From positions 372,001 to 436,000 of the forward strand of contig CP030158.1 of assembly GCA_003285105.1 (NCBI GenBank): a stretch of DNA of 64,000 nucleotides. Reading direction: 5' to 3'. Source of the stretch: Roseithermus sacchariphilus (GTDB lineage: Bacteria; Bacteroidota; Rhodothermia; Rhodothermales; MEBIC09517). Of the stretch, positions 1-64,000 are shown in pieces; position 1 is the stretch's first letter, and every line of letters begins with the position of its first letter. The notes under the pieces were generated by a model. The model ran no database searches, had not been told where the DNA came from, and was given only the letters and a program-made list of their open reading frames with translations. The position numbers and the translations under genes were made by a program.

Positions 1-996
1 ACCAACCTGAGTGCCCACGCCGCCCCGGAGGTGCACGTCGCCTACGTGGTGACCGACGCCGCCAACCACGAAACCCTGGCCGCCGTCGACACGCTGCGAG
101 CGCTGGCCCCGGAGGCCACCGCAACGTCCACCGTCGTCCTCGATACCGAGGGCCTCGCCGGCACGAACCGCCTGCGCGTCCAGGTCGGCCAGCCCGGCCG
201 CGTCGAGCCGGTGACCTACAACAACGTGCTGCTGCACCCCTTCACGGTCTGGCCCGACCGGGAGCCGCCGGCCCTGACCGTGCGCATCGACGGGCAGAGC
301 TTCCCGGCCGACCCGGACCCCGTCCGCAACGTGCAGGACCCGGCGTTCCCCTTCGTCTCCGCCCGGCCCGTCATCGAGGTGCTGGTCGAGGATGCCAACC
401 CCTACCGGCCCCTGCAGGACTCGAACGTCGTCCAGATCACCTTCGACCGCGAGCCGGTCCCGCTGGATGATCCGTCGATCGCCTTCGAGGCCGCCCCGGG
501 AGGCCCGCAGAACCGGGCGCGGCTGACCTTCACGCCCGACCTGAGCGGCCGCGACACCACCCACACGCTCGTCGTCCGCGCCTTCGATGCGGCCGGCAAC
601 GAAGCCGAGGGCAGCCCCTACCAGGTCCACTTCCGCGTGCAGCGCAGCGTCAGCGTCGAGAGCCTCTACCCGTATCCCAACCCCATGAGCCGCGCCACCC
701 GCTTCGCCTTCCTGCTGCGCGGCGCCGACCCCGGGCTCGTGGAGGACTTCCGCATCCGCATCTTCACCCTCACCGGTCGGCTCGTGCGCGAGTTCGACCT
801 GCTCGAAGACCCCATGCTCCTCGACGGCGGCGGGCTGCGCATCGGCTGGAACACGCTGCGATGGGACGGCCGCGACGCCGACGGGGACCTCCTCGCCACC
901 GGCGTGTACCTCTACAAGGTCTACCTCCGCGCCGACGGGCAGACGATCTCCGTCAACAACGAGACCGGCATCGAGAAGCTCGTCGTGCTGCGTTGA
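1..996 (+). CDS. C-terminal part of a large secreted protein with FlgD-like Ig domain (5' end outside window)
   Basis: The frame is open from base 1, so the true start lies upstream and 331 residues are visible. The last ~110 residues (from about 221) begin with a YPNP motif and carry an IRIFTLTGRLVRE strand and a WDGRDADG..LATGVYLYKV ending. This matches the FlgD-like/por-secretion C-terminal domains found on exported Bacteroidota and Rhodothermota proteins. The part before it looks like beta-sandwich repeats. Such C-termini are common on C25 (gingipain/PorU-like) peptidases and other very large surface proteins, but no catalytic residues fall inside the window. The enzyme class therefore cannot be decided. 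A T-rich stretch after the stop may end the transcript. Confidence 0.75.
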   Translation, partial: TNLSAHAAPEVHVAYVVTDAANHETLAAVDTLRALAPEATATSTVVLDTEGLAGTNRLRVQVGQPGRVEPVTYNNVLLHPFTVWPDREPPALTVRIDGQSFPADPDPVRNVQDPAFPFVSARPVIEVLVEDANPYRPLQDSNVVQITFDREPVPLDDPSIAFEAAPGGPQNRARLTFTPDLSGRDTTHTLVVRAFDAAGNEAEGSPYQVHFRVQRSVSVESLYPYPNPMSRATRFAFLLRGADPGLVEDFRIRIFTLTGRLVREFDLLEDPMLLDGGGLRIGWNTLRWDGRDADGDLLATGVYLYKVYLRADGQTISVNNETGIEKLVVLR

Positions 997-1001
997 GAAC
1001 C

Positions 1002-1040
1002 CCGGCCGCGGATCCACCCGGCTTTTTTTCCCGGTTTTTT
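1002..1040 (+). terminator. possible weak intrinsic terminator
   Basis: Six bases after the stop of the first gene there is a GC-rich stretch with a short GCCG/CGGC stem, followed by T7 (1023-1029) and then a second T6. The stem is short, so this is only a candidate. It separates the first gene from the mannose-1-phosphate guanylyltransferase gene. Confidence 0.3.
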
Positions 1041-1139
1041 ATTCCTTCCGTGGCGGCCACGCCCTAGTTTGCCGCCGGCCGGCGGTGCGCCTCCGTGCGC
1101 CGCCGCCCTCTCTTTCCCCGACGCGACTTCATCCGATCC

Positions 1140-2216
1140 ATGACCCACGCCGTCATCATGGCCGGGGGCATCGGGAGCCGGTTCTGGCCCAAGAGCCGCC
1201 GCGCCCGCCCCAAGCAGTTTCTCCAGGTCTTCGGAGAGCAGACCCTCATCCAGAACACCGTTGCGCGGCTGCAGGGGCTCATCCCGCCCGAGCGCTGCTT
1301 CGTCGTCACCCACGAGCGCTACGTCGAGCAGACGCGGGATCAGTTGCCGGCGCTGCCGGCGGAGAACATCCTGGCCGAGCCGATCAGCCGCAACACGGCC
1401 CCGTGCATCACCTACGCGGCCGTCAAGCTGCTGGCGCAGGATCCGGACGCCACGATGGTGGTGCTCCCGGCCGATCACGTCATCCCGAACGTGCGGCAGT
1501 TCCACGAAGTGCTGCGCGTCGCCATCGAAAAAGCCCGGGAGCCGGGCACGATCGTCACCATCGGGATCACCCCCACGCACCCGGCCACGGGCTACGGCTA
1601 CATCCAGTTCGAGGGTTCCCTGGACCCCTCCGACCCCGTCCCCCGCGCCTATCCCGTCCGCACGTTCGCCGAGAAGCCGGACCAGGAGACGGCCGAGCGC
1701 TTCATCGACTCGGGGGACTTCCTCTGGAACAGCGGCATGTTCATCTGGCGGGCCGATACCATCCTCGACCAGGTACGCGCCCACCTGCCCGCAGCCTACG
1801 ACGCCTTCCGGTCCGTGCAGGACGCCCTCGGCACCGACCGCGAGCCCGAGGCCGTGGCCGAGGCCTTCCAGAAGAGCCCGGCCACGTCCATCGACTACGG
1901 CGTGATGGAGCATGCCGACCACGTCTACGTCGTGCCCGGCTCCTTCGGGTGGAACGACGTGGGCGACTGGCGGGCCGTCTACGACCTCAGCGACAAGGAC
2001 GACCACGGCAACGTCCTGCGGGGCAACGCCATCGTGCACGATGCCAGCCGCTGCCTCGTCCACGCCGAGGACCGGCTCGTCGCCCTCATCGGCATCCACG
2101 ACGTGATCGTCGTGGATACGGACGATGCGGTGCTGATCTGCAACCGCGACAACACGCAGCAGGTCCGCAACATCGTCAACTACCTCAACAGCCACCAGCT
2201 CACGCAATTCACCTGA
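1140..2216 (+). CDS. manC: mannose-1-phosphate guanylyltransferase
   Basis: Makes GDP-mannose from GTP and mannose-1-phosphate in the cytoplasm, the donor for mannose, fucose and related sugars of surface polysaccharides. The 358-residue protein starts with the nucleotidyltransferase signature AGGIGSRFWPKSR (from residue 8), which includes the RPKQF segment. It also shows FAEKP near residue 176 and WNSGMFIWRAD. It is the short type: the guanylyltransferase and left-handed helix parts are present, but no fused C-terminal phosphomannose isomerase cupin. An in-frame GTG at 1095 would add 15 arginine-rich residues. I prefer ATG 1140 because the family fold starts there. The neighbours give no polysaccharide operon. 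Confidence 0.92.
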   Translation: MTHAVIMAGGIGSRFWPKSRRARPKQFLQVFGEQTLIQNTVARLQGLIPPERCFVVTHERYVEQTRDQLPALPAENILAEPISRNTAPCITYAAVKLLAQDPDATMVVLPADHVIPNVRQFHEVLRVAIEKAREPGTIVTIGITPTHPATGYGYIQFEGSLDPSDPVPRAYPVRTFAEKPDQETAERFIDSGDFLWNSGMFIWRADTILDQVRAHLPAAYDAFRSVQDALGTDREPEAVAEAFQKSPATSIDYGVMEHADHVYVVPGSFGWNDVGDWRAVYDLSDKDDHGNVLRGNAIVHDASRCLVHAEDRLVALIGIHDVIVVDTDDAVLICNRDNTQQVRNIVNYLNSHQLTQFT

Positions 2217-2256
2217 CGCCCCTTCCCGGGGCCGTCCGGCACAACCTCCTCCGGCC

Positions 2257-2619
2257 ATGTCCTACACCTTCTACAAAGTCCTGCACCTCCTCGGCGTGAT
2301 GATGGTGTTCCTGGCGCTCGGCGGCGCGCTGGTGCGCAGCCGGCTCCCGGAGCAGACGGCGTCCTGGAAGAAGCTGATCGCCATCACGCACGGGGTGGGC
2401 CTCCTGCTGCTGCTCGTGGCCGGCTTCGGGCTGCTGGCCCGCCTCGGCGTCTTCTGGCCGATGCCGGCCTGGGCGCTCCTCAAGATCGTCATCTGGCTCC
2501 TCGTCGGCGGGTTGATCGCACTCATCAACCGCAAGCCGGACACCGGCCCCGTCTGGTGGTACCTGACGCTGGTGCTCGGCCTGCTGGCGGCCTACCTCGC
2601 CCTCTACAAGCCCTTCTGA
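2257..2619 (+). CDS. small integral membrane protein, function unknown
   Basis: A 120-residue protein that is almost all hydrophobic, with four predicted membrane segments (about residues 5-22, 42-62, 72-92 and 97-117). Short charged turns such as RSRLPEQTASWKK and NRKPDTGP separate them. It is not recognised at family level; the size and layout resemble small SirB-like or hypothetical membrane proteins of Bacteroidota. It follows manC by 40 bp on the same strand and may share its transcript. No catalytic or binding motif can be seen. Confidence 0.7.
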   Translation: MSYTFYKVLHLLGVMMVFLALGGALVRSRLPEQTASWKKLIAITHGVGLLLLLVAGFGLLARLGVFWPMPAWALLKIVIWLLVGGLIALINRKPDTGPVWWYLTLVLGLLAAYLALYKPF

Positions 2620-2676
2620 TCGAACCCCGCCGGCAAACCGCCCCGGCTCGCCGCCCGACCTCCCTTTTTTCGTGAA

Positions 2677-2698
2677 GTGCCCGTGAATGAGCGGGCAC
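2677..2698. terminator. inverted repeat, possible transcript end hairpin
   Basis: GTGCCCG and CGGGCAC form a perfect 7-bp stem with an 8-base loop, 57 bp past the stop of the small membrane protein gene. No T-tract follows on the + strand (T6 precedes it), so it may be a factor-dependent end or simply a hairpin. Confidence 0.3.
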
Positions 2699-2864
2699 CG
2701 ACGGGCCGCGCCGTATCCGTTCGGCACGGGCTCCGTCCAACCCTTCTCCAGCCGGTCCGTCGATCTCCCTTCCACACCGGACCGCGGCCGGGCGGGCGCC
2801 CCTGCAACGAAGTGGCAAAGGGACCCACACTTTGCGCCATCTTCACCTTCCAGGCGAATCCCGG

Positions 2865-2907
2865 GTCATCTCATGACGTAGGGGTCATCTCGTGACCGAC
2901 CGGTCAC
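2865..2907. promoter_or_regulatory. cluster of palindromes, probable TetR operator
   Basis: Three dyads lie 31-73 bp before the regulator start: GTCAT-CTC-ATGAC (2865-2877), GTCAT-CTC-GTGAC (2884-2896) and GTGACC-GACC-GGTCAC (2892-2907). The first two are near copies with a 19-bp period; the second and third overlap. All share the half-site GTCA/TGAC. TetR-family regulators usually bind dyads beside their own gene, so this is the likely autoregulatory and operon operator. The role is inferred from position and symmetry only. Confidence 0.6.
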
Positions 2908-2937
2908 CTTTTGATTCCGGAACCCGTTCCCTGAGAG

Positions 2938-3684
2938 ATGACCGTCCCTGCCCAGACCGACGAGAAGCCGACCGACGCCACGCTGACCCGCCGGGAGCGC
3001 GAGCGCCTGGCACGCCGCCGGGCCATGCTGGATGCCGCACGGGCCGTCTTCGCCGAGAAAGGCTACACCGAAGCCACGCTCGAGGAGATCGCGCAGCGCG
3101 CCGAGTTTGGCAAAGGCACCCTGTACAACTACTTCGAAGGCGGCAAGGAGGAGATCCTCTTCGCCATCTTCGACGAACTCTACGAGGAGATGGCGGCGCT
3201 GATCACCGCCTCGTTCGCGCCGGAGCAGGTCGAGGGGCAGCCCTTGCGGGCCGTCTTCCAGGGGTTCGTGGCCCGCGCCCTCACCTTCTTCATGCAGCAC
3301 CAGGATCTGTTCCTGATCGCGATGAAGGAGGCGCACCGGCTCACCTTCAGCGAGGACCGGGACAAGATGGCCTATTTCATGGAGCAGCGCGAGCGGCTGG
3401 TCCGCGCGCTCGTGACGCCGCTGAAGGCCGCCATGGACCGGGGAGACGTCCGGCGCCTGCCGCCGCATGCGGTGGCCCATCTGATCCTGGGCAACATCAA
3501 CGGGCTGCAGATGCACATGACCCTGCAGTCCTGCGCCCAGCCGAGCCCGGAGGGCGAGGTGCTTCGCTCCGTGGACCGGGCGGCGGCCTTCCTCACCACG
3601 ATGCTGTTCGACGGGCTGAGCACCGCCCCGGCCACGCCCGCCGCCGACACCGATTCGACGATCCATACCCATGCTACGTCTTAG
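2938..3684 (+). CDS. TetR/AcrR-family transcriptional regulator
   Basis: A 248-residue DNA-binding repressor candidate. Residues about 20-70 hold the TetR helix-turn-helix: RRAMLDAARAVFAEKGY, then ATLEEIAQRAEFGKGTLYNYF. The remainder is the helical ligand and dimer domain, with an Ala/Pro/Thr-rich tail. Its 3' end overlaps the start of the TolC-like gene by 14 bp, and adaptor and RND genes follow, so it is the first gene of the efflux operon. The palindrome cluster just upstream fits self-repression released by an efflux substrate. The ligand is unknown. Confidence 0.9.
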   Translation: MTVPAQTDEKPTDATLTRRERERLARRRAMLDAARAVFAEKGYTEATLEEIAQRAEFGKGTLYNYFEGGKEEILFAIFDELYEEMAALITASFAPEQVEGQPLRAVFQGFVARALTFFMQHQDLFLIAMKEAHRLTFSEDRDKMAYFMEQRERLVRALVTPLKAAMDRGDVRRLPPHAVAHLILGNINGLQMHMTLQSCAQPSPEGEVLRSVDRAAAFLTTMLFDGLSTAPATPAADTDSTIHTHATS

Positions 3685-5317
3685 CCGTTTCAGAAGAAGG
3701 CTCCGGGCCTGGCGCGGCCTGGCCCTGGTCGCCTGCCTGCTGGCCGCCCTGCCGGCCGGCCGCGCCTCCTCGCAGCCCATCGAGCGCATCTCCCCCTCTG
3801 ACGACGCGCTCGTGCTCACGCTCGACGAGGCCCTCCAGATCGCCCTCGTCCAGAACTACGACGTCCGCAACGCGCGCCTGGACGTCCGCAACGCCGACGC
3901 GCAGGTGCGCGAGGCCTGGGGCGGGGTAATGCCGCAGGTGGACGCCTCGGCCAGCTACACCCGCAACCTGAAAAGCCCCAACCCCTTCGCCGGTAGCGAC
4001 GCGGGGGGCCTCTTCGGCGCCCTGGGCTTCGTCGACTGGCTCGCCTACAACGAACAGGCCCGCACGGACGAGGACCCGGAATCGGATCCCCTGCCCTTCA
4101 GCGAGTTCTTCGAGCGGCAGCAGGAAGGCCGACGCGAGGCCGGCATCACCTCTTCGTCCGGCAGCAACCCGTTCTTCGTGCCCAACCAGTTCCAGAGCGG
4201 CATCAGCGTCTCGCAGACGCTTTACAACGGGCAGGCCTTCGCCGCCATCCGCGCCGCCGAACAGTTGAAGGAACTGAACCAGCGCGCGCTGGACCGGCAG
4301 GAGCAGCTCATCGTGGACCAGGTCCGCCGGGCGTTCTACCAGGCCCTGCTGGCGCAGCAGCAGGCCGCCATCACCGCGCAGAGCGTCGAGCGGGCGCGCA
4401 ATACCGTACGGGAGGTGACGTTGCAGGTGCGGCAGGGGGTGGCGCCCAAGTTCCAGCGGCTCTCGGCCGAGGTGCAGCTCGCCAACCTGGAGACGCAACT
4501 CATCCAGGTTACCAACGCGGCCGCGACGGCCCTGGACAACCTGAAGCTGACCCTCGGCATCCCGATCGAGCAGCCGCTCCGGCTGCGGGGCGACCTGGAG
4601 GACGAGGACCGGGGCGCGTACCTGAGCATCTCGGCGGAGGATGCCCTGCGCATCGCCCTGGAGCAGCGGCCCGACCTGAAGCAGGCCGCGCTCAACGTCC
4701 AGCTGCGCGAGGTCGACAAGAACCTGACCCGGGCACAGTTCTTCCCGACGCTCTCGGCCTTTGCCAACTTCAACTACGTCGGCAGCGTCCCGGACAACCG
4801 GAGCTACGTCATCAGCGATCCGGACGACCCGTTCACGTTCAGCCGGGGGGAGCGCGGCTTCTTCAGCCAGTCGTACTGGAACCCGTCGATCAGCGCGGGG
4901 CTGCGGCTCTCGTGGAACCTGTTCAACGGGTTTCAGACCTCCGCGCAGATGCAGCAGCGGCAGATCGCCATCGACCGGGCCGTGACTGCGCAGGAGCAGC
5001 TCCTGCAGTCGGTACAGCTGGAGGTGACACAGGCGCTGCGGGACCTGCAGGCGGCACAGCGGCGCATCCTCAGCCAGGAGCAGAACGTCGACCGGGCGGC
5101 GCTGAACTACGAGTATGCGCTGGCGCGGCTGCGTGAGGGCGTGGCCAGCCCGCTGGAGGAACGCGAAGCCTCGGAGCAGCTCGACCAGGCCCGGCTGAAC
5201 CACCTGCAGGCCGTGCACGACTACCTGGTGGCCCGGAGCGCCTTCGAGCGGGCCGTGGGGCTGCCCCCGTTCCAGTCCGCCGCCTCGCGCTTCCAGCTGA
5301 CCCGCCTGGACGACTGA
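3671..5317 (+). CDS. TolC-family outer membrane efflux protein
   Basis: Outer membrane channel of a tripartite pump. The 548 residues begin with a basic stretch and a hydrophobic signal peptide (to about residue 34). They contain the two internally similar TolC halves: LTLDEALQIALVQNYDVRNARLDV near residue 55 and AEDALRIALEQRPDLKQAALNV near 325. Both are followed by long Gln/Ala-rich coiled-coil helices. The N-terminal half has an acidic loop (DEDPESDP) not usual in E. coli TolC. Translation probably couples to the regulator gene through the 14-bp overlap. The adaptor gene starts 78 bp later. Confidence 0.9.
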   Translation: MLRLSRFRRRLRAWRGLALVACLLAALPAGRASSQPIERISPSDDALVLTLDEALQIALVQNYDVRNARLDVRNADAQVREAWGGVMPQVDASASYTRNLKSPNPFAGSDAGGLFGALGFVDWLAYNEQARTDEDPESDPLPFSEFFERQQEGRREAGITSSSGSNPFFVPNQFQSGISVSQTLYNGQAFAAIRAAEQLKELNQRALDRQEQLIVDQVRRAFYQALLAQQQAAITAQSVERARNTVREVTLQVRQGVAPKFQRLSAEVQLANLETQLIQVTNAAATALDNLKLTLGIPIEQPLRLRGDLEDEDRGAYLSISAEDALRIALEQRPDLKQAALNVQLREVDKNLTRAQFFPTLSAFANFNYVGSVPDNRSYVISDPDDPFTFSRGERGFFSQSYWNPSISAGLRLSWNLFNGFQTSAQMQQRQIAIDRAVTAQEQLLQSVQLEVTQALRDLQAAQRRILSQEQNVDRAALNYEYALARLREGVASPLEEREASEQLDQARLNHLQAVHDYLVARSAFERAVGLPPFQSAASRFQLTRLDD

Positions 5318-5395
5318 CGACCTCGACCGACGACCTTGCCGGAGGCTCCAGGCCGCCGTTCCGACCCTCGAACATTCCAACCCTGACGCCAGATC

Positions 5396-6595
5396 ATGCC
5401 TCGTTTCCTTTTCTCCCCGATCACCGGGAGCCTGCTGGCCGGGCTGCTGCTGCTGGCGGCGGCCGGGTGCTCCGGTGCCGATGAAGCCAGCGCCCCCGCC
5501 GCCACGGCCGAGACGTCCTCCCGCCGCAGCGTGCGCGTCGAGACGCTGGTGCTACAGCCGACGTCGTTCCAGGACGTCATCGAACTGACCGGCAGCGTGG
5601 AAGCCGTCCAGGACGCCCGGCTCTCGGCCCAGGCCAGCGGCACCATCGTCCGCCTGGCCGAGCGCGGCGCCTACGTGCGTGCGGGTGAGCCGGTCGCCCA
5701 GATCGACCCGGCCCTGGCGCAGGCCGCCGTGCAGCAGGCCGAGGCTACGCTAAGCGCCGCCGAGGCGGCCCTGGCGCTGGCCGAGGACAGCTACCGCCGC
5801 CAGGAGCCCCTCTTCCGCGACTCGGTCATCAGCGCCCTGGAGTTCGAAAACGTGCGGGCCCAGCGCAACCAGGCCCGCGCCCAGGTGGAGCAGGCCCGGG
5901 CCGCGCTGGCCCAGGCGCAGGAGCAGTTCGAAAACACCCGGGTGACGGCTCCCTTCGCCGGCATCGTGGAGGAACGCCTGGTGGAGATCGGCGAACAGGT
6001 CGCCCCCGGCACGCCGGTGGCCCGCGTGCTGAACACGGAGCGCGTCAAGGTTACCGCCGGCGTGCCCGAGCGGTATGCCGGCGACATCGAGGTGGGCACG
6101 CCCGTGCAGGTCGTGCTTCAGGCCTACGGCCGTCAGCCCCGCCCCGGGACGGTGACCTTCGCCGGCAACGCCGTCAACCCGCAGAGCCGCACCTTTCCCA
6201 TCGAGATCGAACTGGGCAACGGCGACGGCCAGCTCAAGCCCGAGATGGTGGCCCGCGTGCTCGTCACCCGCGAGCGGCTGGACGGCGTCCTGGTCGTCCC
6301 CCAGTCGGCCGTGATGCGGGAAGAAGACGGCCACGTCCTCTACGTCGCCACCCGGACCGACAGCCTCACCGTGGCCGAGCGCCGCGCCGTCACCCTCGGC
6401 CCCGGCTACGACGGCCGGGTGGTGGTGACGCGCGGCCTGGAGGCCGGCGAGGAGGTCGTCGTCCTGGGGCAGACCAACCTGACCGACGGCGACGCGCTGG
6501 AGGTCACCGAGCGCTACACGGCCGTCGGCCCGGCCGGCGTGCCGCTCAAGGACACCCCCGCCGGCGATGAGCCGGCCCCGCCCGCCACGCCGTAA
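5396..6595 (+). CDS. RND efflux periplasmic adaptor (membrane fusion lipoprotein)
   Basis: Links the inner membrane RND pump to the outer membrane channel. The 399-residue protein has a lipoprotein signal with Cys25 in AAGC. A lipoyl/barrel-sandwich half follows (SGTIVRLAERGAYVRAGEPVAQID), then an alpha-helical hairpin rich in Ala, Gln and Glu (about residues 100-170). After that come the return strand (VTAPFAGIVEERLVEIGEQV), the beta-barrel and the membrane-proximal domain. It is an HlyD/AcrA-family adaptor of normal length. It lies 78 bp after the channel gene and 42 bp before the permease gene, all in one operon. Confidence 0.92.
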   Translation: MPRFLFSPITGSLLAGLLLLAAAGCSGADEASAPAATAETSSRRSVRVETLVLQPTSFQDVIELTGSVEAVQDARLSAQASGTIVRLAERGAYVRAGEPVAQIDPALAQAAVQQAEATLSAAEAALALAEDSYRRQEPLFRDSVISALEFENVRAQRNQARAQVEQARAALAQAQEQFENTRVTAPFAGIVEERLVEIGEQVAPGTPVARVLNTERVKVTAGVPERYAGDIEVGTPVQVVLQAYGRQPRPGTVTFAGNAVNPQSRTFPIEIELGNGDGQLKPEMVARVLVTRERLDGVLVVPQSAVMREEDGHVLYVATRTDSLTVAERRAVTLGPGYDGRVVVTRGLEAGEEVVVLGQTNLTDGDALEVTERYTAVGPAGVPLKDTPAGDEPAPPATP

Positions 6596-6637
6596 CCCGG
6601 CCTCGCCTCCCTTCGCCACGCACGACGTACCTTCGCC

Positions 6638-9600
6638 ATGAAGATTACGAACCTTGCCATCAAGTATCGCACCAGCATCCTGGTGCTGACCGCGATCCTG
6701 GTGGTCGGCGGGCTGATCAGCTACGTCACCATCCCCAAAGAATCGTCGCCGTCGATCGAGATCCCCAACATCGTCGTGACGACGGTCTACCCCGGCGCCA
6801 GCCCGGACGACATCGAATCCATCATCACCCAGCCGATCGAGCAGGAGGTCCAGTCCGTCAACGGCATCAAGGAGATCCGTTCGACGTCGACCGAGGGCGT
6901 CTCGACGGTCGTCATCGAGTTCGAGCCGGAGGTGTCCATCGACGACGCCTTCCAGAAGGTGCGGGACAAGGTAGACATCGCCAAGGCCGAGCTGCCCAGC
7001 GACGTCGAGGAGCCCATCGTCAGCGAGATCGACGTCTCGGAGTTTCCGATCATGACGATCAACCTGGCGGCGGACTATTCGCTGGCGCGCCTGAAGGAGG
7101 TTGCCGAAGACCTGCAGGAGGAGCTGGAGTCGATCCCGAGCGTGCTGGAGGTGGATCTCATCGGCGGGCTGGAGCGCGAGGTCCAGGTCAACGTGGACCT
7201 GGCGGCGCTGCAGGGCTACAACCTCTCGTTCAACGACGTCATCGAGACGATCCAGCGGGAGAACAGCAACATCCCCGGCGGGTCGGTGGACGTGGACCGG
7301 CTGAACTACCTGGTGCGGGTCGATGGGGAGATCGAGCGGCCGGAGGAGATCGCCAACTTCGTCATCAAGGCCCCCGGCGGCACGCCGATCTACGTCCGCG
7401 ACGTGGCGGAGGTCGTCTTCGGCTTCAAGGACCGGGAATCCTACGCCCGCCTGCAGCGCCTGCAGGAAGAGGTGGCCGACAGCGAGTTCCGCCCGCTGCC
7501 GCCGGAGGAGCAGGGGGTGCTGAACGTCATCAGCCTGAACGTGAAAAAGCGCTCGGGCGACAACATCCTGGAGACGGCCGAGGCCGTGCAGGCCAAGCTG
7601 GACGCCTTTCCGCTGCCCGGCGGCACCCGCGTCGTCATCACGGGCGACCAGAGCGAGGACGTCGAGGCGCTGGTGAAGGACCTGGAGAACAACATCATCG
7701 CCGGCCTGATCTTCGTCGTGGCCGTGCTGCTGTTCTTCCTGGGTGTGCGCAACGCCACGCTCGTGGGCATCGCCATCCCCCTCTCCATGTTCATCTCCTT
7801 CATCGTCTTCGCGGTGATGGGGCAGACGCTGAACTTCATCATCCTCTTCAGCCTCATCATCGCGCTGGGGATGCTGGTGGACAACGCCATCGTGATCGTG
7901 GAGAACATCTACCGCTATCGCGAGGAGGGCTACTCCCGCTGGGAGGCGGCCAAACAGGGCACGGCTGAGGTGGGCGGTGCGGTGACGGCCTCGACGGCGA
8001 CGACGGTGGCGGCCTTCGCGCCGATGCTCTTCTGGCCGGGCATCATCGGTGAGTTCATGGGCTACCTGCCGCTGACGCTCATCATCACGCTGTCGTGCTC
8101 GCTGTTCGTGGCGCTCGTCATCAACCCCGTCATCACCGGGCTCTTCATGCGGCTGGAGAACGAGGAGAAGCCGCCCACGCCCCGGGCCGTCAAGATCGCG
8201 GCGGTGGTCGTGATGGTGCTGCTGGGGGCGGTGCTGGGCTTTGCCAACTGGAAGACGCTGGTGGTGATCCTCGTGGGCGTGCCGACGCTCTACCTGCTGC
8301 ACACGCGCGTCTTCAAACCCATCGGCGACTCGTTCGTGCAGAAGGGGCTGCCACGGATCGTCCGTCAGTACCGCGCCTTCCTGACGTGGATGCTGGCGCG
8401 GGATTACGACGTGCGTCGGCCCTACCTGCGCAACACCCTGGCGCTGGGCAGCCTCACCGCCGGCCTCGTGCTGATGATCCTGGGCGGGCTGGCACAGGCA
8501 GCCGCCGGCCCGACGGCCGGCTCGTTGCTGCTGGTGCCGGGCGGCCTGCTGGCCGCCATCGGCGTGATCGGCATCCTCGTGCATACCTTCGAGAGCCTGT
8601 ACCTGGGCGGCCGCACGAGCGTGAAGGCCGGCCTGATCTTCGGCGCCGTCATGCTCGGCATCCTGGGGCTGATGTACCTGAGCCCCCGCGCCCTGGACGG
8701 GACGACCATCGTCGAGCTGATGCTGCTGCCGTCGGTGATCGTGGGCGTCGGGGCGCTGGGCTGGCTGCTCAACGGGCCGGTGCTGAAGCGGCGCACGCGG
8801 CTGATCCTGACGGACAACCGCGCCCGGCTGCTGACGGCCACGCTCGGGGCGCTGTTCGCCATCGTGGGCATGTTCGCCGTGGCCCCCACCGGCGTCGAGT
8901 TCTTCCCGACGACCGACCCGCGCCAGGTACTCATCACGATGGAAGCCCCGCTGGGCACCAACCTAGAAGCCAGCAACCGCGTCGCGCTCGAAGCGCAGGA
9001 GCGCATCCAGCGGCTGCTGGAGGAGAACCCGGCGGCCAAGGCCAACGTGCAGAACGTGCTGACCAACGTGGGCGTGGGCGGAGACGCGATGTTCGGCGGC
9101 GGCGCCGCCGGCCCCGAACGCTCGCGCCTGACCCTGAACATGGTCGACTACGACGACCGCGCCGAGCCCAGCACCGAGACGCTGGCCCGCCTGCGCGACA
9201 ACCTGGCCGGCATCCCGGGCGTGGACATCGAGTTCTCGCAGGATCAGCAGGGCCCGCCCACCGGCGAACCGGTCAACATCGAGATCTCCGGCCCGGAGTT
9301 CGACCGGATCGTGCAGATCGCGCAGGAGATCAAGCAGCGCCTCACCGAGGCGGCGGCTACGGGGGCCATCCCCGGGCTGGTGGACATCAGCGACAACCTG
9401 AACACCGGCCGGCCCGAGCTGAAAGTCAACATCGACCGCGAGCGAGCGGCCCGCTTCGGCCTCAACACGAGCCAGATCGCCACAACGATCCGCTCGGCCA
9501 TCAACGGTGCCGAAGCCAGCAAGTACCGCACCGGCGAGGATGAGTACGACATCACCGTCCGCCTGGCCGAGGCCGATCGCTCCAGCCTGGAGAGCATCAA

Positions 9601-10549
9601 GAACCTGACGATCCTCCACGAAGGCCAGCAGATCCCGTTGACGGCCGTGGCCGACTTCGAGGTCGGCAGCGGCCTGGGCTCGGTGACGCGGCTGGACCTG
9701 CAACGCGTCGTCACGGTCACCGGCGATGCCGCGCCCGGCTTCAACGGCAACGCCGTGCTCGGGCAGGTCCGCGCCTACCTGAGCGATTACGAGCAGAACC
9801 TGCCGCCCGGCTATAGCCTCGCCTACACCGGCGAGAACGAGGAGCAGCAGGAAAGCTTCGGCTTCCTGACGACGGCGCTGCTGATCGGCGTCGGCCTGAT
9901 CTTCCTGATCATGGTCGCCCAGTTCAACAGCGTCAGCGCCCCCTTCATCATCATGGTCGCCGTCGGCCTCAGCCTCATCGGCGTGCTGCTCGGGCTGATC
10001 CTGACGCGGACGCCCTTCGGCCTGTTCACCTTCATCGGCATCATCTCGCTGGCCGGCATCGTGGTCAACAACGCCATCGTGCTGGTGGACTACACGATGC
10101 AGCTCCGCGCACGCGGCATGGGCAAGACCGAGGCCATCGTCGAAGGCGGCGCCACGCGCCTGCGCCCGGTGCTGCTGACGGCGCTGACGACCGTGCTGGG
10201 CCTGGTGCCGCTCACCTTCGGCATCAACGTGGACTTCGTCGGGCTGCTGACGGACTGGGCCCCGAACTTCCAGTTCGGCTCAGAGAACACGCAGTTCTGG
10301 GGGCCGATGGGCACCGCCATCATCTCCGGGCTGACCTTCGGCACCTTCCTGACGCTGGTCATCGTGCCGGTGATGTACTCCGCCTTCGACTCGGTCGGGA
10401 TGAAGCTGGCCGAGGTCTTCGCCCGGGACACGGCGCTGGAGGCCGGCGGCGTGCCCGGCGGCAACGGCTTCCCCGGCGCGCCGGCCAACGGCGCCCGCGA
10501 CGGCAACAGCCAGGTCGAGGACATGGTGCCGGAAGCGCAGATCTCCTGA
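6638..10549 (+). CDS. RND-family efflux permease, enlarged
   Basis: Proton-driven inner membrane pump subunit; 1303 residues against roughly 1020-1080 for typical family members. The usual order is visible: TM1, porter domain, TM2-6 (with LVDNAIVIVENI near residues 412-423), second porter domain, and TM8-12 (NNAIVLVDY near 1141). Between TM6 and the second porter half, about residues 510-750, lies an extra block with several hydrophobic segments joined by short loops. The first of the two TM4 acidic residues is kept (D414) but the second is Asn. The TM10 lysine known from AcrB is replaced by Asn, as in other subfamilies. Substrate unknown; last gene of the operon. Confidence 0.93.
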   Translation: MKITNLAIKYRTSILVLTAILVVGGLISYVTIPKESSPSIEIPNIVVTTVYPGASPDDIESIITQPIEQEVQSVNGIKEIRSTSTEGVSTVVIEFEPEVSIDDAFQKVRDKVDIAKAELPSDVEEPIVSEIDVSEFPIMTINLAADYSLARLKEVAEDLQEELESIPSVLEVDLIGGLEREVQVNVDLAALQGYNLSFNDVIETIQRENSNIPGGSVDVDRLNYLVRVDGEIERPEEIANFVIKAPGGTPIYVRDVAEVVFGFKDRESYARLQRLQEEVADSEFRPLPPEEQGVLNVISLNVKKRSGDNILETAEAVQAKLDAFPLPGGTRVVITGDQSEDVEALVKDLENNIIAGLIFVVAVLLFFLGVRNATLVGIAIPLSMFISFIVFAVMGQTLNFIILFSLIIALGMLVDNAIVIVENIYRYREEGYSRWEAAKQGTAEVGGAVTASTATTVAAFAPMLFWPGIIGEFMGYLPLTLIITLSCSLFVALVINPVITGLFMRLENEEKPPTPRAVKIAAVVVMVLLGAVLGFANWKTLVVILVGVPTLYLLHTRVFKPIGDSFVQKGLPRIVRQYRAFLTWMLARDYDVRRPYLRNTLALGSLTAGLVLMILGGLAQAAAGPTAGSLLLVPGGLLAAIGVIGILVHTFESLYLGGRTSVKAGLIFGAVMLGILGLMYLSPRALDGTTIVELMLLPSVIVGVGALGWLLNGPVLKRRTRLILTDNRARLLTATLGALFAIVGMFAVAPTGVEFFPTTDPRQVLITMEAPLGTNLEASNRVALEAQERIQRLLEENPAAKANVQNVLTNVGVGGDAMFGGGAAGPERSRLTLNMVDYDDRAEPSTETLARLRDNLAGIPGVDIEFSQDQQGPPTGEPVNIEISGPEFDRIVQIAQEIKQRLTEAAATGAIPGLVDISDNLNTGRPELKVNIDRERAARFGLNTSQIATTIRSAINGAEASKYRTGEDEYDITVRLAEADRSSLESIKNLTILHEGQQIPLTAVADFEVGSGLGSVTRLDLQRVVTVTGDAAPGFNGNAVLGQVRAYLSDYEQNLPPGYSLAYTGENEEQQESFGFLTTALLIGVGLIFLIMVAQFNSVSAPFIIMVAVGLSLIGVLLGLILTRTPFGLFTFIGIISLAGIVVNNAIVLVDYTMQLRARGMGKTEAIVEGGATRLRPVLLTALTTVLGLVPLTFGINVDFVGLLTDWAPNFQFGSENTQFWGPMGTAIISGLTFGTFLTLVIVPVMYSAFDSVGMKLAEVFARDTALEAGGVPGGNGFPGAPANGARDGNSQVEDMVPEAQIS

Positions 10550-10806
10550 AACCTCGCCTCCGGCCCGGCCATCGCCCGGCCCGCCTGGCAATCGCCCGGC
10601 AAACGCAGTAGATTACCGGCGTCGCCCCCGACCAGCGAACCTCTGGCGGGGGCGGCGCCTGCTTCGGTACTCGTCCCCGCACCACCCGCCGCCGACCCCT
10701 CAGCCCCACGCCTGCCGGCTCCGCACCGCACGACGCCCTCCGGGTCAATGACCCCTCGGGCGACTCGTTCGACGCGCCGGAGCCCGGAGCCTCCGGCTTC
10801 GCCCCG

Positions 10807-11955
10807 ATGGCCTTACTGATCTTCTACATTGCGCTCGCACTCGGGATCTCGTTCCTGTGCTCGATCATGGAGGCCGTGCTGCTGAGCGTGACCCCCTCCT
10901 ACGTCGCCGCCCGGGAACAGGAGGGCTCCACCGTGGCGGTGCAGCTGCGCCGGCTCAAGAGCGACATCGACCGGCCGCTGGCGGCCATCCTCAGCCTGAA
11001 CACGATCGCCCACACCCTGGGCGCCGCCGGGGCCGGCGCCCAGGCGGCGGCGATCTACGGGGAGGCCTACGTGGGCATCATCTCGGCCATCCTCACCCTC
11101 CTGATCCTGATCCTCTCCGAGATCATCCCGAAAACCCTCGGGGCGATCTACTGGCGGCAACTCACCCCCGTGGTCACCCGCCTGCTGATCCCCCTGATCT
11201 GGCTGCTCTGGCCGCTGGTGAAGCTCTCCCAGGGCATCACCCGGCTCCTGTCGCGGGGCATCGACCGCGAGGCCATCAGCCGCGAGGAGATCACGGCCCT
11301 GGCCGAGCTGGGCGCGCAGCAGGGCGTCTTCGAGGCCGAGGAGTCCCGCATCCTGCGCAACCTGTTCCGCTTCCGCTCGCTGCGCGTCAAGGACGTGATG
11401 ACACCGCGCACCGTGGTCTTCGCCCTCCCCGAGCACAAGACCGTCGGCGAGGTCATGCGGGAGCACAACGAGTTCCGTTTCTCCCGCATCCCCGTCTACA
11501 CGCAGAACCGGGACAACGTCACCGGCTACGTCCTCAAGGACGAGATCCTGCTGAAGGCGGCCCAGGAGAAGGATGACCTGACACTGGCCGACCTGAAGCG
11601 CGAGATCCTGGTGGTGCCGGACGCCCTGCCGCTGCCGGAGCTGTTCGAGCGGCTGCTCGATGCGCTGGAACACATCGCCCTGGTGGTGGACGAGTACGGC
11701 GGCATGGCGGGCATCGTGACGATGGAGGACGTGGTGGAAACGCTGCTGGGCATGGAGATCGTGGACGAGGTGGACTCGGTCGAGGACATGCAGGAGCTGG
11801 CCCGCCAGCAATGGCTCCGCCGCGCCCGCCGCCTCGGCATGATCCCGGAGCCGGCATCCTCCCCCGACGCCGAGGCCCGCGCCGAGCAGGACGCCGTCGT
11901 CCGCTTCGGCCTGACCGGCGAGAAGCCGCCGGGCCGACCGAGAGAAGAGGATTGA
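10807..11955 (+). CDS. CNNM/DUF21 and CBS-domain membrane protein (hemolysin C/CorC-like)
   Basis: 382 residues. The N-terminal ~170 form a DUF21/CNNM membrane domain with hydrophobic helices and the conserved LNTIAHTLGAAGAGAQA segment. A CBS pair follows (VMTPRTVVFAL.. near 198-260, and FERLLDALEHIALVVDEYGGMAGIVTMEDVVE near 278-310). The usual C-terminal CorC_HlyC domain is missing; after the CBS pair there is only a charged Ala/Glu/Arg tail. Related proteins are linked to Mg2+ or Co2+ handling, so metal export or regulation is the likely role. It follows the efflux operon by 257 bp, probably with its own promoter. Confidence 0.85.
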   Translation: MALLIFYIALALGISFLCSIMEAVLLSVTPSYVAAREQEGSTVAVQLRRLKSDIDRPLAAILSLNTIAHTLGAAGAGAQAAAIYGEAYVGIISAILTLLILILSEIIPKTLGAIYWRQLTPVVTRLLIPLIWLLWPLVKLSQGITRLLSRGIDREAISREEITALAELGAQQGVFEAEESRILRNLFRFRSLRVKDVMTPRTVVFALPEHKTVGEVMREHNEFRFSRIPVYTQNRDNVTGYVLKDEILLKAAQEKDDLTLADLKREILVVPDALPLPELFERLLDALEHIALVVDEYGGMAGIVTMEDVVETLLGMEIVDEVDSVEDMQELARQQWLRRARRLGMIPEPASSPDAEARAEQDAVVRFGLTGEKPPGRPREED

Positions 11956-12030
11956 GGCCCGGGACGGACGGGTCGCCCCTCCCCCCTCGCCGTAGCCGCT
12001 TCCTCATACTCCCGCCCTCGTGCCTCCACC

Positions 12031-13503
12031 ATGAAGCGCCTCACCGACTTTCCCGACGCCCATCTGCGCCTCTTCGAGCGGCCACCCGTGCCGCCACCGG
12101 AGGCCATCCGGGACGTCTACCTGATCGGCATCTGTGGCACGGGGATGGGCTCGCTGGCCGGGCTGTTCCAGCAGGCGGGCTACCGCGTGCGCGGGGCCGA
12201 CCAGGCCGCCTATCCGCCGATGAGCACCCGCCTGGCCGCCATGGGCGTCACCGTCCTCGAAGGCTACGACCCGGCCCACCTCGACCCCGCGCCCGACCTC
12301 GTCGTCGTCGGCAATGCCTGCACGCCGACGCACCCGGAAGCCGCCTACGCCCGCGACCACGGCCTCGCCCAGCAGTCGTTCCCCGAGGCGCTGGCCCACT
12401 TCTTCATCCGCGACCGCCGCTCCCTCGTCGTGGCCGGCACCCACGGCAAGACGACGACCACCGGCATGCTGGTGCACGTGCTGCGCGAGGCCGGCCTCGA
12501 CCCCGGCTTCCTCGTCGGCGGCGTGATGACGGGGCTGGAGACCAGCTACGCCGTCGGCACCGGCCCGCACTTCGTGGTGGAGGGCGACGAGTACGACAGC
12601 GCCTACTTCGACAAGCGGCCCAAGTTCATGCACTACCGGCCCACGAGCGCCATCGTCACCTCAATGGAGTTCGACCACGCCGACATCTACGCCGACTGGG
12701 CCGACTACCGCACGGCGTTCGAGGCCTTTGCCGGGACGGTGCCTCCCGAGGGGCTGCTCGTCCTCTGCGCCGACGACCCGGCCGTGCGCGCCCTCGCCGG
12801 CCACACATCCGCCCGCGTGCAGACCTATGGCCTGGAGCGCGGCGACGTGACGGCCCGCCACATCCGGCGGGGCGAAGGCGGCCAGCGGTTCGAACTCGTC
12901 GCCCACGGAGCCATCCAGGGCGAGGTGTTCCTGCCCATGAGCGGGCGGCACAACCTGCTCAACGCCCTCGCCGTCTGCACCGTCGCGCTCGACGAGGGGC
13001 TGACGGCCGAGCAGATCGCCTACGGCCTGGGCACGTGGCAGGGCATGAAGCGCCGCCAGGAGGTGCGGGGCGAGGCGGCCGGCGTGCTCGTGCTGGACGA
13101 CTTCGCGCACCACCCGACCGCCGTGCGGGCCACCCTCCAGGCCGTACGCGAGCGCTGGCCGGAGCGGCGGCTCGTGGCTGTCTTCGAACCCCGCAGCAAC
13201 TCCAGCCGCCGCAAGGTCTTCGAAGACGCCTACGCCGACGCCTTCGAGCAGGCCGACCTCGTCTTTCTCAGCACCCCGCCCTTCCGCCACAACGACCGCC
13301 GCGAGGACTTCCTCGACCCCGACGCCGTCACCGCCCGCCTCGAAGCCCGCGGCATCCCGGCCCGCGCCCTCCCCGACGCCGACGCCCTCCTGCCGCCGCT
13401 GCTGGACTGCCTCCGCCCCGGCGACACCGTGCTCATCATGAGCAACGGCGGCTTCGGCGGCCTCCACGACCGGCTGCTGGATCGACTGCGCGAGCGGGGG
13501 TGA
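12031..13503 (+). CDS. mpl: UDP-N-acetylmuramate:L-alanyl-gamma-D-glutamyl-meso-DAP ligase (Mpl)
   Basis: Attaches the recycled tripeptide L-Ala-gamma-D-Glu-meso-DAP to UDP-MurNAc, saving peptidoglycan fragments. The 490-residue protein shows the Mur-ligase layout. An N-terminal Rossmann part has IGICGTGMGSLAGLF near residue 32. The ATP loop AGTHGKTTTTG is near 135, with VVEGDEYDSAYFDKRPKF near 182. The C-terminal domain has DDFAHHPTAV and FEPRSNSSRR. These features are typical of Mpl rather than MurC. The last 48 codons and stop recur 933 bp downstream, so this 3' end has been rebuilt or duplicated. The reading frame is intact. Confidence 0.93.
   Translation: MKRLTDFPDAHLRLFERPPVPPPEAIRDVYLIGICGTGMGSLAGLFQQAGYRVRGADQAAYPPMSTRLAAMGVTVLEGYDPAHLDPAPDLVVVGNACTPTHPEAAYARDHGLAQQSFPEALAHFFIRDRRSLVVAGTHGKTTTTGMLVHVLREAGLDPGFLVGGVMTGLETSYAVGTGPHFVVEGDEYDSAYFDKRPKFMHYRPTSAIVTSMEFDHADIYADWADYRTAFEAFAGTVPPEGLLVLCADDPAVRALAGHTSARVQTYGLERGDVTARHIRRGEGGQRFELVAHGAIQGEVFLPMSGRHNLLNALAVCTVALDEGLTAEQIAYGLGTWQGMKRRQEVRGEAAGVLVLDDFAHHPTAVRATLQAVRERWPERRLVAVFEPRSNSSRRKVFEDAYADAFEQADLVFLSTPPFRHNDRREDFLDPDAVTARLEARGIPARALPDADALLPPLLDCLRPGDTVLIMSNGGFGGLHDRLLDRLRERG
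13357..13503 (+). repeat. 147-bp direct repeat, copy 1 (inside mpl 3' end)
   Basis: The last 147 bp of mpl match 14290-14436 with three differences that I can count by eye (about 98% identity). The copies are in the same orientation and lie 933 bp apart. This copy ends exactly at the mpl stop codon. The 786 bp between the copies hold the toxin/antitoxin pair. Confidence 0.93.
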
Positions 13504-13556
13504 ATGCCGGAGCGCAGCGCCGGAAGATGAGGCACCCGACGGTTTCCTTCTCGGGA

Positions 13557-13970
13557 TCAGCCCGGCACGATCAAGGGAATCGCTTCGTGCCGGCGGATAC
13601 GATAGACGCTAAAGTCCTGTACATCCGTCGTGAAGACAGGCAGCCCCAGTTCCTCAGCCAGTCGAACGACGCAGGCGTCCGCAAAATCCATGGGCTGATC
13701 GGAAAACTGCTCAAGCAAACGCATGATTGCGCCGGCCTGCTCATCGAACCGCAGCGGGGTCGTCACTCGCCCCAGAGCGATCCATTGCCGCAGAGCTTTG
13801 CGAGCACGCGGCACCCGTTTCAACAGATGATAGGCTTCGGTCAGCACAGCCTCACACGTCACCAGCGGCGTCGCCAGGTCACGGGTCTGCTCCAGAGCCC
13901 AGGCGTGGTGCCCGTCGCGGGGATTGAAGAACGCAACGAGCGGCCCGGTATCCAGGATAACCTGCCTCAT
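13557..13970 (-). CDS. PIN-domain ribonuclease toxin (VapC-like)
   Basis: 137 residues of PIN fold. LDTGPLVAFFNPRD near the start supplies the first Asp (D7). A middle Glu lies in CEAVLTEAYHLL, and the C-terminal acidic pair in MDFADACVVRLAEELGLPVFTTDVQDF. These match the metal-binding acidic residues of VapC-type RNases, which cut tRNA or rRNA when free. Its start overlaps the stop of the upstream small gene by 4 bp (ATGA), the usual arrangement for a toxin behind its antitoxin. The pair runs against mpl and lies between the two mpl tail repeats. Confidence 0.85.
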   Translation of the reverse strand: MRQVILDTGPLVAFFNPRDGHHAWALEQTRDLATPLVTCEAVLTEAYHLLKRVPRARKALRQWIALGRVTTPLRFDEQAGAIMRLLEQFSDQPMDFADACVVRLAEELGLPVFTTDVQDFSVYRIRRHEAIPLIVPG

Positions 13971-14233
13971 GTGCCGAGATCATCGAGATATGAGCGATTG
14001 GTCGATAGGTCGGCAGGCCCTTCCCCGAGGGTGGACAGCAGATCGTCCAGCCCGTGAAACGGCGTCCCCGGCGGGAACGCGGAGGCATCCGCCTCGGCCG
14101 CAAGGGCCTGCTCCACCGCACGGATAACGGCTTCTTCTGGCGAGACCTGATCGCGGGCGGCCAGTCGTTCAATGGCCCGACGCTGCTCGGGCGTCAGGCG
14201 AAGTCGGAAGTCGGAAAGGTCGGGAGCAGACAT
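13967..14233 (-). CDS. probable antitoxin of the PIN toxin (RHH-like)
   Basis: 88 residues from ATG 14233. The N-terminal half (FRLRLTPEQRRAIERLAARDQVSPEEAVIRAVEQAL) has the pattern of a short ribbon-helix-helix DNA-binding domain. The Pro/Gly/Asp-rich C-terminal half would bind the toxin. A longer frame back to 14329 adds 32 basic residues and runs into the repeat copy; I reject it. Overlap with the toxin gene (ATGA) implies coupled translation. An antitoxin of this type normally also represses its own promoter. The exact family is not identified. Confidence 0.7.
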   Translation of the reverse strand: MSAPDLSDFRLRLTPEQRRAIERLAARDQVSPEEAVIRAVEQALAAEADASAFPPGTPFHGLDDLLSTLGEGPADLSTNRSYLDDLGT

Positions 14234-14289
14234 AGACGAGCTCTTTTTTCGTTTTCCGTGAACGACCTGACCCCGCTTGAAGTTGCCGT

Positions 14290-14436
14290 CCGGCCCGCGC
14301 CCTCCCCGACGCCGACGCCCTCCTGCCACCGCTGCTGGACCGCCTCCGCCCCGGCGACACCGTGCTCATCATGAGCAACGGCGGCTTCGGCGGCCTCCAC
14401 GACCGGCTGCTGGATCGGCTGCGCGAGCGGGGGTGA
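14290..14436 (+). pseudogene. 147-bp direct repeat, copy 2: orphan mpl 3' end
   Basis: A second copy of the last 48 codons plus stop of mpl, three substitutions away from 13357-13503. It has no start or upstream mpl sequence, so it is a gene fragment. It sits 56 bp beyond the antitoxin start codon, so the antitoxin promoter must lie in or next to it. Either this is the original mpl end, displaced by an insertion that brought a new one, or a duplicate made during insertion. Confidence 0.88.
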
Positions 14437-14473
14437 ACCCGACCTCCCCCTGTCCCGTGTCCACCCTGTTTGC

Positions 14474-14481
14474 TATGTTTG
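14474..14481 (+). promoter_or_regulatory. candidate -7 element (TATGTTTG)
   Basis: TATGTTTG fits the Bacteroidota sigma factor -7 consensus TAnnTTTG exactly, in otherwise GC-rich DNA. It lies 128 bp before the small gene at 14609. No clear TTG -33 box is visible. Confidence 0.35.
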
Positions 14482-14608
14482 AGCGAAAGACAGACCCGGC
14501 ATGAAGCGGCTTCGCGGCCGGCCTCTGCCTCCTTCGCCGACGGCGTCCGGTCCCGGGTTCCCCCCGGCCGTTCGCTCTTCGGGCCTCCCCGACCAGCCCT
14601 CCCTGACC

Positions 14609-14881
14609 ATGCGCCCTCACAACGCCCTCGACCTGAAGATCCGCACCTTCCTCCAGCAGGCCGGCGTCCCGGTCGACCCCGCCACGTCGTCGAGCATCCA
14701 GCTCATCCGCTATTTCGAGCAGGAGTTCGGCTGCGAGATCCTGGGCCTCCTGGAACAGGAGTACTGGGAGGAACAGGTGGACCTGGACCTCGAACAGGGC
14801 CGCTTCGGGGCCATCCGGGAGCGCCTCGATGAGGACGACCGGCAGGAGTTCGACGACCTGCTGCGCCGCATCCTGGACTGA
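14609..14881 (+). CDS. small acidic protein, function unknown
   Basis: 90 residues, rich in Glu, Asp, Leu and Gln, probably all alpha-helical (LEQEYWEEQVDLDLEQGRF, IRERLDEDDRQEF). It has no signal peptide or membrane segment and no motif that I recognise. An in-frame ATG at 14501 would add 36 low-complexity residues; ATG 14609 is preferred because the regular helical pattern begins there. It stands between the mpl repeat and the BtuF-like gene on the same strand. Confidence 0.65.
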   Translation: MRPHNALDLKIRTFLQQAGVPVDPATSSSIQLIRYFEQEFGCEILGLLEQEYWEEQVDLDLEQGRFGAIRERLDEDDRQEFDDLLRRILD

Positions 14882-14985
14882 CCGCCTCCCGGACCGGCCG
14901 CCTCCGGCGAACCGCCCCGGCTTCGCGGCGCGCACCCGGGTCCGACGCCGAGACGTCGCCCCGGCCGCCGTCCTTCTTCGCCGCG

Positions 14986-15795
14986 ATGACGTTCCCCCTC
15001 CACCTGATCGATGCCACCGGCCGCAGCGTCGTCCTGCCCGCGCCTCCGCAGCGCATCGTGTCGCTGGTTCCGAGCCAGACGGAGTTGCTCGCCGATCTGG
15101 GGCTCGACGCACGGGTCGTCGGCCTGACCCGCTTCTGCATCCACCCCTCCGGCTGGAAGGCCCGCAAGGCCATCGTCGGGGGCACGAAGCAGGTCAACCT
15201 CGACCGCATCCGCGCGCTGCGGCCGGACCTGATCCTCGCCAACCGGGAGGAGAACACCCGGGCCATGGTCGAGGCGCTGGGCGAGATCGCGCCGGTCTAC
15301 GTCACCGACGTTCGCACGCTGGACGATGCGCTCGCCATGATCCGCACGGTGGGCCGGCTCACCGGACGGACGCGCGCGGCGGAGGCGCTGGCCGAGGACA
15401 TCCACACCCGCTTCGCCGGGCTCCCCTCCGCCGCTCCGCTTCGCACGGCGTACCTGATCTGGCACGACCCGCTGATGACGGTGGGGCACGACACGTTCAT
15501 CCACGACCTGCTGGCCCGGGGCGGCTTCGCCAACGTCTTCGGCGAACGTACCCGCTACCCGGCCCTCACGCGGGCCGACCTCGCCGCCGCCCGCCCGGCC
15601 GTCGTGCTGTTGCCCGACGAGCCCTACCCGTTCGATGAAGCCGACCGCCGCGCCCTGGCCGCCGCCCTGCCGGACGCCACCGTGCGCCTCGTCGAGGGCG
15701 CGCCGTTTTCCTGGTACGGCTCCCGCCTGCGCCATACCCCCGCCTACCTGAGCGCCCTCCGCGCCTCCCTGCCGCTCGCGGCCCGGGATGCGTAG
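14986..15795 (+). CDS. BtuF-like periplasmic-binding-fold protein (helical backbone metal receptor)
   Basis: 269 residues with the BtuF/FhuD class III binding-protein fold. A strand-rich N-terminal lobe has QRIVSLVPSQTELLADLGLDARVVGLTRFC, then DLILANREEN, a linking helix, and a second lobe (YLIWHDPLMTVGHDTFIHDLLARGGFANV). The family captures cobalamin, haem or metal chelates for ABC importers. No signal peptide or lipobox can be seen at this start, and no permease or ATPase gene lies beside it. It may therefore act in the cytoplasm or use a start that I cannot see. Ligand unproven. Confidence 0.8.
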   Translation: MTFPLHLIDATGRSVVLPAPPQRIVSLVPSQTELLADLGLDARVVGLTRFCIHPSGWKARKAIVGGTKQVNLDRIRALRPDLILANREENTRAMVEALGEIAPVYVTDVRTLDDALAMIRTVGRLTGRTRAAEALAEDIHTRFAGLPSAAPLRTAYLIWHDPLMTVGHDTFIHDLLARGGFANVFGERTRYPALTRADLAAARPAVVLLPDEPYPFDEADRRALAAALPDATVRLVEGAPFSWYGSRLRHTPAYLSALRASLPLAARDA

Positions 15796-15854
15796 CACGG
15801 CGACTCCGGCTGACGTATTTTCCGCCCGCCCCGCCTCACGACCCCCGTGCTCCC

Positions 15855-17126
15855 ATGCGCCCCTTCCCGATCTTCCCCCTCTTCCCCCTCCTCCTCACCG
15901 TGCTGCTGCTGGCCGGCTGCCGGCCGAAGACCGCTTCCGACCCCCTCACCGCAACCGAGATTCAGGCTTTGACCGACGACGAACTGCGCGCGCTGGCCGA
16001 TGAGCTGGCGCACAAATACATCCTCGTGGACGGCCACATCGACGTGCCGTATCGCATGACCAACCACCCGGAAGACATTGCCAACGCCACCGAGGGCGGC
16101 GACTTCGACTTCCCCCGCGCCCGGGCCGGCGGCCTCGATGCGCCCTTCATGTCCATCTACATCCCCGCCAGCTACCAGGAAACCGGCGGCGCCCGCGCCT
16201 TCGCCGACTCGCTGATCGACATGGTCGAAGGCTTCGCCGCCGCCGCCCCGACGAAGTTCGCCATCGCCACCTCGCCGGACGACGTCCGCCGCCAGTTCGA
16301 AAAAGGCCTCATCTCGCTGCCGATGGGCATGGAAAACGGCGCCCCCATCGAGGACGACCTGGCCAACGTCGAGCACTTCTTCCGACGCGGTATCCGCTAC
16401 ATCACGCTGACCCACTCGAAGAACAACCAGATCGGCGACTCCTCCTACGACACCGAACCGACCTGGAACGGGCTGAGCCCGTTCGGCGAGCAGGTGATCG
16501 ACGAGATGAACCGCCTGGGCATGATGATCGACATCTCGCACGTGACCGACAGCACCGCCTTCGACGTGCTGGCGCGGTCGAGGGCGCCGGTCATCGCCTC
16601 GCATTCGTCGTGCCGCCACTTCACGCCGGGCTGGGAACGCAACATGGGCGACGACCTGATCCGTGCCCTGGCCGACCATGGCGGCGTCATCATGATCAAC
16701 TTCGGCTCGTCGTTCCTCCGCACGGAGTACCAGGCCGCCGGCAACCGCATCCAGCAACAGATCATCGGCTACCTCTCGCGCAACGGCATCGACCGGGACT
16801 CCCCCGAAGGCCTGGCCTACTTCCGCGAACAGCGCCGCGCCAACCCCGTCGGCACCGTGCAGGACGTCGTCGACCACATCGAACACGTCCGCCAGCTCGT
16901 CGGCGTCGATCACATCGGCCTCGGCTCGGACTTCGACGGCGTCTTCGCCCTGCCCGACGGCCTGCAGGACGTCTCACAGTACCCGAACCTGATCTACGCG
17001 CTGCTCAAGACGGGCCACTACAGTGAGGAGGACATCGCCAAGATCCTCGGCGGCAATGTGCTGCGCGTGTGGGACCAGGTCGTGGCGACGGCCCGGGAAA
17101 TGCAGGAAGCATCGAATGACGAGTGA
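15855..17126 (+). CDS. membrane dipeptidase (renal dipeptidase family, lipoprotein)
   Basis: Zinc peptidase of family M19, 423 residues. The first ~22 residues are a lipoprotein signal ending LLLAGC. Metal ligands are visible: DGHIDVPYR (His-x-Asp), the bridging Glu in PMGMENGAPIE, and the His residues in DISHVTDSTAFD and VIASHSSCRHF. Family members split dipeptides, including D-amino acid and dehydro-dipeptides. A role in peptide scavenging or cell-wall peptide turnover outside the inner membrane is likely. The stop codon lies within a heptamer repeat run (from 17114). The GH5 gene follows 80 bp later. Confidence 0.92.
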   Translation: MRPFPIFPLFPLLLTVLLLAGCRPKTASDPLTATEIQALTDDELRALADELAHKYILVDGHIDVPYRMTNHPEDIANATEGGDFDFPRARAGGLDAPFMSIYIPASYQETGGARAFADSLIDMVEGFAAAAPTKFAIATSPDDVRRQFEKGLISLPMGMENGAPIEDDLANVEHFFRRGIRYITLTHSKNNQIGDSSYDTEPTWNGLSPFGEQVIDEMNRLGMMIDISHVTDSTAFDVLARSRAPVIASHSSCRHFTPGWERNMGDDLIRALADHGGVIMINFGSSFLRTEYQAAGNRIQQQIIGYLSRNGIDRDSPEGLAYFREQRRANPVGTVQDVVDHIEHVRQLVGVDHIGLGSDFDGVFALPDGLQDVSQYPNLIYALLKTGHYSEEDIAKILGGNVLRVWDQVVATAREMQEASNDE

Positions 17127-17141
17127 CGAATGGCGAATGAC
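17114..17141 (+). repeat. heptanucleotide repeat across a stop codon
   Basis: Four 7-bp units: GAATGAC, GAGTGAC, GAATGGC, GAATGAC. The run starts in the last codons of the dipeptidase gene, contains its TGA stop, and continues into the spacer before the GH5 gene. Confidence 0.75.
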
Positions 17142-17206
17142 GAGCGCGACGTTGCCCGCTCCGCCCTGTTCCATCGCTCCCCTGCGACTCGCCCCTCCCC
17201 CCGTTC

Positions 17207-18253
17207 ATGAACCGCCGTCGCTTCCTCCAGACCACGCTCGCCGGGGCCGCCGTGCTCGGGCTGAGTCGCTGTGACGAAGGACCGCTGCCGCGCTGGCGTG
17301 GCTTCAACCTGCTGGAAAAGTTCACCGACCGCCAGAACGCCCCGTTCGTCGAGGACGACTTCCGCATGATGGCCGACTGGGGCTTCAACTTCGCCCGGCT
17401 GCCGTTGTCGTACTGGTGCTGGTCAACGCCGCAGGACCCGTTCGAGATGGATCACGCGGTGATCGATGAGATCGACCAGGCGGTTGAATACGGGCAGAAG
17501 TACGGCGTTCACGTCAACCTGAACCTGCACCGGGCGCCGGGCTACTGCGTCAACCCGCCCGCGGAACCGCTGGACCTGTGGACGGACACGCTGGCGCAGG
17601 ACGCCTTTGCCTACCAGTGGACGTTCTTCGCCGACCGCTACAGAGGGCTGTCGAACCATACCGTCAGCTTCGACCTGCTCAACGAACCGGCTCACGTCGA
17701 CGAGCCCACGTACGCGCGCGTCATGCGCCGCGTCATCGATGCCATCCGCAGCATCGACCCCGACCGGCTGATCGTGGTCGACGGCCTCCGCTGGGGGCGC
17801 GATCCAGTGCCGAGCCTGGCCGACACCGGCGTCTGGCAGAGCACGCGCGGGTACGATCCGATGCTCATCAGCCACTATCGCGCCGGCTGGGTCGGCCGAG
17901 ACACCTGGCCGGAGGTCGCCCTGCTGCAATGGCCGTACACCGAGGGCGACCAGACCTACGACCGGGCCTGGTTGCGCGACGAGATCATCGGACCGTGGCA
18001 GCCGCTCGTCGAGCAGGGCGTGACGGTGCATGTGGGCGAATGGGGGGCTTTCCGGCACACGCCCCACGACGTCGCCCTTGCCTGGATGCGCGACTTCCTG
18101 GAACTGTGGCAGGAACGCGGCTGGGGCTGGGCGCTGTGGAACTTCCGGGGGGCCTTCGGCCTGCTGGACAGCGGCCGCGGCGATGTCGCTTACGAAGCGT
18201 TTCACGGGCACGAACTGGACCGGGCCATGCTGGAGCTGCTGCAGGCCTATTGA
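17207..18253 (+). CDS. glycoside hydrolase family 5-like protein (Tat-type lipoprotein signal)
   Basis: 348 residues with a GH5-type (beta/alpha)8 barrel. FDLLNEP near residue 162 supplies the acid/base Glu, and VHVGEWGAF near 272 the likely nucleophile Glu. WALWNFRGAFGLLDS near the end is typical of cellulase-like members. The N-terminus NRRRFLQTTLAGAAVLGLSRC carries a twin-arginine motif and a Cys, so the folded enzyme is probably exported by Tat and lipidated. Family members hydrolyse beta-glucans or mannans; substrate not decidable here. No SusCD genes adjoin. Confidence 0.87.
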   Translation: MNRRRFLQTTLAGAAVLGLSRCDEGPLPRWRGFNLLEKFTDRQNAPFVEDDFRMMADWGFNFARLPLSYWCWSTPQDPFEMDHAVIDEIDQAVEYGQKYGVHVNLNLHRAPGYCVNPPAEPLDLWTDTLAQDAFAYQWTFFADRYRGLSNHTVSFDLLNEPAHVDEPTYARVMRRVIDAIRSIDPDRLIVVDGLRWGRDPVPSLADTGVWQSTRGYDPMLISHYRAGWVGRDTWPEVALLQWPYTEGDQTYDRAWLRDEIIGPWQPLVEQGVTVHVGEWGAFRHTPHDVALAWMRDFLELWQERGWGWALWNFRGAFGLLDSGRGDVAYEAFHGHELDRAMLELLQAY

Positions 18254-18436
18254 TCCGGTGCCCGGTTCTGGTTTGCTGCGAAGCGGCGCCCGGTTTCGGC
18301 TCGGATTGCGAGACGGGCGGAACGGCTCCGAGCCGGAACGTTGCCGCATCGAGGGGGTACCGTGCCCCCTGCGCGTCCGGCGCGCGGGACAGTCATGATG
18401 TGTTCTCGCTGCTCTGTGTAGCCTCCGAGATCGACG

Positions 18437-18835
18437 ATGGAACCGTACACCCTTGCCCGGCTCGGGGCGTGGGTTGCCGTGGGCGGGTTGACCCTCCTGG
18501 CGCTGTTGCAGGTGCTGCTGGCCTTCGGCCTGCCGTGGGGCCGCCTGGCCTGGAGAGGCTACACCGGGCGCCTGTCCCGGTCCCGACGCCTGGCCGGCCT
18601 GCTGGGCGCCGGCCTGCTAATCCTCGGCAGCCTGTGCCTGCTGGAGACGGCCGGCCTGCTGGTGGTGCTGGACGCGCCGCGATTCGCCCGAATGGGCGTC
18701 TGGGTGCTGACGGGCGCCCTGGTGCTGAACACCATCACCAGAGCCCTCTCCTCCAGCCCCCTGCAACAGCGCGTGATGGCCCCCATCACCCTCCTCCTGA
18801 GCCTGGCCTGCCTGCTGGTCGTCTTCGGCACGTGA
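18437..18835 (+). CDS. small integral membrane protein, function unknown
   Basis: 132 residues with four hydrophobic segments (about 10-30, 50-75, 80-100 and 112-131) and few charges between them. The positive-inside pattern around GRLAWRGYTGRLSRSRRL suggests an ordered topology. No family recognised. It lies 183 bp after the GH5 gene. Its last codon and stop fall in the first unit of the 19-bp repeat at 18829. Confidence 0.65.
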   Translation: MEPYTLARLGAWVAVGGLTLLALLQVLLAFGLPWGRLAWRGYTGRLSRSRRLAGLLGAGLLILGSLCLLETAGLLVVLDAPRFARMGVWVLTGALVLNTITRALSSSPLQQRVMAPITLLLSLACLLVVFGT

Positions 18836-18904
18836 CCCGGCGCCCGGCACGTGACCCGGCGCTCGGTGCGTGACCCGGCGCTCGGTGTGTGATCCGGCGC
18901 AGCG
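18829..18904 (+). repeat. four tandem 19-bp units
   Basis: Four copies with period 19 and core CGTGACCCGGCGC; the last copy is degenerate. The array begins in the end of the membrane protein gene (its TGA is within unit 1) and runs into the spacer before the TolB-like lipoprotein gene. Confidence 0.85.
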
Positions 18905-18978
18905 GCTTGCACCGCGGCGTGCGAAGCGGCATCTTGAGGCGTTCCCGGTGTCTGTCTTCCCCTCCGCCCGTGCCGCCG

Positions 18979-20496
18979 ATGCCCGCTCCCTCCCTGCTCT
19001 CCCACGCGTGGCCGACCCTCGGCCTCATCCTGCTCGCCCTGTCCCTCCCTGCCTGCGGCGACGACCTCGGTGCCTTCGAAGGCGCCACCGCCATCGGCGA
19101 CGCCCCCGACGGGGCCGTCGCGTACGACCCGGCCTCGGGCAGCTACCGCATCACCGGCGGCGGAGCCAACATCTGGGACACGTCCGACGCCTTCCAGTAC
19201 GTCTGGCGCCGCACGGCCGGCGACCTCGTGCTGGAGGCCGACGTCGCCTGGCCCGAACCCGGGGGCGACCCGCACCGCAAAGCGGGGTGGATGGTCCGCG
19301 GCGACCTCACCCCGGACGCCGCCTACGCCGATGCCGTCCTCCACGGCGACGGCCTGATCGCGCTGCAGTACCGCCCGGAGGCCGGCGGCCCGACCTACGA
19401 AGTGCGCGCCCCCTTCCCCGCCCCGGCCCGCCTCCGGCTGGAACGCCACGGCGACCTGTTCACGCTGTCGGCCGCCCCGGACGGCGGGGACTTCCACCCC
19501 GTCGGCTCGGTGACGGTCCCGCTGCCCGATACCGTCTATGCCGGCCTGGCCGTGACGGCCCACGACGCCGACGCCCGGACGACGGCCGTCTTCTCGAACG
19601 TCGGCTTCGCATCGCTCGGAGTGATCCCCGACGAAGACCGGGTCGTCGAGAGCACGCTGGAGATCATCGACATCGAGACCGGCGTGCGCCGCATCGTGCG
19701 CCGCGCTCGCGAACACTTCGAAGCGCCGAACTGGTCCCGCGACGGCTCGACGCTCCTCTACAACAGCGGGGGCCGGCTCTACACGATCCCGGTCGATGGG
19801 GGCACGCCGACACTGCTGGACACCGGCTCGGCCACCAACTGCAACAACGACCACGGGTACTCCCCCGACGGGCGGCAGATCGCGCTGAGCCATGCCCCGG
19901 AGGGACGCCCGTCGCTCATCTACGTCGTCCCCGCCACAGGCGGCGAGCCGCGCCTGGTGACACCGCAGGGCCCCTCCTACTGGCACGGCTGGTCGCCCGA
20001 CGGCCGGACGCTGGCTTACTGCGCCGAGCGCAACGGCGAGTATGACATCTACACCATCCCCGTCGCAGGCGGCCGGGAGCGCCGGCTCACCACGGCGCCG
20101 GGCCTGGACGACGGGCCGGACTATTCGCCCGACGGCCGGTACATCTATTTCAACTCCGTCCGTACCGGCCGCATGGCCATCTGGCGTATGCGTGCCGACG
20201 GCCGCGAGCAGATCCAGCTGACCCACGACGAGGCCTACGGCGACTGGTTTCCGCATCCCTCACCGGACGGGCGGTGGCTGGCCTTTCTCTCGTACGAGAG
20301 CAGCGTGGAAGGCCACCCCCCCAACAAGAACGTCTGGCTGCGGCTCATGCCCGCCGAGGGCGGCGAAGCCCGCGTGATCGCCACGCTCTTCGGCGGGCAG
20401 GGTACGCTCAACGTGCCGTCGTGGTCGCCGGACAGCAAGGCGTTTGCCTTCGTCAGCTACCGGCTGGTCGGCCCGGAGCGCGGGGACGCGTCCTGA
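18979..20496 (+). CDS. lipoprotein with LamG/DUF1349-like domain and TolB-type beta-propeller
   Basis: 505 residues from ATG 18979. The first ~21 residues are a lipoprotein signal (LALSLPAC). Residues about 30-210 form a jelly-roll domain resembling DUF1349/concanavalin-like folds. Residues about 220-500 are a propeller with repeated [40 protein letters not shown] and [10 protein letters not shown] blades, as in TolB. Such proteins bind partners or sugars at the cell surface or in the periplasm; no enzyme signature is visible. An in-frame start at 18889 would add 30 residues and place the signal internally, so it is not used. Confidence 0.83.
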
Positions 20497-20651
20497 TCGG
20501 GCCGGGCCGGACTCCGGCGCCGGAACCGGGCGAGGGCAGGAACCGGGCGGGGGCATCGAGGTTGTCGGCTCGCCGCGCGGGGTCTGGCCGGATCGGCCGC
20601 TCCGTGCGGGGTGCTTCCCCGGTGTTCCACGGCCTGCCCTTTCGTACGTCC

Positions 20652-21005
20652 ATGGTTCCCACCGTACCCGTCTGGCTGCAAACGGCCGCGCTGCTCATGC
20701 TGTCGAACGTGTTCATGACGTTCGCGTGGTATGCCCACCTGAAGGATCACGCAGCCCGGCCCTGGTTCGTGGCGGCGCTGCTCTCCTGGGGCGTGGCGCT
20801 CTTCGAGTACCTCGTGCAGGTGCCGGCCAACCGCATCGGATACACGGCCCTCTCACTGGGCCAACTCAAGGTCATGCAGGAGATCATCGCCCTGGCGGTG
20901 TTCATGCCCTTTGCCGTACTCTACATGAAGGAGCCGCTCAAGCTCGACTACCTGTGGGCGGCGCTCTGCCTGGTGGGGGCCGCGTACTTCATGTTCCGCT
21001 CCTGA
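20652..21005 (+). CDS. DUF486/DMT-family small membrane protein
   Basis: 117 residues with four membrane helices. The sequence NVFMTFAWYAHLKD, EYLVQVPANRIGY, LGQLKVMQEI and PLKLDYLWAALCLVGAAYFMFR matches the conserved DUF486 family of short DMT-like proteins. Transport is suspected for the family, but no substrate is established. The longer frame from 20274 belongs to another frame's shadow. It ends 33 bp before the convergent histidine kinase gene. Confidence 0.88.
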   Translation: MVPTVPVWLQTAALLMLSNVFMTFAWYAHLKDHAARPWFVAALLSWGVALFEYLVQVPANRIGYTALSLGQLKVMQEIIALAVFMPFAVLYMKEPLKLDYLWAALCLVGAAYFMFRS

Positions 21006-21038
21006 GCCGTCCCGCTCCGGCAGGGTACCGGGTGCGGC

Positions 21039-22220
21039 TCACGCGGTGCCCGGCCCGGCGGCGTCCCGGGCATCGAGGCGGCGCGGAAGCCGGACGGTGA
21101 AGGTGCTGCCCTCCCCTTTCCGGCTCTCGACGTCGATGGTGCCGCCCATCAACTGGACCAGCCGGCGGGTGATGGACAGGCCCAGGCCGCTGCCGACTTC
21201 GCCTCGCGCCTCCGGCTCCTGCCGGAACTCCTCGAACAGGCTGGGCAGAAACGCCTCGCTGATGCCGATGCCGGTGTCCCGGACTTCGAGGTGCACCCGG
21301 TCGTCCTCGGCCCGGATGCGCACGCGGACCTCTCCCTGCCGGGTGAACTTGAGGGCGTTGGAGAGCAAGTTGGCCAGCACCCGGTGCACGGCATCGGGGT
21401 CGAGCGAGACGTCGACCGGCTCCGGCGGAGCCTCCAGCGACAGGGCGAGCCCCTTGGCGGCGGCCTGCGGCTGGAACAGCGCCAGCGCTTCGCGCACCAT
21501 GGCCACCAGGTCGAAATCGTCGGTGCGGAGCGCCGGCGAGCGGCTCTCGAGCCGCGCCATGTCCAGCACGGAATTCAGCGTCCCCATCAGCCGGCGTGCG
21601 GCGGTCGCAATCATCCCGGCAAACTCCCGCTGCCGCTCGGGCAGTTCCTCCAGGAGCACGTCGGCAAACCCGATGATGGAGGTCAGCGGCGTGCGGATCT
21701 CGTGGCTCAGGTCTGCCAGGAAGGCGGACTTATGGCGGTTCATGGCCTCCGCCTCCTCCCTGGCCTGCCGCAACGCCTCCACCTCCGCGGCCTCCCGCGT
21801 CACGTCGTCCACGAGCAGCAGGAGGGAGGACACCGCTCCGCCGGACGCCCGCTGCGCCGCGCCGTACCAGACGGTGACGCGCTCGTCCCCGGACCGGGTG
21901 CGCACCCGCAACCGGAGCCGCAGGCCTCCCGCGTCCGGGTCCCACGCCGCCAGCGCCTCGGCCAGCCGTCCCCGGTCTGCCTCGGCCACCAGCCGCCCCT
22001 CCGTCAGCACCGTACCCACCATCTCGGCGGCCGTCCAGCCGAAGAGTTGCTCGGCGCGGGGCGACCAGCGGCACACCCGGTACGCAGCATCCACCCGTAC
22101 CGGCGCCAGCGGACCGCCGCCCAGCGCCGCCTCGATCGCCTCCCAGCCGGCCACCGACGGCTCCACGGCCGCCCCGTCCGAGGCCGGCTCCGTCCCGTCT
22201 GTGTGCTGGGCGTCTGCCAT
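21039..22220 (-). CDS. PAS-domain sensor histidine kinase
   Basis: 393 residues. A PAS domain spans about residues 25-140 (VDAAYRVCRWSPRAEQLFGWTAAEMVG). A HisKA domain follows with the phospho-acceptor His in FLADLSHEIRTPLTSIIGF. The ATPase domain shows NLLSNALKF, DTGIGI, GSGLGLSI and GSTFTVRLP. No membrane segment is visible, so it is a cytoplasmic sensor. No response regulator gene lies nearby, which makes it an orphan kinase. The upstream frame continues without a stop, but ATG 22220 gives a clean start just ahead of the PAS domain. Confidence 0.9.
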   Translation of the reverse strand: MADAQHTDGTEPASDGAAVEPSVAGWEAIEAALGGGPLAPVRVDAAYRVCRWSPRAEQLFGWTAAEMVGTVLTEGRLVAEADRGRLAEALAAWDPDAGGLRLRLRVRTRSGDERVTVWYGAAQRASGGAVSSLLLLVDDVTREAAEVEALRQAREEAEAMNRHKSAFLADLSHEIRTPLTSIIGFADVLLEELPERQREFAGMIATAARRLMGTLNSVLDMARLESRSPALRTDDFDLVAMVREALALFQPQAAAKGLALSLEAPPEPVDVSLDPDAVHRVLANLLSNALKFTRQGEVRVRIRAEDDRVHLEVRDTGIGISEAFLPSLFEEFRQEPEARGEVGSGLGLSITRRLVQLMGGTIDVESRKGEGSTFTVRLPRRLDARDAAGPGTA

Positions 22221-22384
22221 GCGGAACCATGCGCGGACCCGCGGCCCCGGCAGGGCATCGGGCCTCCACGCGCTCGTCGTGTGATGGGTACAGGGAAGCG
22301 ACCCGACGGGCAACGCCTCCCGGCTAGGTCCGGGTCCATGTACGACGACGGGGGCCGGGGGATTCCCCGCCGCAGCGCAGGGCG

Positions 22385-23824
22385 TCAGTCCGCCGGCGTC
22401 CAGGCCCGCATGCGGTCGTGCAGGTACGGCAGCAGCCGATCCTGCGAGACGCGGACCTGCTCCAGCGAATCCCGGTCGCGGACGGTGACGGTGCCGTCGG
22501 CCAGGGTGTCGCCGTCGACGGTGATGCAGAACGGCGTGCCGGCTTCGTCCATCCGGCGGTAGCGCTTGCCGATCGAGCCCTTCTCGTCGTACATCACGTT
22601 GAAGACCGTGCGCAGATCCGCCTCGATGGCCCGGGCGATCTCGGGCATGCCGTCCTTTCGGACCAGCGGGAAGACGGCCGCCTTGATGGGCGCCACCTGC
22701 GGATGGAACTTCAGCACCACCCGCTGATCGCCCTCGACCTCCTCCTCGCGGTAGGCCTCGCACAGCAGCATGAGGATGGTGCGGTCGAGCCCCACCGACG
22801 TCTCGACGACGTACGGGATGTAGCGTTCGCGCGTCTGCGGGTCGAAGTATTCCATCTTCTTGCCGGAGTACGCCTGGTGGTTGCGCAGGTCGAAGTCCGT
22901 GCGGCTGTGGATGCCTTCGATCTCCTGCCAGCCGATGGGAAACTCGTACTGGATGTCGTGGGCGGCGTCGGCATAATGCGCCAGCTTGTCGTGCCGGTGC
23001 CAGCGCAGCCGGGAGGGGCGGATGCCGTTGTCGAGGTGCCACTGCATGCGCTTCTCGCGCCAGGCCTCATAGGCTTCCATCTGATCGCCCGGGCGGACGA
23101 AGTACTGCATCTCCATCTGCTCGAACTCGCGCATGCGGAAGATGAACTGCCGGGCCACGATCTCGTTGCGGAAGGCCTTGCCGATCTGGGCGATGCCGAA
23201 GGGGATCTGCTGGCGGCTCGTGTTGAGCACGTTGAGGAAGTTGACGAAGATACCCTGCGCCGTCTCCGGCCGCAGGTAGATGGTGTTGTTCCCCTCGGCG
23301 AGCGCCCCGAGCTGCGTCTCGAACATCAGGTTGAACTGGCGCACCTCGGTCCAATCGAAGGCCCCCGAATCCGGCGCGCGGATCTGCTCGTCCATGATGA
23401 TCTCGTAGAGCGCCCGCGGCATGTCGTCGGCGTGCAGCGCCTCGACGAAGCGCCGGTGCACGGCGTCGGCGTGCTCGTCCTGCCCCTGCCGGCGCAGGCG
23501 GGCGATGTGCTCTTCGATGAGCTGGTCGGCCCGGTAGCGTTTCTTCGACTGCCGGTCGTCGATCATCGGGTCGTTGAAGGCATCGACGTGCCCGGAGGCC
23601 TTCCAGGTGGTCGGATGCATGAGGATCGCCGCATCCAGGCCCTCGATGTTATCGTGCTGGTAAACCATGGCCTGCCACCAGCGGGCCTGCACGTTGCGTT
23701 TCAGCTCCACCCCGAGCGGGCCGTAATCGTACACGGCGCCCAGCCCGCCGTAGATCTCGGACGACTGGAAGATGAAGCCGCGGCGTTTGCTCAGCGAGAC
23801 GATTTTATCGAGGAGATCGGACAT
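22385..23824 (-). CDS. glyQS: glycyl-tRNA synthetase, class II homodimeric type
   Basis: Charges tRNA-Gly. 479 residues from ATG 23824. It has KRRGFIFQSSEIYGGLGAVYDYGPLGVELKRNV at the N-terminus and class II motif 2 with FRNEIVARQFIFRMREFEQMEMQYF. Motif 3 has TSVGLDRTILMLL, and the anticodon-binding domain reaches the C-terminus. This is the eukaryote/archaea/Bacteroidota-type single-chain enzyme, not the alpha2beta2 type. A second Met nine residues upstream is possible. The leader on this strand contains a terminator-like hairpin about 80 bp before the start, which suggests attenuation or a promoter boundary. Confidence 0.95.
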   Translation of the reverse strand: MSDLLDKIVSLSKRRGFIFQSSEIYGGLGAVYDYGPLGVELKRNVQARWWQAMVYQHDNIEGLDAAILMHPTTWKASGHVDAFNDPMIDDRQSKKRYRADQLIEEHIARLRRQGQDEHADAVHRRFVEALHADDMPRALYEIIMDEQIRAPDSGAFDWTEVRQFNLMFETQLGALAEGNNTIYLRPETAQGIFVNFLNVLNTSRQQIPFGIAQIGKAFRNEIVARQFIFRMREFEQMEMQYFVRPGDQMEAYEAWREKRMQWHLDNGIRPSRLRWHRHDKLAHYADAAHDIQYEFPIGWQEIEGIHSRTDFDLRNHQAYSGKKMEYFDPQTRERYIPYVVETSVGLDRTILMLLCEAYREEEVEGDQRVVLKFHPQVAPIKAAVFPLVRKDGMPEIARAIEADLRTVFNVMYDEKGSIGKRYRRMDEAGTPFCITVDGDTLADGTVTVRDRDSLEQVRVSQDRLLPYLHDRMRAWTPAD

Positions 23825-23901
23825 GGTCGGCAGGTGGTCGGCATTCAGCAAGCCCGGGCGGCCCCGGCGCGGCGCGAGGCCGCGCGGCGGGAGCCGCTAC
23901 G

Positions 23902-23932
23902 AAAAAAGGCACCTCAACGGCCTGAGATGCCT
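23902..23932 (-). terminator. intrinsic-terminator-like hairpin in glyQS leader
   Basis: On the minus strand, AGGCATCTCA, a 6-base loop (GGCCGT) and TGAGGTGCCT form a 10-bp stem with one G-U pair. Six T follow directly. It lies 78-108 bp upstream of the glyQS start, and no leftward gene lies between it and the divergent rluE gene. A leader attenuator or a block to upstream transcription would both fit. Confidence 0.6.
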
Positions 23933-24024
23933 CGTGCGCGGAGGAAGGTAGAGGAACGTCCACGGGTCTTCAAGGATTCGTTAAAAACTCAGAAATCAGC
24001 ATTCCCGAGGGGCCACAGAGACCA

Positions 24025-24609
24025 ATGCCGCGCCTGATCCTGTTCAACAAGCCCTACCACGTCCTCTGCCAGTTCACCGATGCGGACGGGCGGGCGACGC
24101 TGGCGGACTTCGTGCCCGTGCCGGGGGTCTATCCGGCCGGACGGCTGGATTACGACAGCGAGGGGCTCGTCGTGCTCACCGATGCCGGGTGGCTCCAGCA
24201 CCGCCTCAGCGACCCCCGGCACAAGCTGCCGAAGACCTACTGGGTGCAGGTCGAGCGCATCCCGGACGACGCGGCACTACAGCGCCTCGCCGAGGGCGTC
24301 GTCATCCGGGGTCGCCGCACCCGGCCGGCGCGGGTCGAGCGGATGGAGGCACCGGCGGTCTGGGAGCGCGATCCGCCCATCCGGTACCGCAAGCACGTCC
24401 CCACGGCCTGGCTCGCGCTGCATCTGCGGGAGGGCCGCAACCGGCAGGTCCGCCGCATGACGGCCGCCGTCGGCCACCCCACGCTCCGGCTGATCCGGCA
24501 GGCCGTCGGCCCCTGGACGCTGGGGGACCTGCGACCCGGGCAGTGGATCGAGGTGCCGGCGCCGGCGCACCCGGACGCGCTGGCCCGGCTGATGCACGAG
24601 CGGCGTTGA
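24025..24609 (+). CDS. rluE: 23S rRNA pseudouridine synthase, RluE-like
   Basis: 194 residues of the RsuA/RluB/RluE family. The N-terminus [15 protein letters not shown] is typical. The catalytic Asp is in [17 protein letters not shown] near residue 48. [25 protein letters not shown] near the C-terminus is the family signature. RluE isomerises one uridine of 23S rRNA (U2457 in E. coli). The short form without an S4 domain fits RluE best. It is divergent from glyQS, with a 200-bp shared spacer. Confidence 0.87.
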
Positions 24610-24645
24610 CCGGCCGCCGCGCCCCTCCCGGCAAGCGCTCCTGCG

Positions 24646-25389
24646 TCATCCTCCCATCAGACCCCGCTCGGCCAGCGACGTGTACGTGGTCCCGGCGATG
24701 ATGATGTGATCGTGCACCGGGATCCCCATCAGCTTCCCGGCCTCGACGAGCTGCCGCGTGATGCGGATGTCCTCCCGGCTGGGCTCCGGGTTGCCCGACG
24801 GATGGTTGTGCAGGCAGATGACGGCGGCGGCATTGTCCAGGATCGCCTTCTCGAAGACGGCCCGGGGCTCGACGATGCTGGCCGCCAGCCCCCCCTCGCT
24901 GAGTGTGTAGTCGCCCTGGATGACGTTGGCCGTGTTGAGCAGCACGATCTTGAAAATCTCCTTCTTCAGATCGCGCATCAGCGGGCCGTAGACGCTGGCC
25001 ACGTCCGCCGGACAGGCCACCTGCACGCGCTCGCCGCCGCGCTGGGACTCCGCCCGGCGGCCGATCTCGAAGGCCGCCATGAGTTGCACCGCCTTCGCCG
25101 GACCGATCCCCGCGATCCGCGTCAACTCCTTCAGGTTCCGGCGAGACAGGCCGTGCAGGGACCGATAGGCCCGCAACAACGCCTGCCCGAGTTGCACGGC
25201 CGAGAGGGGACCGTGCCGGGTGCGCGTCCCGCTGCCGAAGATGAGGGCGATGAGTTCGGCATCGGACAGGGCACCGGGACCGCGCTGCATCAGCTTTTCG
25301 CGGGGGCGATCCCCTTCGTCCCACTGGTGGATGGGAGCATGATAGCGGATCTCCGGCTCCATCGCCGGGGCGGGGTCGACGTCGGGCAT
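24646..25389 (-). CDS. radC: RadC-family JAB/MPN-domain protein
   Basis: 247 residues. The N-terminal helix-hairpin-helix part (DRPREKLMQRGPGALSDAELIALIFGSGTR; LKELTRIAGIGPAKAVQLMAAFEIGRR) is followed by the MPN domain. The JAMM metal motif is HNHPSGNPEPSRED. RadC was long called a DNA repair protein, but its biochemical role is unsettled. An upstream TTG in frame reaches to the rho stop and would add 42 poorly structured residues. ATG 25389 (or 25362) is more credible. Confidence 0.9.
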   Translation of the reverse strand: MPDVDPAPAMEPEIRYHAPIHQWDEGDRPREKLMQRGPGALSDAELIALIFGSGTRTRHGPLSAVQLGQALLRAYRSLHGLSRRNLKELTRIAGIGPAKAVQLMAAFEIGRRAESQRGGERVQVACPADVASVYGPLMRDLKKEIFKIVLLNTANVIQGDYTLSEGGLAASIVEPRAVFEKAILDNAAAVICLHNHPSGNPEPSREDIRITRQLVEAGKLMGIPVHDHIIIAGTTYTSLAERGLMGG

Positions 25390-25511
25390 GGCGGCAGGGC
25401 AGGCGGGTGGGCAGACCGTCGCCTTCCAGACACCCGCTCCGCCTCCGCATAACGTCGAGCCTGCGTCTTCGGAGGGGCTCATCCCCTCGCGCCGGCGGTT
25501 CGGAACCCGAT

Positions 25512-26624
25512 TCAACCGGCGGGCACGAGTTCGTTGTAGAGCACCTCGTTGGACGGCGTCTGCTGCAGGTGCCGGATGAGCGCCTGCATGGCCTCGATGG
25601 GCGGGCGGCTGTTGAGCGCCCGGAAGAGCCGGTGATGTTGCTGCGTGTACTCCCCGAGCAGGCGCTCCTCGTTGCGCGTGCCGCTCTTGCGCAGGTTGAT
25701 GGCCGGGAAGATGCGCTTGTCCGCCATCTGGCGGTCGAGCACGATTTCGGCGTTGCCCGTGCCCTTGAACTCCTCGAAGATGACCTCGTCCATGCGGCTG
25801 CCCGTCTCGATGAGCGCCGTGGCGATGATCGTCAGCGAGCCGCCGCCCTCGATGTTGCGCGCCGCCCCGAAGATCTTGCGCGGGATCTTGAGCGCATTGG
25901 CATCCAGACCGCCGGACATGGTGCGCCCGGAGCCGCCCATGAACAGGTTGAAGCTGCGCCCGAGCCGCGTCAGCGAATCCAGCAGCAGCACCACGTCCTT
26001 GCGCAGCTCGACCAGCCGCTTGGCATACTCCAGCGCCAGCGTCGCAACGCGGACGTGGTTGTCCTCCTCCCGGTCGTTCGACGAGGCAAAGACGGTGCAG
26101 TTGGTCGTCCGCCGGAAGTCCGTCACCTCCTCGGGCCGCTCGTCGACCAGCAGGGCGACGAGCTCGATGTCCGGGTGGTTCTGCGAGATGCCGGCCGCCA
26201 TCTTCTTGAGCATCACCGTCTTGCCCGTGCGGGGCGGCGCCACGATCAGCGCCCGCTGGCCTTTCCCGATCGGCGCGGCCAGGTCGACCGCCCGCATCGT
26301 GATGTCCCGCGGGCTCGTCACCAGGTTCAGCTTCTCGTTGGGGAAGATGATCTGCCCCGAGTCGAACGGCCTGGTTTTCGCCCAGACCCGGGGATCCACC
26401 CCCATGATGGAGTGGATGTAGCTGACCTGCATGGCCCCTTTGCGTCCGGGCCGGAGCGTGCCTTCGAGCAGCACGCCGTCGCGAATGTTGAATTTTCGAA
26501 TCAGCGGCGGGGGCATGAAGGGATCGTTGTCCCCCTTGGGAATATCCTGCCGGAACTCTCGGATGAAGCCGAACTTCTTGTCTCCGATCATTTCCAGGAT
26601 GCCGCGAAACTGGGTTTTTGCCAT
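25512..26624 (-). CDS. rho: transcription termination factor Rho, short divergent form
   Basis: RNA-dependent hexameric ATPase. 370 residues, beginning directly in the cold-shock RNA-binding domain (GILEMIGDKKFGFIREF). The N-terminal helical RhoN domain of E. coli Rho (419 aa) is absent. Walker A is APPRTGKT (129-136) and the DERPEEVTDF segment is intact. The usual TFDEP..RHVQV motif reads SSNDREEDNHVRV (181-193), and the Q-loop region reads MGGSGRTMSGGLDANAL. The R-loop (EEFKGTGNAE) is normal. It may be the only Rho or a second, specialised one. The 576-bp upstream spacer has no gene. Confidence 0.88.
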   Translation of the reverse strand: MAKTQFRGILEMIGDKKFGFIREFRQDIPKGDNDPFMPPPLIRKFNIRDGVLLEGTLRPGRKGAMQVSYIHSIMGVDPRVWAKTRPFDSGQIIFPNEKLNLVTSPRDITMRAVDLAAPIGKGQRALIVAPPRTGKTVMLKKMAAGISQNHPDIELVALLVDERPEEVTDFRRTTNCTVFASSNDREEDNHVRVATLALEYAKRLVELRKDVVLLLDSLTRLGRSFNLFMGGSGRTMSGGLDANALKIPRKIFGAARNIEGGGSLTIIATALIETGSRMDEVIFEEFKGTGNAEIVLDRQMADKRIFPAINLRKSGTRNEERLLGEYTQQHHRLFRALNSRPPIEAMQALIRHLQQTPSNEVLYNELVPAG

Positions 26625-26773
26625 AAATGACCTGGCGGGCTTCTCACGCCCTGCTGTGATACGAAACGAGTACGGACGAGTACGAACGGGAAGAAGAACA
26701 CGAGCCGACCACGATCACCGGATCGCTCCCGGCGGGAAGGCGTTTGGCGATGGGGACACGCGAGGACGTCCAC

Positions 26774-26806
26774 CCGGGCACCGTGTGCCATCCGGGCACC
26801 GTGTGC
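26774..26806 (+). repeat. tandem 15-bp repeat
   Basis: CCGGGCACCGTGTGC occurs twice (26774-26788 and 26792-26806), three bases apart, in the rho upstream region. Confidence 0.85.
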
Positions 26807-27078
26807 GGGGGGTGAGCACGCCGGAGCACGTCCGTCCGAAGAACACGACCGGCTCGATCCGGCTTCTGCATGACCGGGCTTGCATGACCGGGGTGCCGGC
26901 CAACGGGGGTAGAAGCACGCCGGACGCAACCCGCAGGGGGCTCGACAACACGATGAAGGGAACCGTTTTCCCGAAACAAAGGCGTCCCTGCGGGAATCTG
27001 CTCCGGGGTCCGGCTCATGGCCTGCGTGCCGGGGCCGGGGGGGCGGCCGGCACGCCCGCTTCAGAACGCGCCGACGGC

Positions 27079-27086
27079 TATCTTCG
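27079..27086 (+). promoter_or_regulatory. candidate -7 element (TATCTTCG)
   Basis: TATCTTCG differs by one base from TAnnTTTG. It is 115 bp before the alpha/beta hydrolase start, with no clear -33 box. Confidence 0.25.
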
Positions 27087-27200
27087 TTGAATCACGCGCC
27101 CCACGACGACGGCACACTCAATCCTTGCGAGACAGGCTGCAAAAGCAGTTCCAGAAAAAGGAAATGTCTCGATGATGTTCGTTTACGACCCCCAAGATAG

Positions 27201-28028
27201 ATGGTTTCCGCGACGCCTTCAAGCCCGACGTCCCCTGCGGCCCCGGCCGGCTACGGTCCCGATGCCCTGCACTGTGAGGTCAGCGGGCCGGCCGAGGGGT
27301 CGCCCCTGCTGTTGCTGCACGGCTGGGGGAGCCAGGCCCGGCTCATGCAACCCATAGCCGACGCCCTGGCGGACCGGTACCGCGTCTACAACGTGGACCT
27401 GCCCGGGCACGGCTTCTCGCCCCCGCCGCCGGAGGGCTGGGGCGTCCCCGAGCACGCCGCCCTGGTCGCCGCGCTGATCCGGGACACCATCGGCGGCCCC
27501 GTCACGCTGGTGGGCCACTCCAACGGCGGCCGCATCGGGCTCTACATGGCCAGCGACCCGGCCTACGCGGATCTCATCCGCCGGCTCGTGCTGATCAGCC
27601 CGTCCGGCATCACCCCGCAGCGGTCGTGGCGCTACTACGCCCGCGCCTACGCGGCCCGGCTGCTGAAGGCCCCCTTCGCGCTGCTGCCGGCCCCGCTCCG
27701 CGAGCCGGGGCTGGACTGGCTCCGGCACTCGCTCGTCTGGAAGCTGCTGGGCTCGTCGGATTACCGGGCGCTGAGCGGGGTCATGCGGGAGACGTTCGTC
27801 AAAACGGTGAACTGTCATCTGGACGAGCGCGTGAGCCGCATCCGGGTGCCGACGCTCCTGTTCTGGGGCGACCGCGACGAGGCGGTGTCCCGCCATCAGA
27901 TGGAGGTGCTCGAAGCGCGCATCCCCGACGCCGGCCTCGTGGTGCTCGAAGGCGCCGGCCACTACGGCTACCTGGACGACCTCCCCACCTTTGTCGCCGC
28001 CACACGCTATTTTCTGGAGCACACCTGA
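27201..28028 (+). CDS. alpha/beta-fold hydrolase
   Basis: 275 residues of the Ser-hydrolase fold. The strand and oxyanion region are LLLLHGWGSQARL, the nucleophile elbow is GHSNGGRIG near residue 108, the acid Asp is in LLFWGDRDEAVS, and the His is in GAGHYGYLDD. The substrate cannot be read from sequence; esterases, C-C hydrolases and lactonases share this pattern. It has no signal peptide. It lies 96 bp before a membrane-anchored MurF-like ligase gene on the same strand, and the two may work together on an amino-acid or peptide conjugate (inference). Confidence 0.87.
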   Translation: MVSATPSSPTSPAAPAGYGPDALHCEVSGPAEGSPLLLLHGWGSQARLMQPIADALADRYRVYNVDLPGHGFSPPPPEGWGVPEHAALVAALIRDTIGGPVTLVGHSNGGRIGLYMASDPAYADLIRRLVLISPSGITPQRSWRYYARAYAARLLKAPFALLPAPLREPGLDWLRHSLVWKLLGSSDYRALSGVMRETFVKTVNCHLDERVSRIRVPTLLFWGDRDEAVSRHQMEVLEARIPDAGLVVLEGAGHYGYLDDLPTFVAATRYFLEHT

Positions 28029-28054
28029 TTTCCCGGAGCACCGCTGACGCCGCC

Positions 28055-28093
28055 GGCGTGCCTGCCCGGCGTGCCTGCCCGGCGTGCCTGCCC
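28055..28093 (+). repeat. three perfect tandem 13-bp units
   Basis: GGCGTGCCTGCCC occurs three times without change, between the hydrolase stop and the start of the MurF-like gene, ending 31 bp before that ATG. Confidence 0.9.
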
Positions 28094-28124
28094 TACCGCT
28101 CCTCCCGACCTCGTCCCTGCCCGC

Positions 28125-29747
28125 ATGAGCATCGCCCTCACCGCCCTGGCCCTCCTTGCCACCGCGTTTGCCGGCTGGCGAGCCTGGCGGCGGCTGCGCT
28201 ACTTCCTGCACGTCTACCAGCTCGAAGGCTATAAGCCGCACGAATACGGGGGGTGGATCGGCGCGCACCGGCACGTGGTGCTGCGCCGCTCGCACCTGGC
28301 CGGGCTGGCCCTGCTGGCGCTGGGGGCCGCCGCCACGGCCTTCCGGTGGCCGGAGGGGGTGTGGCTGCTGCTGATCGGCGGGTGGCCCGTCGCCTTCGCC
28401 TCGTCCCGGCTGTACCGGAGCACCCGCCCGAAGAAGCCGCTCGCCTACACCGCCCGGATGAAGCGGCTGCTGACGACGGCGGTGATCCTGACGGCCGTGC
28501 CGGCGGCGGTCGGGGCCATGCTCGGGCTGGAGCGCGGTGCCCCGTCCGGCTGGCTGCCCTACCTCGCCGGCCTCTGGCTGGCCGACCTCGGCGCGCCGCT
28601 CTGGGTGCTGCTGGCCGGCTACCTGATGCGCCCCGTCGAAGCCCGCATCCAGGCCGGCTTCAAACGGCAGGCCCGCCGCACGCTCGCCCGGCGCCCGGAC
28701 CTCACCGTCATCGGCATCACCGGCTCGTATGGCAAGACGAGCACCAAGTTCATCATCGCCGAGATCCTCCGGCAACGCTACAGCGTGCTGGCCTCCCCCG
28801 GCTCCTACAACACCCCCATGGGGCTCTGCCTCGTCATCAACACGATGCTCAAACCCGAGCACCAGATCCTCGTGCTGGAATACGGCATCCGCTACCGGGG
28901 GGACATCCAGGAACTGACGGAAATCGCCGCCCCGGACGTGGCCGTGGTGACGACGGTGGGCGTGGCGCACCTGGAAACGATGGGCTCCATCGAGAACATC
29001 GCGCTGGAAAAAGGCGACCTCGTCCGCCACGCCCGCCCGGGCGCCACGGCGGTGCTGAACGTCGACAACCCCTACGTCGCCGCCATGGCCGGGGAGACCA
29101 CCGGGCGGGTCTGGCGCGTGGCGCTGGAGGCCGAGGCGGACATCACCGCCCGCGACGTCCGCTACGGCCCCGACGGCGCCTCTTTCCTGGTCCGCGACGA
29201 CACCGGCACGGAGCATCGCTTCACGACCCGCCTCCTGGGGCGGCACAACATCCTGAACATCCTCCTGGGCGTGGCCGTCGGGCGGGCCTTCGGGCTGCGG
29301 CTGCGGCAGATCGCCCACGCCGTGGCGCGGGTGCAACCCGTGGAACACCGGCTGCAACTGCGCCGGGAGGGCGCCATCACCATCATCGACGACGCCTTCA
29401 ACAGCAACCCGGTCGGCGCCCGGAATGCCGTCGAGATCCTGGGACACTTCGACACGGGCCGCCGCGTCATCGTCACGCCCGGCATGGTCGAACTCGGCGC
29501 TCGCCAGGCCGAGGAGAACCGCGCCCTGGGCACCCACATCGCCCGCCATGCGGACCTGGCGATCCTGGTCGGCCCCGAGCAGACACGGCCGATCCGGGAA
29601 GGCCTGATCGAGGCCGGCTTCCCGGAGGATCGGATCCGCACCGTCGGCTCGCTCTTCGAGGCGCAGGACGTCCTGCAAACCTACCTCCGCCCCGGCGACG
29701 TCGTCCTCTACGAAAACGACCTGCCGGATCAGTACGACGAATCCTGA
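28125..29747 (+). CDS. membrane-anchored MurF-like Mur ligase
   Basis: 540 residues. The first ~175 hold a short N-terminal helix and about four more membrane segments with a basic loop (RSTRPKKPLAYTARMKRLL). The Mur-ligase core follows: ATP loop ITGSYGKTSTK near 200, EYGIRYRGDIQEL, VGVAHLETMGSIENIALEK, the LLGRHNILN domain junction, and DDAFNSNPVGARNAVEIL as in MurF. Canonical MurF has a UDP-MurNAc-tripeptide-binding domain ahead of the ATP loop. Here that place is taken by membrane helices, so the substrate may be lipid-linked or not a wall precursor. Annotators would likely call it murF; I leave the symbol empty. Confidence 0.82.
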   Translation: MSIALTALALLATAFAGWRAWRRLRYFLHVYQLEGYKPHEYGGWIGAHRHVVLRRSHLAGLALLALGAAATAFRWPEGVWLLLIGGWPVAFASSRLYRSTRPKKPLAYTARMKRLLTTAVILTAVPAAVGAMLGLERGAPSGWLPYLAGLWLADLGAPLWVLLAGYLMRPVEARIQAGFKRQARRTLARRPDLTVIGITGSYGKTSTKFIIAEILRQRYSVLASPGSYNTPMGLCLVINTMLKPEHQILVLEYGIRYRGDIQELTEIAAPDVAVVTTVGVAHLETMGSIENIALEKGDLVRHARPGATAVLNVDNPYVAAMAGETTGRVWRVALEAEADITARDVRYGPDGASFLVRDDTGTEHRFTTRLLGRHNILNILLGVAVGRAFGLRLRQIAHAVARVQPVEHRLQLRREGAITIIDDAFNSNPVGARNAVEILGHFDTGRRVIVTPGMVELGARQAEENRALGTHIARHADLAILVGPEQTRPIREGLIEAGFPEDRIRTVGSLFEAQDVLQTYLRPGDVVLYENDLPDQYDES

Positions 29748-29832
29748 GGGGCTTGTGGATCCGGCGGCGCTGCCGGATCTTGCCGCCCCGCTGCATGACG
29801 CCCCCTGTACCGGCCCCGCCGCTCGCTGCCCC

Positions 29833-30432
29833 ATGCCCGCCACGCTGGAGATCGAATCGTCGTACTGGAAGCAGGGCTACACGCGCGTGGCCGGGGTCGA
29901 CGAAGCCGGGCGGGGGTGCCTGGCCGGGCCGGTGGTGGCCGCCGCCGTCATCCTGCCGCCCGGCGTCACGGTGCCGGGGGTGGCGGACAGCAAGACGCTC
30001 AGCCCGGCACGGCGCGACGCGCTCGCGCAGGCCATCCAGCGCACCGCCGTGGCCGTGGGCGTCGGGCTGTGCACACCGGAGGAGATCGACCGGATGAACA
30101 TCCTCCGGGCGGCCCTGGAGGCCATGCGCCGCGCCGCCGCCGGCCTCTCGCCTGCCGCCGAGGTGCTGCTGATCGACGGCAACCGCGGCTTCCCCGACTC
30201 GCCCTGGCCCTACGAAACGCTCGTCCGCGGCGACCGGCGCTGCCACGCCGTGGCGGCCGCCTCCATCATCGCCAAGACGACGCGCGACCACCTGATGGCG
30301 GACCTCCACCGCCTGCGGCCCTGCTACGGCTGGGCCAAGAACAAGGGCTACCCGACGAAGGATCACTACGACGCCCTGGCCGCCCACGGCCCGTCGCCCT
30401 TCCACCGCCGCTCCTTCCGGCTCTCGCGCTGA
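29833..30432 (+). CDS. rnhB: ribonuclease HII
   Basis: 199 residues from ATG 29833. Removes ribonucleotides from DNA and RNA primers in hybrids. The signature GVDEAGRGCLAGPVVAAAVIL near residue 20 gives the Asp-Glu pair. Further catalytic acids are in VLLIDGNRGF and in the TTRDHLMADLHR region. YGWAKNKGYPTKDHYDAL is the usual C-terminal signature. The frame stays open upstream to 29755, but those 26 residues are low-complexity. It follows the MurF-like gene by 85 bp. Confidence 0.94.
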   Translation: MPATLEIESSYWKQGYTRVAGVDEAGRGCLAGPVVAAAVILPPGVTVPGVADSKTLSPARRDALAQAIQRTAVAVGVGLCTPEEIDRMNILRAALEAMRRAAAGLSPAAEVLLIDGNRGFPDSPWPYETLVRGDRRCHAVAAASIIAKTTRDHLMADLHRLRPCYGWAKNKGYPTKDHYDALAAHGPSPFHRRSFRLSR

Positions 30433-30459
30433 CCGGCGGCACGGCTCCGGCGCCCCAGA

Positions 30460-31017
30460 TCACACGGCCGGCGCCCGGGCCGACTGCACCGCCGCCACGA
30501 CGGCCGCCACCGTCTCGTCCACCGCCTGCCCTGTGGCATCGACGATGGCGTGGGCCTGGCGATAGAACGGCTCCCGCGCCGCCAGCATCGTGGCGACGCG
30601 CCGGAGCAGGGCCGGCCGGGACAGCGGGCGGCCGGCGGCGTCGCAGAGCAGCGGGCGCCCGGCCTGTCCCGCCCGGAGCCGCTCGGCCAGCGCGCCGGGG
30701 GCGACGTACAGGTACACGATGAAGCCGTGATCCAGGGCCTGCCGGAGGTTGGCCTCCGAGGCCAGCGCCCCGCCCCCCAGCGCCACGACGACGCGCTCCT
30801 CGCAGGTGGTGGCCGCCAGGGCGTCGGCCTCTCGCGCACGGAACGCCGCCTCCCCCTCCGCGGCAAAGATCGCCCGGATCGGACGGCCGGCACGGGCCTC
30901 GATGAGTACGTCCAGGTCGAGGAAGCGATATCCGAGCGCCTCGGCCACCCGGGGGCCGACGGTGCTCTTTCCACTCCCCATAAAACCCGTCAGATAGATG
31001 CGCGTTGGAAGGGCCAC
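30460..31017 (-). CDS. aroK: shikimate kinase
   Basis: Phosphorylates shikimate in the chorismate pathway. 185 residues. P-loop [11 protein letters not shown] near residue 10, substrate Asp in [21 protein letters not shown], and the shikimate-binding [10 protein letters not shown]. The start must be GTG, at 31017 or 31026, since no ATG or TTG fits before the P-loop strand. The 3' end faces rnhB with a 27-bp gap. The start is 96 bp from the divergent truA start. aroA, a later step of the same pathway, lies 16 kb away. Confidence 0.9.
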
Positions 31018-31113
31018 GAGATTCACGGGTTGATGCCGGTGTCCGAAGGTCCCGGTGCCACCTCGTTCCGAAGCAAGAGATCCCGCCCGCTCCGCCGCCA
31101 TCCTCCCCGCATC

Positions 31114-31884
31114 GTGCCCACGTATCGCCTGCTGATCGAATACGACGGCACCGCCTTCAGCGGCTGGCAGATTCAGCCGGATCAACCCACCGTGCAGGCC
31201 GCGCTGGAAGAAGCGCTGGCGGTGGTGCTGCGCGCGCCGACTGCCGTCGTGGGCTCGGGTCGGACGGACAGCGGCGTCCACGCCCGGGGGCAGGTGGCGC
31301 ACATCGAAACGGCCCATCCCCTGGACCCGTTCCGGCTGCGCGCCTCGCTCAACGGCCTGCTGCCCCGGAGCATCGCCGTGCTGAACGTGGCTCCGGCGGC
31401 CGACGGCTTCCACGCCCGCTACGATGCCCGCGAACGCTGCTACCACTACCACATCGGCACAGCCCCGCGTGCCCTGGACCGGCACCTGCGCTGGCTGATC
31501 CGCCCGGCCCCGGACGTGGACGCCATGAACCGCGCCGCGGAAGCGCTGCTGGGTACGCATGACTTCGACGCCTTCTGCCGGACGCAGTCGGAGACGCGAA
31601 ACCGGGTGTGTACCGTCCGCCGGGCCCGCTGGGTGGCCGAGGCCCGCCCGCACGACTGGCGCTTCGAGATCGCGGCCGACCGGTTCCTGCACGGCATGGT
31701 GCGAGCCATCGTCGGCACGCTCGTCGAGGTCGGGCAGGGCAAGCGCCCGGCGGATGACCTGCCCCGCATCCTGGCCTCGGGCGACCGGCGCCAGGCCGGG
31801 CCGGCCGCCCCGGCGCACGGGCTCGTCCTGGAAGCCGTCTCCTACCCCCCGCCGCACGACGCCTGGCCGTCGCTCGACGCCTGA
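31114..31884 (+). CDS. truA: tRNA pseudouridine synthase A
   Basis: Forms pseudouridine at tRNA positions 38-40. 256 residues from GTG 31114, giving a (V)[20 protein letters not shown] start. The catalytic Asp lies in [17 protein letters not shown] near residue 52. [20 protein letters not shown] and [24 protein letters not shown] are the other family blocks, and [20 protein letters not shown] closes the domain. No ATG is available before the conserved YRL strand, so GTG is the start. It is divergent from aroK. Confidence 0.92.
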
Positions 31885-31909
31885 ATCCCCGCCTGCCGCC
31901 CCTCTCCGC

Positions 31910-33256
31910 ATGCCTGTTCGCCTTCCCTCGATCCGGGTGCTCGGCCTGGCCGGGCTGCTGCTCCTGACGGCCGGCTGCGAGCGCAACTTCATGGAGGTGC
32001 GCCCGCCGATCCACGTCGTGGAACCGGACCTGACGCTCGTGCAGCCCCGCCGTACCCTGGACCTGACGCTCGAAACGCCGGACTTCCTGACGGCCCTCAC
32101 CGTCAACGACGTTCCCTTCGAGCGGGACCCGCAGACGCGGTACTGGACCGGCACGGTGCCGCTGGAACGCGGGCTGAACCGGCTCGTGATCCACGGCTTC
32201 GACGGAGCCCGGGAGGCGGCCACGGACACCGTCCTGGCGGCCCACCTGCCGGTGCAGGTCGTTTCTGCCGGCGTCCCGCCCCTGCCCGTGCCGCGCGGCG
32301 ACCACGCCACCACGCGCCTGCTCGACGGGCGGCTGCTCCTCACCGGAGGCGCGCCGTCGACGTCGGCCTCGGCCCGCCCGGAGGCGCTGCTCTACGATCC
32401 GACGCAGCTTCGCTTCGAGGTGCTGGACCAGCGGATGATCGCCGCACGCATGGGCCACACGGCCACGCTGCTGCCGGACGGCCGCGTGCTGATCCTCGGC
32501 GGCTACCGCACACCGGACGTCTCCCGCATCGACGACCTCGTCGAAACCGCCGAGGTGTTCGACCCGCGCACGCAGACCTTCCGGCGCGTACCCGTCGAGG
32601 GCGCACCGATCCGCCGGTTCTGGCACACGGCCGCCGTCCGGCCCGGCGCGGGCGGCGCGCTGCTCGTCGACCTCTACGGCGGCCGGGGCGACGTGCGCTA
32701 CGGCCCCAACCCCCGCCTCGGCACCCGCTCCGACCTGCGCACCCTCCGCTTCCGCAACGACTCCCTCTTTGCCGACGACGGCGGGCTCGGCTTTGCTGTC
32801 GAGCCCGTCTCGGGCCATACCCAGACGCCGCTGGACACGACCCTCCCCGGCGCCAGCCGGCGCTTCCTCGTCACCGGCAGCTACTTCTTCGCCCCGGACG
32901 CCTTCGAAAGCGTCAGCTTCACACTCGACGTCTCGGGGCCTGCTCCGGTGCTGCAGGAGGCCGCCGCCCTGCGCGAGGGCCGCACCCGCCACGCCGCGGC
33001 CCTGCTCCGCACCAACCTGGTGCTGATCGCCGGGGGGCGCCGGGACACCCCCGAAACCGCGATGAACACGGCCGAGTTGTACTTTGCCGACGCCCGGCGT
33101 TTTTTCCTCCTGCCGCCGGACGACAACGCCCCGCTGAAACGCTTCGGGCATACCGCCACCCACGTGGGCCCCACCCGCCTCCTCGTGATCGGAGGCTTCG
33201 ACCCCCGCGGCCACGGCCGCACCACGTCCGAATACATCGACGTCGGCCTCTTCTGA
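31910..33256 (+). CDS. lipoprotein with kelch-type beta-propeller
   Basis: 448 residues. Signal peptide with lipobox LLTAGC (Cys near residue 23). A short beta-domain (about 30-110) precedes kelch repeats recognised by HATTRLLDGRLLLTGG, GHTATLLPDGRVLILGGY, WHTAAVRPGAGGALLVDLYGGRG, RHAAALLRTNLVLIAGGR and FGHTATHVGPTRLLVIGGFD. Kelch propellers bind proteins or sugars; galactose-oxidase-like catalytic residues are not evident. It starts 26 bp after truA and may be co-transcribed. The partner is unknown. Confidence 0.82.
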   Translation: MPVRLPSIRVLGLAGLLLLTAGCERNFMEVRPPIHVVEPDLTLVQPRRTLDLTLETPDFLTALTVNDVPFERDPQTRYWTGTVPLERGLNRLVIHGFDGAREAATDTVLAAHLPVQVVSAGVPPLPVPRGDHATTRLLDGRLLLTGGAPSTSASARPEALLYDPTQLRFEVLDQRMIAARMGHTATLLPDGRVLILGGYRTPDVSRIDDLVETAEVFDPRTQTFRRVPVEGAPIRRFWHTAAVRPGAGGALLVDLYGGRGDVRYGPNPRLGTRSDLRTLRFRNDSLFADDGGLGFAVEPVSGHTQTPLDTTLPGASRRFLVTGSYFFAPDAFESVSFTLDVSGPAPVLQEAAALREGRTRHAAALLRTNLVLIAGGRRDTPETAMNTAELYFADARRFFLLPPDDNAPLKRFGHTATHVGPTRLLVIGGFDPRGHGRTTSEYIDVGLF

Positions 33257-33281
33257 CGGGGCCGCATCAACGAGACCGAGC

Positions 33282-33470
33282 ATGGACCTGCAGCCGCTCC
33301 TCCGGTGGATCATGACCGCGATCGTCCTGCTGGTGGCCGTCGTGCTGCTGAGCAGCATCCTGAAGATCGCCGGCGTGCTGCTCTGGATCGCCCTGCGCGT
33401 CCTGCTCGTCCTGCTGCTCATCGCCATCGTCCTGCGCTTCGTCGACGTGCTGAAACAACGCCGACGCTGA
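33282..33470 (+). CDS. 62-residue membrane protein, function unknown
   Basis: Two strongly hydrophobic segments (about residues 10-28 and 32-52) rich in Val, Leu and Ile, with a basic tail (VLKQRRR). No family recognised. It begins 26 bp after the kelch lipoprotein and 48 bp before the arginine deiminase, on the same strand. Composition and spacing support a real gene, though its size keeps confidence moderate. Confidence 0.6.
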   Translation: MDLQPLLRWIMTAIVLLVAVVLLSSILKIAGVLLWIALRVLLVLLLIAIVLRFVDVLKQRRR

Positions 33471-33517
33471 CGGCTATCACCGCGGCATCCGGCCTCCCGG
33501 CTTTTTTCTGCCTTCCC

Positions 33518-34786
33518 ATGCCGACCCCGACCCCGACGACGGCCCCGGTCCGCTCCCGGCCATACGACCTGCGCATCCAGAGCGAAACCGATCCCCTCCG
33601 CCAGGTCATCGTGCACACCCCGGGCGAGGAAATCAGCCTCGTCTCCCCGGAAAACCGGCTGGAGCTGCTCTTCGACGACATCCTGTACCTGGACAACGCC
33701 CGCAAGGAGCATCTGCTCATGTGCCAGGTCTTCGCCAAGATCGTCGGCCGCGACCACGCCGTGCTCGAGATCGGCACGCTGCTGCGCGAGGCGTTCGAGC
33801 AGGAGGAGGCCCGGCACGACTTCATCGACCAGCTCTGCCGCATCTCCACGCAGGCCAACCTGCAGGCCTTCGTGGGCGATCTGGAGCGGCTCAGCCCGGA
33901 CGAACTGCACCGCTTCGCCCTGACCGGGCAGACCGACCTGCCGCTCAACGCCCAGCCCCTGCCCAACCTGATGTTCACGCGGGATGTGGCGGCCGTCGTG
34001 GGCGAGCACGTGCTGATCAGCCACCCGGCCACGGCGGCCCGTGCGCGGGAAAGCCTCATCGCCCGCGTGGTGCTGCACCACCACCCCGGCTTCGCACCCC
34101 ACCGCGAGCGCATCATCCACCTGCCCCGCGGCGTCACGTTCGAAGGCGGCGACCTCCTCGTGCCCGACGCCCGCACGGTGCTGATCGGCAACTCGGAGCG
34201 CACCTCGCTCGGCGGCGTCATGAACATCATCAGCGCCCTCTTCGCGCACACCGCCATCGAAAACGTGCTCGTGGTCGACCTCCCGAAGGAGCGTTCCTAC
34301 ATGCACCTCGACACGGTCTTCACCTTCAGCTCGCCGGACGAATGCGTCGTCTTCCCGCCGCTGATCGAGACGAGCGCCCCGGGACGGGTAATCCACTACC
34401 GGCAGACCGACGAGCCGGACCGCTTCTCCTGCCGCATCGGAACCGACCTGAAGGCCATGCTCGAGGACGTCCTAGGCCGACCGCTGCAATTCATCCCGTG
34501 CGGCGGTGACGACCCGCTCAGCCAGCGCCGCGAACAATGGACCGACGGCGCCAACTTCTTCGCGCTGGCGCCAGGCGTCGTCATCGGCTACGAGCGCAAC
34601 AGCTCCACCTTCGAGGAGATGCGACGCCACGGATACCGGATCGTCAGCGCGCGCGGCTTCCTGTCCTATTACGAAGAAAGCGAGTTCGCCCCGGGCGAGA
34701 AGATGGCCATCAAGCTGGAAGGCACGGAGCTCTCGCGCGGGCGCGGCGGCCCCCGCTGCATGACCCTGCCCCTGGCCCGTGGTTGA
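33518..34786 (+). CDS. arcA: arginine deiminase
   Basis: Converts arginine to citrulline and ammonia. 422 residues. Guanidine-enzyme landmarks are NLMFTRDVAAVVG, EGGDLLVPD, MHLDTVFTF (with the catalytic His), CGGDDPLSQRREQWTDGANFFALAPG and the C-terminal RGGPRCMTLP with catalytic Cys414. The start is ATG 33518; the longer frame upstream is in the shadow of the 62-residue gene. No ornithine carbamoyltransferase, carbamate kinase or arginine/ornithine antiporter gene is nearby, so the usual deiminase energy pathway is not complete here. Confidence 0.92.
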   Translation: MPTPTPTTAPVRSRPYDLRIQSETDPLRQVIVHTPGEEISLVSPENRLELLFDDILYLDNARKEHLLMCQVFAKIVGRDHAVLEIGTLLREAFEQEEARHDFIDQLCRISTQANLQAFVGDLERLSPDELHRFALTGQTDLPLNAQPLPNLMFTRDVAAVVGEHVLISHPATAARARESLIARVVLHHHPGFAPHRERIIHLPRGVTFEGGDLLVPDARTVLIGNSERTSLGGVMNIISALFAHTAIENVLVVDLPKERSYMHLDTVFTFSSPDECVVFPPLIETSAPGRVIHYRQTDEPDRFSCRIGTDLKAMLEDVLGRPLQFIPCGGDDPLSQRREQWTDGANFFALAPGVVIGYERNSSTFEEMRRHGYRIVSARGFLSYYEESEFAPGEKMAIKLEGTELSRGRGGPRCMTLPLARG

Positions 34787-34829
34787 CCCGCACGGGCCGA
34801 TGGGCAAAAAGCCCCCGGCCCAGCACCAG

Positions 34830-34850
34830 CAGCCCACAGCCCGTAGCCCC
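34830..34850 (+). repeat. three heptanucleotide units before tadA
   Basis: CAGCCCA, CAGCCCG and TAGCCCC run directly into the tadA ATG. The unit resembles the CAGCCSR heptamers before ccmC. Confidence 0.65.
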
Positions 34851-35324
34851 ATGAGCCTTTCCGTCCTCCTGGACTCGGACCGCCGCTGGATGAAGCTGGC
34901 CTTGCGGGAAGCCGAGCGCGCCTTCGAGGCCGGGGAAGTCCCCGTGGGGGCCGTCGTCGTACGCGGCGAGGAGGTCGTGGGGCGGGGGCGCAACATGGTG
35001 GAGCAGCTCCGGGACCCGACGGCCCACGCGGAGCTCATCGCCATCACGGCGGCCTGCGAAACGCTGGGGCGCAAGTTCCTGGACGGCTGCACGCTCTACG
35101 TCACCCTGGAACCGTGCCCGATGTGCGCCGGTGCCATCGTCTGGGCCCGGCTGGACCGGCTGGTCTTCGGGGCGTTCGACGCCAAGGCGGGCAGCGCTTC
35201 GACGCTCTACAACATCCCCCAGGATGCCCGGCTCAACCACCAGGTCGAGATCCTCTCCGGGCTGGAATCCGAGGCTTCGGCGGCGCTGCTGCGTGACTTC
35301 TTCCGGCAGCGGCGGATGACCTGA
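34851..35324 (+). CDS. tadA: tRNA-specific adenosine deaminase
   Basis: Deaminates adenosine 34 to inosine in tRNA-Arg. 157 residues. Zinc and catalytic residues are in TAHAELIAI (His59, Glu61) and LEPCPMCAGAIVWARL (Cys89, Cys92). VFGAFDAKAGSASTLYNI is the TadA signature after the zinc site. An in-frame start at 34779 adds 24 residues that overlap the arcA end; ATG 34851 is preferred. The 3' end abuts the convergent antiporter gene with no gap. Confidence 0.93.
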   Translation: MSLSVLLDSDRRWMKLALREAERAFEAGEVPVGAVVVRGEEVVGRGRNMVEQLRDPTAHAELIAITAACETLGRKFLDGCTLYVTLEPCPMCAGAIVWARLDRLVFGAFDAKAGSASTLYNIPQDARLNHQVEILSGLESEASAALLRDFFRQRRMT

Positions 35325-37184
35325 TCACCCCTCTTCGCCCGTCCCTTCATCGGGCGGCTCGGCGGGCGGCTCTGGAGGGACCAGCGCCAGGAGGGTATCG
35401 CCACTTTTCAGCGTCAGGCGATCCACCTCGGACACGATGCCGAGCGTGCCGTCGGAGCCGATGGTAAAGAGAGGAATGAGATGCTCGCCGTACGTCTCCC
35501 GGAGCGTCTGGTAGGTGCGTTTGTCGGTGATCTCGAAGGCCTGCACCTCGTGCCCCTTCTCGAAGCGTTGCTGGATGGTCGTGTAGGTCGTCTTCGCGCC
35601 GAAGAGCGGACGGCCGCGGAGATGCATGGGCAGGTCGCTGTCGCGCATGCGCCGGCTCTCCGGACGCGCGGCGAGCTGGTAGACCTCGTTGCGCCCGAAA
35701 ACGTCGATGAAGTGCAGCGCCACGAGCGAGTTGACCACGTCGTTGGGCGTGACCGCCAGCATCCGCCCGAGGCCGCCGAGGTCCAGCTGGTCGATCACCG
35801 CCTCTGAGAGCGCATCGGCATGCCGGGCGGGCAGGCCGGCCTCCTCGGCCTCGGCCACGTTGTGCTGGTTCGTGTCGATCAGCAGCACCGGGAAGCCACG
35901 CTCGCGCAGCACCTGCGCCAGACGACGCGCCCATCGGTGCGCGCCGACGAACAGCACGCCCTGCGGATTGGGCTGGGCCAGCCCGAGCCAGCGCGCTACC
36001 GGCGCGATCGTCAGCCCATAGACGGCCACCGTGCCGACGATCACGAAAAAGACGATGGGCACGAGCCCGCGCACCTGCCCCGGAAAGATCTCCTCCAGCC
36101 GGAAGCTGAACAGCGCCGCCACGGCCGCCGCCACGATCCCGCGCGGCGCCAGCCACGCCAGAAACGCCTGCTCCCGGAACGTCAGCGTCGTGCCGAGCGA
36201 GGAGAGCAGCACCGCCGCCGGCCGAACCACCAGGATCAGTAACCCCAGAAACAGGAAGCTGTTGGCGTCGATGTAGCGCAGGTCGCTCAGCTCCAGCCGG
36301 GCGCTGAGCAGGATGAACAGGCTGCCGATGAGCAGCACCGACAGGTTCTCCTTGAACTCGATGATGTGCCGGACGGGCACGTAGCGCTGGTTGCCCATGA
36401 TGATGCCCATGAGCGTCGCCGTCAGCAGCCCGGCCTCGTCCTGCAGATGATTGGCGATGGCGAAGGTGCTGACGAGCACCATCAGCACAAACGAGTTCTG
36501 GAGATAGTCCGGCACGACCCGGCGCCGCAGTACCATCACCATGACGAACGTGGCGGAGATGCTCACCCCCACGCTGATGAAGACCTCCAGCAGCAGCCCC
36601 TCGAAGGCGTGCCCCAGGGCGCTGCGGAAATCGCCCGACCCCCCGCCGCCCTCGGCGATCAGCCGGATCGCTTCCAGCACCAGCACCGCCAGAATCGCCC
36701 CGACCGGGTCGATCGTGATGCCCTCCCACTTGGCCACCGCCCCGACGCGCCCGGACGGCCGCACGTGCCGGAGCAGCGGGGTGATGACCGTCGGCCCCGT
36801 CACGGTCAGCAACGCCCCCAGCAGAATCGAGAGGCTCGGGTTGAAGCCGAGCACGAAGTGGGCCGCCAGGGCGACCAGCACCCAGGTGACGAGCACCCCG
36901 ATGGTGATCAGGTGCAGCACCGCCCGGCCCACCTCGCGCAGATCCTTGAGGCGCAGACTGAGCCCTCCCTCGAAGAGGATCAGGCCGATGGCCAGCGAGA
37001 CGAAGGCGAACAGCCAGTCCCCTTGCAGCGACGACGGTTCGAGGAGGTGCAACACCGGCCCCGCCAGGAACCCCACCACCAGCAACAGCAGGATCGAGGG
37101 AATGCGGAACCGCCACGCCAGCCACTGCGACCCGATGCTCAACACCAGGACGCTGACGATGCCAATCAGAATGTGCTCTACCAC
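35325..37184 (-). CDS. Na+/H+ (cation:proton) antiporter, CPA1/NhaP-like with C-terminal regulatory domain
   Basis: 619 residues from GTG 37184. About 12-13 membrane helices span residues 1-400, with LFEGGLSLRLKDL, VTGPTVITPLLRHVRPSG, WEGITIDPVGAI (the Asp-containing ion site) and LAWLAPRGIVAAAVAALFSFRL. A cytoplasmic TrkA-N-like Rossmann part follows (VLFVGAHRWARRLAQVLRERGF...LLIDTNQHNVAEAE). A TrkA-C-like end (GSDGTLGIVSEVDRLTLKSGDTLLALVPP) completes it. Earlier in-frame starts (to 37328) add a Pro/Ala/Arg-rich stretch across a 16-bp tandem repeat, so I reject them. Likely role is pH and salt homeostasis. Confidence 0.9.
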   Translation of the reverse strand: MVEHILIGIVSVLVLSIGSQWLAWRFRIPSILLLLVVGFLAGPVLHLLEPSSLQGDWLFAFVSLAIGLILFEGGLSLRLKDLREVGRAVLHLITIGVLVTWVLVALAAHFVLGFNPSLSILLGALLTVTGPTVITPLLRHVRPSGRVGAVAKWEGITIDPVGAILAVLVLEAIRLIAEGGGGSGDFRSALGHAFEGLLLEVFISVGVSISATFVMVMVLRRRVVPDYLQNSFVLMVLVSTFAIANHLQDEAGLLTATLMGIIMGNQRYVPVRHIIEFKENLSVLLIGSLFILLSARLELSDLRYIDANSFLFLGLLILVVRPAAVLLSSLGTTLTFREQAFLAWLAPRGIVAAAVAALFSFRLEEIFPGQVRGLVPIVFFVIVGTVAVYGLTIAPVARWLGLAQPNPQGVLFVGAHRWARRLAQVLRERGFPVLLIDTNQHNVAEAEEAGLPARHADALSEAVIDQLDLGGLGRMLAVTPNDVVNSLVALHFIDVFGRNEVYQLAARPESRRMRDSDLPMHLRGRPLFGAKTTYTTIQQRFEKGHEVQAFEITDKRTYQTLRETYGEHLIPLFTIGSDGTLGIVSEVDRLTLKSGDTLLALVPPEPPAEPPDEGTGEEG

Positions 37185-37258
37185 GATGGAGGCGGGGATG
37201 AAGGCGGGCTCGGGGATGGGGCCGGGCTTCGAAGCGCCCGATGCGGAAGCCCCGCGCC

Positions 37259-37290
37259 GCCGGGCACGGACGCTGCCGGGCACGGACGCT
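37259..37290 (+). repeat. two perfect tandem 16-bp units
   Basis: GCCGGGCACGGACGCT is repeated without change upstream of the antiporter start (leader side). Confidence 0.9.
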
Positions 37291-37358
37291 GCCCGTTCGG
37301 AACCCCGGTGTCCGGGATTGTTCCGCACCCGGCCGCCGCGACCCGCCTTCGGCCGCGG

Positions 37359-37604
37359 CTACGACACCGGCTGGGGCACCCGGATCCGGGCCGGAACGAA
37401 GCGCAGGTGATCCTGCTCGTCCATCACCTCGGCCGTCGTCAGGCCCAGCGTCCGGCAGGCCAGGTCATAGGCCGCATCGAACGCGGCGACCCGCTCGGCC
37501 AGCGTCCCCTGACGAAAAAAGTGGGCGGGAAAGCGGACACCCGGATATGCGCCGCTCTCGGTCCACATGGCGGTTTCCAGCCGCACACGCAAGAACTCGT
37601 CCAT
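37359..37604 (-). CDS. small protein, function unknown
   Basis: 81 residues starting MDEFLRVRLETAMW and ending RIRVPQPVS, with a mixed helix/strand pattern and no signal peptide or membrane segment. The same frame continues upstream as an Ala/Arg/Gly-rich stretch that shadows the reductase gene, so the internal ATG is used. It lies between the reductase gene (167 bp upstream) and the antiporter gene, all leftward. Not recognised; supported mainly by balanced amino acid composition. Confidence 0.5.
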   Translation of the reverse strand: MDEFLRVRLETAMWTESGAYPGVRFPAHFFRQGTLAERVAAFDAAYDLACRTLGLTTAEVMDEQDHLRFVPARIRVPQPVS

Positions 37605-37771
37605 GGCCTTCGTGCCTCCTGGTCTGGTCCTCTGGTCCACACACCTGCCACGGAAGAGAGGCAAAAACCAGGCCGCACCGGTGCCGCGGGGGAGCCGGGG
37701 CAGAAAGCCGCACCGTGCGCCCGCCCCCGGCCCCCCGCGCGCCGCCCGGACGAGAGGCGGCCTACGGCCTC

Positions 37772-38854
37772 TCAGGCCGCGACCCCGGCGGTTTTCGCCT
37801 CCTCCAGCGTCGGATAGTCGATGTAGCCTTCCGCACCGCCGCCGTAGAACGTGTTCCGGTCCGGCTCGTTGAGCGGGGCGTTGCGGGCGAAGCGCTCGGG
37901 CAGATCCGGGTTCGCCAGGAAGAGGCGCGCATAGGCGATCAGGTCCGCCCTGCCCTGTTGCAACGCCTCCTCGCCGGAATCCCGGTCGAAGCCACCGGCC
38001 ATGACCAGGACGCCGTCGTAGTGCCGGCGCAGCAGCGTGGAGACGGGCAGCCCGTCGGGCAGCTGCCCCTCGACGCCGTGGAGGTAGGCCAGCGGCCGCT
38101 CGCTCAGCGCCTCGGCCACATAGCCGAACGTGGCGGCGGGGTCGTCGTCGGCCATGTCGTTGAAGCCGCCGGCCGGCGACAGCCGCACCCCCACGCGGCC
38201 CGGCCCCCATACGTCCACGACGGCGTCGGTCACTTCCAGCAGCAGCCGCGCCCGGTTCTCCACGGACCCGCCGTAGGCATCGGTGCGGCGGTTCGCGCTC
38301 GTCTGCAAGAACTGGTCGAGCAGATACCCGTTCGCGCCGTGGATCTCCACCCCGTCGAAGCCGGCCGCCCGTGCCTGCCGGGCGCCGTGGGCAAACTGCG
38401 CGATGATCTCCGGGATCTCGTCGAGCTCCAGCGCACGCGGCGTCTCGAAGGGCACCATCCGCCCGTCCGCCGTGAAGGCCTGCCCGGACGGCGCAACGGC
38501 CGACGGGGCCACGGGCAGCCGCCCGCCGTGGAACGACGAGTGGGAGATGCGCCCGACGTGCCAGAGCTGCAGGTAGATGCGGCCGCCCGCCTCATGGACG
38601 GCCTCGGTGATCTTCCGCCACGCGGCCACCTGCTCCTCGGAGTGGATGCCGGGGGTGTTCGGATAGCCCTGCCCCATCGGATCCACCTGCGTGGCTTCGG
38701 TGATGATGAGCCCGGCGGACGCGCGCTGCCGGTAGTAGGTCGCCATCATCTCGTTCGGCAGCGTGCCGGTGGCGCGGTTGCGCGTCATGGGCGCCATGAC
38801 GATCCGATTCGGCAGATGCAACGGGCCGAGTTCAAACGGTTCGAGCAGTTTCAT
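37772..38854 (-). CDS. Old Yellow Enzyme-family FMN ene-reductase (NemA-like)
   Basis: 360 residues. (beta/alpha)8 FMN oxidoreductase starting MKLLEPFELGPLHLPNRIVMAPMTRNRA. The substrate-binding His-x-x-Asn is in VEIHGANGYLLDQFLQTSANRRTDAYGGSVENRARLL near residue 180, and the FMN phosphate site in VMAGGFDRDSGEEALQQGRADLIAYARLFLANPDL. Members reduce activated C=C bonds, quinones, nitro compounds or N-ethylmaleimide using NADPH. Twenty-two upstream in-frame residues are rejected in favour of ATG 38854. The ypdA gene is divergent, 262 bp away; both serve redox detoxification. Confidence 0.92.
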   Translation of the reverse strand: MKLLEPFELGPLHLPNRIVMAPMTRNRATGTLPNEMMATYYRQRASAGLIITEATQVDPMGQGYPNTPGIHSEEQVAAWRKITEAVHEAGGRIYLQLWHVGRISHSSFHGGRLPVAPSAVAPSGQAFTADGRMVPFETPRALELDEIPEIIAQFAHGARQARAAGFDGVEIHGANGYLLDQFLQTSANRRTDAYGGSVENRARLLLEVTDAVVDVWGPGRVGVRLSPAGGFNDMADDDPAATFGYVAEALSERPLAYLHGVEGQLPDGLPVSTLLRRHYDGVLVMAGGFDRDSGEEALQQGRADLIAYARLFLANPDLPERFARNAPLNEPDRNTFYGGGAEGYIDYPTLEEAKTAGVAA

Positions 38855-39116
38855 ACGTCTTCTGGAATGCGTCTCGTGGATTGGACACCATTTACTTGTT
38901 TGAACGAACATATGACACATCCAGCGGGAGGTTTCCGTGCGCGGCCGATGGTAACGACTCCGTCATATCCGGGGTGGCGGTGCGCTTCGGGCGATGGGCC
39001 GTGCGTGGTGGGCTCACCTCTTTTTCGTGAAACAGCGTCTCCCGGCGCCGTGTACATCTGGCGATCGCGTTGGCGATCCGTCATCCCCCCGATCCGTCAC
39101 CAACCGCCGCCTACGC

Positions 39117-40094
39117 ATGCACGACGTCGTCATCATCGGAGCGGGCCCGGTCGGGCTGGCCTGTGGGATCGAGGTAAAGCGCCGGGGGCTGCGTGAGCTG
39201 GTCATCGACAAGGGCGCCCTGGTCAACTCGCTGATCGGCTACCCGACGCAGATGGAGTTCTTCTCGACGCCCGAGCTGCTCGAGATCGGCGGCTACCCCT
39301 TCCCGACGCTCTACTACAAGCCGACGCGGGAGGAGGCGCTGGACTACTACCGCCGGGTGGCGCAGGCCGAGCAGTTGAACCTGCGCCTCTACGAGCGGGT
39401 GCGGCGCGTCGACGGGGAGGACGGGGCCTTCGTCGTCCGCACGGACAAGGGGGCCTATCCGGCGCGCAAGGTCATCCTCGCCACGGGCTTCTTCGATCTG
39501 CCCAACCGGATGGACGTCCCGGGCGAGGATCTGCCGAAGGTCACGCACTATTACAAGGAGCCCTACCCGTACGCCCACCGCAAGGTGGCCGTCGTCGGGG
39601 CGAAAAACTCGGCAGCGAAGGCGGCGCTGGAGTGCCACCGCCACGGCGCCGACGTCACGCTCGTCGTGCGCGGCCCGGCCGTCTCGAACAGCGTCAAGTA
39701 CTGGATCAAGCCGGACCTGGAGAACCGCATCGCGGAGGGCAGCATCCGGGCGTTCTTCAACACCACCGTGGCCGCCATCGAGCCGGACCGCCTCCACCTG
39801 CACACGCCCGACGGCCCGGTCACGATCGCCAATGATTTCGTGCTGGCGATGACGGGCTATCGCCCCGACTACGTCTTCCTGCAGACGCTCGGCATCGCCA
39901 CACGGGACGACGCCGCCCGCACGCCGGTGCACGACGAGGAGACGTTCGAGACGAACCGCGCGGGGCTCTACATGGCCGGCACCGTCTGCGGCGGGCTGAA
40001 CACGAGCAAGTGGTTCATCGAGAACGGCCGTTTCCACGCCGAGCGCATCGCCGAGCACATCGCCGCCCAGACCCCGGCGACGGTGGACGGCTGA
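39117..40094 (+). CDS. ypdA: YpdA-family bacillithiol disulfide reductase (putative)
   Basis: 325-residue FAD/NADPH reductase. The FAD motif VVIIGAGPVGLACGIE is at the start. The family block DKGALVNSLIGYPTQMEFFSTPELLEIGGYPF follows, with ATGFFDLPNRMDVPGEDLPKVTHYYKE and the NAD(P)H motif VAVVGAKNSAAKAALE. YMAGTVCGGLNTSKWFIENGRFHAE closes it. The CxxC redox pair of thioredoxin reductases is absent, as in YpdA/Bdr, which reduces bacillithiol disulfide. This implies that the organism makes bacillithiol; no bsh genes are in the window. The start is ATG 39117. Confidence 0.9.
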   Translation: MHDVVIIGAGPVGLACGIEVKRRGLRELVIDKGALVNSLIGYPTQMEFFSTPELLEIGGYPFPTLYYKPTREEALDYYRRVAQAEQLNLRLYERVRRVDGEDGAFVVRTDKGAYPARKVILATGFFDLPNRMDVPGEDLPKVTHYYKEPYPYAHRKVAVVGAKNSAAKAALECHRHGADVTLVVRGPAVSNSVKYWIKPDLENRIAEGSIRAFFNTTVAAIEPDRLHLHTPDGPVTIANDFVLAMTGYRPDYVFLQTLGIATRDDAARTPVHDEETFETNRAGLYMAGTVCGGLNTSKWFIENGRFHAERIAEHIAAQTPATVDG

Positions 40095-40112
40095 GGCGCG
40101 CCGTCTTCCTGG

Positions 40113-41696
40113 CTACACCTCGACGGCGTAGACGCTGCTGACGCCATCCAGCGCGGCAATGCGGGTGCGGACGGCCTCCGGGATCGGCTCGTCCACACCG
40201 ACGACGGTGAGCGCCATGGACCCGCGCCCGGTCCGGCCCAGCGACAGCGCGGCGATGTTGAGGTTGTTCTCGGCCAGGATGCGGCCGACCGTCGCCAGCA
40301 TGCCGGGGCGGTCGATGTTCTGGTAGAACAGCAGATGCCCTTCCGGGGGGATCTCCAGGCGGTAGGTGTCCACCTGCACCAGGCGCGGCTCGCCGGCGCC
40401 GAAGATGGTCCCGGCCACGCACCGGGTGCCCTGGCTGGTGCCGAGCTCGACCTCGATCAGGTTGGTGTAGCTGTCGGTCGTGCTGCCCCGCTGTTCTTCG
40501 ACGGCCAGGCCCATCTCCCGGGCCAGGAAGGGGGCGTTGATGAGGTTGACGGGGTCGCTGGCCCAGCGGCTCAGCACCCCCTTGAGCACCGCCACGCTCA
40601 GCACCTCGGTGTAGCGGCGCGGCACGTCGCCGGCGCACCGGACCGTCACGCGGTGCAGGGATCCTTCGATGAGCTGGCTGCCGATCCGGCCCAGCGCATC
40701 GGCCAGGCGGAGGTAGGGCTGCACTTCCCGCTGCGCCGCCATGCGGATCGCCATCGCGTTGACCGGCGTGCTGACGGGCTCGCCCTTCAGCGCCAGGATG
40801 ACCTGCTCCGTGATCTGCACGGCCACCTTCTGCTGCGCCTCGGCCGTCGAGGCCGCGATGTGGGGCGTGGCGACGACCTTCGGGTGCTGGATCAGCCGCT
40901 GCAGCGCCTCGGGCGGTGGCTCCTGCGAGTACACGTCCAGCGCCGCCCCGCCGACGTGCCCGCTCTCGAGCGCCTCCAGCAGCGCCTGCTCGTCCACGAT
41001 GCCTCCGCGGGCGCAGTTGACGATGCGCACGCCCTTCTTGCAGCGCGCCAGCGTCTCCCGGTTCAGCAGCCCGCGGGTGGCGTCGTTGAGCGGCGTGTGC
41101 AGCGTGATGACGTCGCTGCGCTCGAACAGCTCGTCCAGGGATACCAGCTCGATGCCCAGCCGCTCCGCCGCTTCCGGGGCCAGCACCGGGTCGAAGCCGA
41201 TGACGTGCATCCCGAAGCCCTGCATCCGCTGCCCGACGGCCCGCCCGATCTTGCCGATGCCGACGATGCCGAGCGTCTTCTCGTAGAGCTCCGAGCCGCT
41301 GAACTGCTTGCGCTCCCAGCGCCCCGCCCGCAGCGACGCGTTGGCCTGCGGGATCTGCCGGGCCAGCGCCATCATCATCGCACAAGTGTGCTCGGCCGTC
41401 GAAATGGTGTTGCCGTCCGGTGCGTTGATGACGAGGATGCCGCGCCGCGTGGCCGCTTCGAGGTCGACGTTGTCGACGCCGACGCCGGCCCGGCCGATGA
41501 CCTTGAGGCGGTCGGCAGCCTCGATCAGATCGGCCGTGATGGTCGTGCCGCTGCGGATGATCCAGCCGTCGGCCTCGGCGGCGAGCGCCTTCAGCTCCTC
41601 GGGCGAGCGTTTGAGTTGCACGTTGGGCGTGATGCCCGCCTGCTCCAGCATCTCCATGCAGAGCGGGTCGACGTTGTCTGTGATCAGAACGGTCAT
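40113..41696 (-). CDS. serA: D-3-phosphoglycerate dehydrogenase
   Basis: First step of serine synthesis. 527 residues, the long type with the intervening ASB domain and ACT domain. Substrate and NAD parts show IGRAGVGVDNVDLEAATRRGI, LGIVGIGKIGRAVGQRM, NCARGGIVDEQALLEAL, and TPHIAAS with the catalytic His. The C-terminal ACT domain (FYQNIDRPGMLATVGRILAENNLNIAALSLGRT) suggests serine or other ligand control. A Met four codons upstream (41708) is possible. It is the last gene of a leftward string tatA-gatA-sucD-engB-serA. Confidence 0.94.
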   Translation of the reverse strand: MTVLITDNVDPLCMEMLEQAGITPNVQLKRSPEELKALAAEADGWIIRSGTTITADLIEAADRLKVIGRAGVGVDNVDLEAATRRGILVINAPDGNTISTAEHTCAMMMALARQIPQANASLRAGRWERKQFSGSELYEKTLGIVGIGKIGRAVGQRMQGFGMHVIGFDPVLAPEAAERLGIELVSLDELFERSDVITLHTPLNDATRGLLNRETLARCKKGVRIVNCARGGIVDEQALLEALESGHVGGAALDVYSQEPPPEALQRLIQHPKVVATPHIAASTAEAQQKVAVQITEQVILALKGEPVSTPVNAMAIRMAAQREVQPYLRLADALGRIGSQLIEGSLHRVTVRCAGDVPRRYTEVLSVAVLKGVLSRWASDPVNLINAPFLAREMGLAVEEQRGSTTDSYTNLIEVELGTSQGTRCVAGTIFGAGEPRLVQVDTYRLEIPPEGHLLFYQNIDRPGMLATVGRILAENNLNIAALSLGRTGRGSMALTVVGVDEPIPEAVRTRIAALDGVSSVYAVEV

Positions 41697-41765
41697 GGGT
41701 GTGCGCATCTGGATGTCATCGGGGCGGGGAAGCCCCGGGTGGGAGGCCGCGCCTGGGCGGCCCCG

Positions 41766-42353
41766 TCAGGGAATCAGGGATTCTATCCAGCCGATGAGTT
41801 CCTCGCGGCCGCGCCGGTCCCGGGCCGACGTCAGCACCACCGGCACCTCCATCGCCAGCTCGGCCAGGACGGCTTCGACGGCCTTCACGCTCTGCACGCG
41901 CTGGTTGCCCGACAGCTTGTCCGTCTTCGTCAGCGCGATCAGGTAGGGCACCGGGCGGCCGCGCATCAGCGCCATCACGTCGCGGTCCTGGGCCGTGGGC
42001 GGGTGGCGGCTGTCGATGAGGTGGACGACGAGCCGCAGCGGACGGCGCTCGGTGAGGTACCGTCCGATGAACTTCCCCCATCGCTCCCGCTCGGTGCGGG
42101 CCGTCCGGGCATAGCCATAGCCCGGCAGGTCGACGAGGTAGAAGGCGTCATCCACCAGGTAGTAGTTGAACTCCCGCGTCTTGCCGGGTGTGCGGCTGGT
42201 GCGGGCCAGCGCCCGGCGCCCGGCGAGCAGGTTCAGCAGCGAGCTCTTGCCGACGTTCGACCGCCCGATGAAGGCCACCTCGGGACGGCCATCCTCGGGC
42301 AACTGTCCCCAGCGGGCAGCCCCTTTGAAGAAGCGAACGTCGGAGAAAAGCAT
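41766..42353 (-). CDS. engB: ribosome biogenesis GTPase EngB (YihA/YsxC)
   Basis: 195 residues. GTPase motifs: G1 GRSNVGKSSLLN, G2 TSRTPGKTREFNYY, G3 DLPGYGYART, G4 LTKTDKLS, and TSARDRRG as G5. EngB helps assemble the large ribosomal subunit. A Met seven residues upstream gives an alternative start; ATG 42353 before LFSDVRFFKGA is the usual place. It lies 53 bp after sucD and 69 bp before serA on the same strand. Confidence 0.94.
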   Translation of the reverse strand: MLFSDVRFFKGAARWGQLPEDGRPEVAFIGRSNVGKSSLLNLLAGRRALARTSRTPGKTREFNYYLVDDAFYLVDLPGYGYARTARTERERWGKFIGRYLTERRPLRLVVHLIDSRHPPTAQDRDVMALMRGRPVPYLIALTKTDKLSGNQRVQSVKAVEAVLAELAMEVPVVLTSARDRRGREELIGWIESLIP

Positions 42354-42406
42354 GCGCTGCGTATCCCGATGCACCGGCCCCTTCGGCCGTCGGCACGCGC
42401 CGCTGC

Positions 42407-43282
42407 TCAGGCCGCGGCCAGGTGCTCCCGGACCGTCTCGCCGATCAGCGCCGGGTTCTTGATGACCACGGCCCCGGCGGCCTCCAGCGCCCGGAACTTG
42501 TCCTCGGCCGTGCCTTTGCCGCCGGCGATGATCGCACCGGCATGGCCCATGCGGCGTCCGGGCGGCGCCGTCGCCCCGGCGATGAAGGCAAAGACCGGCT
42601 TGGTCATGTGCTCCTGGATGTACGCCGCGGCCTCTTCCTCCGCCGTCCCGCCGATCTCACCGATCAGCACGACCGCCTCGGTGTCGGGGTCGGCCTCGAA
42701 GAGCCGGAGCGCGTCGATGTGGCGCGTGCCGATGATCGGGTCGCCGCCGATGCCGACGGCCGTGCTCTGCCCGAAGCCCAGGCGCGTGAGCTGGTCGACG
42801 GCCTCGTAGGTCAGCGTGCCCGACCGCGAGATCACCCCGATGGGGCCTTCGCTGAAGATCATGGCCGGCATGATGCCCACCTTGGCCTGCCCCGGCGTGA
42901 TGACACCCGGGCAGTTCGGCCCGATCAGGCGCGCCCCTTTCTTCTGGACGAAGGCATAGGCCGGGATCATGTCCTCGACCGGGATCCCTTCGGTGATACA
43001 CACGATGACCTCGATGCCGGCGTCGGCGGCTTCCAGGATGGCGTCCGCGGCGAAGGGCGGCGGCACGAAGATGACCGCCGTGTTGGCGCCTTCCTGCTCG
43101 ACGGCTTCGACGACGGTGTTGAACACGGGCCGGTCCAGGTGCCGCTGCCCGCCTTTCCCGGGCGTGACGCCGGCCACCACGTTGGTGCCGTACTCGATCA
43201 TCTGCTCGGCGTGGAAGGTGCCTTCCTTACCGGTAAAGCCCTGTACGACCAGGCGCGTGTCACGGTTGACGAGGATGCTCAT
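42407..43282 (-). CDS. sucD: succinate-CoA ligase, alpha subunit
   Basis: 291 residues. TCA-cycle enzyme subunit making ATP or GTP from succinyl-CoA. The CoA-binding domain begins [65 protein letters not shown] is the ligase motif. The phospho-His is in [25 protein letters not shown]. The beta subunit gene sucC is not in the window, so the two subunits are encoded apart. It is 106 bp from gatA, with the poly-T of that spacer reading toward sucD. Confidence 0.95.
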
Positions 43283-43388
43283 GAGCTACAGGTTCGGGTT
43301 CGACGTGCGGGATCGGGTAACGTGTAGGCCCCGGAATGCGCCACAGCATACAAAAAAACCGCACCACACGTAACCCGGGCCGTGAAAC

Positions 43389-44864
43389 CTATGAAAGCTT
43401 CATCACCGCATCGCCCACCTGCAGCAGCAGCGCCTCGTCGAAATGGCGCCCGAGCAACTGCAGGCCGACGGGGAAGCCGCTCGGGTGCTCGCCGACGGGC
43501 ACGACGAGCCCCGGCACCCCGGCCAGGTTGGCCGTGACGGTGTAGATGTCGCTGAGGTACATCTCCAGCGGGTTGTCCGTCTTGCTGCCGAGCGGGAAGG
43601 GCGGCGTCGGTGTGGCGGGGGTCAGCAGCACATCCACCTCCTCGAAGGCTCGGTCGAAGTCGCTGCGAATGAGGGTGCGGACGCGCTGCGCCTTGGCGTA
43701 ATAGGCCTCGTAGTAGCCGGAGGAGAGCACGTAGGTGCCCAGCATGATGCGGCGCTTGACCTCCTCCCCGAACCCGTCCGTGCGGGACTCGACGTACAGC
43801 TCGCGCAGGACGGACTGCTCGGCCTCCCCGCGCGTGCGGGCCTCGGCGAGCGCCGCCCGGATCTCGTCCAGGTCGGCCCGGTAGCCGTAGCGGACGCCGT
43901 CGTAGCGGGAGAGGTTGCTGGAGGCCTCGGCGGTGGTCAGCACGTAGTAGGTGGCGATGCCGTAGTCCGTGTGGGGCATCGACAGCTCCTTGATCTCGGC
44001 CCCCTGCGCCTCCAGCTTGCCCACGACCTCTTCCAGGACACGCCGGATATCGGCATCCAGCCCCTCGCCGAAGTATTCCCGCGGCAACCCGATCCGCAGG
44101 CCGTGCAGCGAGCCGCCGAGCACCTCGCGGTAGGCCGGGACCGGCACCGGGGCGCTGGTGGCATCGGCCGGATCCTGGCCCGCCAGGACCTCCATCAGCC
44201 ACGCGACGTCCTCCACCGAGTGCGCAAACGGGCCGATGCAGTCGAACGACGAAGCGTAGGCGACGAGGCCGTAGCGGCTGACGCGGCCGTAGGTGGGCTT
44301 GAGGCCGACAACGCCGCAGAAGGCGGCCGGCTGGCGGATGGAGCCGCCTGTGTCGCTGCCGAGGGCGGCGTGGCACATCCCGGCCGCCACGGCCGCGGCC
44401 GACCCGCCCGAAGAGCCGCCCGGCACGTAGTCCGGGTTCAGCGGGTTGCGCACCGCTCCGAAGTAGGAGTTCTCGTTCGATGAGCCCATGGCGAACTCGT
44501 CGCAGTTCGTCTTGCCGATGAAGATCGCCCCGGCGTCTCGCAGCTTCGCGATGACCGTCGCGTCGTAGAGCGACTCGAAGCCGTGCAACATCCGGGAGGC
44601 ACAGCTGACCTCCCGATCTTTGATGCAGATGACATCCTTCACCCCGAGCACGAGGCCGGCCAGCGGGCGGTCGTGGCCGCGCTTGCGCTGGCTGTCCAGA
44701 TACCGTGCGTGGTTCAACGCCCCCTCACGGTCGACCTGGAGAAAGATGTTGTAGCGGTCGTTGTCGGCGTCGATGGTCTCCAAAAAAGACGAGACCAGGG
44801 CTTCGCAGCTGGTCTCGTCCGCATCCAATGCCCGGCGGGCATCGGCAAAGGTGGAATACGTCAT
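43389..44864 (-). CDS. gatA: Asp/Glu-tRNA amidotransferase subunit A
   Basis: 491 residues. Glutaminase subunit of GatCAB, which amidates misacylated Glu-tRNA(Gln) and Asp-tRNA(Asn). The amidase-signature triad is visible: Lys in [13 protein letters not shown], and the two Ser in [38 protein letters not shown]. The [25 protein letters not shown] block is typical of GatA. gatB and gatC are elsewhere. It lies between tatA (99 bp) and sucD on one strand. Confidence 0.95.
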
Positions 44865-44899
44865 ACGGGAAGGGCGATCAGGCTACACCCGGTGTTCCT

Positions 44900-44925
44900 C
44901 GGTGCGGCGATCCGGTGCGGCGATC
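44900..44925 (+). repeat. two perfect tandem 13-bp units
   Basis: CGGTGCGGCGATC is repeated without change in the spacer between tatA and gatA. Confidence 0.88.
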
Positions 44926-44963
44926 CTCGCGAGGCCGGCCCTGCGCCGGCGGCAGGCGACGGC

Positions 44964-45263
44964 TTACGACGCCTCCTGCTGGCGCGGCGGCTCGGCCGCG
45001 GCGACGTCCGCCTGCGGCGGGGCCGACGGCGCGCTCTGCGCCTCCGTCCGCGGGGCCGTCTGCTGGACCGGCGGACGGGGAGAATGGATGCGCGGCGCGG
45101 TGTCTTCGACCGTCAACTCGCGCTTGATCTCGTTGGTCGCATCCTTGAATTCACGGATACCCTTGCCCAGCCCGCGCGCAATCTCGGGAATCCGCTTCGC
45201 CCCGAAGACGAGCAGGATCACGAGAAAGATCAGCAGGATTTCCATCGGTCCCAGGCTACCCAT
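44964..45263 (-). CDS. tatA: Sec-independent translocase component TatA/TatE
   Basis: 99 residues. One N-terminal membrane helix (GPMEILLIFLVILLVFGAKRIPEIA), then the amphipathic helix GLGKGIREFKDATNEIKRE. A Pro/Gln/Ala-rich tail of about 45 residues follows, longer than in many TatA proteins. FGxxxxP (FGAKRIP) is the family hinge. It forms the pore for folded, cofactor-bearing Tat substrates; the GH5 protein of this window has a Tat-type signal. No tatC is in the window. The start at ATG 45263 rejects a 75-residue basic extension in the same frame. Confidence 0.92.
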   Translation of the reverse strand: MGSLGPMEILLIFLVILLVFGAKRIPEIARGLGKGIREFKDATNEIKRELTVEDTAPRIHSPRPPVQQTAPRTEAQSAPSAPPQADVAAAEPPRQQEAS

Positions 45264-45438
45264 AGCGAACCTCGACAGCTTTGAAACGGGGGTGGATGTT
45301 CGGCGTGACGTGGTCGTGCACGCTTCGATGGTAAGACCACGCCCACGACAGGAGCAAGACAACCGGCGAAAAACCCGTCCGTGAAACCCTGGCCGTGGGG
45401 CGACCGGGCCGTCCGTCCGGCCGTTCCGGCAGGGACGG

Positions 45439-45464
45439 CTCGGGCGATGGTCTCGGGCGATGGT
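45439..45464 (+). repeat. two perfect tandem 13-bp units
   Basis: CTCGGGCGATGGT occurs twice, back to back. Confidence 0.88.
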
Positions 45465-45515
45465 ACGGCCGGCACTCGCTGGCAGCAAACGTGTGGTGGA
45501 TGGACGGGTTCCACG

Positions 45516-45559
45516 CAGCTGCCGGGCAGCTGCCCGGCAGCCGCCCGGCAGCCGCCCGC
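45516..45559 (+). repeat. four tandem 11-bp units
   Basis: Units CAGCTGCCGGG, CAGCTGCCCGG, CAGCCGCCCGG and CAGCCGCCCGC, 71 bp before the adenosine deaminase start. Confidence 0.85.
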
Positions 45560-45629
45560 TGAAACAGCCGTTGCGGCGGCGGGTTCATGCTGCCCTACCC
45601 GTTCCGTTTGCTCGTTCCACCCGCTCGCC

Positions 45630-46700
45630 ATGCCCCCGTCCCCTCCGCTGACCCGCGACGACCTGCTCGCCTGGCCCAAGGCCGAACTGCACTGCCACCT
45701 CGACGGCTCGCTGCGGCTCACCACGCTGCTGGAACTGGCCCGGCAACAGGGCAAACGATCCCTCCTCCCGGCCGACGACGTCGAGGGCCTCGAAGCTATC
45801 CTGCGGCAGATCGACGCGTCGGAGTCGCTGGAGGCATACCTGGCCTGGTTTCGCTACACGATCCCGCTGATGCAGTCGGCCGCGGCGCTGCGGCGGATCG
45901 CCTACGAACTGGCGGAGGACAATGCGCGGGAGAACGTGCGCTACCTGGAAGTGCGCTACGCGCCGATCCTCCACCGGGAGGAGGGGCTGACGCTGGAGGC
46001 GGTCAACGACGCCGTGCTGGACGGCCTGCGCCAGGCCGAGCGTGACTTTGGCATCCGGACGAACCTGATCATCTGCGGCCTGCGGGATCGCTTCGAGAGC
46101 GCTTCGCTGCGCCAGGCCGAACTGGCCGTCGCCTACCGCAACCGGGGCGTGGTGGCGTTCGACCTGGCCGGCGGCGAAGCCGGAAACCCGCCCAAACACC
46201 ACCTGCACGCGTTCTATTACGCCCGCAACCATCTGCTCAACCTGACCGTCCACGCCGGCGAGTCGTGGGGGCCGGAGTCGATCCATCAGGCGCTGTTCTA
46301 CTGCGCCGCCCACCGCATCGGCCACGGCATCACCCTGCGCGAGGACCCGGACTTGATGCAGTACGTCATCGACCATCAGATCCCGCTGGAGATCTGCCCG
46401 ACCAGCAACGTGCAGACTCACGTCGTCGGCGGCTACGAAACCCACCCGATCCGGGAGTACGTCGCCGCGGGCGTCCCGGTCACGGTGAACACGGACAACC
46501 GCCTCTTCAGCCGGACGAGCGTCACCGACGAGCTGTGGCGCGTCCACACCCGCTGCGGCGTCTCGGCCCGCGACCTGCGGGAGATCGCGCTGAACGGCTT
46601 TCGCTTCGCCTTCCTGCACTGGGACGAAAAGCAGGCGCTGCTGCGCGAAGTGCTGGATGCCTTCCCGATGCCGCCCACGTCGCACACGCCGGTGTGGTAG
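45630..46700 (+). CDS. add: adenosine deaminase
   Basis: Deaminates adenosine or deoxyadenosine to (deoxy)inosine in purine salvage. 356 residues. Zinc and catalytic residues: AELHCHLDGSLR (His-x-His), TVHAGESWGPESI (His and catalytic Glu), RIGHGI, and VTVNTDNRLFS with the zinc Asp. The second Asp of the vertebrate TDDP motif is Asn, which is common in bacterial enzymes. CPTSNVQT is also conserved. The start is ATG 45630; the frame upstream runs through the tandem repeats and is rejected. Confidence 0.9.
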   Translation: MPPSPPLTRDDLLAWPKAELHCHLDGSLRLTTLLELARQQGKRSLLPADDVEGLEAILRQIDASESLEAYLAWFRYTIPLMQSAAALRRIAYELAEDNARENVRYLEVRYAPILHREEGLTLEAVNDAVLDGLRQAERDFGIRTNLIICGLRDRFESASLRQAELAVAYRNRGVVAFDLAGGEAGNPPKHHLHAFYYARNHLLNLTVHAGESWGPESIHQALFYCAAHRIGHGITLREDPDLMQYVIDHQIPLEICPTSNVQTHVVGGYETHPIREYVAAGVPVTVNTDNRLFSRTSVTDELWRVHTRCGVSARDLREIALNGFRFAFLHWDEKQALLREVLDAFPMPPTSHTPVW

Positions 46701-46707
46701 CCCCATG

Positions 46708-46755
46708 CCACCGCCCGGCGCCACCGCCAGGCGCCGCTGCCAGGCGCCGCTGCCC
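46708..46755 (+). repeat. nearly four tandem 13-bp units
   Basis: Units CCACCGCCCGGCG, CCACCGCCAGGCG and CCGCTGCCAGGCG, then the partial CCGCTGCCC, in the spacer between add and aroA. Confidence 0.85.
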
Positions 46756-46797
46756 ATCCCCCTCCCCCGCGTCGAACTCCCCGCCCGTTTCCCCTCC

Positions 46798-48078
46798 ATG
46801 ACCCAGCACGTGACCCCGGCCGCGCGCCTGCGCGGACGCGTCGACCTCCCCGCCGATAAGTCCATCGCCCACCGGGCCGCCCTGCTGGCCGCTCTGGCCG
46901 ACGGCACCTCGCACCTCGTGGACTACCCGAGCGCCGCCGATCCGCAGTCCACCCTGGCCTGCCTGCGTCGGCTCGGCGTCGCCATCGAGCCGCGCGGCGA
47001 CCTGCTGCAGGTGCAGGGCGTCGGCCTGGAAGGCCTGCACCCGCCCGATGGGCCCCTCGACTGCGGCAACTCGGGGACGACGATGCGGCTGCTGGCCGGT
47101 ATCCTCGCCGGGCAGACCTTCGACACCACGCTCGTGGGCGACGCCTCCCTGAGCCGCCGCCCGATGCAGCGCATCGCCCACCCTCTGGCTGCCATGGGCG
47201 CCCGCCTCGACCTGACCGACGGGCACGCCCCGATCCACATCCGGGGCGGCCGGCGCCTGCACGGCATCGAGTATCCGCTCCCGGTCCCCTCGGCGCAGGT
47301 GAAGTCGTGCGTGCTGCTGGCCGGGCTCTTTGCCGAGGGCGAGACGACCGTCATCGAAACGCTGCCCTCGCGGGACCATACCGAGCGCATGCTGGGGCTG
47401 AGCGCCATCGACGTGGACGGGCGGCGCTACCTGTCCGTGGAGGGCGGCCGCCGCATCGCCGCACGCACCTGGATGATCCCCCGGGACTTCTCGGCGGCGG
47501 CGTTCTTCCTGGTGGCCGGCGCCATCGTTCCCGACGCCGAGATCCACCTGCCCGGCGTGGGGCTGAACCCGTCCCGCAGCGCCCTGCTGGACGTCCTGCG
47601 GGCGATGGGCGCGAACATCACGGTGAAAAGCGAACGCACGCGCGGCGGCGAGCCCATCGCCGACCTGGCCGTCTCCACCTCCGAGCTGCGGGGGGTGTCC
47701 GTCGGCGGCGCGATCGTGCCTAACCTGATCGACGAAATCCCGATCCTGGCCGTGGCCGCCGCCTGTGCCGCCGGGCGCACCGAGATCCGCGACGCCGGTG
47801 AGCTGCGCGTGAAGGAAACCGACCGGCTCGCCGCCATGGCTACGAACCTCCGGGCGCTGGGTGCGCGGGTGGAGGAGCACGAAGACGGCCTCGTCATCGA
47901 AGGCGGACGCCCCCTCCACGGCGCCGAGGTGGACAGCTTCGACGATCACCGCATCGCCATGGCCATGGGCGTGGCCGGCCTCGTCGCCGAGGGCACCACA
48001 ACCGTCCACGACGCCGACTGCGCGCGGATCTCTTTCCCCGGCTTCTGGACGGCGCTGGAGCGCTTACGCGAGGGGTAA
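46798..48078 (+). CDS. aroA: 3-phosphoshikimate 1-carboxyvinyltransferase (EPSP synthase)
   Basis: 426 residues. Joins PEP to shikimate-3-phosphate in chorismate synthesis. LPADKSIAHRAALLAALADG near the start holds the conserved Lys-Ser. LDCGNSGTTMRLLAGIL holds the second conserved block, with SLSRRPMQRIAHPL and PSAQVKSCVLLAGLFAEG after it. VKETDRLAAM and SFDDHRIAMAMGVAG close the fold. The sequence NSGTTMRLLAG has Thr/Met where class I enzymes often read NAGTAMRPL. The start is ATG 46798, just after the 13-bp repeats; 97 bp follow the add stop. Confidence 0.95.
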   Translation: MTQHVTPAARLRGRVDLPADKSIAHRAALLAALADGTSHLVDYPSAADPQSTLACLRRLGVAIEPRGDLLQVQGVGLEGLHPPDGPLDCGNSGTTMRLLAGILAGQTFDTTLVGDASLSRRPMQRIAHPLAAMGARLDLTDGHAPIHIRGGRRLHGIEYPLPVPSAQVKSCVLLAGLFAEGETTVIETLPSRDHTERMLGLSAIDVDGRRYLSVEGGRRIAARTWMIPRDFSAAAFFLVAGAIVPDAEIHLPGVGLNPSRSALLDVLRAMGANITVKSERTRGGEPIADLAVSTSELRGVSVGGAIVPNLIDEIPILAVAAACAAGRTEIRDAGELRVKETDRLAAMATNLRALGARVEEHEDGLVIEGGRPLHGAEVDSFDDHRIAMAMGVAGLVAEGTTTVHDADCARISFPGFWTALERLREG

Positions 48079-48155
48079 CCCCCCCGACGGCACGCGGCTT
48101 GCCGGAACGGCGGGCGGGAGACGGGTGCTCCGGTCCGATCTACGTGCGCAGGCCG

Positions 48156-48539
48156 TCACGTCTCGTCCTTGTGCGCCGCGTCCGGCACCCAGAGGTGCCG
48201 GTGCAGATCCACGCAGCCGTCGTCCGTGAACGTGACGCCTTCGCTGCGCAGGCGTTCTTCCATGACGAAGGGGCCTTCGAAGTGGCGGCGGCCCGTGAGC
48301 GCACCGAAGCGGTTGACGACGCGGTGGCACGGCAGGCCGGAGCCCGCGGCCGCCTTCAGCGCCCAGCCGACCGTCCGCGCCGCACTTCGCGCGCCCAGGT
48401 GGGCCGCGATGTGTCCGTAAGTGGTCACCTTCCCCACCGGGATCTCGGCCACCACGTCCCAGACACGCTGGAAGAAGTCCGGCCCGGGGGAACCCACCGG
48501 GCCGGACTTCCTTTTCTGCTGCTCGTTCGTACCGTCCAT
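48156..48539 (-). CDS. MGMT-family protein, single C-terminal domain with intact PCHRV
   Basis: 127 residues. It holds only the DNA-binding/active-site domain: FFQRVWDVVAEIPVGKVTTYGHIAAHLG, then GLPCHRVVNRFGALTG with Cys71. True O6-alkylguanine methyltransferases use this Cys; alkyltransferase-like (ATL/YbaZ) proteins of similar size usually have Trp there. So it looks like an ATL in size but a transferase in residue. Its start codon is only 13 bp from the divergent lipoprotein start, so promoters must lie inside the neighbouring genes or overlap. Confidence 0.87.
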   Translation of the reverse strand: MDGTNEQQKRKSGPVGSPGPDFFQRVWDVVAEIPVGKVTTYGHIAAHLGARSAARTVGWALKAAAGSGLPCHRVVNRFGALTGRRHFEGPFVMEERLRSEGVTFTDDGCVDLHRHLWVPDAAHKDET

Positions 48540-48552
48540 CCGCTCCTGTCCC

Positions 48553-49008
48553 ATGCGTTTCGTGTTCCTTTCGCTCGCGCTGGTGCTGCTGGTCGGCTGC
48601 CGGCCCTCGGCCTCCATCGAAGGCCGCCGGCTCGCCATCGACTACCCGGATGACGCCGAGATCGGCGAGGAGGCCTGGATTCGCATCGACGAGTATCTGT
48701 TCGAACACGTCTGCGATGCCCGTGCCGGCGACACCCTCCGGTACCCGCTGCCGTGCACCTACACCGTCTTCGATTCTGCCGGGGAACGCACCTTTGGCAG
48801 CCGGATCGACCCGCGTGCGGTGGCGCTGCATCTGGCTCAGCACCTGCAGGCGATCAACGCCGGCCGGCCGGACTCGGTTCGCTACGTGATCGGCAACCCC
48901 GCGCTCATCTCGCTCGAAGCCCGATTGCTGCTCAGCCGGGCGGACTCGGCCCGCATCGCCGTGAGCACCTCCGAAGGCTACCCCGCCCGCATCGACGTGC
49001 TCCGTTGA
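48553..49008 (+). CDS. small lipoprotein, function unknown
   Basis: 151 residues with signal and lipobox LLVGC (Cys16), then a mixed charged domain (IDYPDDAEIGEEAWIRIDEYLFEHVCDA). No family recognised. The frame extends upstream into the antisense of the MGMT-like gene, but ATG 48553 gives the signal peptide directly. It ends 49 bp before a strong terminator hairpin. Confidence 0.7.
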   Translation: MRFVFLSLALVLLVGCRPSASIEGRRLAIDYPDDAEIGEEAWIRIDEYLFEHVCDARAGDTLRYPLPCTYTVFDSAGERTFGSRIDPRAVALHLAQHLQAINAGRPDSVRYVIGNPALISLEARLLLSRADSARIAVSTSEGYPARIDVLR

Positions 49009-49057
49009 TCGAGGGAACGCCGGCAGGCGGGCGGATGCACACCGCCCGGCAAACACG

Positions 49058-49092
49058 AAGGGGCCGCCTCCCTCTCGGGAAGCGGCCCCTTT
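49058..49092. terminator. bidirectional intrinsic terminator
   Basis: AAGGGGCCGC and GCGGCCCCTT form a perfect 10-bp stem with a 14-base loop, ending in TTT on the + strand and having A/C-rich flank on the other. It sits between the convergent lipoprotein and susD-like genes and probably ends both transcripts. Confidence 0.8.
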
Positions 49093-49126
49093 GCATCGTC
49101 ATCGTTCCAGACGAACCGGGAGGCGA

Positions 49127-50878
49127 TTACTGCCGTCCCTTCATGCGGCCGTCGGGACCGTAGAAGCTGCTCCGCGGGGGCACCGTCTCGATCCGCGCCG
49201 GGCCGTACGTGGCGCTGTTGAGCTGGTGCCGCGCCGCGTGCTTGCTCGCCGGCGAGAGGCCGTTGCGCGCATCGAACGTCTTCCAGTTGTTGTCCCCGGA
49301 CGCCGTGCCCGGCTCGCCGGCATAGTCGGCACCACCGAAGGTGTAGTAGGGGATGCCGCTGATCTCCAGCTCCTCGCCGGGGATGGCATAGTGCAGCGCC
49401 GTTCCGGGCTGGAGCAGGTCATGGCGACGCATGAAGAACCACTGGATGCCGATGCTCCCCATCAGATCCAGTTCCACGGAGTACTCTTTGTGGAGGATGC
49501 GGATGAACTCGGCGTCGCTCTCGGCGCCCGTCAGCGTGAACCCGGCGGCGAGCCCGTCGGCCCCGCCGAAGTCGATGCCGGCATTGGCCAGGATGCCCTC
49601 GGTGACCGACGGCAGCGGGTGCTCCAACTGCGTCGGCACCGAGCCGTGCGGGCTGTTGTTGAGCGCCTGCGCGGCGGCCGCCTTGTCCCCCTGCCACAGG
49701 TGCGCTTCGGCCTTGATGTACTGCATCTCCGAGCCTGTGATGACCGGCACGCCGTAGCCGTCCGAGCGGAACCAGTTGTTGTTGGCGCTCATGCGCAGGT
49801 TCCAGTAGTTGGAGAACAGCGCCCGGCGCCGTGCGGCGTTGAGGAAGCCGAAGTTCGGCGTGTAGTTGAAGTAGGCCAGGCGCGGGTCATCGCTGACGGC
49901 CGGGTCGAGCACGACGCCGTCCTGCGTCGGGTACTCCACCGGGTAGCTCGGGTCGAGCAGGTGAGCCACCTTGATGTCGGTCGGCAGGTAGCCGGCACCG
50001 TCACCCAGGACGTAGGTCGACCAGTCGGCGTAGTTGCTGGTGAAGCCGGCGGCCGCCGAGGAGGCCGGCGAGAACGACGGCAGCGCCGTCCCGATGCCGC
50101 TGTTGGCATGCTGCAGGATCTGCGCCCACGGCAGGCCGGCGGCTTCGGCGTTCGTGCGGGCCTGGTTGATCAGGATCTTCGCCGCGAAGCTGTGGGCGAT
50201 CTCCTTGAACTCCGCCAGGTTGTAGCTATTGTCACCCGGCAGCAGGTCCCACAGGAACGACGCCCCGGCGGCATCGGCCGCCGCGATGGCCGTGTTCAGG
50301 TCCTCCACCGCCGCCGCGATCAGGTCGGTGTAGGGCACCGGCTGGAGCGAGGCCAGGTCCGTGTCGACGTCCACCAGATAGCCCTGGTCGTAGATGAGCC
50401 CGACGTACCCGCGGGCCACGCCCCGGATGAAGTACGCCGACGCCAGCATGCGCTGGGTCAGGTCTTCGCCGTCGACCTCGATGGTACGGCCGTCGACCTC
50501 GATGGCGCGGATGATCTCGTTGGCCGAGGAGACGGTTCCGTTGAACGTGCTCCACGGCGCGTTGAAGATCACCGCGTCGGCGAAGGTCGTGCGGTTGTTG
50601 AGGCGCTCCCGGGGCTCATCGGTAAAGCTCCAGAAGCTGAGGTAGCGGTTCGTGGAGGTCATCTGGTCGGACAAGCCGCCCATGTGGACCCCCCAGAGGT
50701 TGTTGAGTTCGTAGATCGTGTTGGTGGTGGCGCCCTGAAGCAGGCTGACCAGGTCGCCGTCTTCAGCCAGCGCGCGCTCGCGATCGGGCTCGTTCAGGTT
50801 TTCCACCGTCAGATCGCGGCAGCCGCCCAGGGCCACGAGCGTGGCCACCAGCAGCGTAAACAGGGTTATCTTTCGCAT
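49127..50878 (-). CDS. SusD/RagB-family outer membrane nutrient-binding lipoprotein
   Basis: 583 residues. Lipoprotein signal with Cys20 (VALGGC). The SusD fold shows LVSLLQGATTNTIYELNNLWG, AYFIRGVARGYVGLIYDQGYL (TPR-like helices), GSEMQYIKAEAHLWQGD and the C-terminal RIL.KEYSVELDLMGSIGIQWFFMRRHDLL signature. It caps the TonB-dependent channel encoded upstream and captures glycans or other oligomers at the cell surface. susC starts 53 bp before it on the same strand, so they form one operon. No carbohydrate-active enzyme gene adjoins, so the substrate is open. Confidence 0.9.
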   Translation of the reverse strand: MRKITLFTLLVATLVALGGCRDLTVENLNEPDRERALAEDGDLVSLLQGATTNTIYELNNLWGVHMGGLSDQMTSTNRYLSFWSFTDEPRERLNNRTTFADAVIFNAPWSTFNGTVSSANEIIRAIEVDGRTIEVDGEDLTQRMLASAYFIRGVARGYVGLIYDQGYLVDVDTDLASLQPVPYTDLIAAAVEDLNTAIAAADAAGASFLWDLLPGDNSYNLAEFKEIAHSFAAKILINQARTNAEAAGLPWAQILQHANSGIGTALPSFSPASSAAAGFTSNYADWSTYVLGDGAGYLPTDIKVAHLLDPSYPVEYPTQDGVVLDPAVSDDPRLAYFNYTPNFGFLNAARRRALFSNYWNLRMSANNNWFRSDGYGVPVITGSEMQYIKAEAHLWQGDKAAAAQALNNSPHGSVPTQLEHPLPSVTEGILANAGIDFGGADGLAAGFTLTGAESDAEFIRILHKEYSVELDLMGSIGIQWFFMRRHDLLQPGTALHYAIPGEELEISGIPYYTFGGADYAGEPGTASGDNNWKTFDARNGLSPASKHAARHQLNSATYGPARIETVPPRSSFYGPDGRMKGRQ

Positions 50879-50931
50879 GGTATGTTCCAGTCGGAAAGTG
50901 ATCGATCAGATCGAGTACGCCCGGAGCGGAC

Positions 50932-53900
50932 TTAGAAGCGCAGCTCGATGGCGCCCGTGAAGGTCCGGTAGTTGGGATAGGCGTACTCGTCGAGGCGGAA
51001 GTTCGTCGCGTTCGTCCGCAGCGCCACTTCCGGATCCCAGCCGGTGTAGTCGGTGAAGGTGAGCAGGTTGCGCCCGATCACCGAGACCTTCACCCGGTCG
51101 ACGTAGTTGCCGAGCGCGCTGCCGAGCTGCTTGCGCCCCAGCGTGTAGGAGAGCGACAGCTCCCGCAGCTTGATGAAGCTGGCGTCTTCCACGAAGTACG
51201 ACGAGGCATCGGCACCGTTGTAGATCTGCGACGAGCCGTTGGCGTAGCCGTAGTCGAAGCCCTGCGCGGCGAAGTCCTGCAGGTCCTTGTGGCGGTCGTT
51301 GAAGTAGAGCAACTGCTTGGTGTAGTTGTACACCTCACCGCCCTGAACCCAGTCCACCAGGAAGTACAGGCCGATGCCTTTGTAGTTCAGGTTCGAGGAG
51401 AAGCCGAGCGTGAAGTCCGGCTGCGTATTGCCGATCGAGACGACCATCTTCTCCCCGTTCTCATCGACGCGGTAGACGACCTGCTCATCCGGCGTGCCGT
51501 GCGTGCCTTTGGGCACCACGTAGCCATGCTGGTTGATCTCATAGTCGTCACGGGTCAGGCGGCCGTCGCCGTTCGTATCGATACCGGCGTTGAGCACGTT
51601 TCCGTTGGCGTCGAGCGTCAGGTCGTCGAGGGAGGTCAGGACTTCGTTGCCGTACATGGTGCCGTAGGGCAGGCCGGCCTCGAAGCGGAAGAGCGGGATG
51701 GCTCCACCGGCCGCCCGCGTGAAGGGCGGGATACCACCGAGGTCGGTCACCTCCTGCGTGACGCGGCTGAAGGTCAGGCCGTAGTCCCAGGAGAAGTCGC
51801 TACGGCTGATGGCCGGCCCGGAGAGCGCAAACTCGAGGGCCGTGCTCTTGATCTCACCGACGTTCCGCCACTGCGCGCTGAACCCGGCCACGGCCGGCAG
51901 CGGCACGAGCAGGTAGTCGTTCTCCACGTTCGTCACGGCATAGTTCGCTTCGAAGCTGAAGCGATTCAGGAAGCCCAGGTTCAGCCCGGCCTCGAGCTCG
52001 GCCACGCGGGACGGCTTGAGGTTCCGGTTGCCCAGGATCCCCGGCGAGATCCCCGACGAGCTCACCGAGTACGTCTCGTACTGCGCCGAGAAGGGCGGGC
52101 GCTGGCCGGAGGTCCCGTAGGACAGGCGCAGCTTCAGCTCCTGCACGTTCGGGATCGAGAAGTCCTCCGTCAGCCGATACGCGATGGACCCACGGTAGTA
52201 GGTCTGCCACCGCTCATCGGCCCCGAACGAGGACGACCCGTCCCGCCGGATCAACCCGCTGAGGATGTACTTCTCGGCATAGTCGAGGTCCACGTTGAGG
52301 AAGTAGTTCTCGGCCTTCTCGCGCGCGGTGTACGAGTCGATGTTGCGCGTCTCCGGGTCGAGACCGCCGATGTCCCGCACGCCTTTGGCGAAGTAGCGGC
52401 TGCCCGAGGCCGAGAAGGTCTCGTACTGCCGGTCCTCGTAGAGGTACTTCGCAATCGCCGTGAGGTTGAACTGGCTGAACGACTGATTGAATTGCGCCCA
52501 GAGCTCGCTGATCGCCGTCGAGTAGGTTTCCGACTGGCGCGCATCGAAGCCATCGTTGATGTTCGAGTTCGGCGTGGGCGTCTCGTAGCCTTTCGGGTAG
52601 TAGGTCTGCAGCTGCACGTACGACTTGTCGAGCGACTGCCGGCCATGCAGGGAGAACCAGTTCGTCGGGGCGAACGAGGCTTCGAAGCCGGTCAGCAGGC
52701 GATCCCGCTGGAAGCTGAACTCGCGCTGCTCGGCCACGTAGAGCGGGTTCTGCCAGTTGGAGGCCTGCACCTCGTAGCCCGTCGGCTTGTTGGAGTACGT
52801 CCCGTCCTCGTTCTTCTCCGTCAGATCCATGTACGGATCCATCGTGAGCACGGAGTAGAAGTAGTTGTCGCCCTGCCCCTGCTCCTCGAAGCTGGGCGAA
52901 TCGACGGTGATGTACGAGCCGCTGAACTTCACCCCGAAGCGCTCGCTCGGCGTGTAGTCGGCATTCAGGCGGAAGGTGTTCCGCTGGTAGGGGTCGACCG
53001 GGTCCAGCACGCCGCCCTGGCCGTAGTTCTCGAACGAAGCCAGGTAGTTGAACTGCTCGGTCGCACTGCCGACGGAGACGTAGTTCGAGTTGAACGGCTG
53101 CCCGGTGAAGACGGCGTCGATGTTGTCATAGAGCACCGGGAAGGGGTTCTCGAACCGGCGATCCGGGTCGACGGCGCCCTGCGAGCGCCCCGTCCAGGAA
53201 AGGATTTTCGACCCTTCGGGAATGGAGGCGAAGGCCGCTTCCAGTTCACTCGGCGATTCGTTGCCGGTGAAGGTGAAGTCCTGCGTCGAGCCGTCGGGCA
53301 GGCGGATCGTCAGTTCGTCCACCACCCACGGGTGCTTCGTGGCGAGCGGATACTCCCGGGAGATCTGCGAGAAGCCGAACTCCGAGCGCACCTTGACCTG
53401 CGGCCCGGCCGCCCCCTGCGCTCCGCGCTTCGTGCGGATCTGGATGACGCCGTTGCCGGCCAGCGAGCCGTAGAGCGACGCGGCGGCGGCCCCTTTCACG
53501 ACCTCGATGGACTCGACGTCCTCCATGTTGATGTCGCGCAGGCTGCCGTCGGTGATCACGCCGTCGATGATGATGAGCGGCTCCTGGCTGCCGTTGATCG
53601 TCGTCGAGCCGCGCAGCCGGATCGAGGCCGCCTGCGACGGGTCGCCCGAGGCCTGGATGATGGAGACACCGGCCACTTTGCCGCGCAGGGCGCTGGCCGG
53701 ATCGGGGGCCGGCACCTCTTCGAGTGCCTCCCCGCTGACCTTGCTGATGGAGAAGCCCAGCTTCTTCGTCGGGGTGCCCACGGCCACGCCGGTCACGATG
53801 ACTTCGTCGAGGCCGAGCAGGTCCGGCGCCAGCTCGAAGTCCTGGATCTGCGTGCCGGGCGTCAGCGTGATCTGGCGGGAGGCCGTCTGAAACCCGATGT

Positions 53901-54144
53901 ACCGCACCTCCAGCACGACGGTCTGTCCGTTGACCCGTGCCGCCGGCACCTCGAAGCTGTAGCGCCCGTTGATGTCGGTAGCCGCCCCCAGGGTCATCGC
54001 CTGGATGGCCACCTGGGCCCCGATCAGCGGCTCGCCCTGGTCATCTGTCACGGTACCCGTGATCGTGGCGCTCTGAGCCATGGCCAGTCCGGGAACCAGC
54101 CACAGGGCGAGGCACAGGGCCACGCCTGATAGCTTTTTCATCAT
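50932..54144 (-). CDS. SusC/RagA-family TonB-linked outer membrane protein
   Basis: 1070 residues. Signal peptide to about 23, then a carboxypeptidase-regulatory-like domain (ATITGTVTDDQGEPLIGAQVAIQAMTLGAATDINGRYSF) at about 27-110. The plug follows (DEVIVTGVAVGTPTKKLGFS; SALRGKVAGVSI; IEVVKGAAAASLYGSLAGNGVIQIRTKRG). The rest is a 22-strand barrel ending in an aromatic (IELRF). It imports its ligand by TonB energy with the SusD partner encoded next. The 464-bp leader upstream holds a candidate Bacteroidota promoter. It carries no N-terminal signalling extension for an anti-sigma factor. Confidence 0.95.
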   Translation of the reverse strand: MMKKLSGVALCLALWLVPGLAMAQSATITGTVTDDQGEPLIGAQVAIQAMTLGAATDINGRYSFEVPAARVNGQTVVLEVRYIGFQTASRQITLTPGTQIQDFELAPDLLGLDEVIVTGVAVGTPTKKLGFSISKVSGEALEEVPAPDPASALRGKVAGVSIIQASGDPSQAASIRLRGSTTINGSQEPLIIIDGVITDGSLRDINMEDVESIEVVKGAAAASLYGSLAGNGVIQIRTKRGAQGAAGPQVKVRSEFGFSQISREYPLATKHPWVVDELTIRLPDGSTQDFTFTGNESPSELEAAFASIPEGSKILSWTGRSQGAVDPDRRFENPFPVLYDNIDAVFTGQPFNSNYVSVGSATEQFNYLASFENYGQGGVLDPVDPYQRNTFRLNADYTPSERFGVKFSGSYITVDSPSFEEQGQGDNYFYSVLTMDPYMDLTEKNEDGTYSNKPTGYEVQASNWQNPLYVAEQREFSFQRDRLLTGFEASFAPTNWFSLHGRQSLDKSYVQLQTYYPKGYETPTPNSNINDGFDARQSETYSTAISELWAQFNQSFSQFNLTAIAKYLYEDRQYETFSASGSRYFAKGVRDIGGLDPETRNIDSYTAREKAENYFLNVDLDYAEKYILSGLIRRDGSSSFGADERWQTYYRGSIAYRLTEDFSIPNVQELKLRLSYGTSGQRPPFSAQYETYSVSSSGISPGILGNRNLKPSRVAELEAGLNLGFLNRFSFEANYAVTNVENDYLLVPLPAVAGFSAQWRNVGEIKSTALEFALSGPAISRSDFSWDYGLTFSRVTQEVTDLGGIPPFTRAAGGAIPLFRFEAGLPYGTMYGNEVLTSLDDLTLDANGNVLNAGIDTNGDGRLTRDDYEINQHGYVVPKGTHGTPDEQVVYRVDENGEKMVVSIGNTQPDFTLGFSSNLNYKGIGLYFLVDWVQGGEVYNYTKQLLYFNDRHKDLQDFAAQGFDYGYANGSSQIYNGADASSYFVEDASFIKLRELSLSYTLGRKQLGSALGNYVDRVKVSVIGRNLLTFTDYTGWDPEVALRTNATNFRLDEYAYPNYRTFTGAIELRF

Positions 54145-54608
54145 GGTGTCTTCCGATGAGTGGTTGAGGATGTACTGGGTTTGCGACGACGGCCTGAAAG
54201 CCCGGCATCGCTCCGTCCCCCGGGTGGTTCGCGCAAACCGCCGCAGGAAACGTATCGCCTCACCCCGGCACCCCGCACGGCCAGGCCGCCCGGAGAGGCA
54301 TGGGGGGAAGATATCCGAATGACAAAAGATAACCTCCTGGTTACACGACGGGCAACCCTGCCCCGGTGAGCGGGTGCCCGGGGGGGCTCTGTGGTATGCA
54401 GGAGGCGCCGAATGGCGTCCTCGCCCCTCCCACCGGACAAACCATGACGAGCAGGATCCCGTACGCCGGATGTTGCGATAGCCCCTTAAAAACGGCGTTT
54501 ACACGGTCCGGCACAAGCCCACGCCGCACATTTCATCTCACCAGCAACGTACGGCGCATGGGTGGGTGGGCGAAAGGCGCATGAACCCAACGCACGGGAC
54601 GCCTTCGC
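54145..54608. other. 464-bp spacer upstream of the susC-like gene
   Basis: No credible gene. The region contains the candidate susC promoter (54323-54355) and lower-GC segments near 54310-54350 and 54480-54550. It separates the leftward prohibitin-like gene from susC. A regulated leader for the SusCD operon is plausible, but no sigma/anti-sigma or hybrid two-component regulator gene lies nearby. Confidence 0.55.
54323..54355 (-). promoter_or_regulatory. candidate susC promoter (TTG and TATCTTTTG)
   Basis: On the minus strand, TTG (54353-54355) is followed after 21 bases by TATCTTTTG (54323-54331), close to the Bacteroidota pattern of a TTG box near -33 and TAnnTTTG at -7. It is about 180 bp before the susC start. 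Confidence 0.4.
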
Positions 54609-55442
54609 TCATTGCCCCCCGAGAATGACCGGCAGGCCATCGTCCCCGCTGCCGATGATGACCGTCTTGGCATTGGGCGACTGCGCCAGTTGCTGGGTGG
54701 CTTCGATCCCCTTGTACCGCAGGAACTGCGGCGACAGGCTCTGGGTGATGATGCGCTGGTACTCGGCCTGCCCCTCGGCCTCGATGCGCTTCCGCTCGGC
54801 TTCCAGTTGCTCTTTGCGCAGCGTGAACTCGTACCGCTCCGCCTCCTGCTCCTCCTCCAGCTTGCGCGCAATGGCCTGCTGAATCTGCTCGGGCAGTTGC
54901 ACGTTGCGGATCAGCACGGCGTCGACCAGCACATACTGCTGCTCGACGACCCGCTCGATCCGCTCCATGATCGCGCCCTGTAGCTCGGTGCGCCGGCTCG
55001 AATACAGCTCCTCGGGCGTAAACTGACCCACGACCTCACGCACGGCGCTGCGCAGCTCCGGCTGCACGAGCTTGCGGTAATAATCCGTCCCGTAGGTCGT
55101 GTGCAACTGCGGCAGGCTCTCCACCTCGGGCCGCCAGCGAATGGACACGTCCATCCCGATGTTGAGCCCGTCCGACGATAGCGCGTTGATGTCTTCGAGT
55201 TGCTCCTGCACCCGCGTGTCGTAGCGAATGATATCGACCCAGGGCGCGTGCACGTGCAGGCCCTCGCCGAAGACCGTCTCCAGGTCCGTCCCGCCGAAGA
55301 TGCTGTACTTCACCCCTCGCTGGCCCGAGGTGATGGTCGTCGTCATGCAGCCGCCGGCCATGCCGGCGACGATCAGAAACAGGAAAAAGCCGACGGCCAG
55401 CCGTACGGCGGCGCGCGTCAGGTTGGGATAAGAATTCGCCAT
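54609..55442 (-). CDS. SPFH/prohibitin-family membrane protein
   Basis: 277 residues from ATG 55442. One membrane segment (about 13-35, containing GGC), then a PHB/SPFH domain: TSGQRGVKYSIFGGTDLETVFGEGLHVHAPWVDIIRYDTRVQE. A long charged coiled coil follows (EEEQEAERYEFTLRKEQLEAERKRIEAEGQAEYQRI), with a C-terminal VIIGSGDDGLPVILGG. Bacterial prohibitins scaffold membrane domains and modulate proteases such as FtsH. An 88-residue upstream extension in the same frame is rejected. The gene is divergent from murB (151 bp). Confidence 0.88.
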   Translation of the reverse strand: MANSYPNLTRAAVRLAVGFFLFLIVAGMAGGCMTTTITSGQRGVKYSIFGGTDLETVFGEGLHVHAPWVDIIRYDTRVQEQLEDINALSSDGLNIGMDVSIRWRPEVESLPQLHTTYGTDYYRKLVQPELRSAVREVVGQFTPEELYSSRRTELQGAIMERIERVVEQQYVLVDAVLIRNVQLPEQIQQAIARKLEEEQEAERYEFTLRKEQLEAERKRIEAEGQAEYQRIITQSLSPQFLRYKGIEATQQLAQSPNAKTVIIGSGDDGLPVILGGQ

Positions 55443-55593
55443 GATGGGTCGAACGTCCTCTGATGAACGGGGATGGTACGGGGATGTGGAGGGCAAAGCC
55501 GGCGGTCCCGGCTCCAGGCCGTTGGCTCCGGCAACAAGACCCGTAGCGTAACGTTTACCGCCCGCCTGCTTCCAGTCAACCACCCAGCCCCGC

Positions 55594-56694
55594 ATGGGTT
55601 CATCCGACGTCCTCACCCCGGCGGCCCGCGCCGCCCTGGAGCGCCTCCTCGGCCCGGACCGCCTGCGCACCCACGTCCCCCTGGCTCCGCTGACGACCTT
55701 CCGCATCGGGGGGCCGGCTGATCTGTTCTACGAAGCCCGTTCGGCCGAGGAGCTGGCCCGCGCCGTCACGGCCGCCCGCGACCTCGGCGTGCCGTTCTTC
55801 CTGCTCGGCCTCGGGGCCAACATCCTCGTGGGGGACCTGGGCTTCCGGGGCCTCGTCATCCGCAACGCCGCCCGTCACATCCGGGTGGAGGCCGCCCGGC
55901 ACCGGATCCGGGCCGAGAGCGGCGCCATCGTCTACCCGGACCTGATCGACGCCGCCGTCTCGCACGGGCTCTCCGGCCTGGAGCATTACGCCGGCATCCC
56001 GTCGACCGTGGGCGGGGCGCTCTGGCAGAACCTGCACTTCCTCTCGCCCCCCCCGGAACGCGCCCGCACCATGTTCCTGGAAGAAGTGCTGCTCGAAGCC
56101 GACCTGCTCACGGAAGACGGCCGGCGCACGACGGTGGGGAAGGATTACTTCGATTTCGGCTATGACTACTCCATCCTGCACGTGCGCCGCGACGTGGTGC
56201 TGAGCGCCACGTTCCAGCTCGAGCCGGCCGAGGAGGCGCACCTGCGGTCCGTCATCCGGGCCAACCTCCAGTGGCGCGCCGAACGGCATCCGCCGCTGGA
56301 GACGGAGCCCAGCGCCGGCTCCATCTTCAAGAAGGTCGACGGCATCGGAGCGGGGCGGCTCATCGACGCCTGCGGGCTGCTCGGCACCCGGATCGGCGGG
56401 GCCGAGGTCACGCACCGCCACGCCAACATCATCGTCAACCGGGGGCACGCCACCGCGGCCGACGTGTGCGCCCTGATCGCCCACGTGCAGGCGGTCGTCG
56501 AGCGGGAGACGGGCTACCGGCTGGAGCCGGAGATCGCCTTCGTCGGCGAGTTTGCCCCGCCCACCTCCACGCCGCCCTACACGGTTCCGAAGCCGCCGGG
56601 CGTCCTGACGGCCCGCGAGCGCATCGCGCTGAAAAAGGAACGGGCGGATCCGATCGAAAAAAAGGCGGAGGGCGACGACCGGAAGGCGGAGTAG
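55594..56694 (+). CDS. murB: UDP-N-acetylenolpyruvoylglucosamine reductase
   Basis: FAD enzyme making UDP-MurNAc. 366 residues. FAD-binding blocks are TTFRIGGPADLFYEA, FFLLGLGANILVGD and YAGIPSTVGGALWQN. The catalytic Ser region is ETEPSAGSIFKKVDGIGAGRLIDACGLLGTRIGGAEVTHRHANIIVN. The C-terminus carries about 40 extra charged, Pro/Lys-rich residues. The GALWQN block followed by a long loop resembles type I/III variants. It ends 7 bp from the convergent ADP-ribosylglycohydrolase gene. Confidence 0.92.
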   Translation: MGSSDVLTPAARAALERLLGPDRLRTHVPLAPLTTFRIGGPADLFYEARSAEELARAVTAARDLGVPFFLLGLGANILVGDLGFRGLVIRNAARHIRVEAARHRIRAESGAIVYPDLIDAAVSHGLSGLEHYAGIPSTVGGALWQNLHFLSPPPERARTMFLEEVLLEADLLTEDGRRTTVGKDYFDFGYDYSILHVRRDVVLSATFQLEPAEEAHLRSVIRANLQWRAERHPPLETEPSAGSIFKKVDGIGAGRLIDACGLLGTRIGGAEVTHRHANIIVNRGHATAADVCALIAHVQAVVERETGYRLEPEIAFVGEFAPPTSTPPYTVPKPPGVLTARERIALKKERADPIEKKAEGDDRKAE

Positions 56695-56701
56695 GGCGGC
56701 G

Positions 56702-57667
56702 TCAGAACACGCCGAGCGCGTGGGCCAGGGCCTCAGCCTCGGCCTCCAGACGCGCAACGTCCTCCAGGCCGTCCCGCCACGCGGCCGGAAACGCCTGCCA
56801 TCCGTGGAGCGCACCCAGCGCGGCCCCGACCATCGCCCCGACGGTGTCGGCATCGCCGCCGACGTTGATGGCCGAGAGCAGCGTGGCCTCGATCAGCGAC
56901 GGGTTGCGGGCGAACATGGCCGCGGCGAAAGGCCAGGCCTCGTCGGCCAGCAGTCCGGTGCCGTTGCACCGATCCTGCAGATCCAGCGGGAACTCGTCCA
57001 GCGCGTGAGCGAGCCCCCGGAGCCGATCCGACACGCGGGAATCCGCACCGGCCTGCGCCTCGGCCCAGGCCGTCGTCTCGATCAGCGCCGCCCAGAAGGC
57101 CTCGGCGTCGAAGGTCGCGGGGGTGTGCCGCAGCGCCTCGCGCACGACGAAGGCCTGCCCGAAGCCGGCGGCGACGGACGCCGGATGGCGATGGGTGATC
57201 CTCAGGATCGGCTGGATGAAGCGGAAGGCCTGCTCCCGGGCAGCCCCGGCGACGGCCCACCAGACGCCCAGCGGCGCGGCGCGCATGGCCGCTCCGCCGG
57301 TGGGCACAGCGGCGTCCCCGGCCGCATCCCACGCCGCCCCGCCGGCCAGCCGGTCGATGGCGGCGCGGCTCGTCGGCCCCCAGCGGCGCGCCTCGGGCCG
57401 GAGGGCGAGGTAGGCCCCGGCCACCCGTGCCGGGAGCTCGACGGGATCGGCCGACGCCGTCAGCACCCGCACGAGGGCAAAGGTAAACTGCGTATCATCG
57501 GTCCATTGCCCCGCCGTCAGATCGCCGCGCTTTTCATCGGCCGTGTAGCCCTTGATGCCTTTATAATACATGCGGACGTTCTGGTGGCTGAGGCCCTCGA
57601 CCGGCATGCCCAGGGCATCGCCGACGGCGGTGCCCAGCAGGGCACCTTTGATGGAATCGACAGTCAT
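56702..57667 (-). CDS. ADP-ribosylglycohydrolase-family protein
   Basis: 321 residues. Family signature: GTAVGDALGMPVEG at the N-terminus, then QWTDDTQFTFALVRVL (metal-binding Asp pair), and NVGGDADTVGAMVGAALGALHG near the C-terminus (second metal site). Members remove ADP-ribose from proteins or nucleic acids, or are inactive relatives such as dinitrogenase reductase-activating glycohydrolase (DraG). No ADP-ribosyltransferase or nitrogen-fixation gene lies nearby, so the target is unknown. The start is 117 bp from the divergent ccmB gene. Confidence 0.9.
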   Translation of the reverse strand: MTVDSIKGALLGTAVGDALGMPVEGLSHQNVRMYYKGIKGYTADEKRGDLTAGQWTDDTQFTFALVRVLTASADPVELPARVAGAYLALRPEARRWGPTSRAAIDRLAGGAAWDAAGDAAVPTGGAAMRAAPLGVWWAVAGAAREQAFRFIQPILRITHRHPASVAAGFGQAFVVREALRHTPATFDAEAFWAALIETTAWAEAQAGADSRVSDRLRGLAHALDEFPLDLQDRCNGTGLLADEAWPFAAAMFARNPSLIEATLLSAINVGGDADTVGAMVGAALGALHGWQAFPAAWRDGLEDVARLEAEAEALAHALGVF

Positions 57668-57734
57668 GAGATGAATTTGCCATTGAAGCCGGACGGACGG
57701 GCGGCGGCGGGTTCGCCCTCACCGGCTCCGCCCG

Positions 57735-57742
57735 CTATCTTT
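57735..57742 (+). promoter_or_regulatory. candidate -7 element (TATCTTTC) before ccmB
   Basis: TATCTTTC matches TAnnTTTG at seven of eight positions, 42 bp before the ccmB start. Confidence 0.35.
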
Positions 57743-57784
57743 CGCGCTGCGCCCCGTCGTCCCCCGGCCGATCCGCCCGCTTCC

Positions 57785-58471
57785 ATGACCGACGCCGTCA
57801 TCGCCTGGCTCTCCGGTGCCTGGGCCGTCTTCGAGAAAGACGCCCGGCTGGAGCTGCGGAGCCGGTATGCGATCAACATGCTGCTGATGTTCGTGCTGGC
57901 GTCGCTGCTGCTGGTGACCTTCGGCATCGGGCAGGAGCCGGTGAGCACTCGCGTGCAGGCGGCGCTGCTGTGGGTGGTGATGCTGTTCTCCGCCGCCGTG
58001 GGGCTGGGGCGGGCCTTCATCAGCGAAGAGGAACGCGGGACGGTGCTGCTGCTCCGGCTCAACACGCGGGGCAGCATGGTCTACGCGGGCAAGCTGCTGT
58101 TCAACTTTCTGCTGGTGCTGGGACTGAACCTCGTAGCGATTTCCGCGTTCCTCGTGCTGCTCGGCGTCGAGGTACGTGTGCCGGGGCTGCTGGCCCTGAC
58201 GGTGGTGCTGGGCGGGCTGGGCCTGTCCGGCGCGACGACGCTCCTGGCGGCCCTGATCGCCCGCACGGCCAACCGGGGGCCGCTGCTGCCGGTCCTGCTG
58301 TTTCCGCTGCTGGTGCCGCTGCTGCTCTCGGCCGTCAGCGCCACACGCCACGCCCTGCCCGACGGAGGCGGCTGGCCCGCCGCGTCCGGCGAGTTGCTGA
58401 CGCTCACGGGCTTCGCCGGCACCGTCATCACCGCCGCCGTGCTGCTGTTCGATTACGTCTGGTATGATTGA
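57785..58471 (+). CDS. ccmB: haem ABC exporter permease CcmB
   Basis: 228 residues with six membrane helices. Family blocks are FEKDARLELRSRYAINMLLMFVLASLLLVTF near the start, GLGRAFISEEERGTVLLLRL, and ALIARTANRGPLLPVLLFPLLVPLLLSAV. CcmB pairs with the ATPase CcmA (not in the window) in System I cytochrome c maturation. It is first of ccmB-ccmC-ccmD-ccmE. The longer upstream frame is the shadow of the glycohydrolase gene. Confidence 0.92.
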   Translation: MTDAVIAWLSGAWAVFEKDARLELRSRYAINMLLMFVLASLLLVTFGIGQEPVSTRVQAALLWVVMLFSAAVGLGRAFISEEERGTVLLLRLNTRGSMVYAGKLLFNFLLVLGLNLVAISAFLVLLGVEVRVPGLLALTVVLGGLGLSGATTLLAALIARTANRGPLLPVLLFPLLVPLLLSAVSATRHALPDGGGWPAASGELLTLTGFAGTVITAAVLLFDYVWYD

Positions 58472-58562
58472 CAGCCGTCAGCCGTCAGCTTGCAGCCGTC
58501 AGCCGTCAGCTTGCAGCCGTCAGCGGTCAGCCAGCAGCGTTCAGCCCGAAGCCCACAGCCCA
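58472..58562 (+). repeat. thirteen heptanucleotide units before ccmC
   Basis: Consecutive 7-bp units: CAGCCGT, CAGCCGT, CAGCTTG (this triplet twice), then CAGCCGT, CAGCGGT, CAGCCAG, CAGCGTT, CAGCCCG, AAGCCCA and CAGCCCA. They fill almost the whole ccmB-ccmC spacer, starting one base after the ccmB stop and ending 7 bp before the ccmC ATG. Confidence 0.92.
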
Positions 58563-58569
58563 CTTTCCC

Positions 58570-59292
58570 ATGCCTGGTGCCCTGCCTGATATCGACCTCC
58601 GGCGGTATCGCTGGATCCGCAACGGCGTCGTCGTGTGGATGACGGCGGTGCTGCTCGGAGCTTTTCTGCTGGACATCCCCCGCATCAACATCCTGGAGCA
58701 CACGGCCCGCAACCTCTATTTCCACGTGCCGATGTGGTTCACGATGATGGCCGCCTTCTTCGTCTCGGCCTACCACTCGTTCCGCTACCTTCAGACCGAA
58801 GCACCGGTGCGAGACGTGCGGGCGGAGCAGGCCGCCGTCGTCGGGGCGCTCTTCGGCATCCTGGGCCTGCTGACGGGGATGATGTGGGCGCGCTTCACGT
58901 GGTACGTGGGCACGGGCAAGTGGTGGAACTTCGACCCGAAGCAGACGATGGCGGCGGTGCAGCTGCTGATCTACGGGGCGTACTTCGTCCTCCGCTCCAG
59001 CATCGAGGAGCCGCGCAAACGCGCCCGGATCGCGGCCGTCTACAACCTCTTCGCCGCCGTTACGCTGCCGTTCCTGCTCTACGTGCTGCCCCGCCAGATG
59101 GAGAGCCTGCACCCCGGCGCCGAGGGCAACCCGGCCTTCAGCGACATCACCCACCCGATCATGCGGCTCGTCTTCTACCCGGCCTGCATCGGCTTCATCG
59201 GGCTGTTCTGGGTGCTCTACACGCAGCGCGTGCGCATGACCCTCGTGCGAAAACGCCTCCAAGACCACCTCGACCCCGAACCTGCCCTCTGA
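58570..59292 (+). CDS. ccmC: cytochrome c maturation protein CcmC
   Basis: 240 residues with six membrane helices. The Trp-rich haem-handling loop is seen as GTGKWWNFDPKQT near residue 118. Conserved His residues lie in YFHVPMWF and DITHPIMRLV. CcmC loads haem onto CcmE. The start is ATG 58570; the earlier frame consists only of the heptamer repeat translation. It lies 98 bp after ccmB and 34 bp before the ccmD-like gene. Confidence 0.92.
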   Translation: MPGALPDIDLRRYRWIRNGVVVWMTAVLLGAFLLDIPRINILEHTARNLYFHVPMWFTMMAAFFVSAYHSFRYLQTEAPVRDVRAEQAAVVGALFGILGLLTGMMWARFTWYVGTGKWWNFDPKQTMAAVQLLIYGAYFVLRSSIEEPRKRARIAAVYNLFAAVTLPFLLYVLPRQMESLHPGAEGNPAFSDITHPIMRLVFYPACIGFIGLFWVLYTQRVRMTLVRKRLQDHLDPEPAL

Positions 59293-59326
59293 CTTCCGAG
59301 TTGCATCCTCGCCACGCCCCCGCGCC

Positions 59327-59608
59327 ATGACCATCCACCCGCTCCATACCCTCCCCGACTCGACGCAGGCCGGTCTTTCGACCCCCTACGACAGCGTGTG
59401 GGCGACCGCCGGCGTCCCCACCGCCGAGCCGGTCGGGCTGGAACGGGTGATGCTGGCCGAGGACAAGCTCTACGTCGTCCTGGCCGTCGTGCTGATCATC
59501 TGGGCGGGGGTGCTCGTGTTCCTGTTCCGCAACGACCGCCGCCTGGCGCGCCTGGAGCGCCGCCTGGAGCAGGGGACGCCCCCCGAACCGGGGACGCACC
59601 TCGACTGA
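59327..59608 (+). CDS. CcmD-like small membrane protein
   Basis: 93 residues. One membrane helix (about 48-67, LYVVLAVVLIIWAGVLVFLF) followed by the charged RNDRRLARLERRLEQG tail, the pattern of CcmD. The first 45 residues are an unusual polar leader. CcmD releases holo-CcmE from the CcmC complex. Position between ccmC and ccmE supports the call more than sequence does. Confidence 0.75.
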   Translation: MTIHPLHTLPDSTQAGLSTPYDSVWATAGVPTAEPVGLERVMLAEDKLYVVLAVVLIIWAGVLVFLFRNDRRLARLERRLEQGTPPEPGTHLD

Positions 59609-59667
59609 GGCGCCCCGCGGGATCGTCCTCTCCCTTCTTGTCCTCCACAACCGACCGTTCTCCTCCG

Positions 59668-60063
59668 ATGAAGCCCAAAACGATCGTTGGTCTGACGCTG
59701 ATGGTAGGGTTTGCCTCGCTGCTGCTGCTCAACTTCGGCGAGCAGGTAGGCGGCTACATGGACTTCACCCAGGCGGCCGAAACCGGCGCCCGGGCGCACG
59801 TGGTGGGCTACTGGGTGGAGGAGCAACCCGTCCGCTACGACCAGCAGCGCAACGTCTTCAGCTTCCACATGCGCGACGAGCACGGCACCGTGCGCGAGGT
59901 GCACTACCTGAACCCGAAGCCGGCGAACTTCGAGGACGCGGAGAAGCTGGTGGTCGAGGGCAGCATGCAGGGCGACGTCTTCGTGGCCGAGCACATCCTG
60001 GTCAAGTGCCCCTCGAAGTACAACGACACGTCCGGCCTCGACGCCGTGCCGGCCAACTCCTGA
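59668..60063 (+). CDS. ccmE: haem chaperone CcmE, CxxxY type
   Basis: 131 residues. N-terminal membrane helix (about 6-24), then an OB-fold domain. The haem-binding region reads HILVKCPSKYND: Cys114 takes the place of the usual His, and Tyr118 follows four residues on (CxxxY). This is the variant System I form known from archaea and some bacteria such as Desulfovibrio, where CcmH is missing. ccmA, ccmF, ccmG and ccmH are not in the window. It ends the ccmBCDE operon. Confidence 0.92.
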   Translation: MKPKTIVGLTLMVGFASLLLLNFGEQVGGYMDFTQAAETGARAHVVGYWVEEQPVRYDQQRNVFSFHMRDEHGTVREVHYLNPKPANFEDAEKLVVEGSMQGDVFVAEHILVKCPSKYNDTSGLDAVPANS

Positions 60064-60079
60064 CCCTGCCGGCCCGACT

Positions 60080-60529
60080 ATGCGGAAGGCCCTTCTCCTG
60101 CTGGCGCTCGTGCTCGCCGGCGGCCTCGTGGCCTCCCGGCTGCTGACCACGGACCCCGCGGCCTTCCCGCCAGAGGACGGCCCCCCGAACCCCCTTCCCC
60201 CCTGCCCGGATACGCCCAACTGCGTCCGGACGACGTGGGTCTACGCCGTCGGGGCGGACACGCTGTTCACGGCGGCCCGGACGGCGCTGGAGGTCACCGG
60301 CGCCGAGGGCGTCGTCGCCGACGCCGCCGCCCGCCGCCTCGATGCCGTCTACCGCGCCGGCCTCTTCCGGGACGACGTGGCCGTGCTCGTGGAGCCCTAC
60401 GGCGAAGGCGCCGCGCTCCACCTGCGCAGCGCCAGCCGCGTGGGCTACAGTGACCTCGGCGTCAACGGCCGCCGGGTACGCCGCATCCGGGACGCCCTCC
60501 GGGACGCGCTGGCTTCCGCCCCCCGCTGA
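60080..60529 (+). CDS. DUF1499-family exported protein
   Basis: 149 residues. N-terminal signal or anchor (LLLLALVLAGGLVASRLL), then PLPPCPDTPNCVRTTW and a C-terminal LRSASRVGYSDLGVNGRRVRRIRDAL. That set is the DUF1499 signature. Role unknown in the family. It follows ccmE by 16 bp and may be co-transcribed. The 3' end faces mgtE with a 14-bp gap. Confidence 0.88.
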   Translation: MRKALLLLALVLAGGLVASRLLTTDPAAFPPEDGPPNPLPPCPDTPNCVRTTWVYAVGADTLFTAARTALEVTGAEGVVADAAARRLDAVYRAGLFRDDVAVLVEPYGEGAALHLRSASRVGYSDLGVNGRRVRRIRDALRDALASAPR

Positions 60530-60543
60530 GGCACGCCCAGGCC

Positions 60544-61950
60544 TTACGACAGGTAGAAGTGGGTGGCGAGCCAGAAGAAGATGAGCGTGCCGAGGATGTC
60601 GTTGCTGCCGGTGATGAACGGGCCGGTGGCAATGGCCGGGTCGACGCCCAGCCGCTCGAGCAGCAGCGGGATCGCCGCACCGATGATCGTAGCCAGGACG
60701 ATGACGATCATCAGCGCGACGCCGGCCGTCAGCGCCAGCCGGGGGGCATCGGCAATCTTCTCGGGCGCGAACGTGCCGACGAGCACGATGCAGAGGCCCA
60801 GCACCAGCGCCGCCAGGAAGCCGTTGAGCAGGCCCACCAGCAACTCCTTGACCAGGCGCCGGGCAATGTCGCTGACCCAGACGTCGCCCGAGGCCAGGCC
60901 CTGCACGGCGATGGCCGAGCTCTGGATGCCGGCGTTGCCTGCCGTCGCCATCACGATGGGGATGAAGCTGGCCAGCACCGGCACCGCAGACAGCGCTCCG
61001 GTGAACGTGCCGATCACGAACGCCGCCACGCCCGAGCCGACCATCCCCGCCAGGATCCACGGCAGCCGCCCGCGCACGATGCGCGCCACGGAGTCCGTGG
61101 GCTCCTCATCGCCGGTCACACCGCTCATGCGCTGGATGTCCTCCTCCGCCTCCTCGCGCAGGACGTCCACGACGTCGTCGATCGTGATGCGGCCCATCAG
61201 CCGGCCCTCGGCATCGACGACGGGCAGCGATACCAGGTCGTAGCGCTCCATGATGCGCGCCACCTCCTCCTGATCCGCCTCCACCGGCACGGTGATCAGG
61301 TCCGTCTCCATCACCTCGCTCATGCGTGTGCCGGGCGGCGACAACAGGATGCGCTTGAGCGGCACGATGCCGAGCAGACGATGCGCCTCGTCCACGATGA
61401 ACACGCCGTAGATGTCCACATCCTCGGCGTGGCGGCGCACCTCCTCGGTCACCTGCTCCACCGTCCACGACGGCAGGGCGGCCACGTATTCGCGGTCCAT
61501 GAGGCCGCCGGCCGTCTCTTCGTCGTAGACCAGCAGCTGCTTGATCTCGTCGGCATCCTCCAGATCCGGCAGCACCTCCCGCGCCACCTCCTCCGGCAGG
61601 TCGGCCAGCACGTCGGCGGCGTCGTCGGTGTCGAGTTCATCGACCAGCTCGGTGATCCGCGACGGGTCGACCTCGCGCAGCAGCCGCGCCCGGAAGGTGC
61701 TGTCCAGTTCCGCCAGGACCTCGCCGGCCACGTCGGCCGGCAGCCACTCGAACAGGCGCTTGGCCTCCTCCAGGGGCAGGTGGCTCAGGATGCGCTCGAT
61801 GTCGGCCGGGTAGAGGTCGGCAATCAGGTTGAGCACCATCGCCTGCTGGCCGGCCTCGATCAGGGCCTCCAGGTTCTCCGCCAGTTCGGCACTCACGTCC
61901 AGCGGACTGCCGGAACGCTCGGTGACTTCGACGAGGGATGGTTCGGGCAT
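60544..61950 (-). CDS. mgtE: magnesium transporter MgtE
   Basis: 468 residues. The N-terminal superhelical domain comes first (ALIEAGQQAMVLNLIADLYPADIERILSHLPLEEAKRLFEWL; TDDAADVLADLPEEVAREVL). The CBS pair follows, then five membrane helices, with PIVMATAGNAGIQSSAIAVQGLASGDV as the pore signature near residue 335. The cytoplasmic domains sense Mg2+ and close the channel. It follows rsmA by 58 bp on the same strand, so no separate M-box riboswitch leader fits. Confidence 0.94.
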   Translation of the reverse strand: MPEPSLVEVTERSGSPLDVSAELAENLEALIEAGQQAMVLNLIADLYPADIERILSHLPLEEAKRLFEWLPADVAGEVLAELDSTFRARLLREVDPSRITELVDELDTDDAADVLADLPEEVAREVLPDLEDADEIKQLLVYDEETAGGLMDREYVAALPSWTVEQVTEEVRRHAEDVDIYGVFIVDEAHRLLGIVPLKRILLSPPGTRMSEVMETDLITVPVEADQEEVARIMERYDLVSLPVVDAEGRLMGRITIDDVVDVLREEAEEDIQRMSGVTGDEEPTDSVARIVRGRLPWILAGMVGSGVAAFVIGTFTGALSAVPVLASFIPIVMATAGNAGIQSSAIAVQGLASGDVWVSDIARRLVKELLVGLLNGFLAALVLGLCIVLVGTFAPEKIADAPRLALTAGVALMIVIVLATIIGAAIPLLLERLGVDPAIATGPFITGSNDILGTLIFFWLATHFYLS

Positions 61951-62008
61951 GGGGGGAGCAGGAGGCTGGGCGGACGCAGGGGGAGAACGATCGGGGAAGA
62001 CGGCCCCC

Positions 62009-62800
62009 TCAAGATAGGGCTGGAGGGGGCGAAAGATGGCGGGTGAGCAAGACGAATTCGGCCGGCGTCAGTTCCTCCGCCCGGCGCCCCTCCCACCCCT
62101 CCGGCAGCGCCGCCCCGGACGCCTCCGTCCAGCGGCGCAGGCTGTTGCGCAGCGTCTTGCGACGCTGGTTGAAAGCGGCCCGGACGACCTCCCGCAGCGC
62201 ATCGTAGTCTACCTCCGGCTCGGCCTCGCCGAAGTGCAGGCGGACGACGGTGCTCGTGACGTCCGGCCGGGGGTAGAACACGTTCCGCGACACGTTGAAC
62301 AGCCGCTCGGGGCGGGCATAGAGCTGCAGGATGACGCTGAGGATGCCGTAGGCCTTGGTTCGCGGCGCCGCGACGAGGCGGTCGGCCACTTCGCGTTGCA
62401 TCATCACCACCGCCTCGCGCAGGTGCCGGCGGGCGTCGAGCAGGCCGAACAGGATGGGGCTGGTGATGTGGTAGGGCAGGTTGCCGATGACGTAGAGCCG
62501 CCCGCCGCCCTTCTCGGCCACCAGCGCGGCCCAGTCCGCCGCCAGCACATCGGTGTGCCGCACGTCCAGGCGGGGGTATGCGGCCTGCAGGTAGGCCACC
62601 GCCCGCTCATCGACCTCCAGCGCCGTGAGCCGGGGATGGCGCGCCAGGAGCGGCCCGGTCAGCGCCCCCGTCCCCGGCCCGATCTCGACGACGGGATCCT
62701 CCGGCCCGGCCCGCAGCGCCCCGACGATCTTCCCGATCGTGTTCGGGTCCTGCAGGAAGTTCTGACCGAGACTTTTCCGGGGGCGGGGAGCCTGGGGCAT
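62009..62800 (-). CDS. rsmA: 16S rRNA dimethyladenosine transferase
   Basis: Dimethylates A1518 and A1519 of 16S rRNA. 263 residues. KSLGQNFLQDPNTIGKIV near the start, SAM motif VVEIGPGTGALTGPLL, catalytic VIGNLPYHITSPILF, and VMMQREVADRLVA. NVFYPRPDVTSTVVRL and FNQRRKTLRNSL are the C-terminal blocks. A Met nine codons upstream is possible; ATG 62800 is preferred. It leads into mgtE on the same transcript. Confidence 0.95.
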   Translation of the reverse strand: MPQAPRPRKSLGQNFLQDPNTIGKIVGALRAGPEDPVVEIGPGTGALTGPLLARHPRLTALEVDERAVAYLQAAYPRLDVRHTDVLAADWAALVAEKGGGRLYVIGNLPYHITSPILFGLLDARRHLREAVVMMQREVADRLVAAPRTKAYGILSVILQLYARPERLFNVSRNVFYPRPDVTSTVVRLHFGEAEPEVDYDALREVVRAAFNQRRKTLRNSLRRWTEASGAALPEGWEGRRAEELTPAEFVLLTRHLSPPPALS

Positions 62801-62956
62801 GGAGGCCGGGGGGCGTCGGGAAAACACAAAACGGGGAAAAGGAGAACGGGGGGCTCCCGTCGGCCGGGTCGCACGTCGTCCGGGGACCGATGTTCACCGT
62901 TCGTCGTCCGGCCGTCCCACCGCCCCTCTGCACCACACGCCGGCGGACCGCCGCCC

Positions 62957-64000
62957 TCACCGCATCCGCTTGCGCCGGTTTCGGACGTAGTCTTCGAAGA
63001 TGAACTCGCCGAGGGTGTCCAGGCTGGCGTAGTAGGCCCGGCCGTGGTTGGCCTCGGTGAGTTCGCGGACGAAGTTTTGCAGGTAGGGATCGCGGGCGAT
63101 CATGAACGTCGTGACGCACACGCCCTCACGCCGGCAGATGACCGCTTCGTCGAGCACCTTGTTGACGATCTTCCGATCCAGGCCGAAGGCGTTGCGGTAC
63201 ATCCGGCCGTTCTCGAAGTGGCAGCTCGGCTTGCCGTCGGTGATCATGAAGATCTGCTTGTTCCGGTTCTTGCGGCGGTGCAGGATGTCCCGTGCCCGCT
63301 GCAGGCCGGCCAGCGTGTTGGTGTAGTACGGCCCCACGTTCAGGTAGGGCAGGTCCTTGATGTCGACCTCCCAGGCGTCGTTGCCGAAGGCGACGATGTC
63401 GAGCGTATCCTTCGGGTAGCGCGTCAGGATCAGCTCGGCCAGCGCCATGGCCGTCTTGCGCGCCGGCGTGATGCGATCCTCCCCGTAGAGCACCATCGAG
63501 TGCGAGAGGTCGATCATCAGCACGGTGGCCATGCTGCTGTGGTGATCCGTCTCGTAGACCTGGAAGTCGTCCTCGCGGAGCGACCACTCGCCGGCGCCGC
63601 TGCGGCGGAAGGCATTCTTGAGGGTGCCGGTGACGTCGAGCAGGTGCACATCGTCCCCGAACTGCCAGGGGCGCGTCTCCGGGAGGCGCTCGTCCCCCTG
63701 GCCGGCGAACGGGGTTTTGTGCTGCCCCCGGCCGCTCTTGCGCAGCTGGCGGAAGACCTCCTCGAGCGAGCGTTGCCGCAGGGTGCGCTCGGCGCGGGCG
63801 GTGATCCTCATCGCCCCGGTGGCCGGGTCCTCCTGCAGGTAGCCCCGTTTCTTGAGCTCCTCGATGAAGTCGCCGATGCCCATGGTCTCATCGGTCAGCC
63901 CGTAGCGGTTGTCGAGCTGCGTGAGCCAGTTGAGGGCTTCGGCGGCGTCGCCGGCGGCGTGCTGGAGCAGTTCCTGGAACAGGTCGAAGAGCTGCTCGAA
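62957..64000 (-). CDS. VWA-domain protein (5' end outside window)
   Basis: The frame stays open to the window edge, so the N-terminus is missing; 347 residues are visible. The first ~39 codons read FEQLFDLFQELLQHAAGD...LNWLTQLDNRYGL. A linker follows (MGIGDFIEELKKRGYL). The von Willebrand A domain has its MIDAS motif in VLMIDLSHSMVLYGEDR, with further metal residues in ITDGKPSCHF. Such proteins usually partner a MoxR-type or magnesium-chelatase-like AAA+ ATPase, probably encoded just beyond the edge. The exact role is unknown. Confidence 0.88.
   Translation of the reverse strand, partial: FEQLFDLFQELLQHAAGDAAEALNWLTQLDNRYGLTDETMGIGDFIEELKKRGYLQEDPATGAMRITARAERTLRQRSLEEVFRQLRKSGRGQHKTPFAGQGDERLPETRPWQFGDDVHLLDVTGTLKNAFRRSGAGEWSLREDDFQVYETDHHSSMATVLMIDLSHSMVLYGEDRITPARKTAMALAELILTRYPKDTLDIVAFGNDAWEVDIKDLPYLNVGPYYTNTLAGLQRARDILHRRKNRNKQIFMITDGKPSCHFENGRMYRNAFGLDRKIVNKVLDEAVICRREGVCVTTFMIARDPYLQNFVRELTEANHGRAYYASLDTLGEFIFEDYVRNRRKRMR

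Follow-up and report, generated by a model that had tools for sequence, protein, structure and literature searches.

A predicted vapBC operon between direct repeats of the mpl 3′ end, and similar structures at other loci in Rhodothermia

The window analysed here, a 64-kb stretch of DNA, carries an intact mpl gene (12031..13503, + strand), which serves cell-wall recycling and whose product, UDP-N-acetylmuramate:L-alanyl-gamma-D-glutamyl-meso-diaminopimelate ligase, matches TIGR01081 with 398 bits (cut-off 388.7). The 3′ end of this gene is present twice in the same orientation. Specifically, repeat comparison reveals a 148-bp direct repeat, composed of the final 147 bp of mpl plus one further base, with a spacing of 933 bp. 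The first copy (13357..13504, + strand) supplies the end of mpl, which stays whole, and the second (14290..14437, + strand) is an orphan tail beside the original downstream sequence. The copies agree at 145 of 148 positions, which bears out a first-pass annotation that had reported the duplication with three differences. These mismatches (13395 G/A, 13408 T/C and 13485 A/G) are few and fall at variable positions, and they give no indication of which copy is the older. Other long local direct repeats are lacking from the window, and searching the complete genome, a single contig of 4,807,988 bp, gave no third copy. A simple assembly duplication is unlikely, because the genome is one 4.81-Mb contig and the two tail copies differ.

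Between the copies lies a 785-bp segment (13505..14289, no strand assigned) with a GC content of 0.63, compared with 0.73 for mpl, and its gene content is limited to a predicted toxin/antitoxin pair. The annotation had described a two-gene block of 786 bp with toxin and antitoxin on the other strand; the two genes are there, the insert is one base shorter, and the strand statement holds relative to mpl, with both genes on the minus strand. The gene at 13557..13970 encodes a predicted VapC-type PIN-domain toxin of 137 aa. Its match to PF01850 (43.4 bits) is above the cut-off, and the D, E, ADA and TD positions, which include the conserved acidic residues, are retained in an alignment of homologues. 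The match to VapC26 is weak (E 0.003). Upstream of the PIN gene and overlapping it by 4 bp is an 88-aa ORF (13967..14233), and the same gene order is kept in a related cassette in another genome (L184, see below). No Pfam or NCBIfam model matched this partner, and PADLOC returned nothing for either cassette protein. Assignment of the 88-aa ORF as a putative VapB-type antitoxin is based on gene order, overlap and conservation. The pair resembles VapBC modules, whose toxins are PIN-domain RNases, in having a PIN domain with conserved acidic residues and a small overlapping partner gene upstream, but differs in that its partner lacks a Pfam or NCBIfam match. We describe the insert as a VapBC-type pair of predicted function, comprising a PIN toxin and a putative antitoxin partner.

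The surroundings are those of a housekeeping region, with genes for an RND transporter, a CNNM/CBS protein, a peptidase M19 and a cellulase. Outside the insertion, a small DUF440-like ORF (14501..14881, + strand; its DUF440 match is below the family cut-off) lies between the second tail and a gene for a BtuF-like periplasmic binding protein (14986..15795, + strand; PF01497). The annotation had noted a cassette with no integrase; none was found around the mpl site, and neither was a tRNA, a transposase or another transposon gene. With two genes only in the insert and housekeeping neighbours, the unit has no known mobile-element carrier.

That the block is an insertion, as had been proposed, is upheld by the mpl loci of relatives. 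Eight genomes of Rhodothermales (G002, G008, G010, G016, G021, G022, G031 and G044) have the BtuF-like gene directly after mpl, with one tail and no cassette. A repeated mpl tail was absent from every other mpl locus examined, so no cassette-free relative carrying both tails came to light. The empty site is defined by synteny rather than base by base, because the closest relatives compared share just the order. Since these relatives have a single tail without the cassette, it was most likely acquired in this lineage. The tails also speak to their own origin. They are 98% identical to each other. Over the longer alignments, neither exceeds about 82% identity with the tails of relatives, from which both are equally distant. 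The annotation had suggested that one tail might be foreign. A tail supplied by an incoming element should stand apart and neither copy does, and the identities thus indicate that the host's own mpl tail was duplicated on insertion.

The locus has the structural marks of insertion with long target duplication, in which host sequence is present once at the empty site and twice around the insert and the duplication is long and variable in length. The original description of this type concerns restriction-modification cargo, whereas the cargo here is a PIN toxin and its partner. The mpl case is thus a variant by cargo, assigned to the class on structure alone, and we consider it probable that the structure arose by insertion of a vapBC pair with a long duplication of the host target sequence.

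Related cassettes elsewhere show the same arrangement. The cassette at L184 in G010 is 73% identical in DNA to that of the window over 617 bp, a similarity that spans only the two genes. It occupies a different site and is bracketed by its own, different 56-bp repeat; the orthologue of its flanking gene in the genome studied here (G000) sits in another context. The window and G010 carry members of one cassette family at separate sites, and their repeats, the putative target duplications, are unrelated to each other. A 675-bp vapBC insert in G002 (L194) is flanked by 39-bp repeats, and its empty site in the sister genome G016 is exact to the base, a single copy lying between the two flanks. In G010, at the 3′ end of ispG (L235; G010:C1, near 648.6 kb), a 205-bp ispG tail is present in three identical copies around two tandem vapBC units, the second of which has a broken toxin gene. 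Three tails and two units are what unequal crossing-over between repeats would give, and the tandem is likely to reflect amplification by recombination between target duplications. This agrees with the expectation of the annotation that such repeats are prone to recombine. Finally, one insertion is common to a Salinibacter-like genus (L197, L227, L229 and L232) and has an empty site in G044; its repeats measure 149 bp in G051 and 48 bp in G002. Short repeats can accordingly be eroded long ones.

To measure how often PIN genes are bracketed in this way, the PIN family was sought in the window's own genome (eight genes) and in relatives. A locus was scored as bracketed when direct repeats with a score of at least 20 and a spacing of 500-1500 lay outside the PIN match; genomes were sampled as regions plus random stretches, and PIN positions at some loci were set from match coordinates. 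By this measure, 17 of 83 non-redundant PIN loci in Rhodothermia are bracketed, and these 17 include four of the eight PIN genes in the genome itself. Among control loci, the corresponding figures are 1/26 for acetyltransferase genes, 0/21 for ParE, 0% for mpl and about 0-3% for positions drawn at random from these genomes. Of 63 PIN loci from other phyla, mostly Acidobacteria, one was bracketed (Fisher p = 0.0005 compared with Rhodothermia), and that single case, L339, looks like a dispersed intergenic repeat. Three of the 17 are weak: L139 looks like a within-gene repeat, L214 is palindromic and L147 is short. When these three are dropped, orthologous insertions are merged and the tandem case L235 is added, about 11 independent insertions are counted in Rhodothermia. 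The recurrence around about a fifth of Rhodothermia PIN loci points to a repeated way for such genes to move. Dispersed repeats were also considered as a cause of the bracketing and were rejected for the main cases; the repeats at related loci (24-205 bp) each match their own locus only. The inserts at these loci are operon-sized each time (675-1128 bp), and no common end motif or terminal inverted repeat was found among them, the best 16-mer arm matches reaching 7-11 of 16.

Bracketed segments with other contents were also seen. At L156 (G000:C1:1004038-1024037, positions 2192-2980), an 81-bp stretch from the 5′ end of a gene, aldo-keto-reductase-like as judged by eye, is duplicated on either side of one non-toxin ORF. 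At L120 (G000:C1:163891-167265, positions 2199-3255), the tail of a gene, similar to a type IX secretion sorting signal, occurs in duplicate around a lipoprotein gene that adjoins another vapBC pair, in blocks of about 107 and 67 bp with spacings of 870 and 900. At L189 (G006:C136, positions 3427-4338), a 139-bp duplication of a host gene tail surrounds two genes, one nucleotidyltransferase-like and the other a small ORF, which may form another type of toxin-antitoxin pair; a PIN gene lies close by. Because the footprint occurs at no fewer than two non-toxin genes (L156 and the lipoprotein gene of L120), the process is not strictly specific for toxin-antitoxin genes.

Several other origins for the mpl structure were weighed. 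The annotation had raised the possibility of an island relic. In such a scheme a tyrosine recombinase would have used the mpl 3′ end for attachment of an integrative island, a replacement tail would have been supplied and the integrase later lost. The position at a gene 3′ end and the tail copy in the same orientation do resemble attL and attR. However, neither tail copy is foreign, there is no integrase or tRNA near the mpl site, related cassettes at other sites use unrelated repeats, and the inserts are only operon-sized. Furthermore, the relic of one island does not accord with the presence of the same structure at many loci whose vapBC pairs are unrelated, and we consider this origin very improbable. 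That the repeats here are host coding sequence and specific to each locus tends to argue against an integron cassette. Classical transposition, with an unseen transposase supplied in trans, is also very improbable. A clean target duplication and an exact empty site, as in L194 compared with G016, would look much the same after transposition, but the length of the duplication varies among loci and the inserts share neither end sequence nor terminal inverted repeats; known transposases generally make target duplications that are short and fixed in length.

Homologous recombination of the Campbell type, in which a circle or fragment carrying an mpl tail joined to the cassette recombined into the resident mpl tail, would yield exactly the order repeat, cassette, repeat, and homologous recombination may later spread such a structure among strains. 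Yet this route requires a prior junction of cassette and tail, which leaves the first event unexplained, and the two copies show no trace of a diverged donor; as the origin of the mpl structure it is very improbable. Capture of the cassette at a staggered break by Ku/LigD non-homologous end joining, with fill-in, would produce what is observed, namely long duplications that vary in length and lack end motifs. Ku is present in only 8 of 60 relatives, however, and was not detected in G000, G002, G010, G016, G020 or G031, all of which have bracketed cassettes. Its absence from these six genomes makes classical Ku end joining unlikely, to the point that we give this route almost no weight.

For the preferred reading, insertion of a vapBC pair with a long duplication of host sequence, two courses of events can be envisaged. 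The insert may have been joined between two offset single-strand breaks whose gaps were then filled. Alternatively, a replication fork may have picked up the cassette by copying it at another location and then restarted about 148 bp upstream. Either way, the stretch between the two points would be copied on both sides of the insert, and the cassette itself could stem from copy-paste or from a free fragment that was captured. The events retained would be those that leave the host gene intact, through duplication of a tail or of intergenic sequence, and that preserve a working toxin-antitoxin pair. The preponderance of gene tails and intergenic sites would follow from selection, because duplication of a tail leaves the upstream gene whole, and the bias to PIN pairs could result from frequent transfer and retention through addiction. 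Later homologous recombination between the copies could remove the cassette or raise its copy number, with the repeats eroding over time. We also put forward, as a possible though doubtful extension, that Rhodothermia have a pathway independent of sequence and of Ku by which naked vapBC operons are inserted time and again, each with a long duplication of host DNA. Such a pathway would be either encoded by the host or powered by the addiction modules.

Insertion with long target duplication is already known from restriction-modification genes of Helicobacter pylori (Nobusato et al. 2000, Gene 259:99-108, as related in PMC1643837, PMC3874152 and PMC3031569). As described in those accounts, the Helicobacter insertions share with the present ones an addiction-type unit, no mobile-element carrier, an empty site in a related genome, a long (about 100 bp) and variable duplication of host sequence, and the potential for tandem amplification. 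They differ in that the cargo here is type II toxin-antitoxin, in another phylum, and that the vapBC pairs involved are many, unrelated and spread over an order. A second parallel is found in Microcystis aeruginosa PCC 7806, where a ParE/ParD-like pair lies between two identical 152-bp direct repeats (PMC7935541). This is likewise a single toxin-antitoxin operon between direct repeats of about 150 bp next to a gene end, but the toxin is of the RelE/ParE type, and the repeat lies 14 bp past the stop codon, with inverted repeats inside it; the description of the pair in PMC7935541 gives neither an empty site nor a mechanism. Toxin-antitoxin modules have been called exceptionally mobile, and insertions of MNT-HEPN modules are visible between closely related genomes (PMC2701414). 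These also are recent insertions of two-gene modules relative to a syntenic empty locus; they differ in that the relevant part of PMC2701414 mentions no flanking duplication. In the open-access literature we found no paper that describes the pattern as general for toxin-antitoxin loci. What is new here is the toxin-antitoxin cargo and the frequency in one clade, the type of insertion being known.

A common way of inserting links toxin-antitoxin with restriction-modification modules. For annotation, an orphan gene tail adjoining a toxin-antitoxin pair can be read as an insertion scar. A clade with scars at about a fifth of its vapBC loci, together with exact empty sites, offers events that can be dated, and the 149-bp and 48-bp repeats of the shared Salinibacter-like insertion provide a clock for repeat erosion. 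Datable insertions allow ends, targets and donors to be read, which bears on how chromosomal operons move when they lack a transposase. If a pathway of the kind proposed above exists in Rhodothermia, vapBC modules would be mobile units in their own right, with no need of a transposase.

Follow-up and report, generated by a model that had tools for sequence, protein, structure and literature searches.

Introduction

MurF adds the last two amino acids of the cell-wall building block, and UDP-MurNAc-pentapeptide is the textbook product before the membrane is reached. In the dcw cluster murF usually stands between murE and mraY. MurT of MurT/GatD (lipid II isoglutaminyl synthase) is related to the Mur ligases but has no UDP-binding domain; it works with a partner enzyme, and a lipid-linked peptidoglycan precursor is its known substrate. 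With lipid II as substrate, its authors argue, the domain is unnecessary and would collide with the membrane (PMC6113224). MraY of B. subtilis loses 17% of its activity when the precursor lacks D-Ala-D-Ala (PMC4987650). The dcw genes are listed in PMC8871954.

We describe a hydrolase and ligase gene pair from Roseithermus sacchariphilus. The ligase is a membrane-embedded MurF-like protein, mMurF, which appears to replace soluble MurF here and throughout several branches of the bacteria. Most likely this is the organism's own MurF step, carried out at the membrane with two more proteins coupled to it, and not a side pathway. A description of a membrane MurF was not found in the open-licence literature, a scope outside which most subscription papers lie.

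The gene pair

The window is the whole stretch of DNA that was analysed (64,000 nucleotides); the features of the pair are as follows.

27201..28028, + strand: alpha/beta serine hydrolase, companion of mMurF; 275 aa; Pfam Abhydrolase_1, E 5.3e-30
27519-27521, 27876-27878 and 27960-27962, + strand: hydrolase triad S107, D226 and H254, respectively; invariant in 43/43
28125..29747, + strand: mMurF, membrane-embedded MurF-like ligase; 540 aa, start ATG 28125
28125..28703, + strand: mMurF membrane domain, residues 1-193, about five hydrophobic helices; by hydropathy and charge (68 sequences) and AlphaFold2
28431..28466, + strand: conserved basic cytoplasmic loop of mMurF, K103-K104-P105..T109..R111..R114; by alignment of 68
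28716..29279, + strand: Mur ligase middle (ATP) domain of mMurF; PF08245 (Mur_ligase_M), E 6.6e-40
29346..29708, + strand: Mur ligase C-terminal domain of mMurF; PF02875 (Mur_ligase_C), E 5.8e-13
29712..29729, + strand: family-specific signature ENDLPD of mMurF near the C-terminus, residues 530-535; 68/68 in alignment A2

The ligase frame is open upstream as far as GTG 28071; the start of its relatives aligns with ATG 28125 and was adopted for this reason, which makes the intergenic gap exactly 96 nt. The pair proposed in the first-pass annotation, with the hydrolase at 27201-28028 and the ligase from 28125, is thus real. Two Rho genes, 49% identical over the match, lie at 25512-26624 (- strand) of the window and at G000:C1:744100-745170; in many relatives a gene of the window type stands upstream of the hydrolase.

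Domains and conserved residues of mMurF

Of the 39 other genomes searched in the order, 23 have an orthologue with 50-71% identity over near-full length, far above chance. Alignment A1 comprises the window protein and 12 of these 23 full-length orthologues; alignment A2 comprises the window protein and 67 of 77 usable mMurF loci (68 members). Pfam recognises Mur_ligase_M and Mur_ligase_C only, with no N-terminal Mur domain, and the MurF model TIGR01143 aligns from model position 68 onward (242.6 bits; cut-off 288.6). In the 112 genomes of the class (Rhodothermia) that carry mMurF, this model scores 222-274 bits, always below the cut-off, and its first 58 positions are unmatched in all 112.

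Residues of the P-loop, E252, H282, K296 (which we take to be the position of the carbamylated lysine), R409, D422, D423, N426 and N428 are invariant over the 68 members, so that the ligase chemistry of mMurF looks intact. A model of the whole protein (AlphaFold2; pLDDT 94.1, pTM 0.88) has MurF as its closest solved fold (3zl8; Z 35.8, rmsd 3.6, 359 aligned). The closest solved sequences are likewise MurF, at 213 bits; the best MurE reaches 83 bits. MurF, rather than MurC, MurD, MurE, MurT or FolC, is the closest known relative by sequence and fold; middle and C-terminal domains, P-loop, catalytic residues and genomic role are shared. Unlike MurF, mMurF has membrane helices in place of the UDP-binding N-terminal domain, scores under the MurF cut-off, bears a different C-terminal signature and has an obligate hydrolase partner.

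Assignment of mMurF to MurT or to another Mur homologue was considered and rejected, both sequence and fold matching these more weakly than MurF (MurT model NF045635, 19.4 bits; cut-off 800). In contrast to MurT, mMurF has a true membrane domain and presumably adds a dipeptide; MurT is paired with the glutamine amidotransferase GatD, and the conserved neighbours at the mMurF loci encode instead an alpha/beta hydrolase and Ddl*, a divergent D-Ala-D-Ala ligase (below).

Five hydrophobic segments are present in the first 190 residues (hydropathy, 68 sequences). Of the loops, 23-54, 97-111 and 167-193 bear positive charge and the others are neutral, which places the catalytic domains on the cytoplasmic side. 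Modelled helices of this part span residues 2-33, 55-73, 78-90, 110-137, 143-155 and 157-188. Its only Pfam match was a sub-threshold, Mpo1-like one (E 0.053); structural comparison barely covered this part, and a new fold is not claimed for that reason. The second cytoplasmic loop is strongly conserved (K103 in 67, K104 in 66, P105 in 63, and T109, R111 and R114 in all of 68), and Q32 and Y36, beside this basic cluster, are invariant. The loop K103..R114 is proposed as a putative pyrophosphate-binding site.

The first-pass annotation had read the ligase in much the same way. The MurF motifs that it named (ITGSYGKTSTK and DDAFNSNPVGARNA) are both found in the protein; the loss of the UDP-binding domain, with the ATP and C-terminal domains of MurF kept, agrees with Pfam and with the start of the TIGR01143 match; and membrane anchoring is borne out by hydropathy and model, the first ~190 residues being mostly hydrophobic helices.

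MurF content of the genome and its relatives

The source genome is a single contig of 4.81 Mb (99.98% complete) with six Mur_ligase_M genes. The dcw cluster holds three of them (murE, murD and murC), and mraY follows murE there by 48 bp with no murF between; the weakest, at C1:741621, is taken to be FolC; the fifth and sixth are Mpl, within the window, and mMurF. Mpl, the ligase that attaches tripeptide in peptidoglycan recycling, lies at 12031-13503 (+ strand; TIGR01081, 398 bits; cut-off 388.7). A second MurF was sought in the whole 4.8-Mb genome and none was found; mMurF is its only MurF-like gene.

Canonical MurF and mMurF exclude each other in the order and the class. Among 40 genomes of the order, the source included, TIGR01143 gave a full-length canonical MurF in 14 (308-334 bits), only the truncated match typical of mMurF in 24, and both in none; G030 holds a piece of mMurF at the end of a contig, and neither type was seen in G005 (77% complete). 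Of 146 class genomes (each at least 90% complete), 112 have mMurF only, 27 canonical MurF only, 7 no match (none at E 1e-50 with TIGR01143) and 0 both. In the class of Dethiosulfatibacter, 125 of 147 genomes have canonical MurF, 20 the mMurF pattern only, 2 nothing and 0 both; these 20 calls are made from the match pattern of the MurF model.

The hydrolase occurs in every one of the seven Rhodothermia genomes with no match (G158, G177, G088, G141, G146, G171 and G172), and a ligase at the level of Ddl* in six of them; mMurF probably lies in gaps or is split in these genomes. G261 (class of G056) gave four matches to the MurF model, three in frames of 772-990 aa, which are possibly extra, fused Mur ligases.

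Counts of this kind are not independent, as the swap within the order may represent one to three events. A tree of Rho from 30 genomes calls for three switches between the MurF types and is also compatible with one; an independent-contrast test on the same tree yielded one to three independent pairs, too few for significance. Fisher p-values are not used as evidence since the genomes are related. Independent support for replacement comes from other phyla, where the same trio of genes recurs.

The ligase had first been interpreted as part of an extra, uncharacterised pathway beside a housekeeping MurF, making and trimming a lipid or polymer conjugate apart from peptidoglycan. Five of 27 named genomes chosen for having mMurF do carry canonical MurF as well ([Clostridium] ultunense, a Tissierellia MAG, Clostridium sp. 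Cult3, Sedimentibacter and Flavilitoribacter), and mMurF may accordingly be redundant or special there; a partial MurF match inside an 801-aa frame was seen in G064, the genome of locus L155. An extra pathway is nevertheless very improbable for the present gene, given that no other MurF exists in the genome, that the two types exclude each other in 139 of 146 genomes of the class, and that the gene takes a dcw position in Poribacteria (below). The second, canonical murF for which the first-pass annotation advised a search is missing. It had held that absence of any other MurF, together with rescue of a murF mutant, would make this the housekeeping enzyme; the first half came out positive, against its own reading.

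The hydrolase

Alignment A3 comprises the window hydrolase and 42 of 47 relatives. S107, D226 and H254 are invariant in 43/43 and form a complete Ser-Asp-His triad; the cap residues R141, D187, R196 and N204 are conserved and would match a substrate that bears charges, a peptide for example. The structure model (pLDDT 94) matches alpha/beta hydrolase folds. EstV-like lipases, ABHD6, meta-cleavage hydrolases and N-formylmaleamate hydrolases share fold and triad; in contrast to these, the companion of mMurF is an orthologous group of its own with conserved cap residues. Fold matches, sought as a guide to the substrate, spread over generic esterases and lipases, amidases and meta-cleavage hydrolases and favour none of these.

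One strong orthologue (225-350 bits) is present in 111 of the 112 mMurF genomes of the class, in all seven genomes without a MurF match and in 0 of the 27 with canonical MurF; the sole mMurF genome without it, G138, is in 260 contigs. The hydrolase was also found in 22/22 named mMurF genomes tested (275-366 bits).

Gene order in other phyla

Eighty named mMurF loci were compared, from Rhodothermia, Balneola relatives, Bacillota, Poribacteria and other Bacteroidota; genomes of 27 and 22 of these loci served for the canonical-MurF check and the hydrolase check, respectively. The hydrolase stands directly upstream of mMurF and in the same direction at 56 of the 80, in several phyla, the matched ends being 3 to 253 nt apart (HMM scan). 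The 24 loci without an adjacent hydrolase are L083 and 23 on the Balneola side of the class, where the hydrolase is mostly unlinked to mMurF, yet present in every mMurF genome sampled.

That the hydrolase is an unrelated neighbour is hardly credible. Its fold is indeed common (1,844 PDB matches at E up to 0.001), but adjacency recurs across phyla, and the gene accompanies mMurF even where the two are unlinked and is absent from all 27 canonical genomes. The functional tie between ligase and hydrolase, already suspected in the first-pass annotation, is well founded on these counts (111/112 against 0/27; 56/80 loci).

Ddl* lies directly downstream of mMurF at 33 of the 80 loci, all of them among the 34 outside Rhodothermia and the Balneola relatives, with a spacing of 15 to 167 nt (537 nt in L145, where the gene is partly masked). 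The order hydrolase, mMurF, Ddl* is thus found in 33/34 loci of Bacillota, Poribacteria and Bacteroidota. In the Poribacteria locus L142 the order by Pfam is MraW, FtsI, MurE, hydrolase, mMurF, Ddl*, MraY, MurD, FtsW; L152 and L162 are arranged alike by gene family and length. The Poribacteria trio therefore occupies the interval between murE and mraY, the usual place of murF.

Closeness to mraY would also fit a soluble substrate: mMurF would replace MurF but act on UDP-MurNAc-tripeptide, the membrane domain merely tethering it near MraY for channelling. The catalytic domains are those of an ordinary MurF, as such a tether would have it; the UDP-binding domain, however, is absent from every member seen, polar residues at the membrane face are invariant, and the hydrolase would not be needed. 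We regard a mere tether as unlikely.

The divergent D-Ala-D-Ala ligase

The second partner of mMurF, Ddl*, is encoded elsewhere in the source genome:

L068:6118-7359 (G000:C1, about 3.052-3.053 Mb), strand not given: own Ddl*, by profile match

It is present in 110 of the 112 mMurF genomes of the class and in 0 of the 27 with canonical MurF. Its profile scores 434-518 bits in these 110 (G087 and G113 unmatched) and in six of the seven genomes without a MurF match (G172, 319 bits); in the canonical-MurF genomes it scores 227-371 bits in 26 of 27 (G099 unmatched). Alignment A4 comprises the own protein and 27 of 29 others. Ddl* resembles Ddl (TIGR01205) in its ATP-grasp core, the KY of the omega loop and its score (own protein 259.6 bits; cut-off 245.65); both Pfam domains of Ddl are found in Ddl* of L142 and L133. 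It differs from Ddl in an insert after KY, a conserved C-terminal tail and the loop PGSFSFYLWE or a close form of it (10/10 inspected) in place of PGxTxxS (PGFT...S in 3/3 canonical-type ligases). The PGxTxxS loop lies next to the second-substrate site and contacts the second D-Ala in DdlB. In the own Ddl* the insert is rich in Gly, Lys and Arg, and the tail YDVNLL..GLKGAK is common to Ddl* of other phyla. Canonical ddl adjoins murF in 10 of the 14 canonical-MurF genomes of the order; one canonical-MurF genome, G019, has a second full-length Ddl besides its main one (261 bits, C459:16193-17086).

To judge by the changed loop of Ddl* and the distinct C-terminal signature of mMurF, the dipeptide may be an altered one. 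The stem peptide would then be capped with D-Ala-D-X via Ddl* instead of D-Ala-D-Ala, which is compatible with the MurF step at the membrane favoured below. The loop (10/10 against 3/3) and the ENDLPD signature (68/68) speak for such a cap, which we nonetheless hold to be rather unlikely, because Ddl* retains the omega-loop KY and exceeds the Ddl cut-off, and no sequence rule fixes its product.

Proposed pathway

Replacement of MurF by mMurF, partnered by hydrolase and Ddl*, is strongly supported by comparative genomics. The substrate is probably lipid-linked, as the lipid conjugate of the first-pass annotation would have it; this is suggested by the missing UDP-binding domain, the basic inner face, the argument made for MurT and the tolerance of MraY for a tripeptide. 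We prefer the reading in which mMurF stands in for MurF, acts with hydrolase and Ddl* and takes membrane-linked MurNAc-tripeptide, as lipid I or lipid II, for its substrate; we think it somewhat better than evenly probable.

MurC, MurD and MurE would produce UDP-MurNAc-tripeptide, and MraY would transfer this tripeptide, not a pentapeptide, to undecaprenyl phosphate. Seated in the inner membrane, its catalytic domains on the cytoplasmic side, mMurF would grip the lipid pyrophosphate through its basic inner face and, with ATP, attach the dipeptide made by Ddl* to the tripeptide of lipid I or lipid II before the lipid is flipped. The hydrolase might proofread or trim the dipeptide or the lipid-linked stem peptide, which is a guess; against the preferred reading stands the fact that no known MurF step accounts for hydrolase chemistry.

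A more complete version comes close to an even chance in our estimate, falling slightly short of it: UDP-MurNAc-tripeptide would go straight to MraY, the last two residues (possibly not D-Ala-D-Ala) would be joined on the lipid carrier by mMurF, the hydrolase would be an essential editing or maturing enzyme, UDP-MurNAc-pentapeptide would never be formed, and murF would have been displaced in lineages of at least three phyla.

Significance

Whole-protein MurF models, used at their cut-off, score mMurF genomes as lacking MurF. A MurF-like enzyme embedded in the membrane, accompanied by its hydrolase and an unusual dipeptide-making enzyme, suggests that the building block is completed on the lipid carrier. 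If this is true, there are lineages that complete the stem peptide at the membrane, and the accepted order of peptidoglycan assembly would change for them; MurF would be able to lose its UDP-binding domain, and a genetic system for testing the role of that domain would be at hand. The hydrolase would join the likely essential genes of wall building, and there would be consequences for the action of drugs that target MurF or Ddl, or that bind D-Ala-D-Ala, on bacteria with mMurF.
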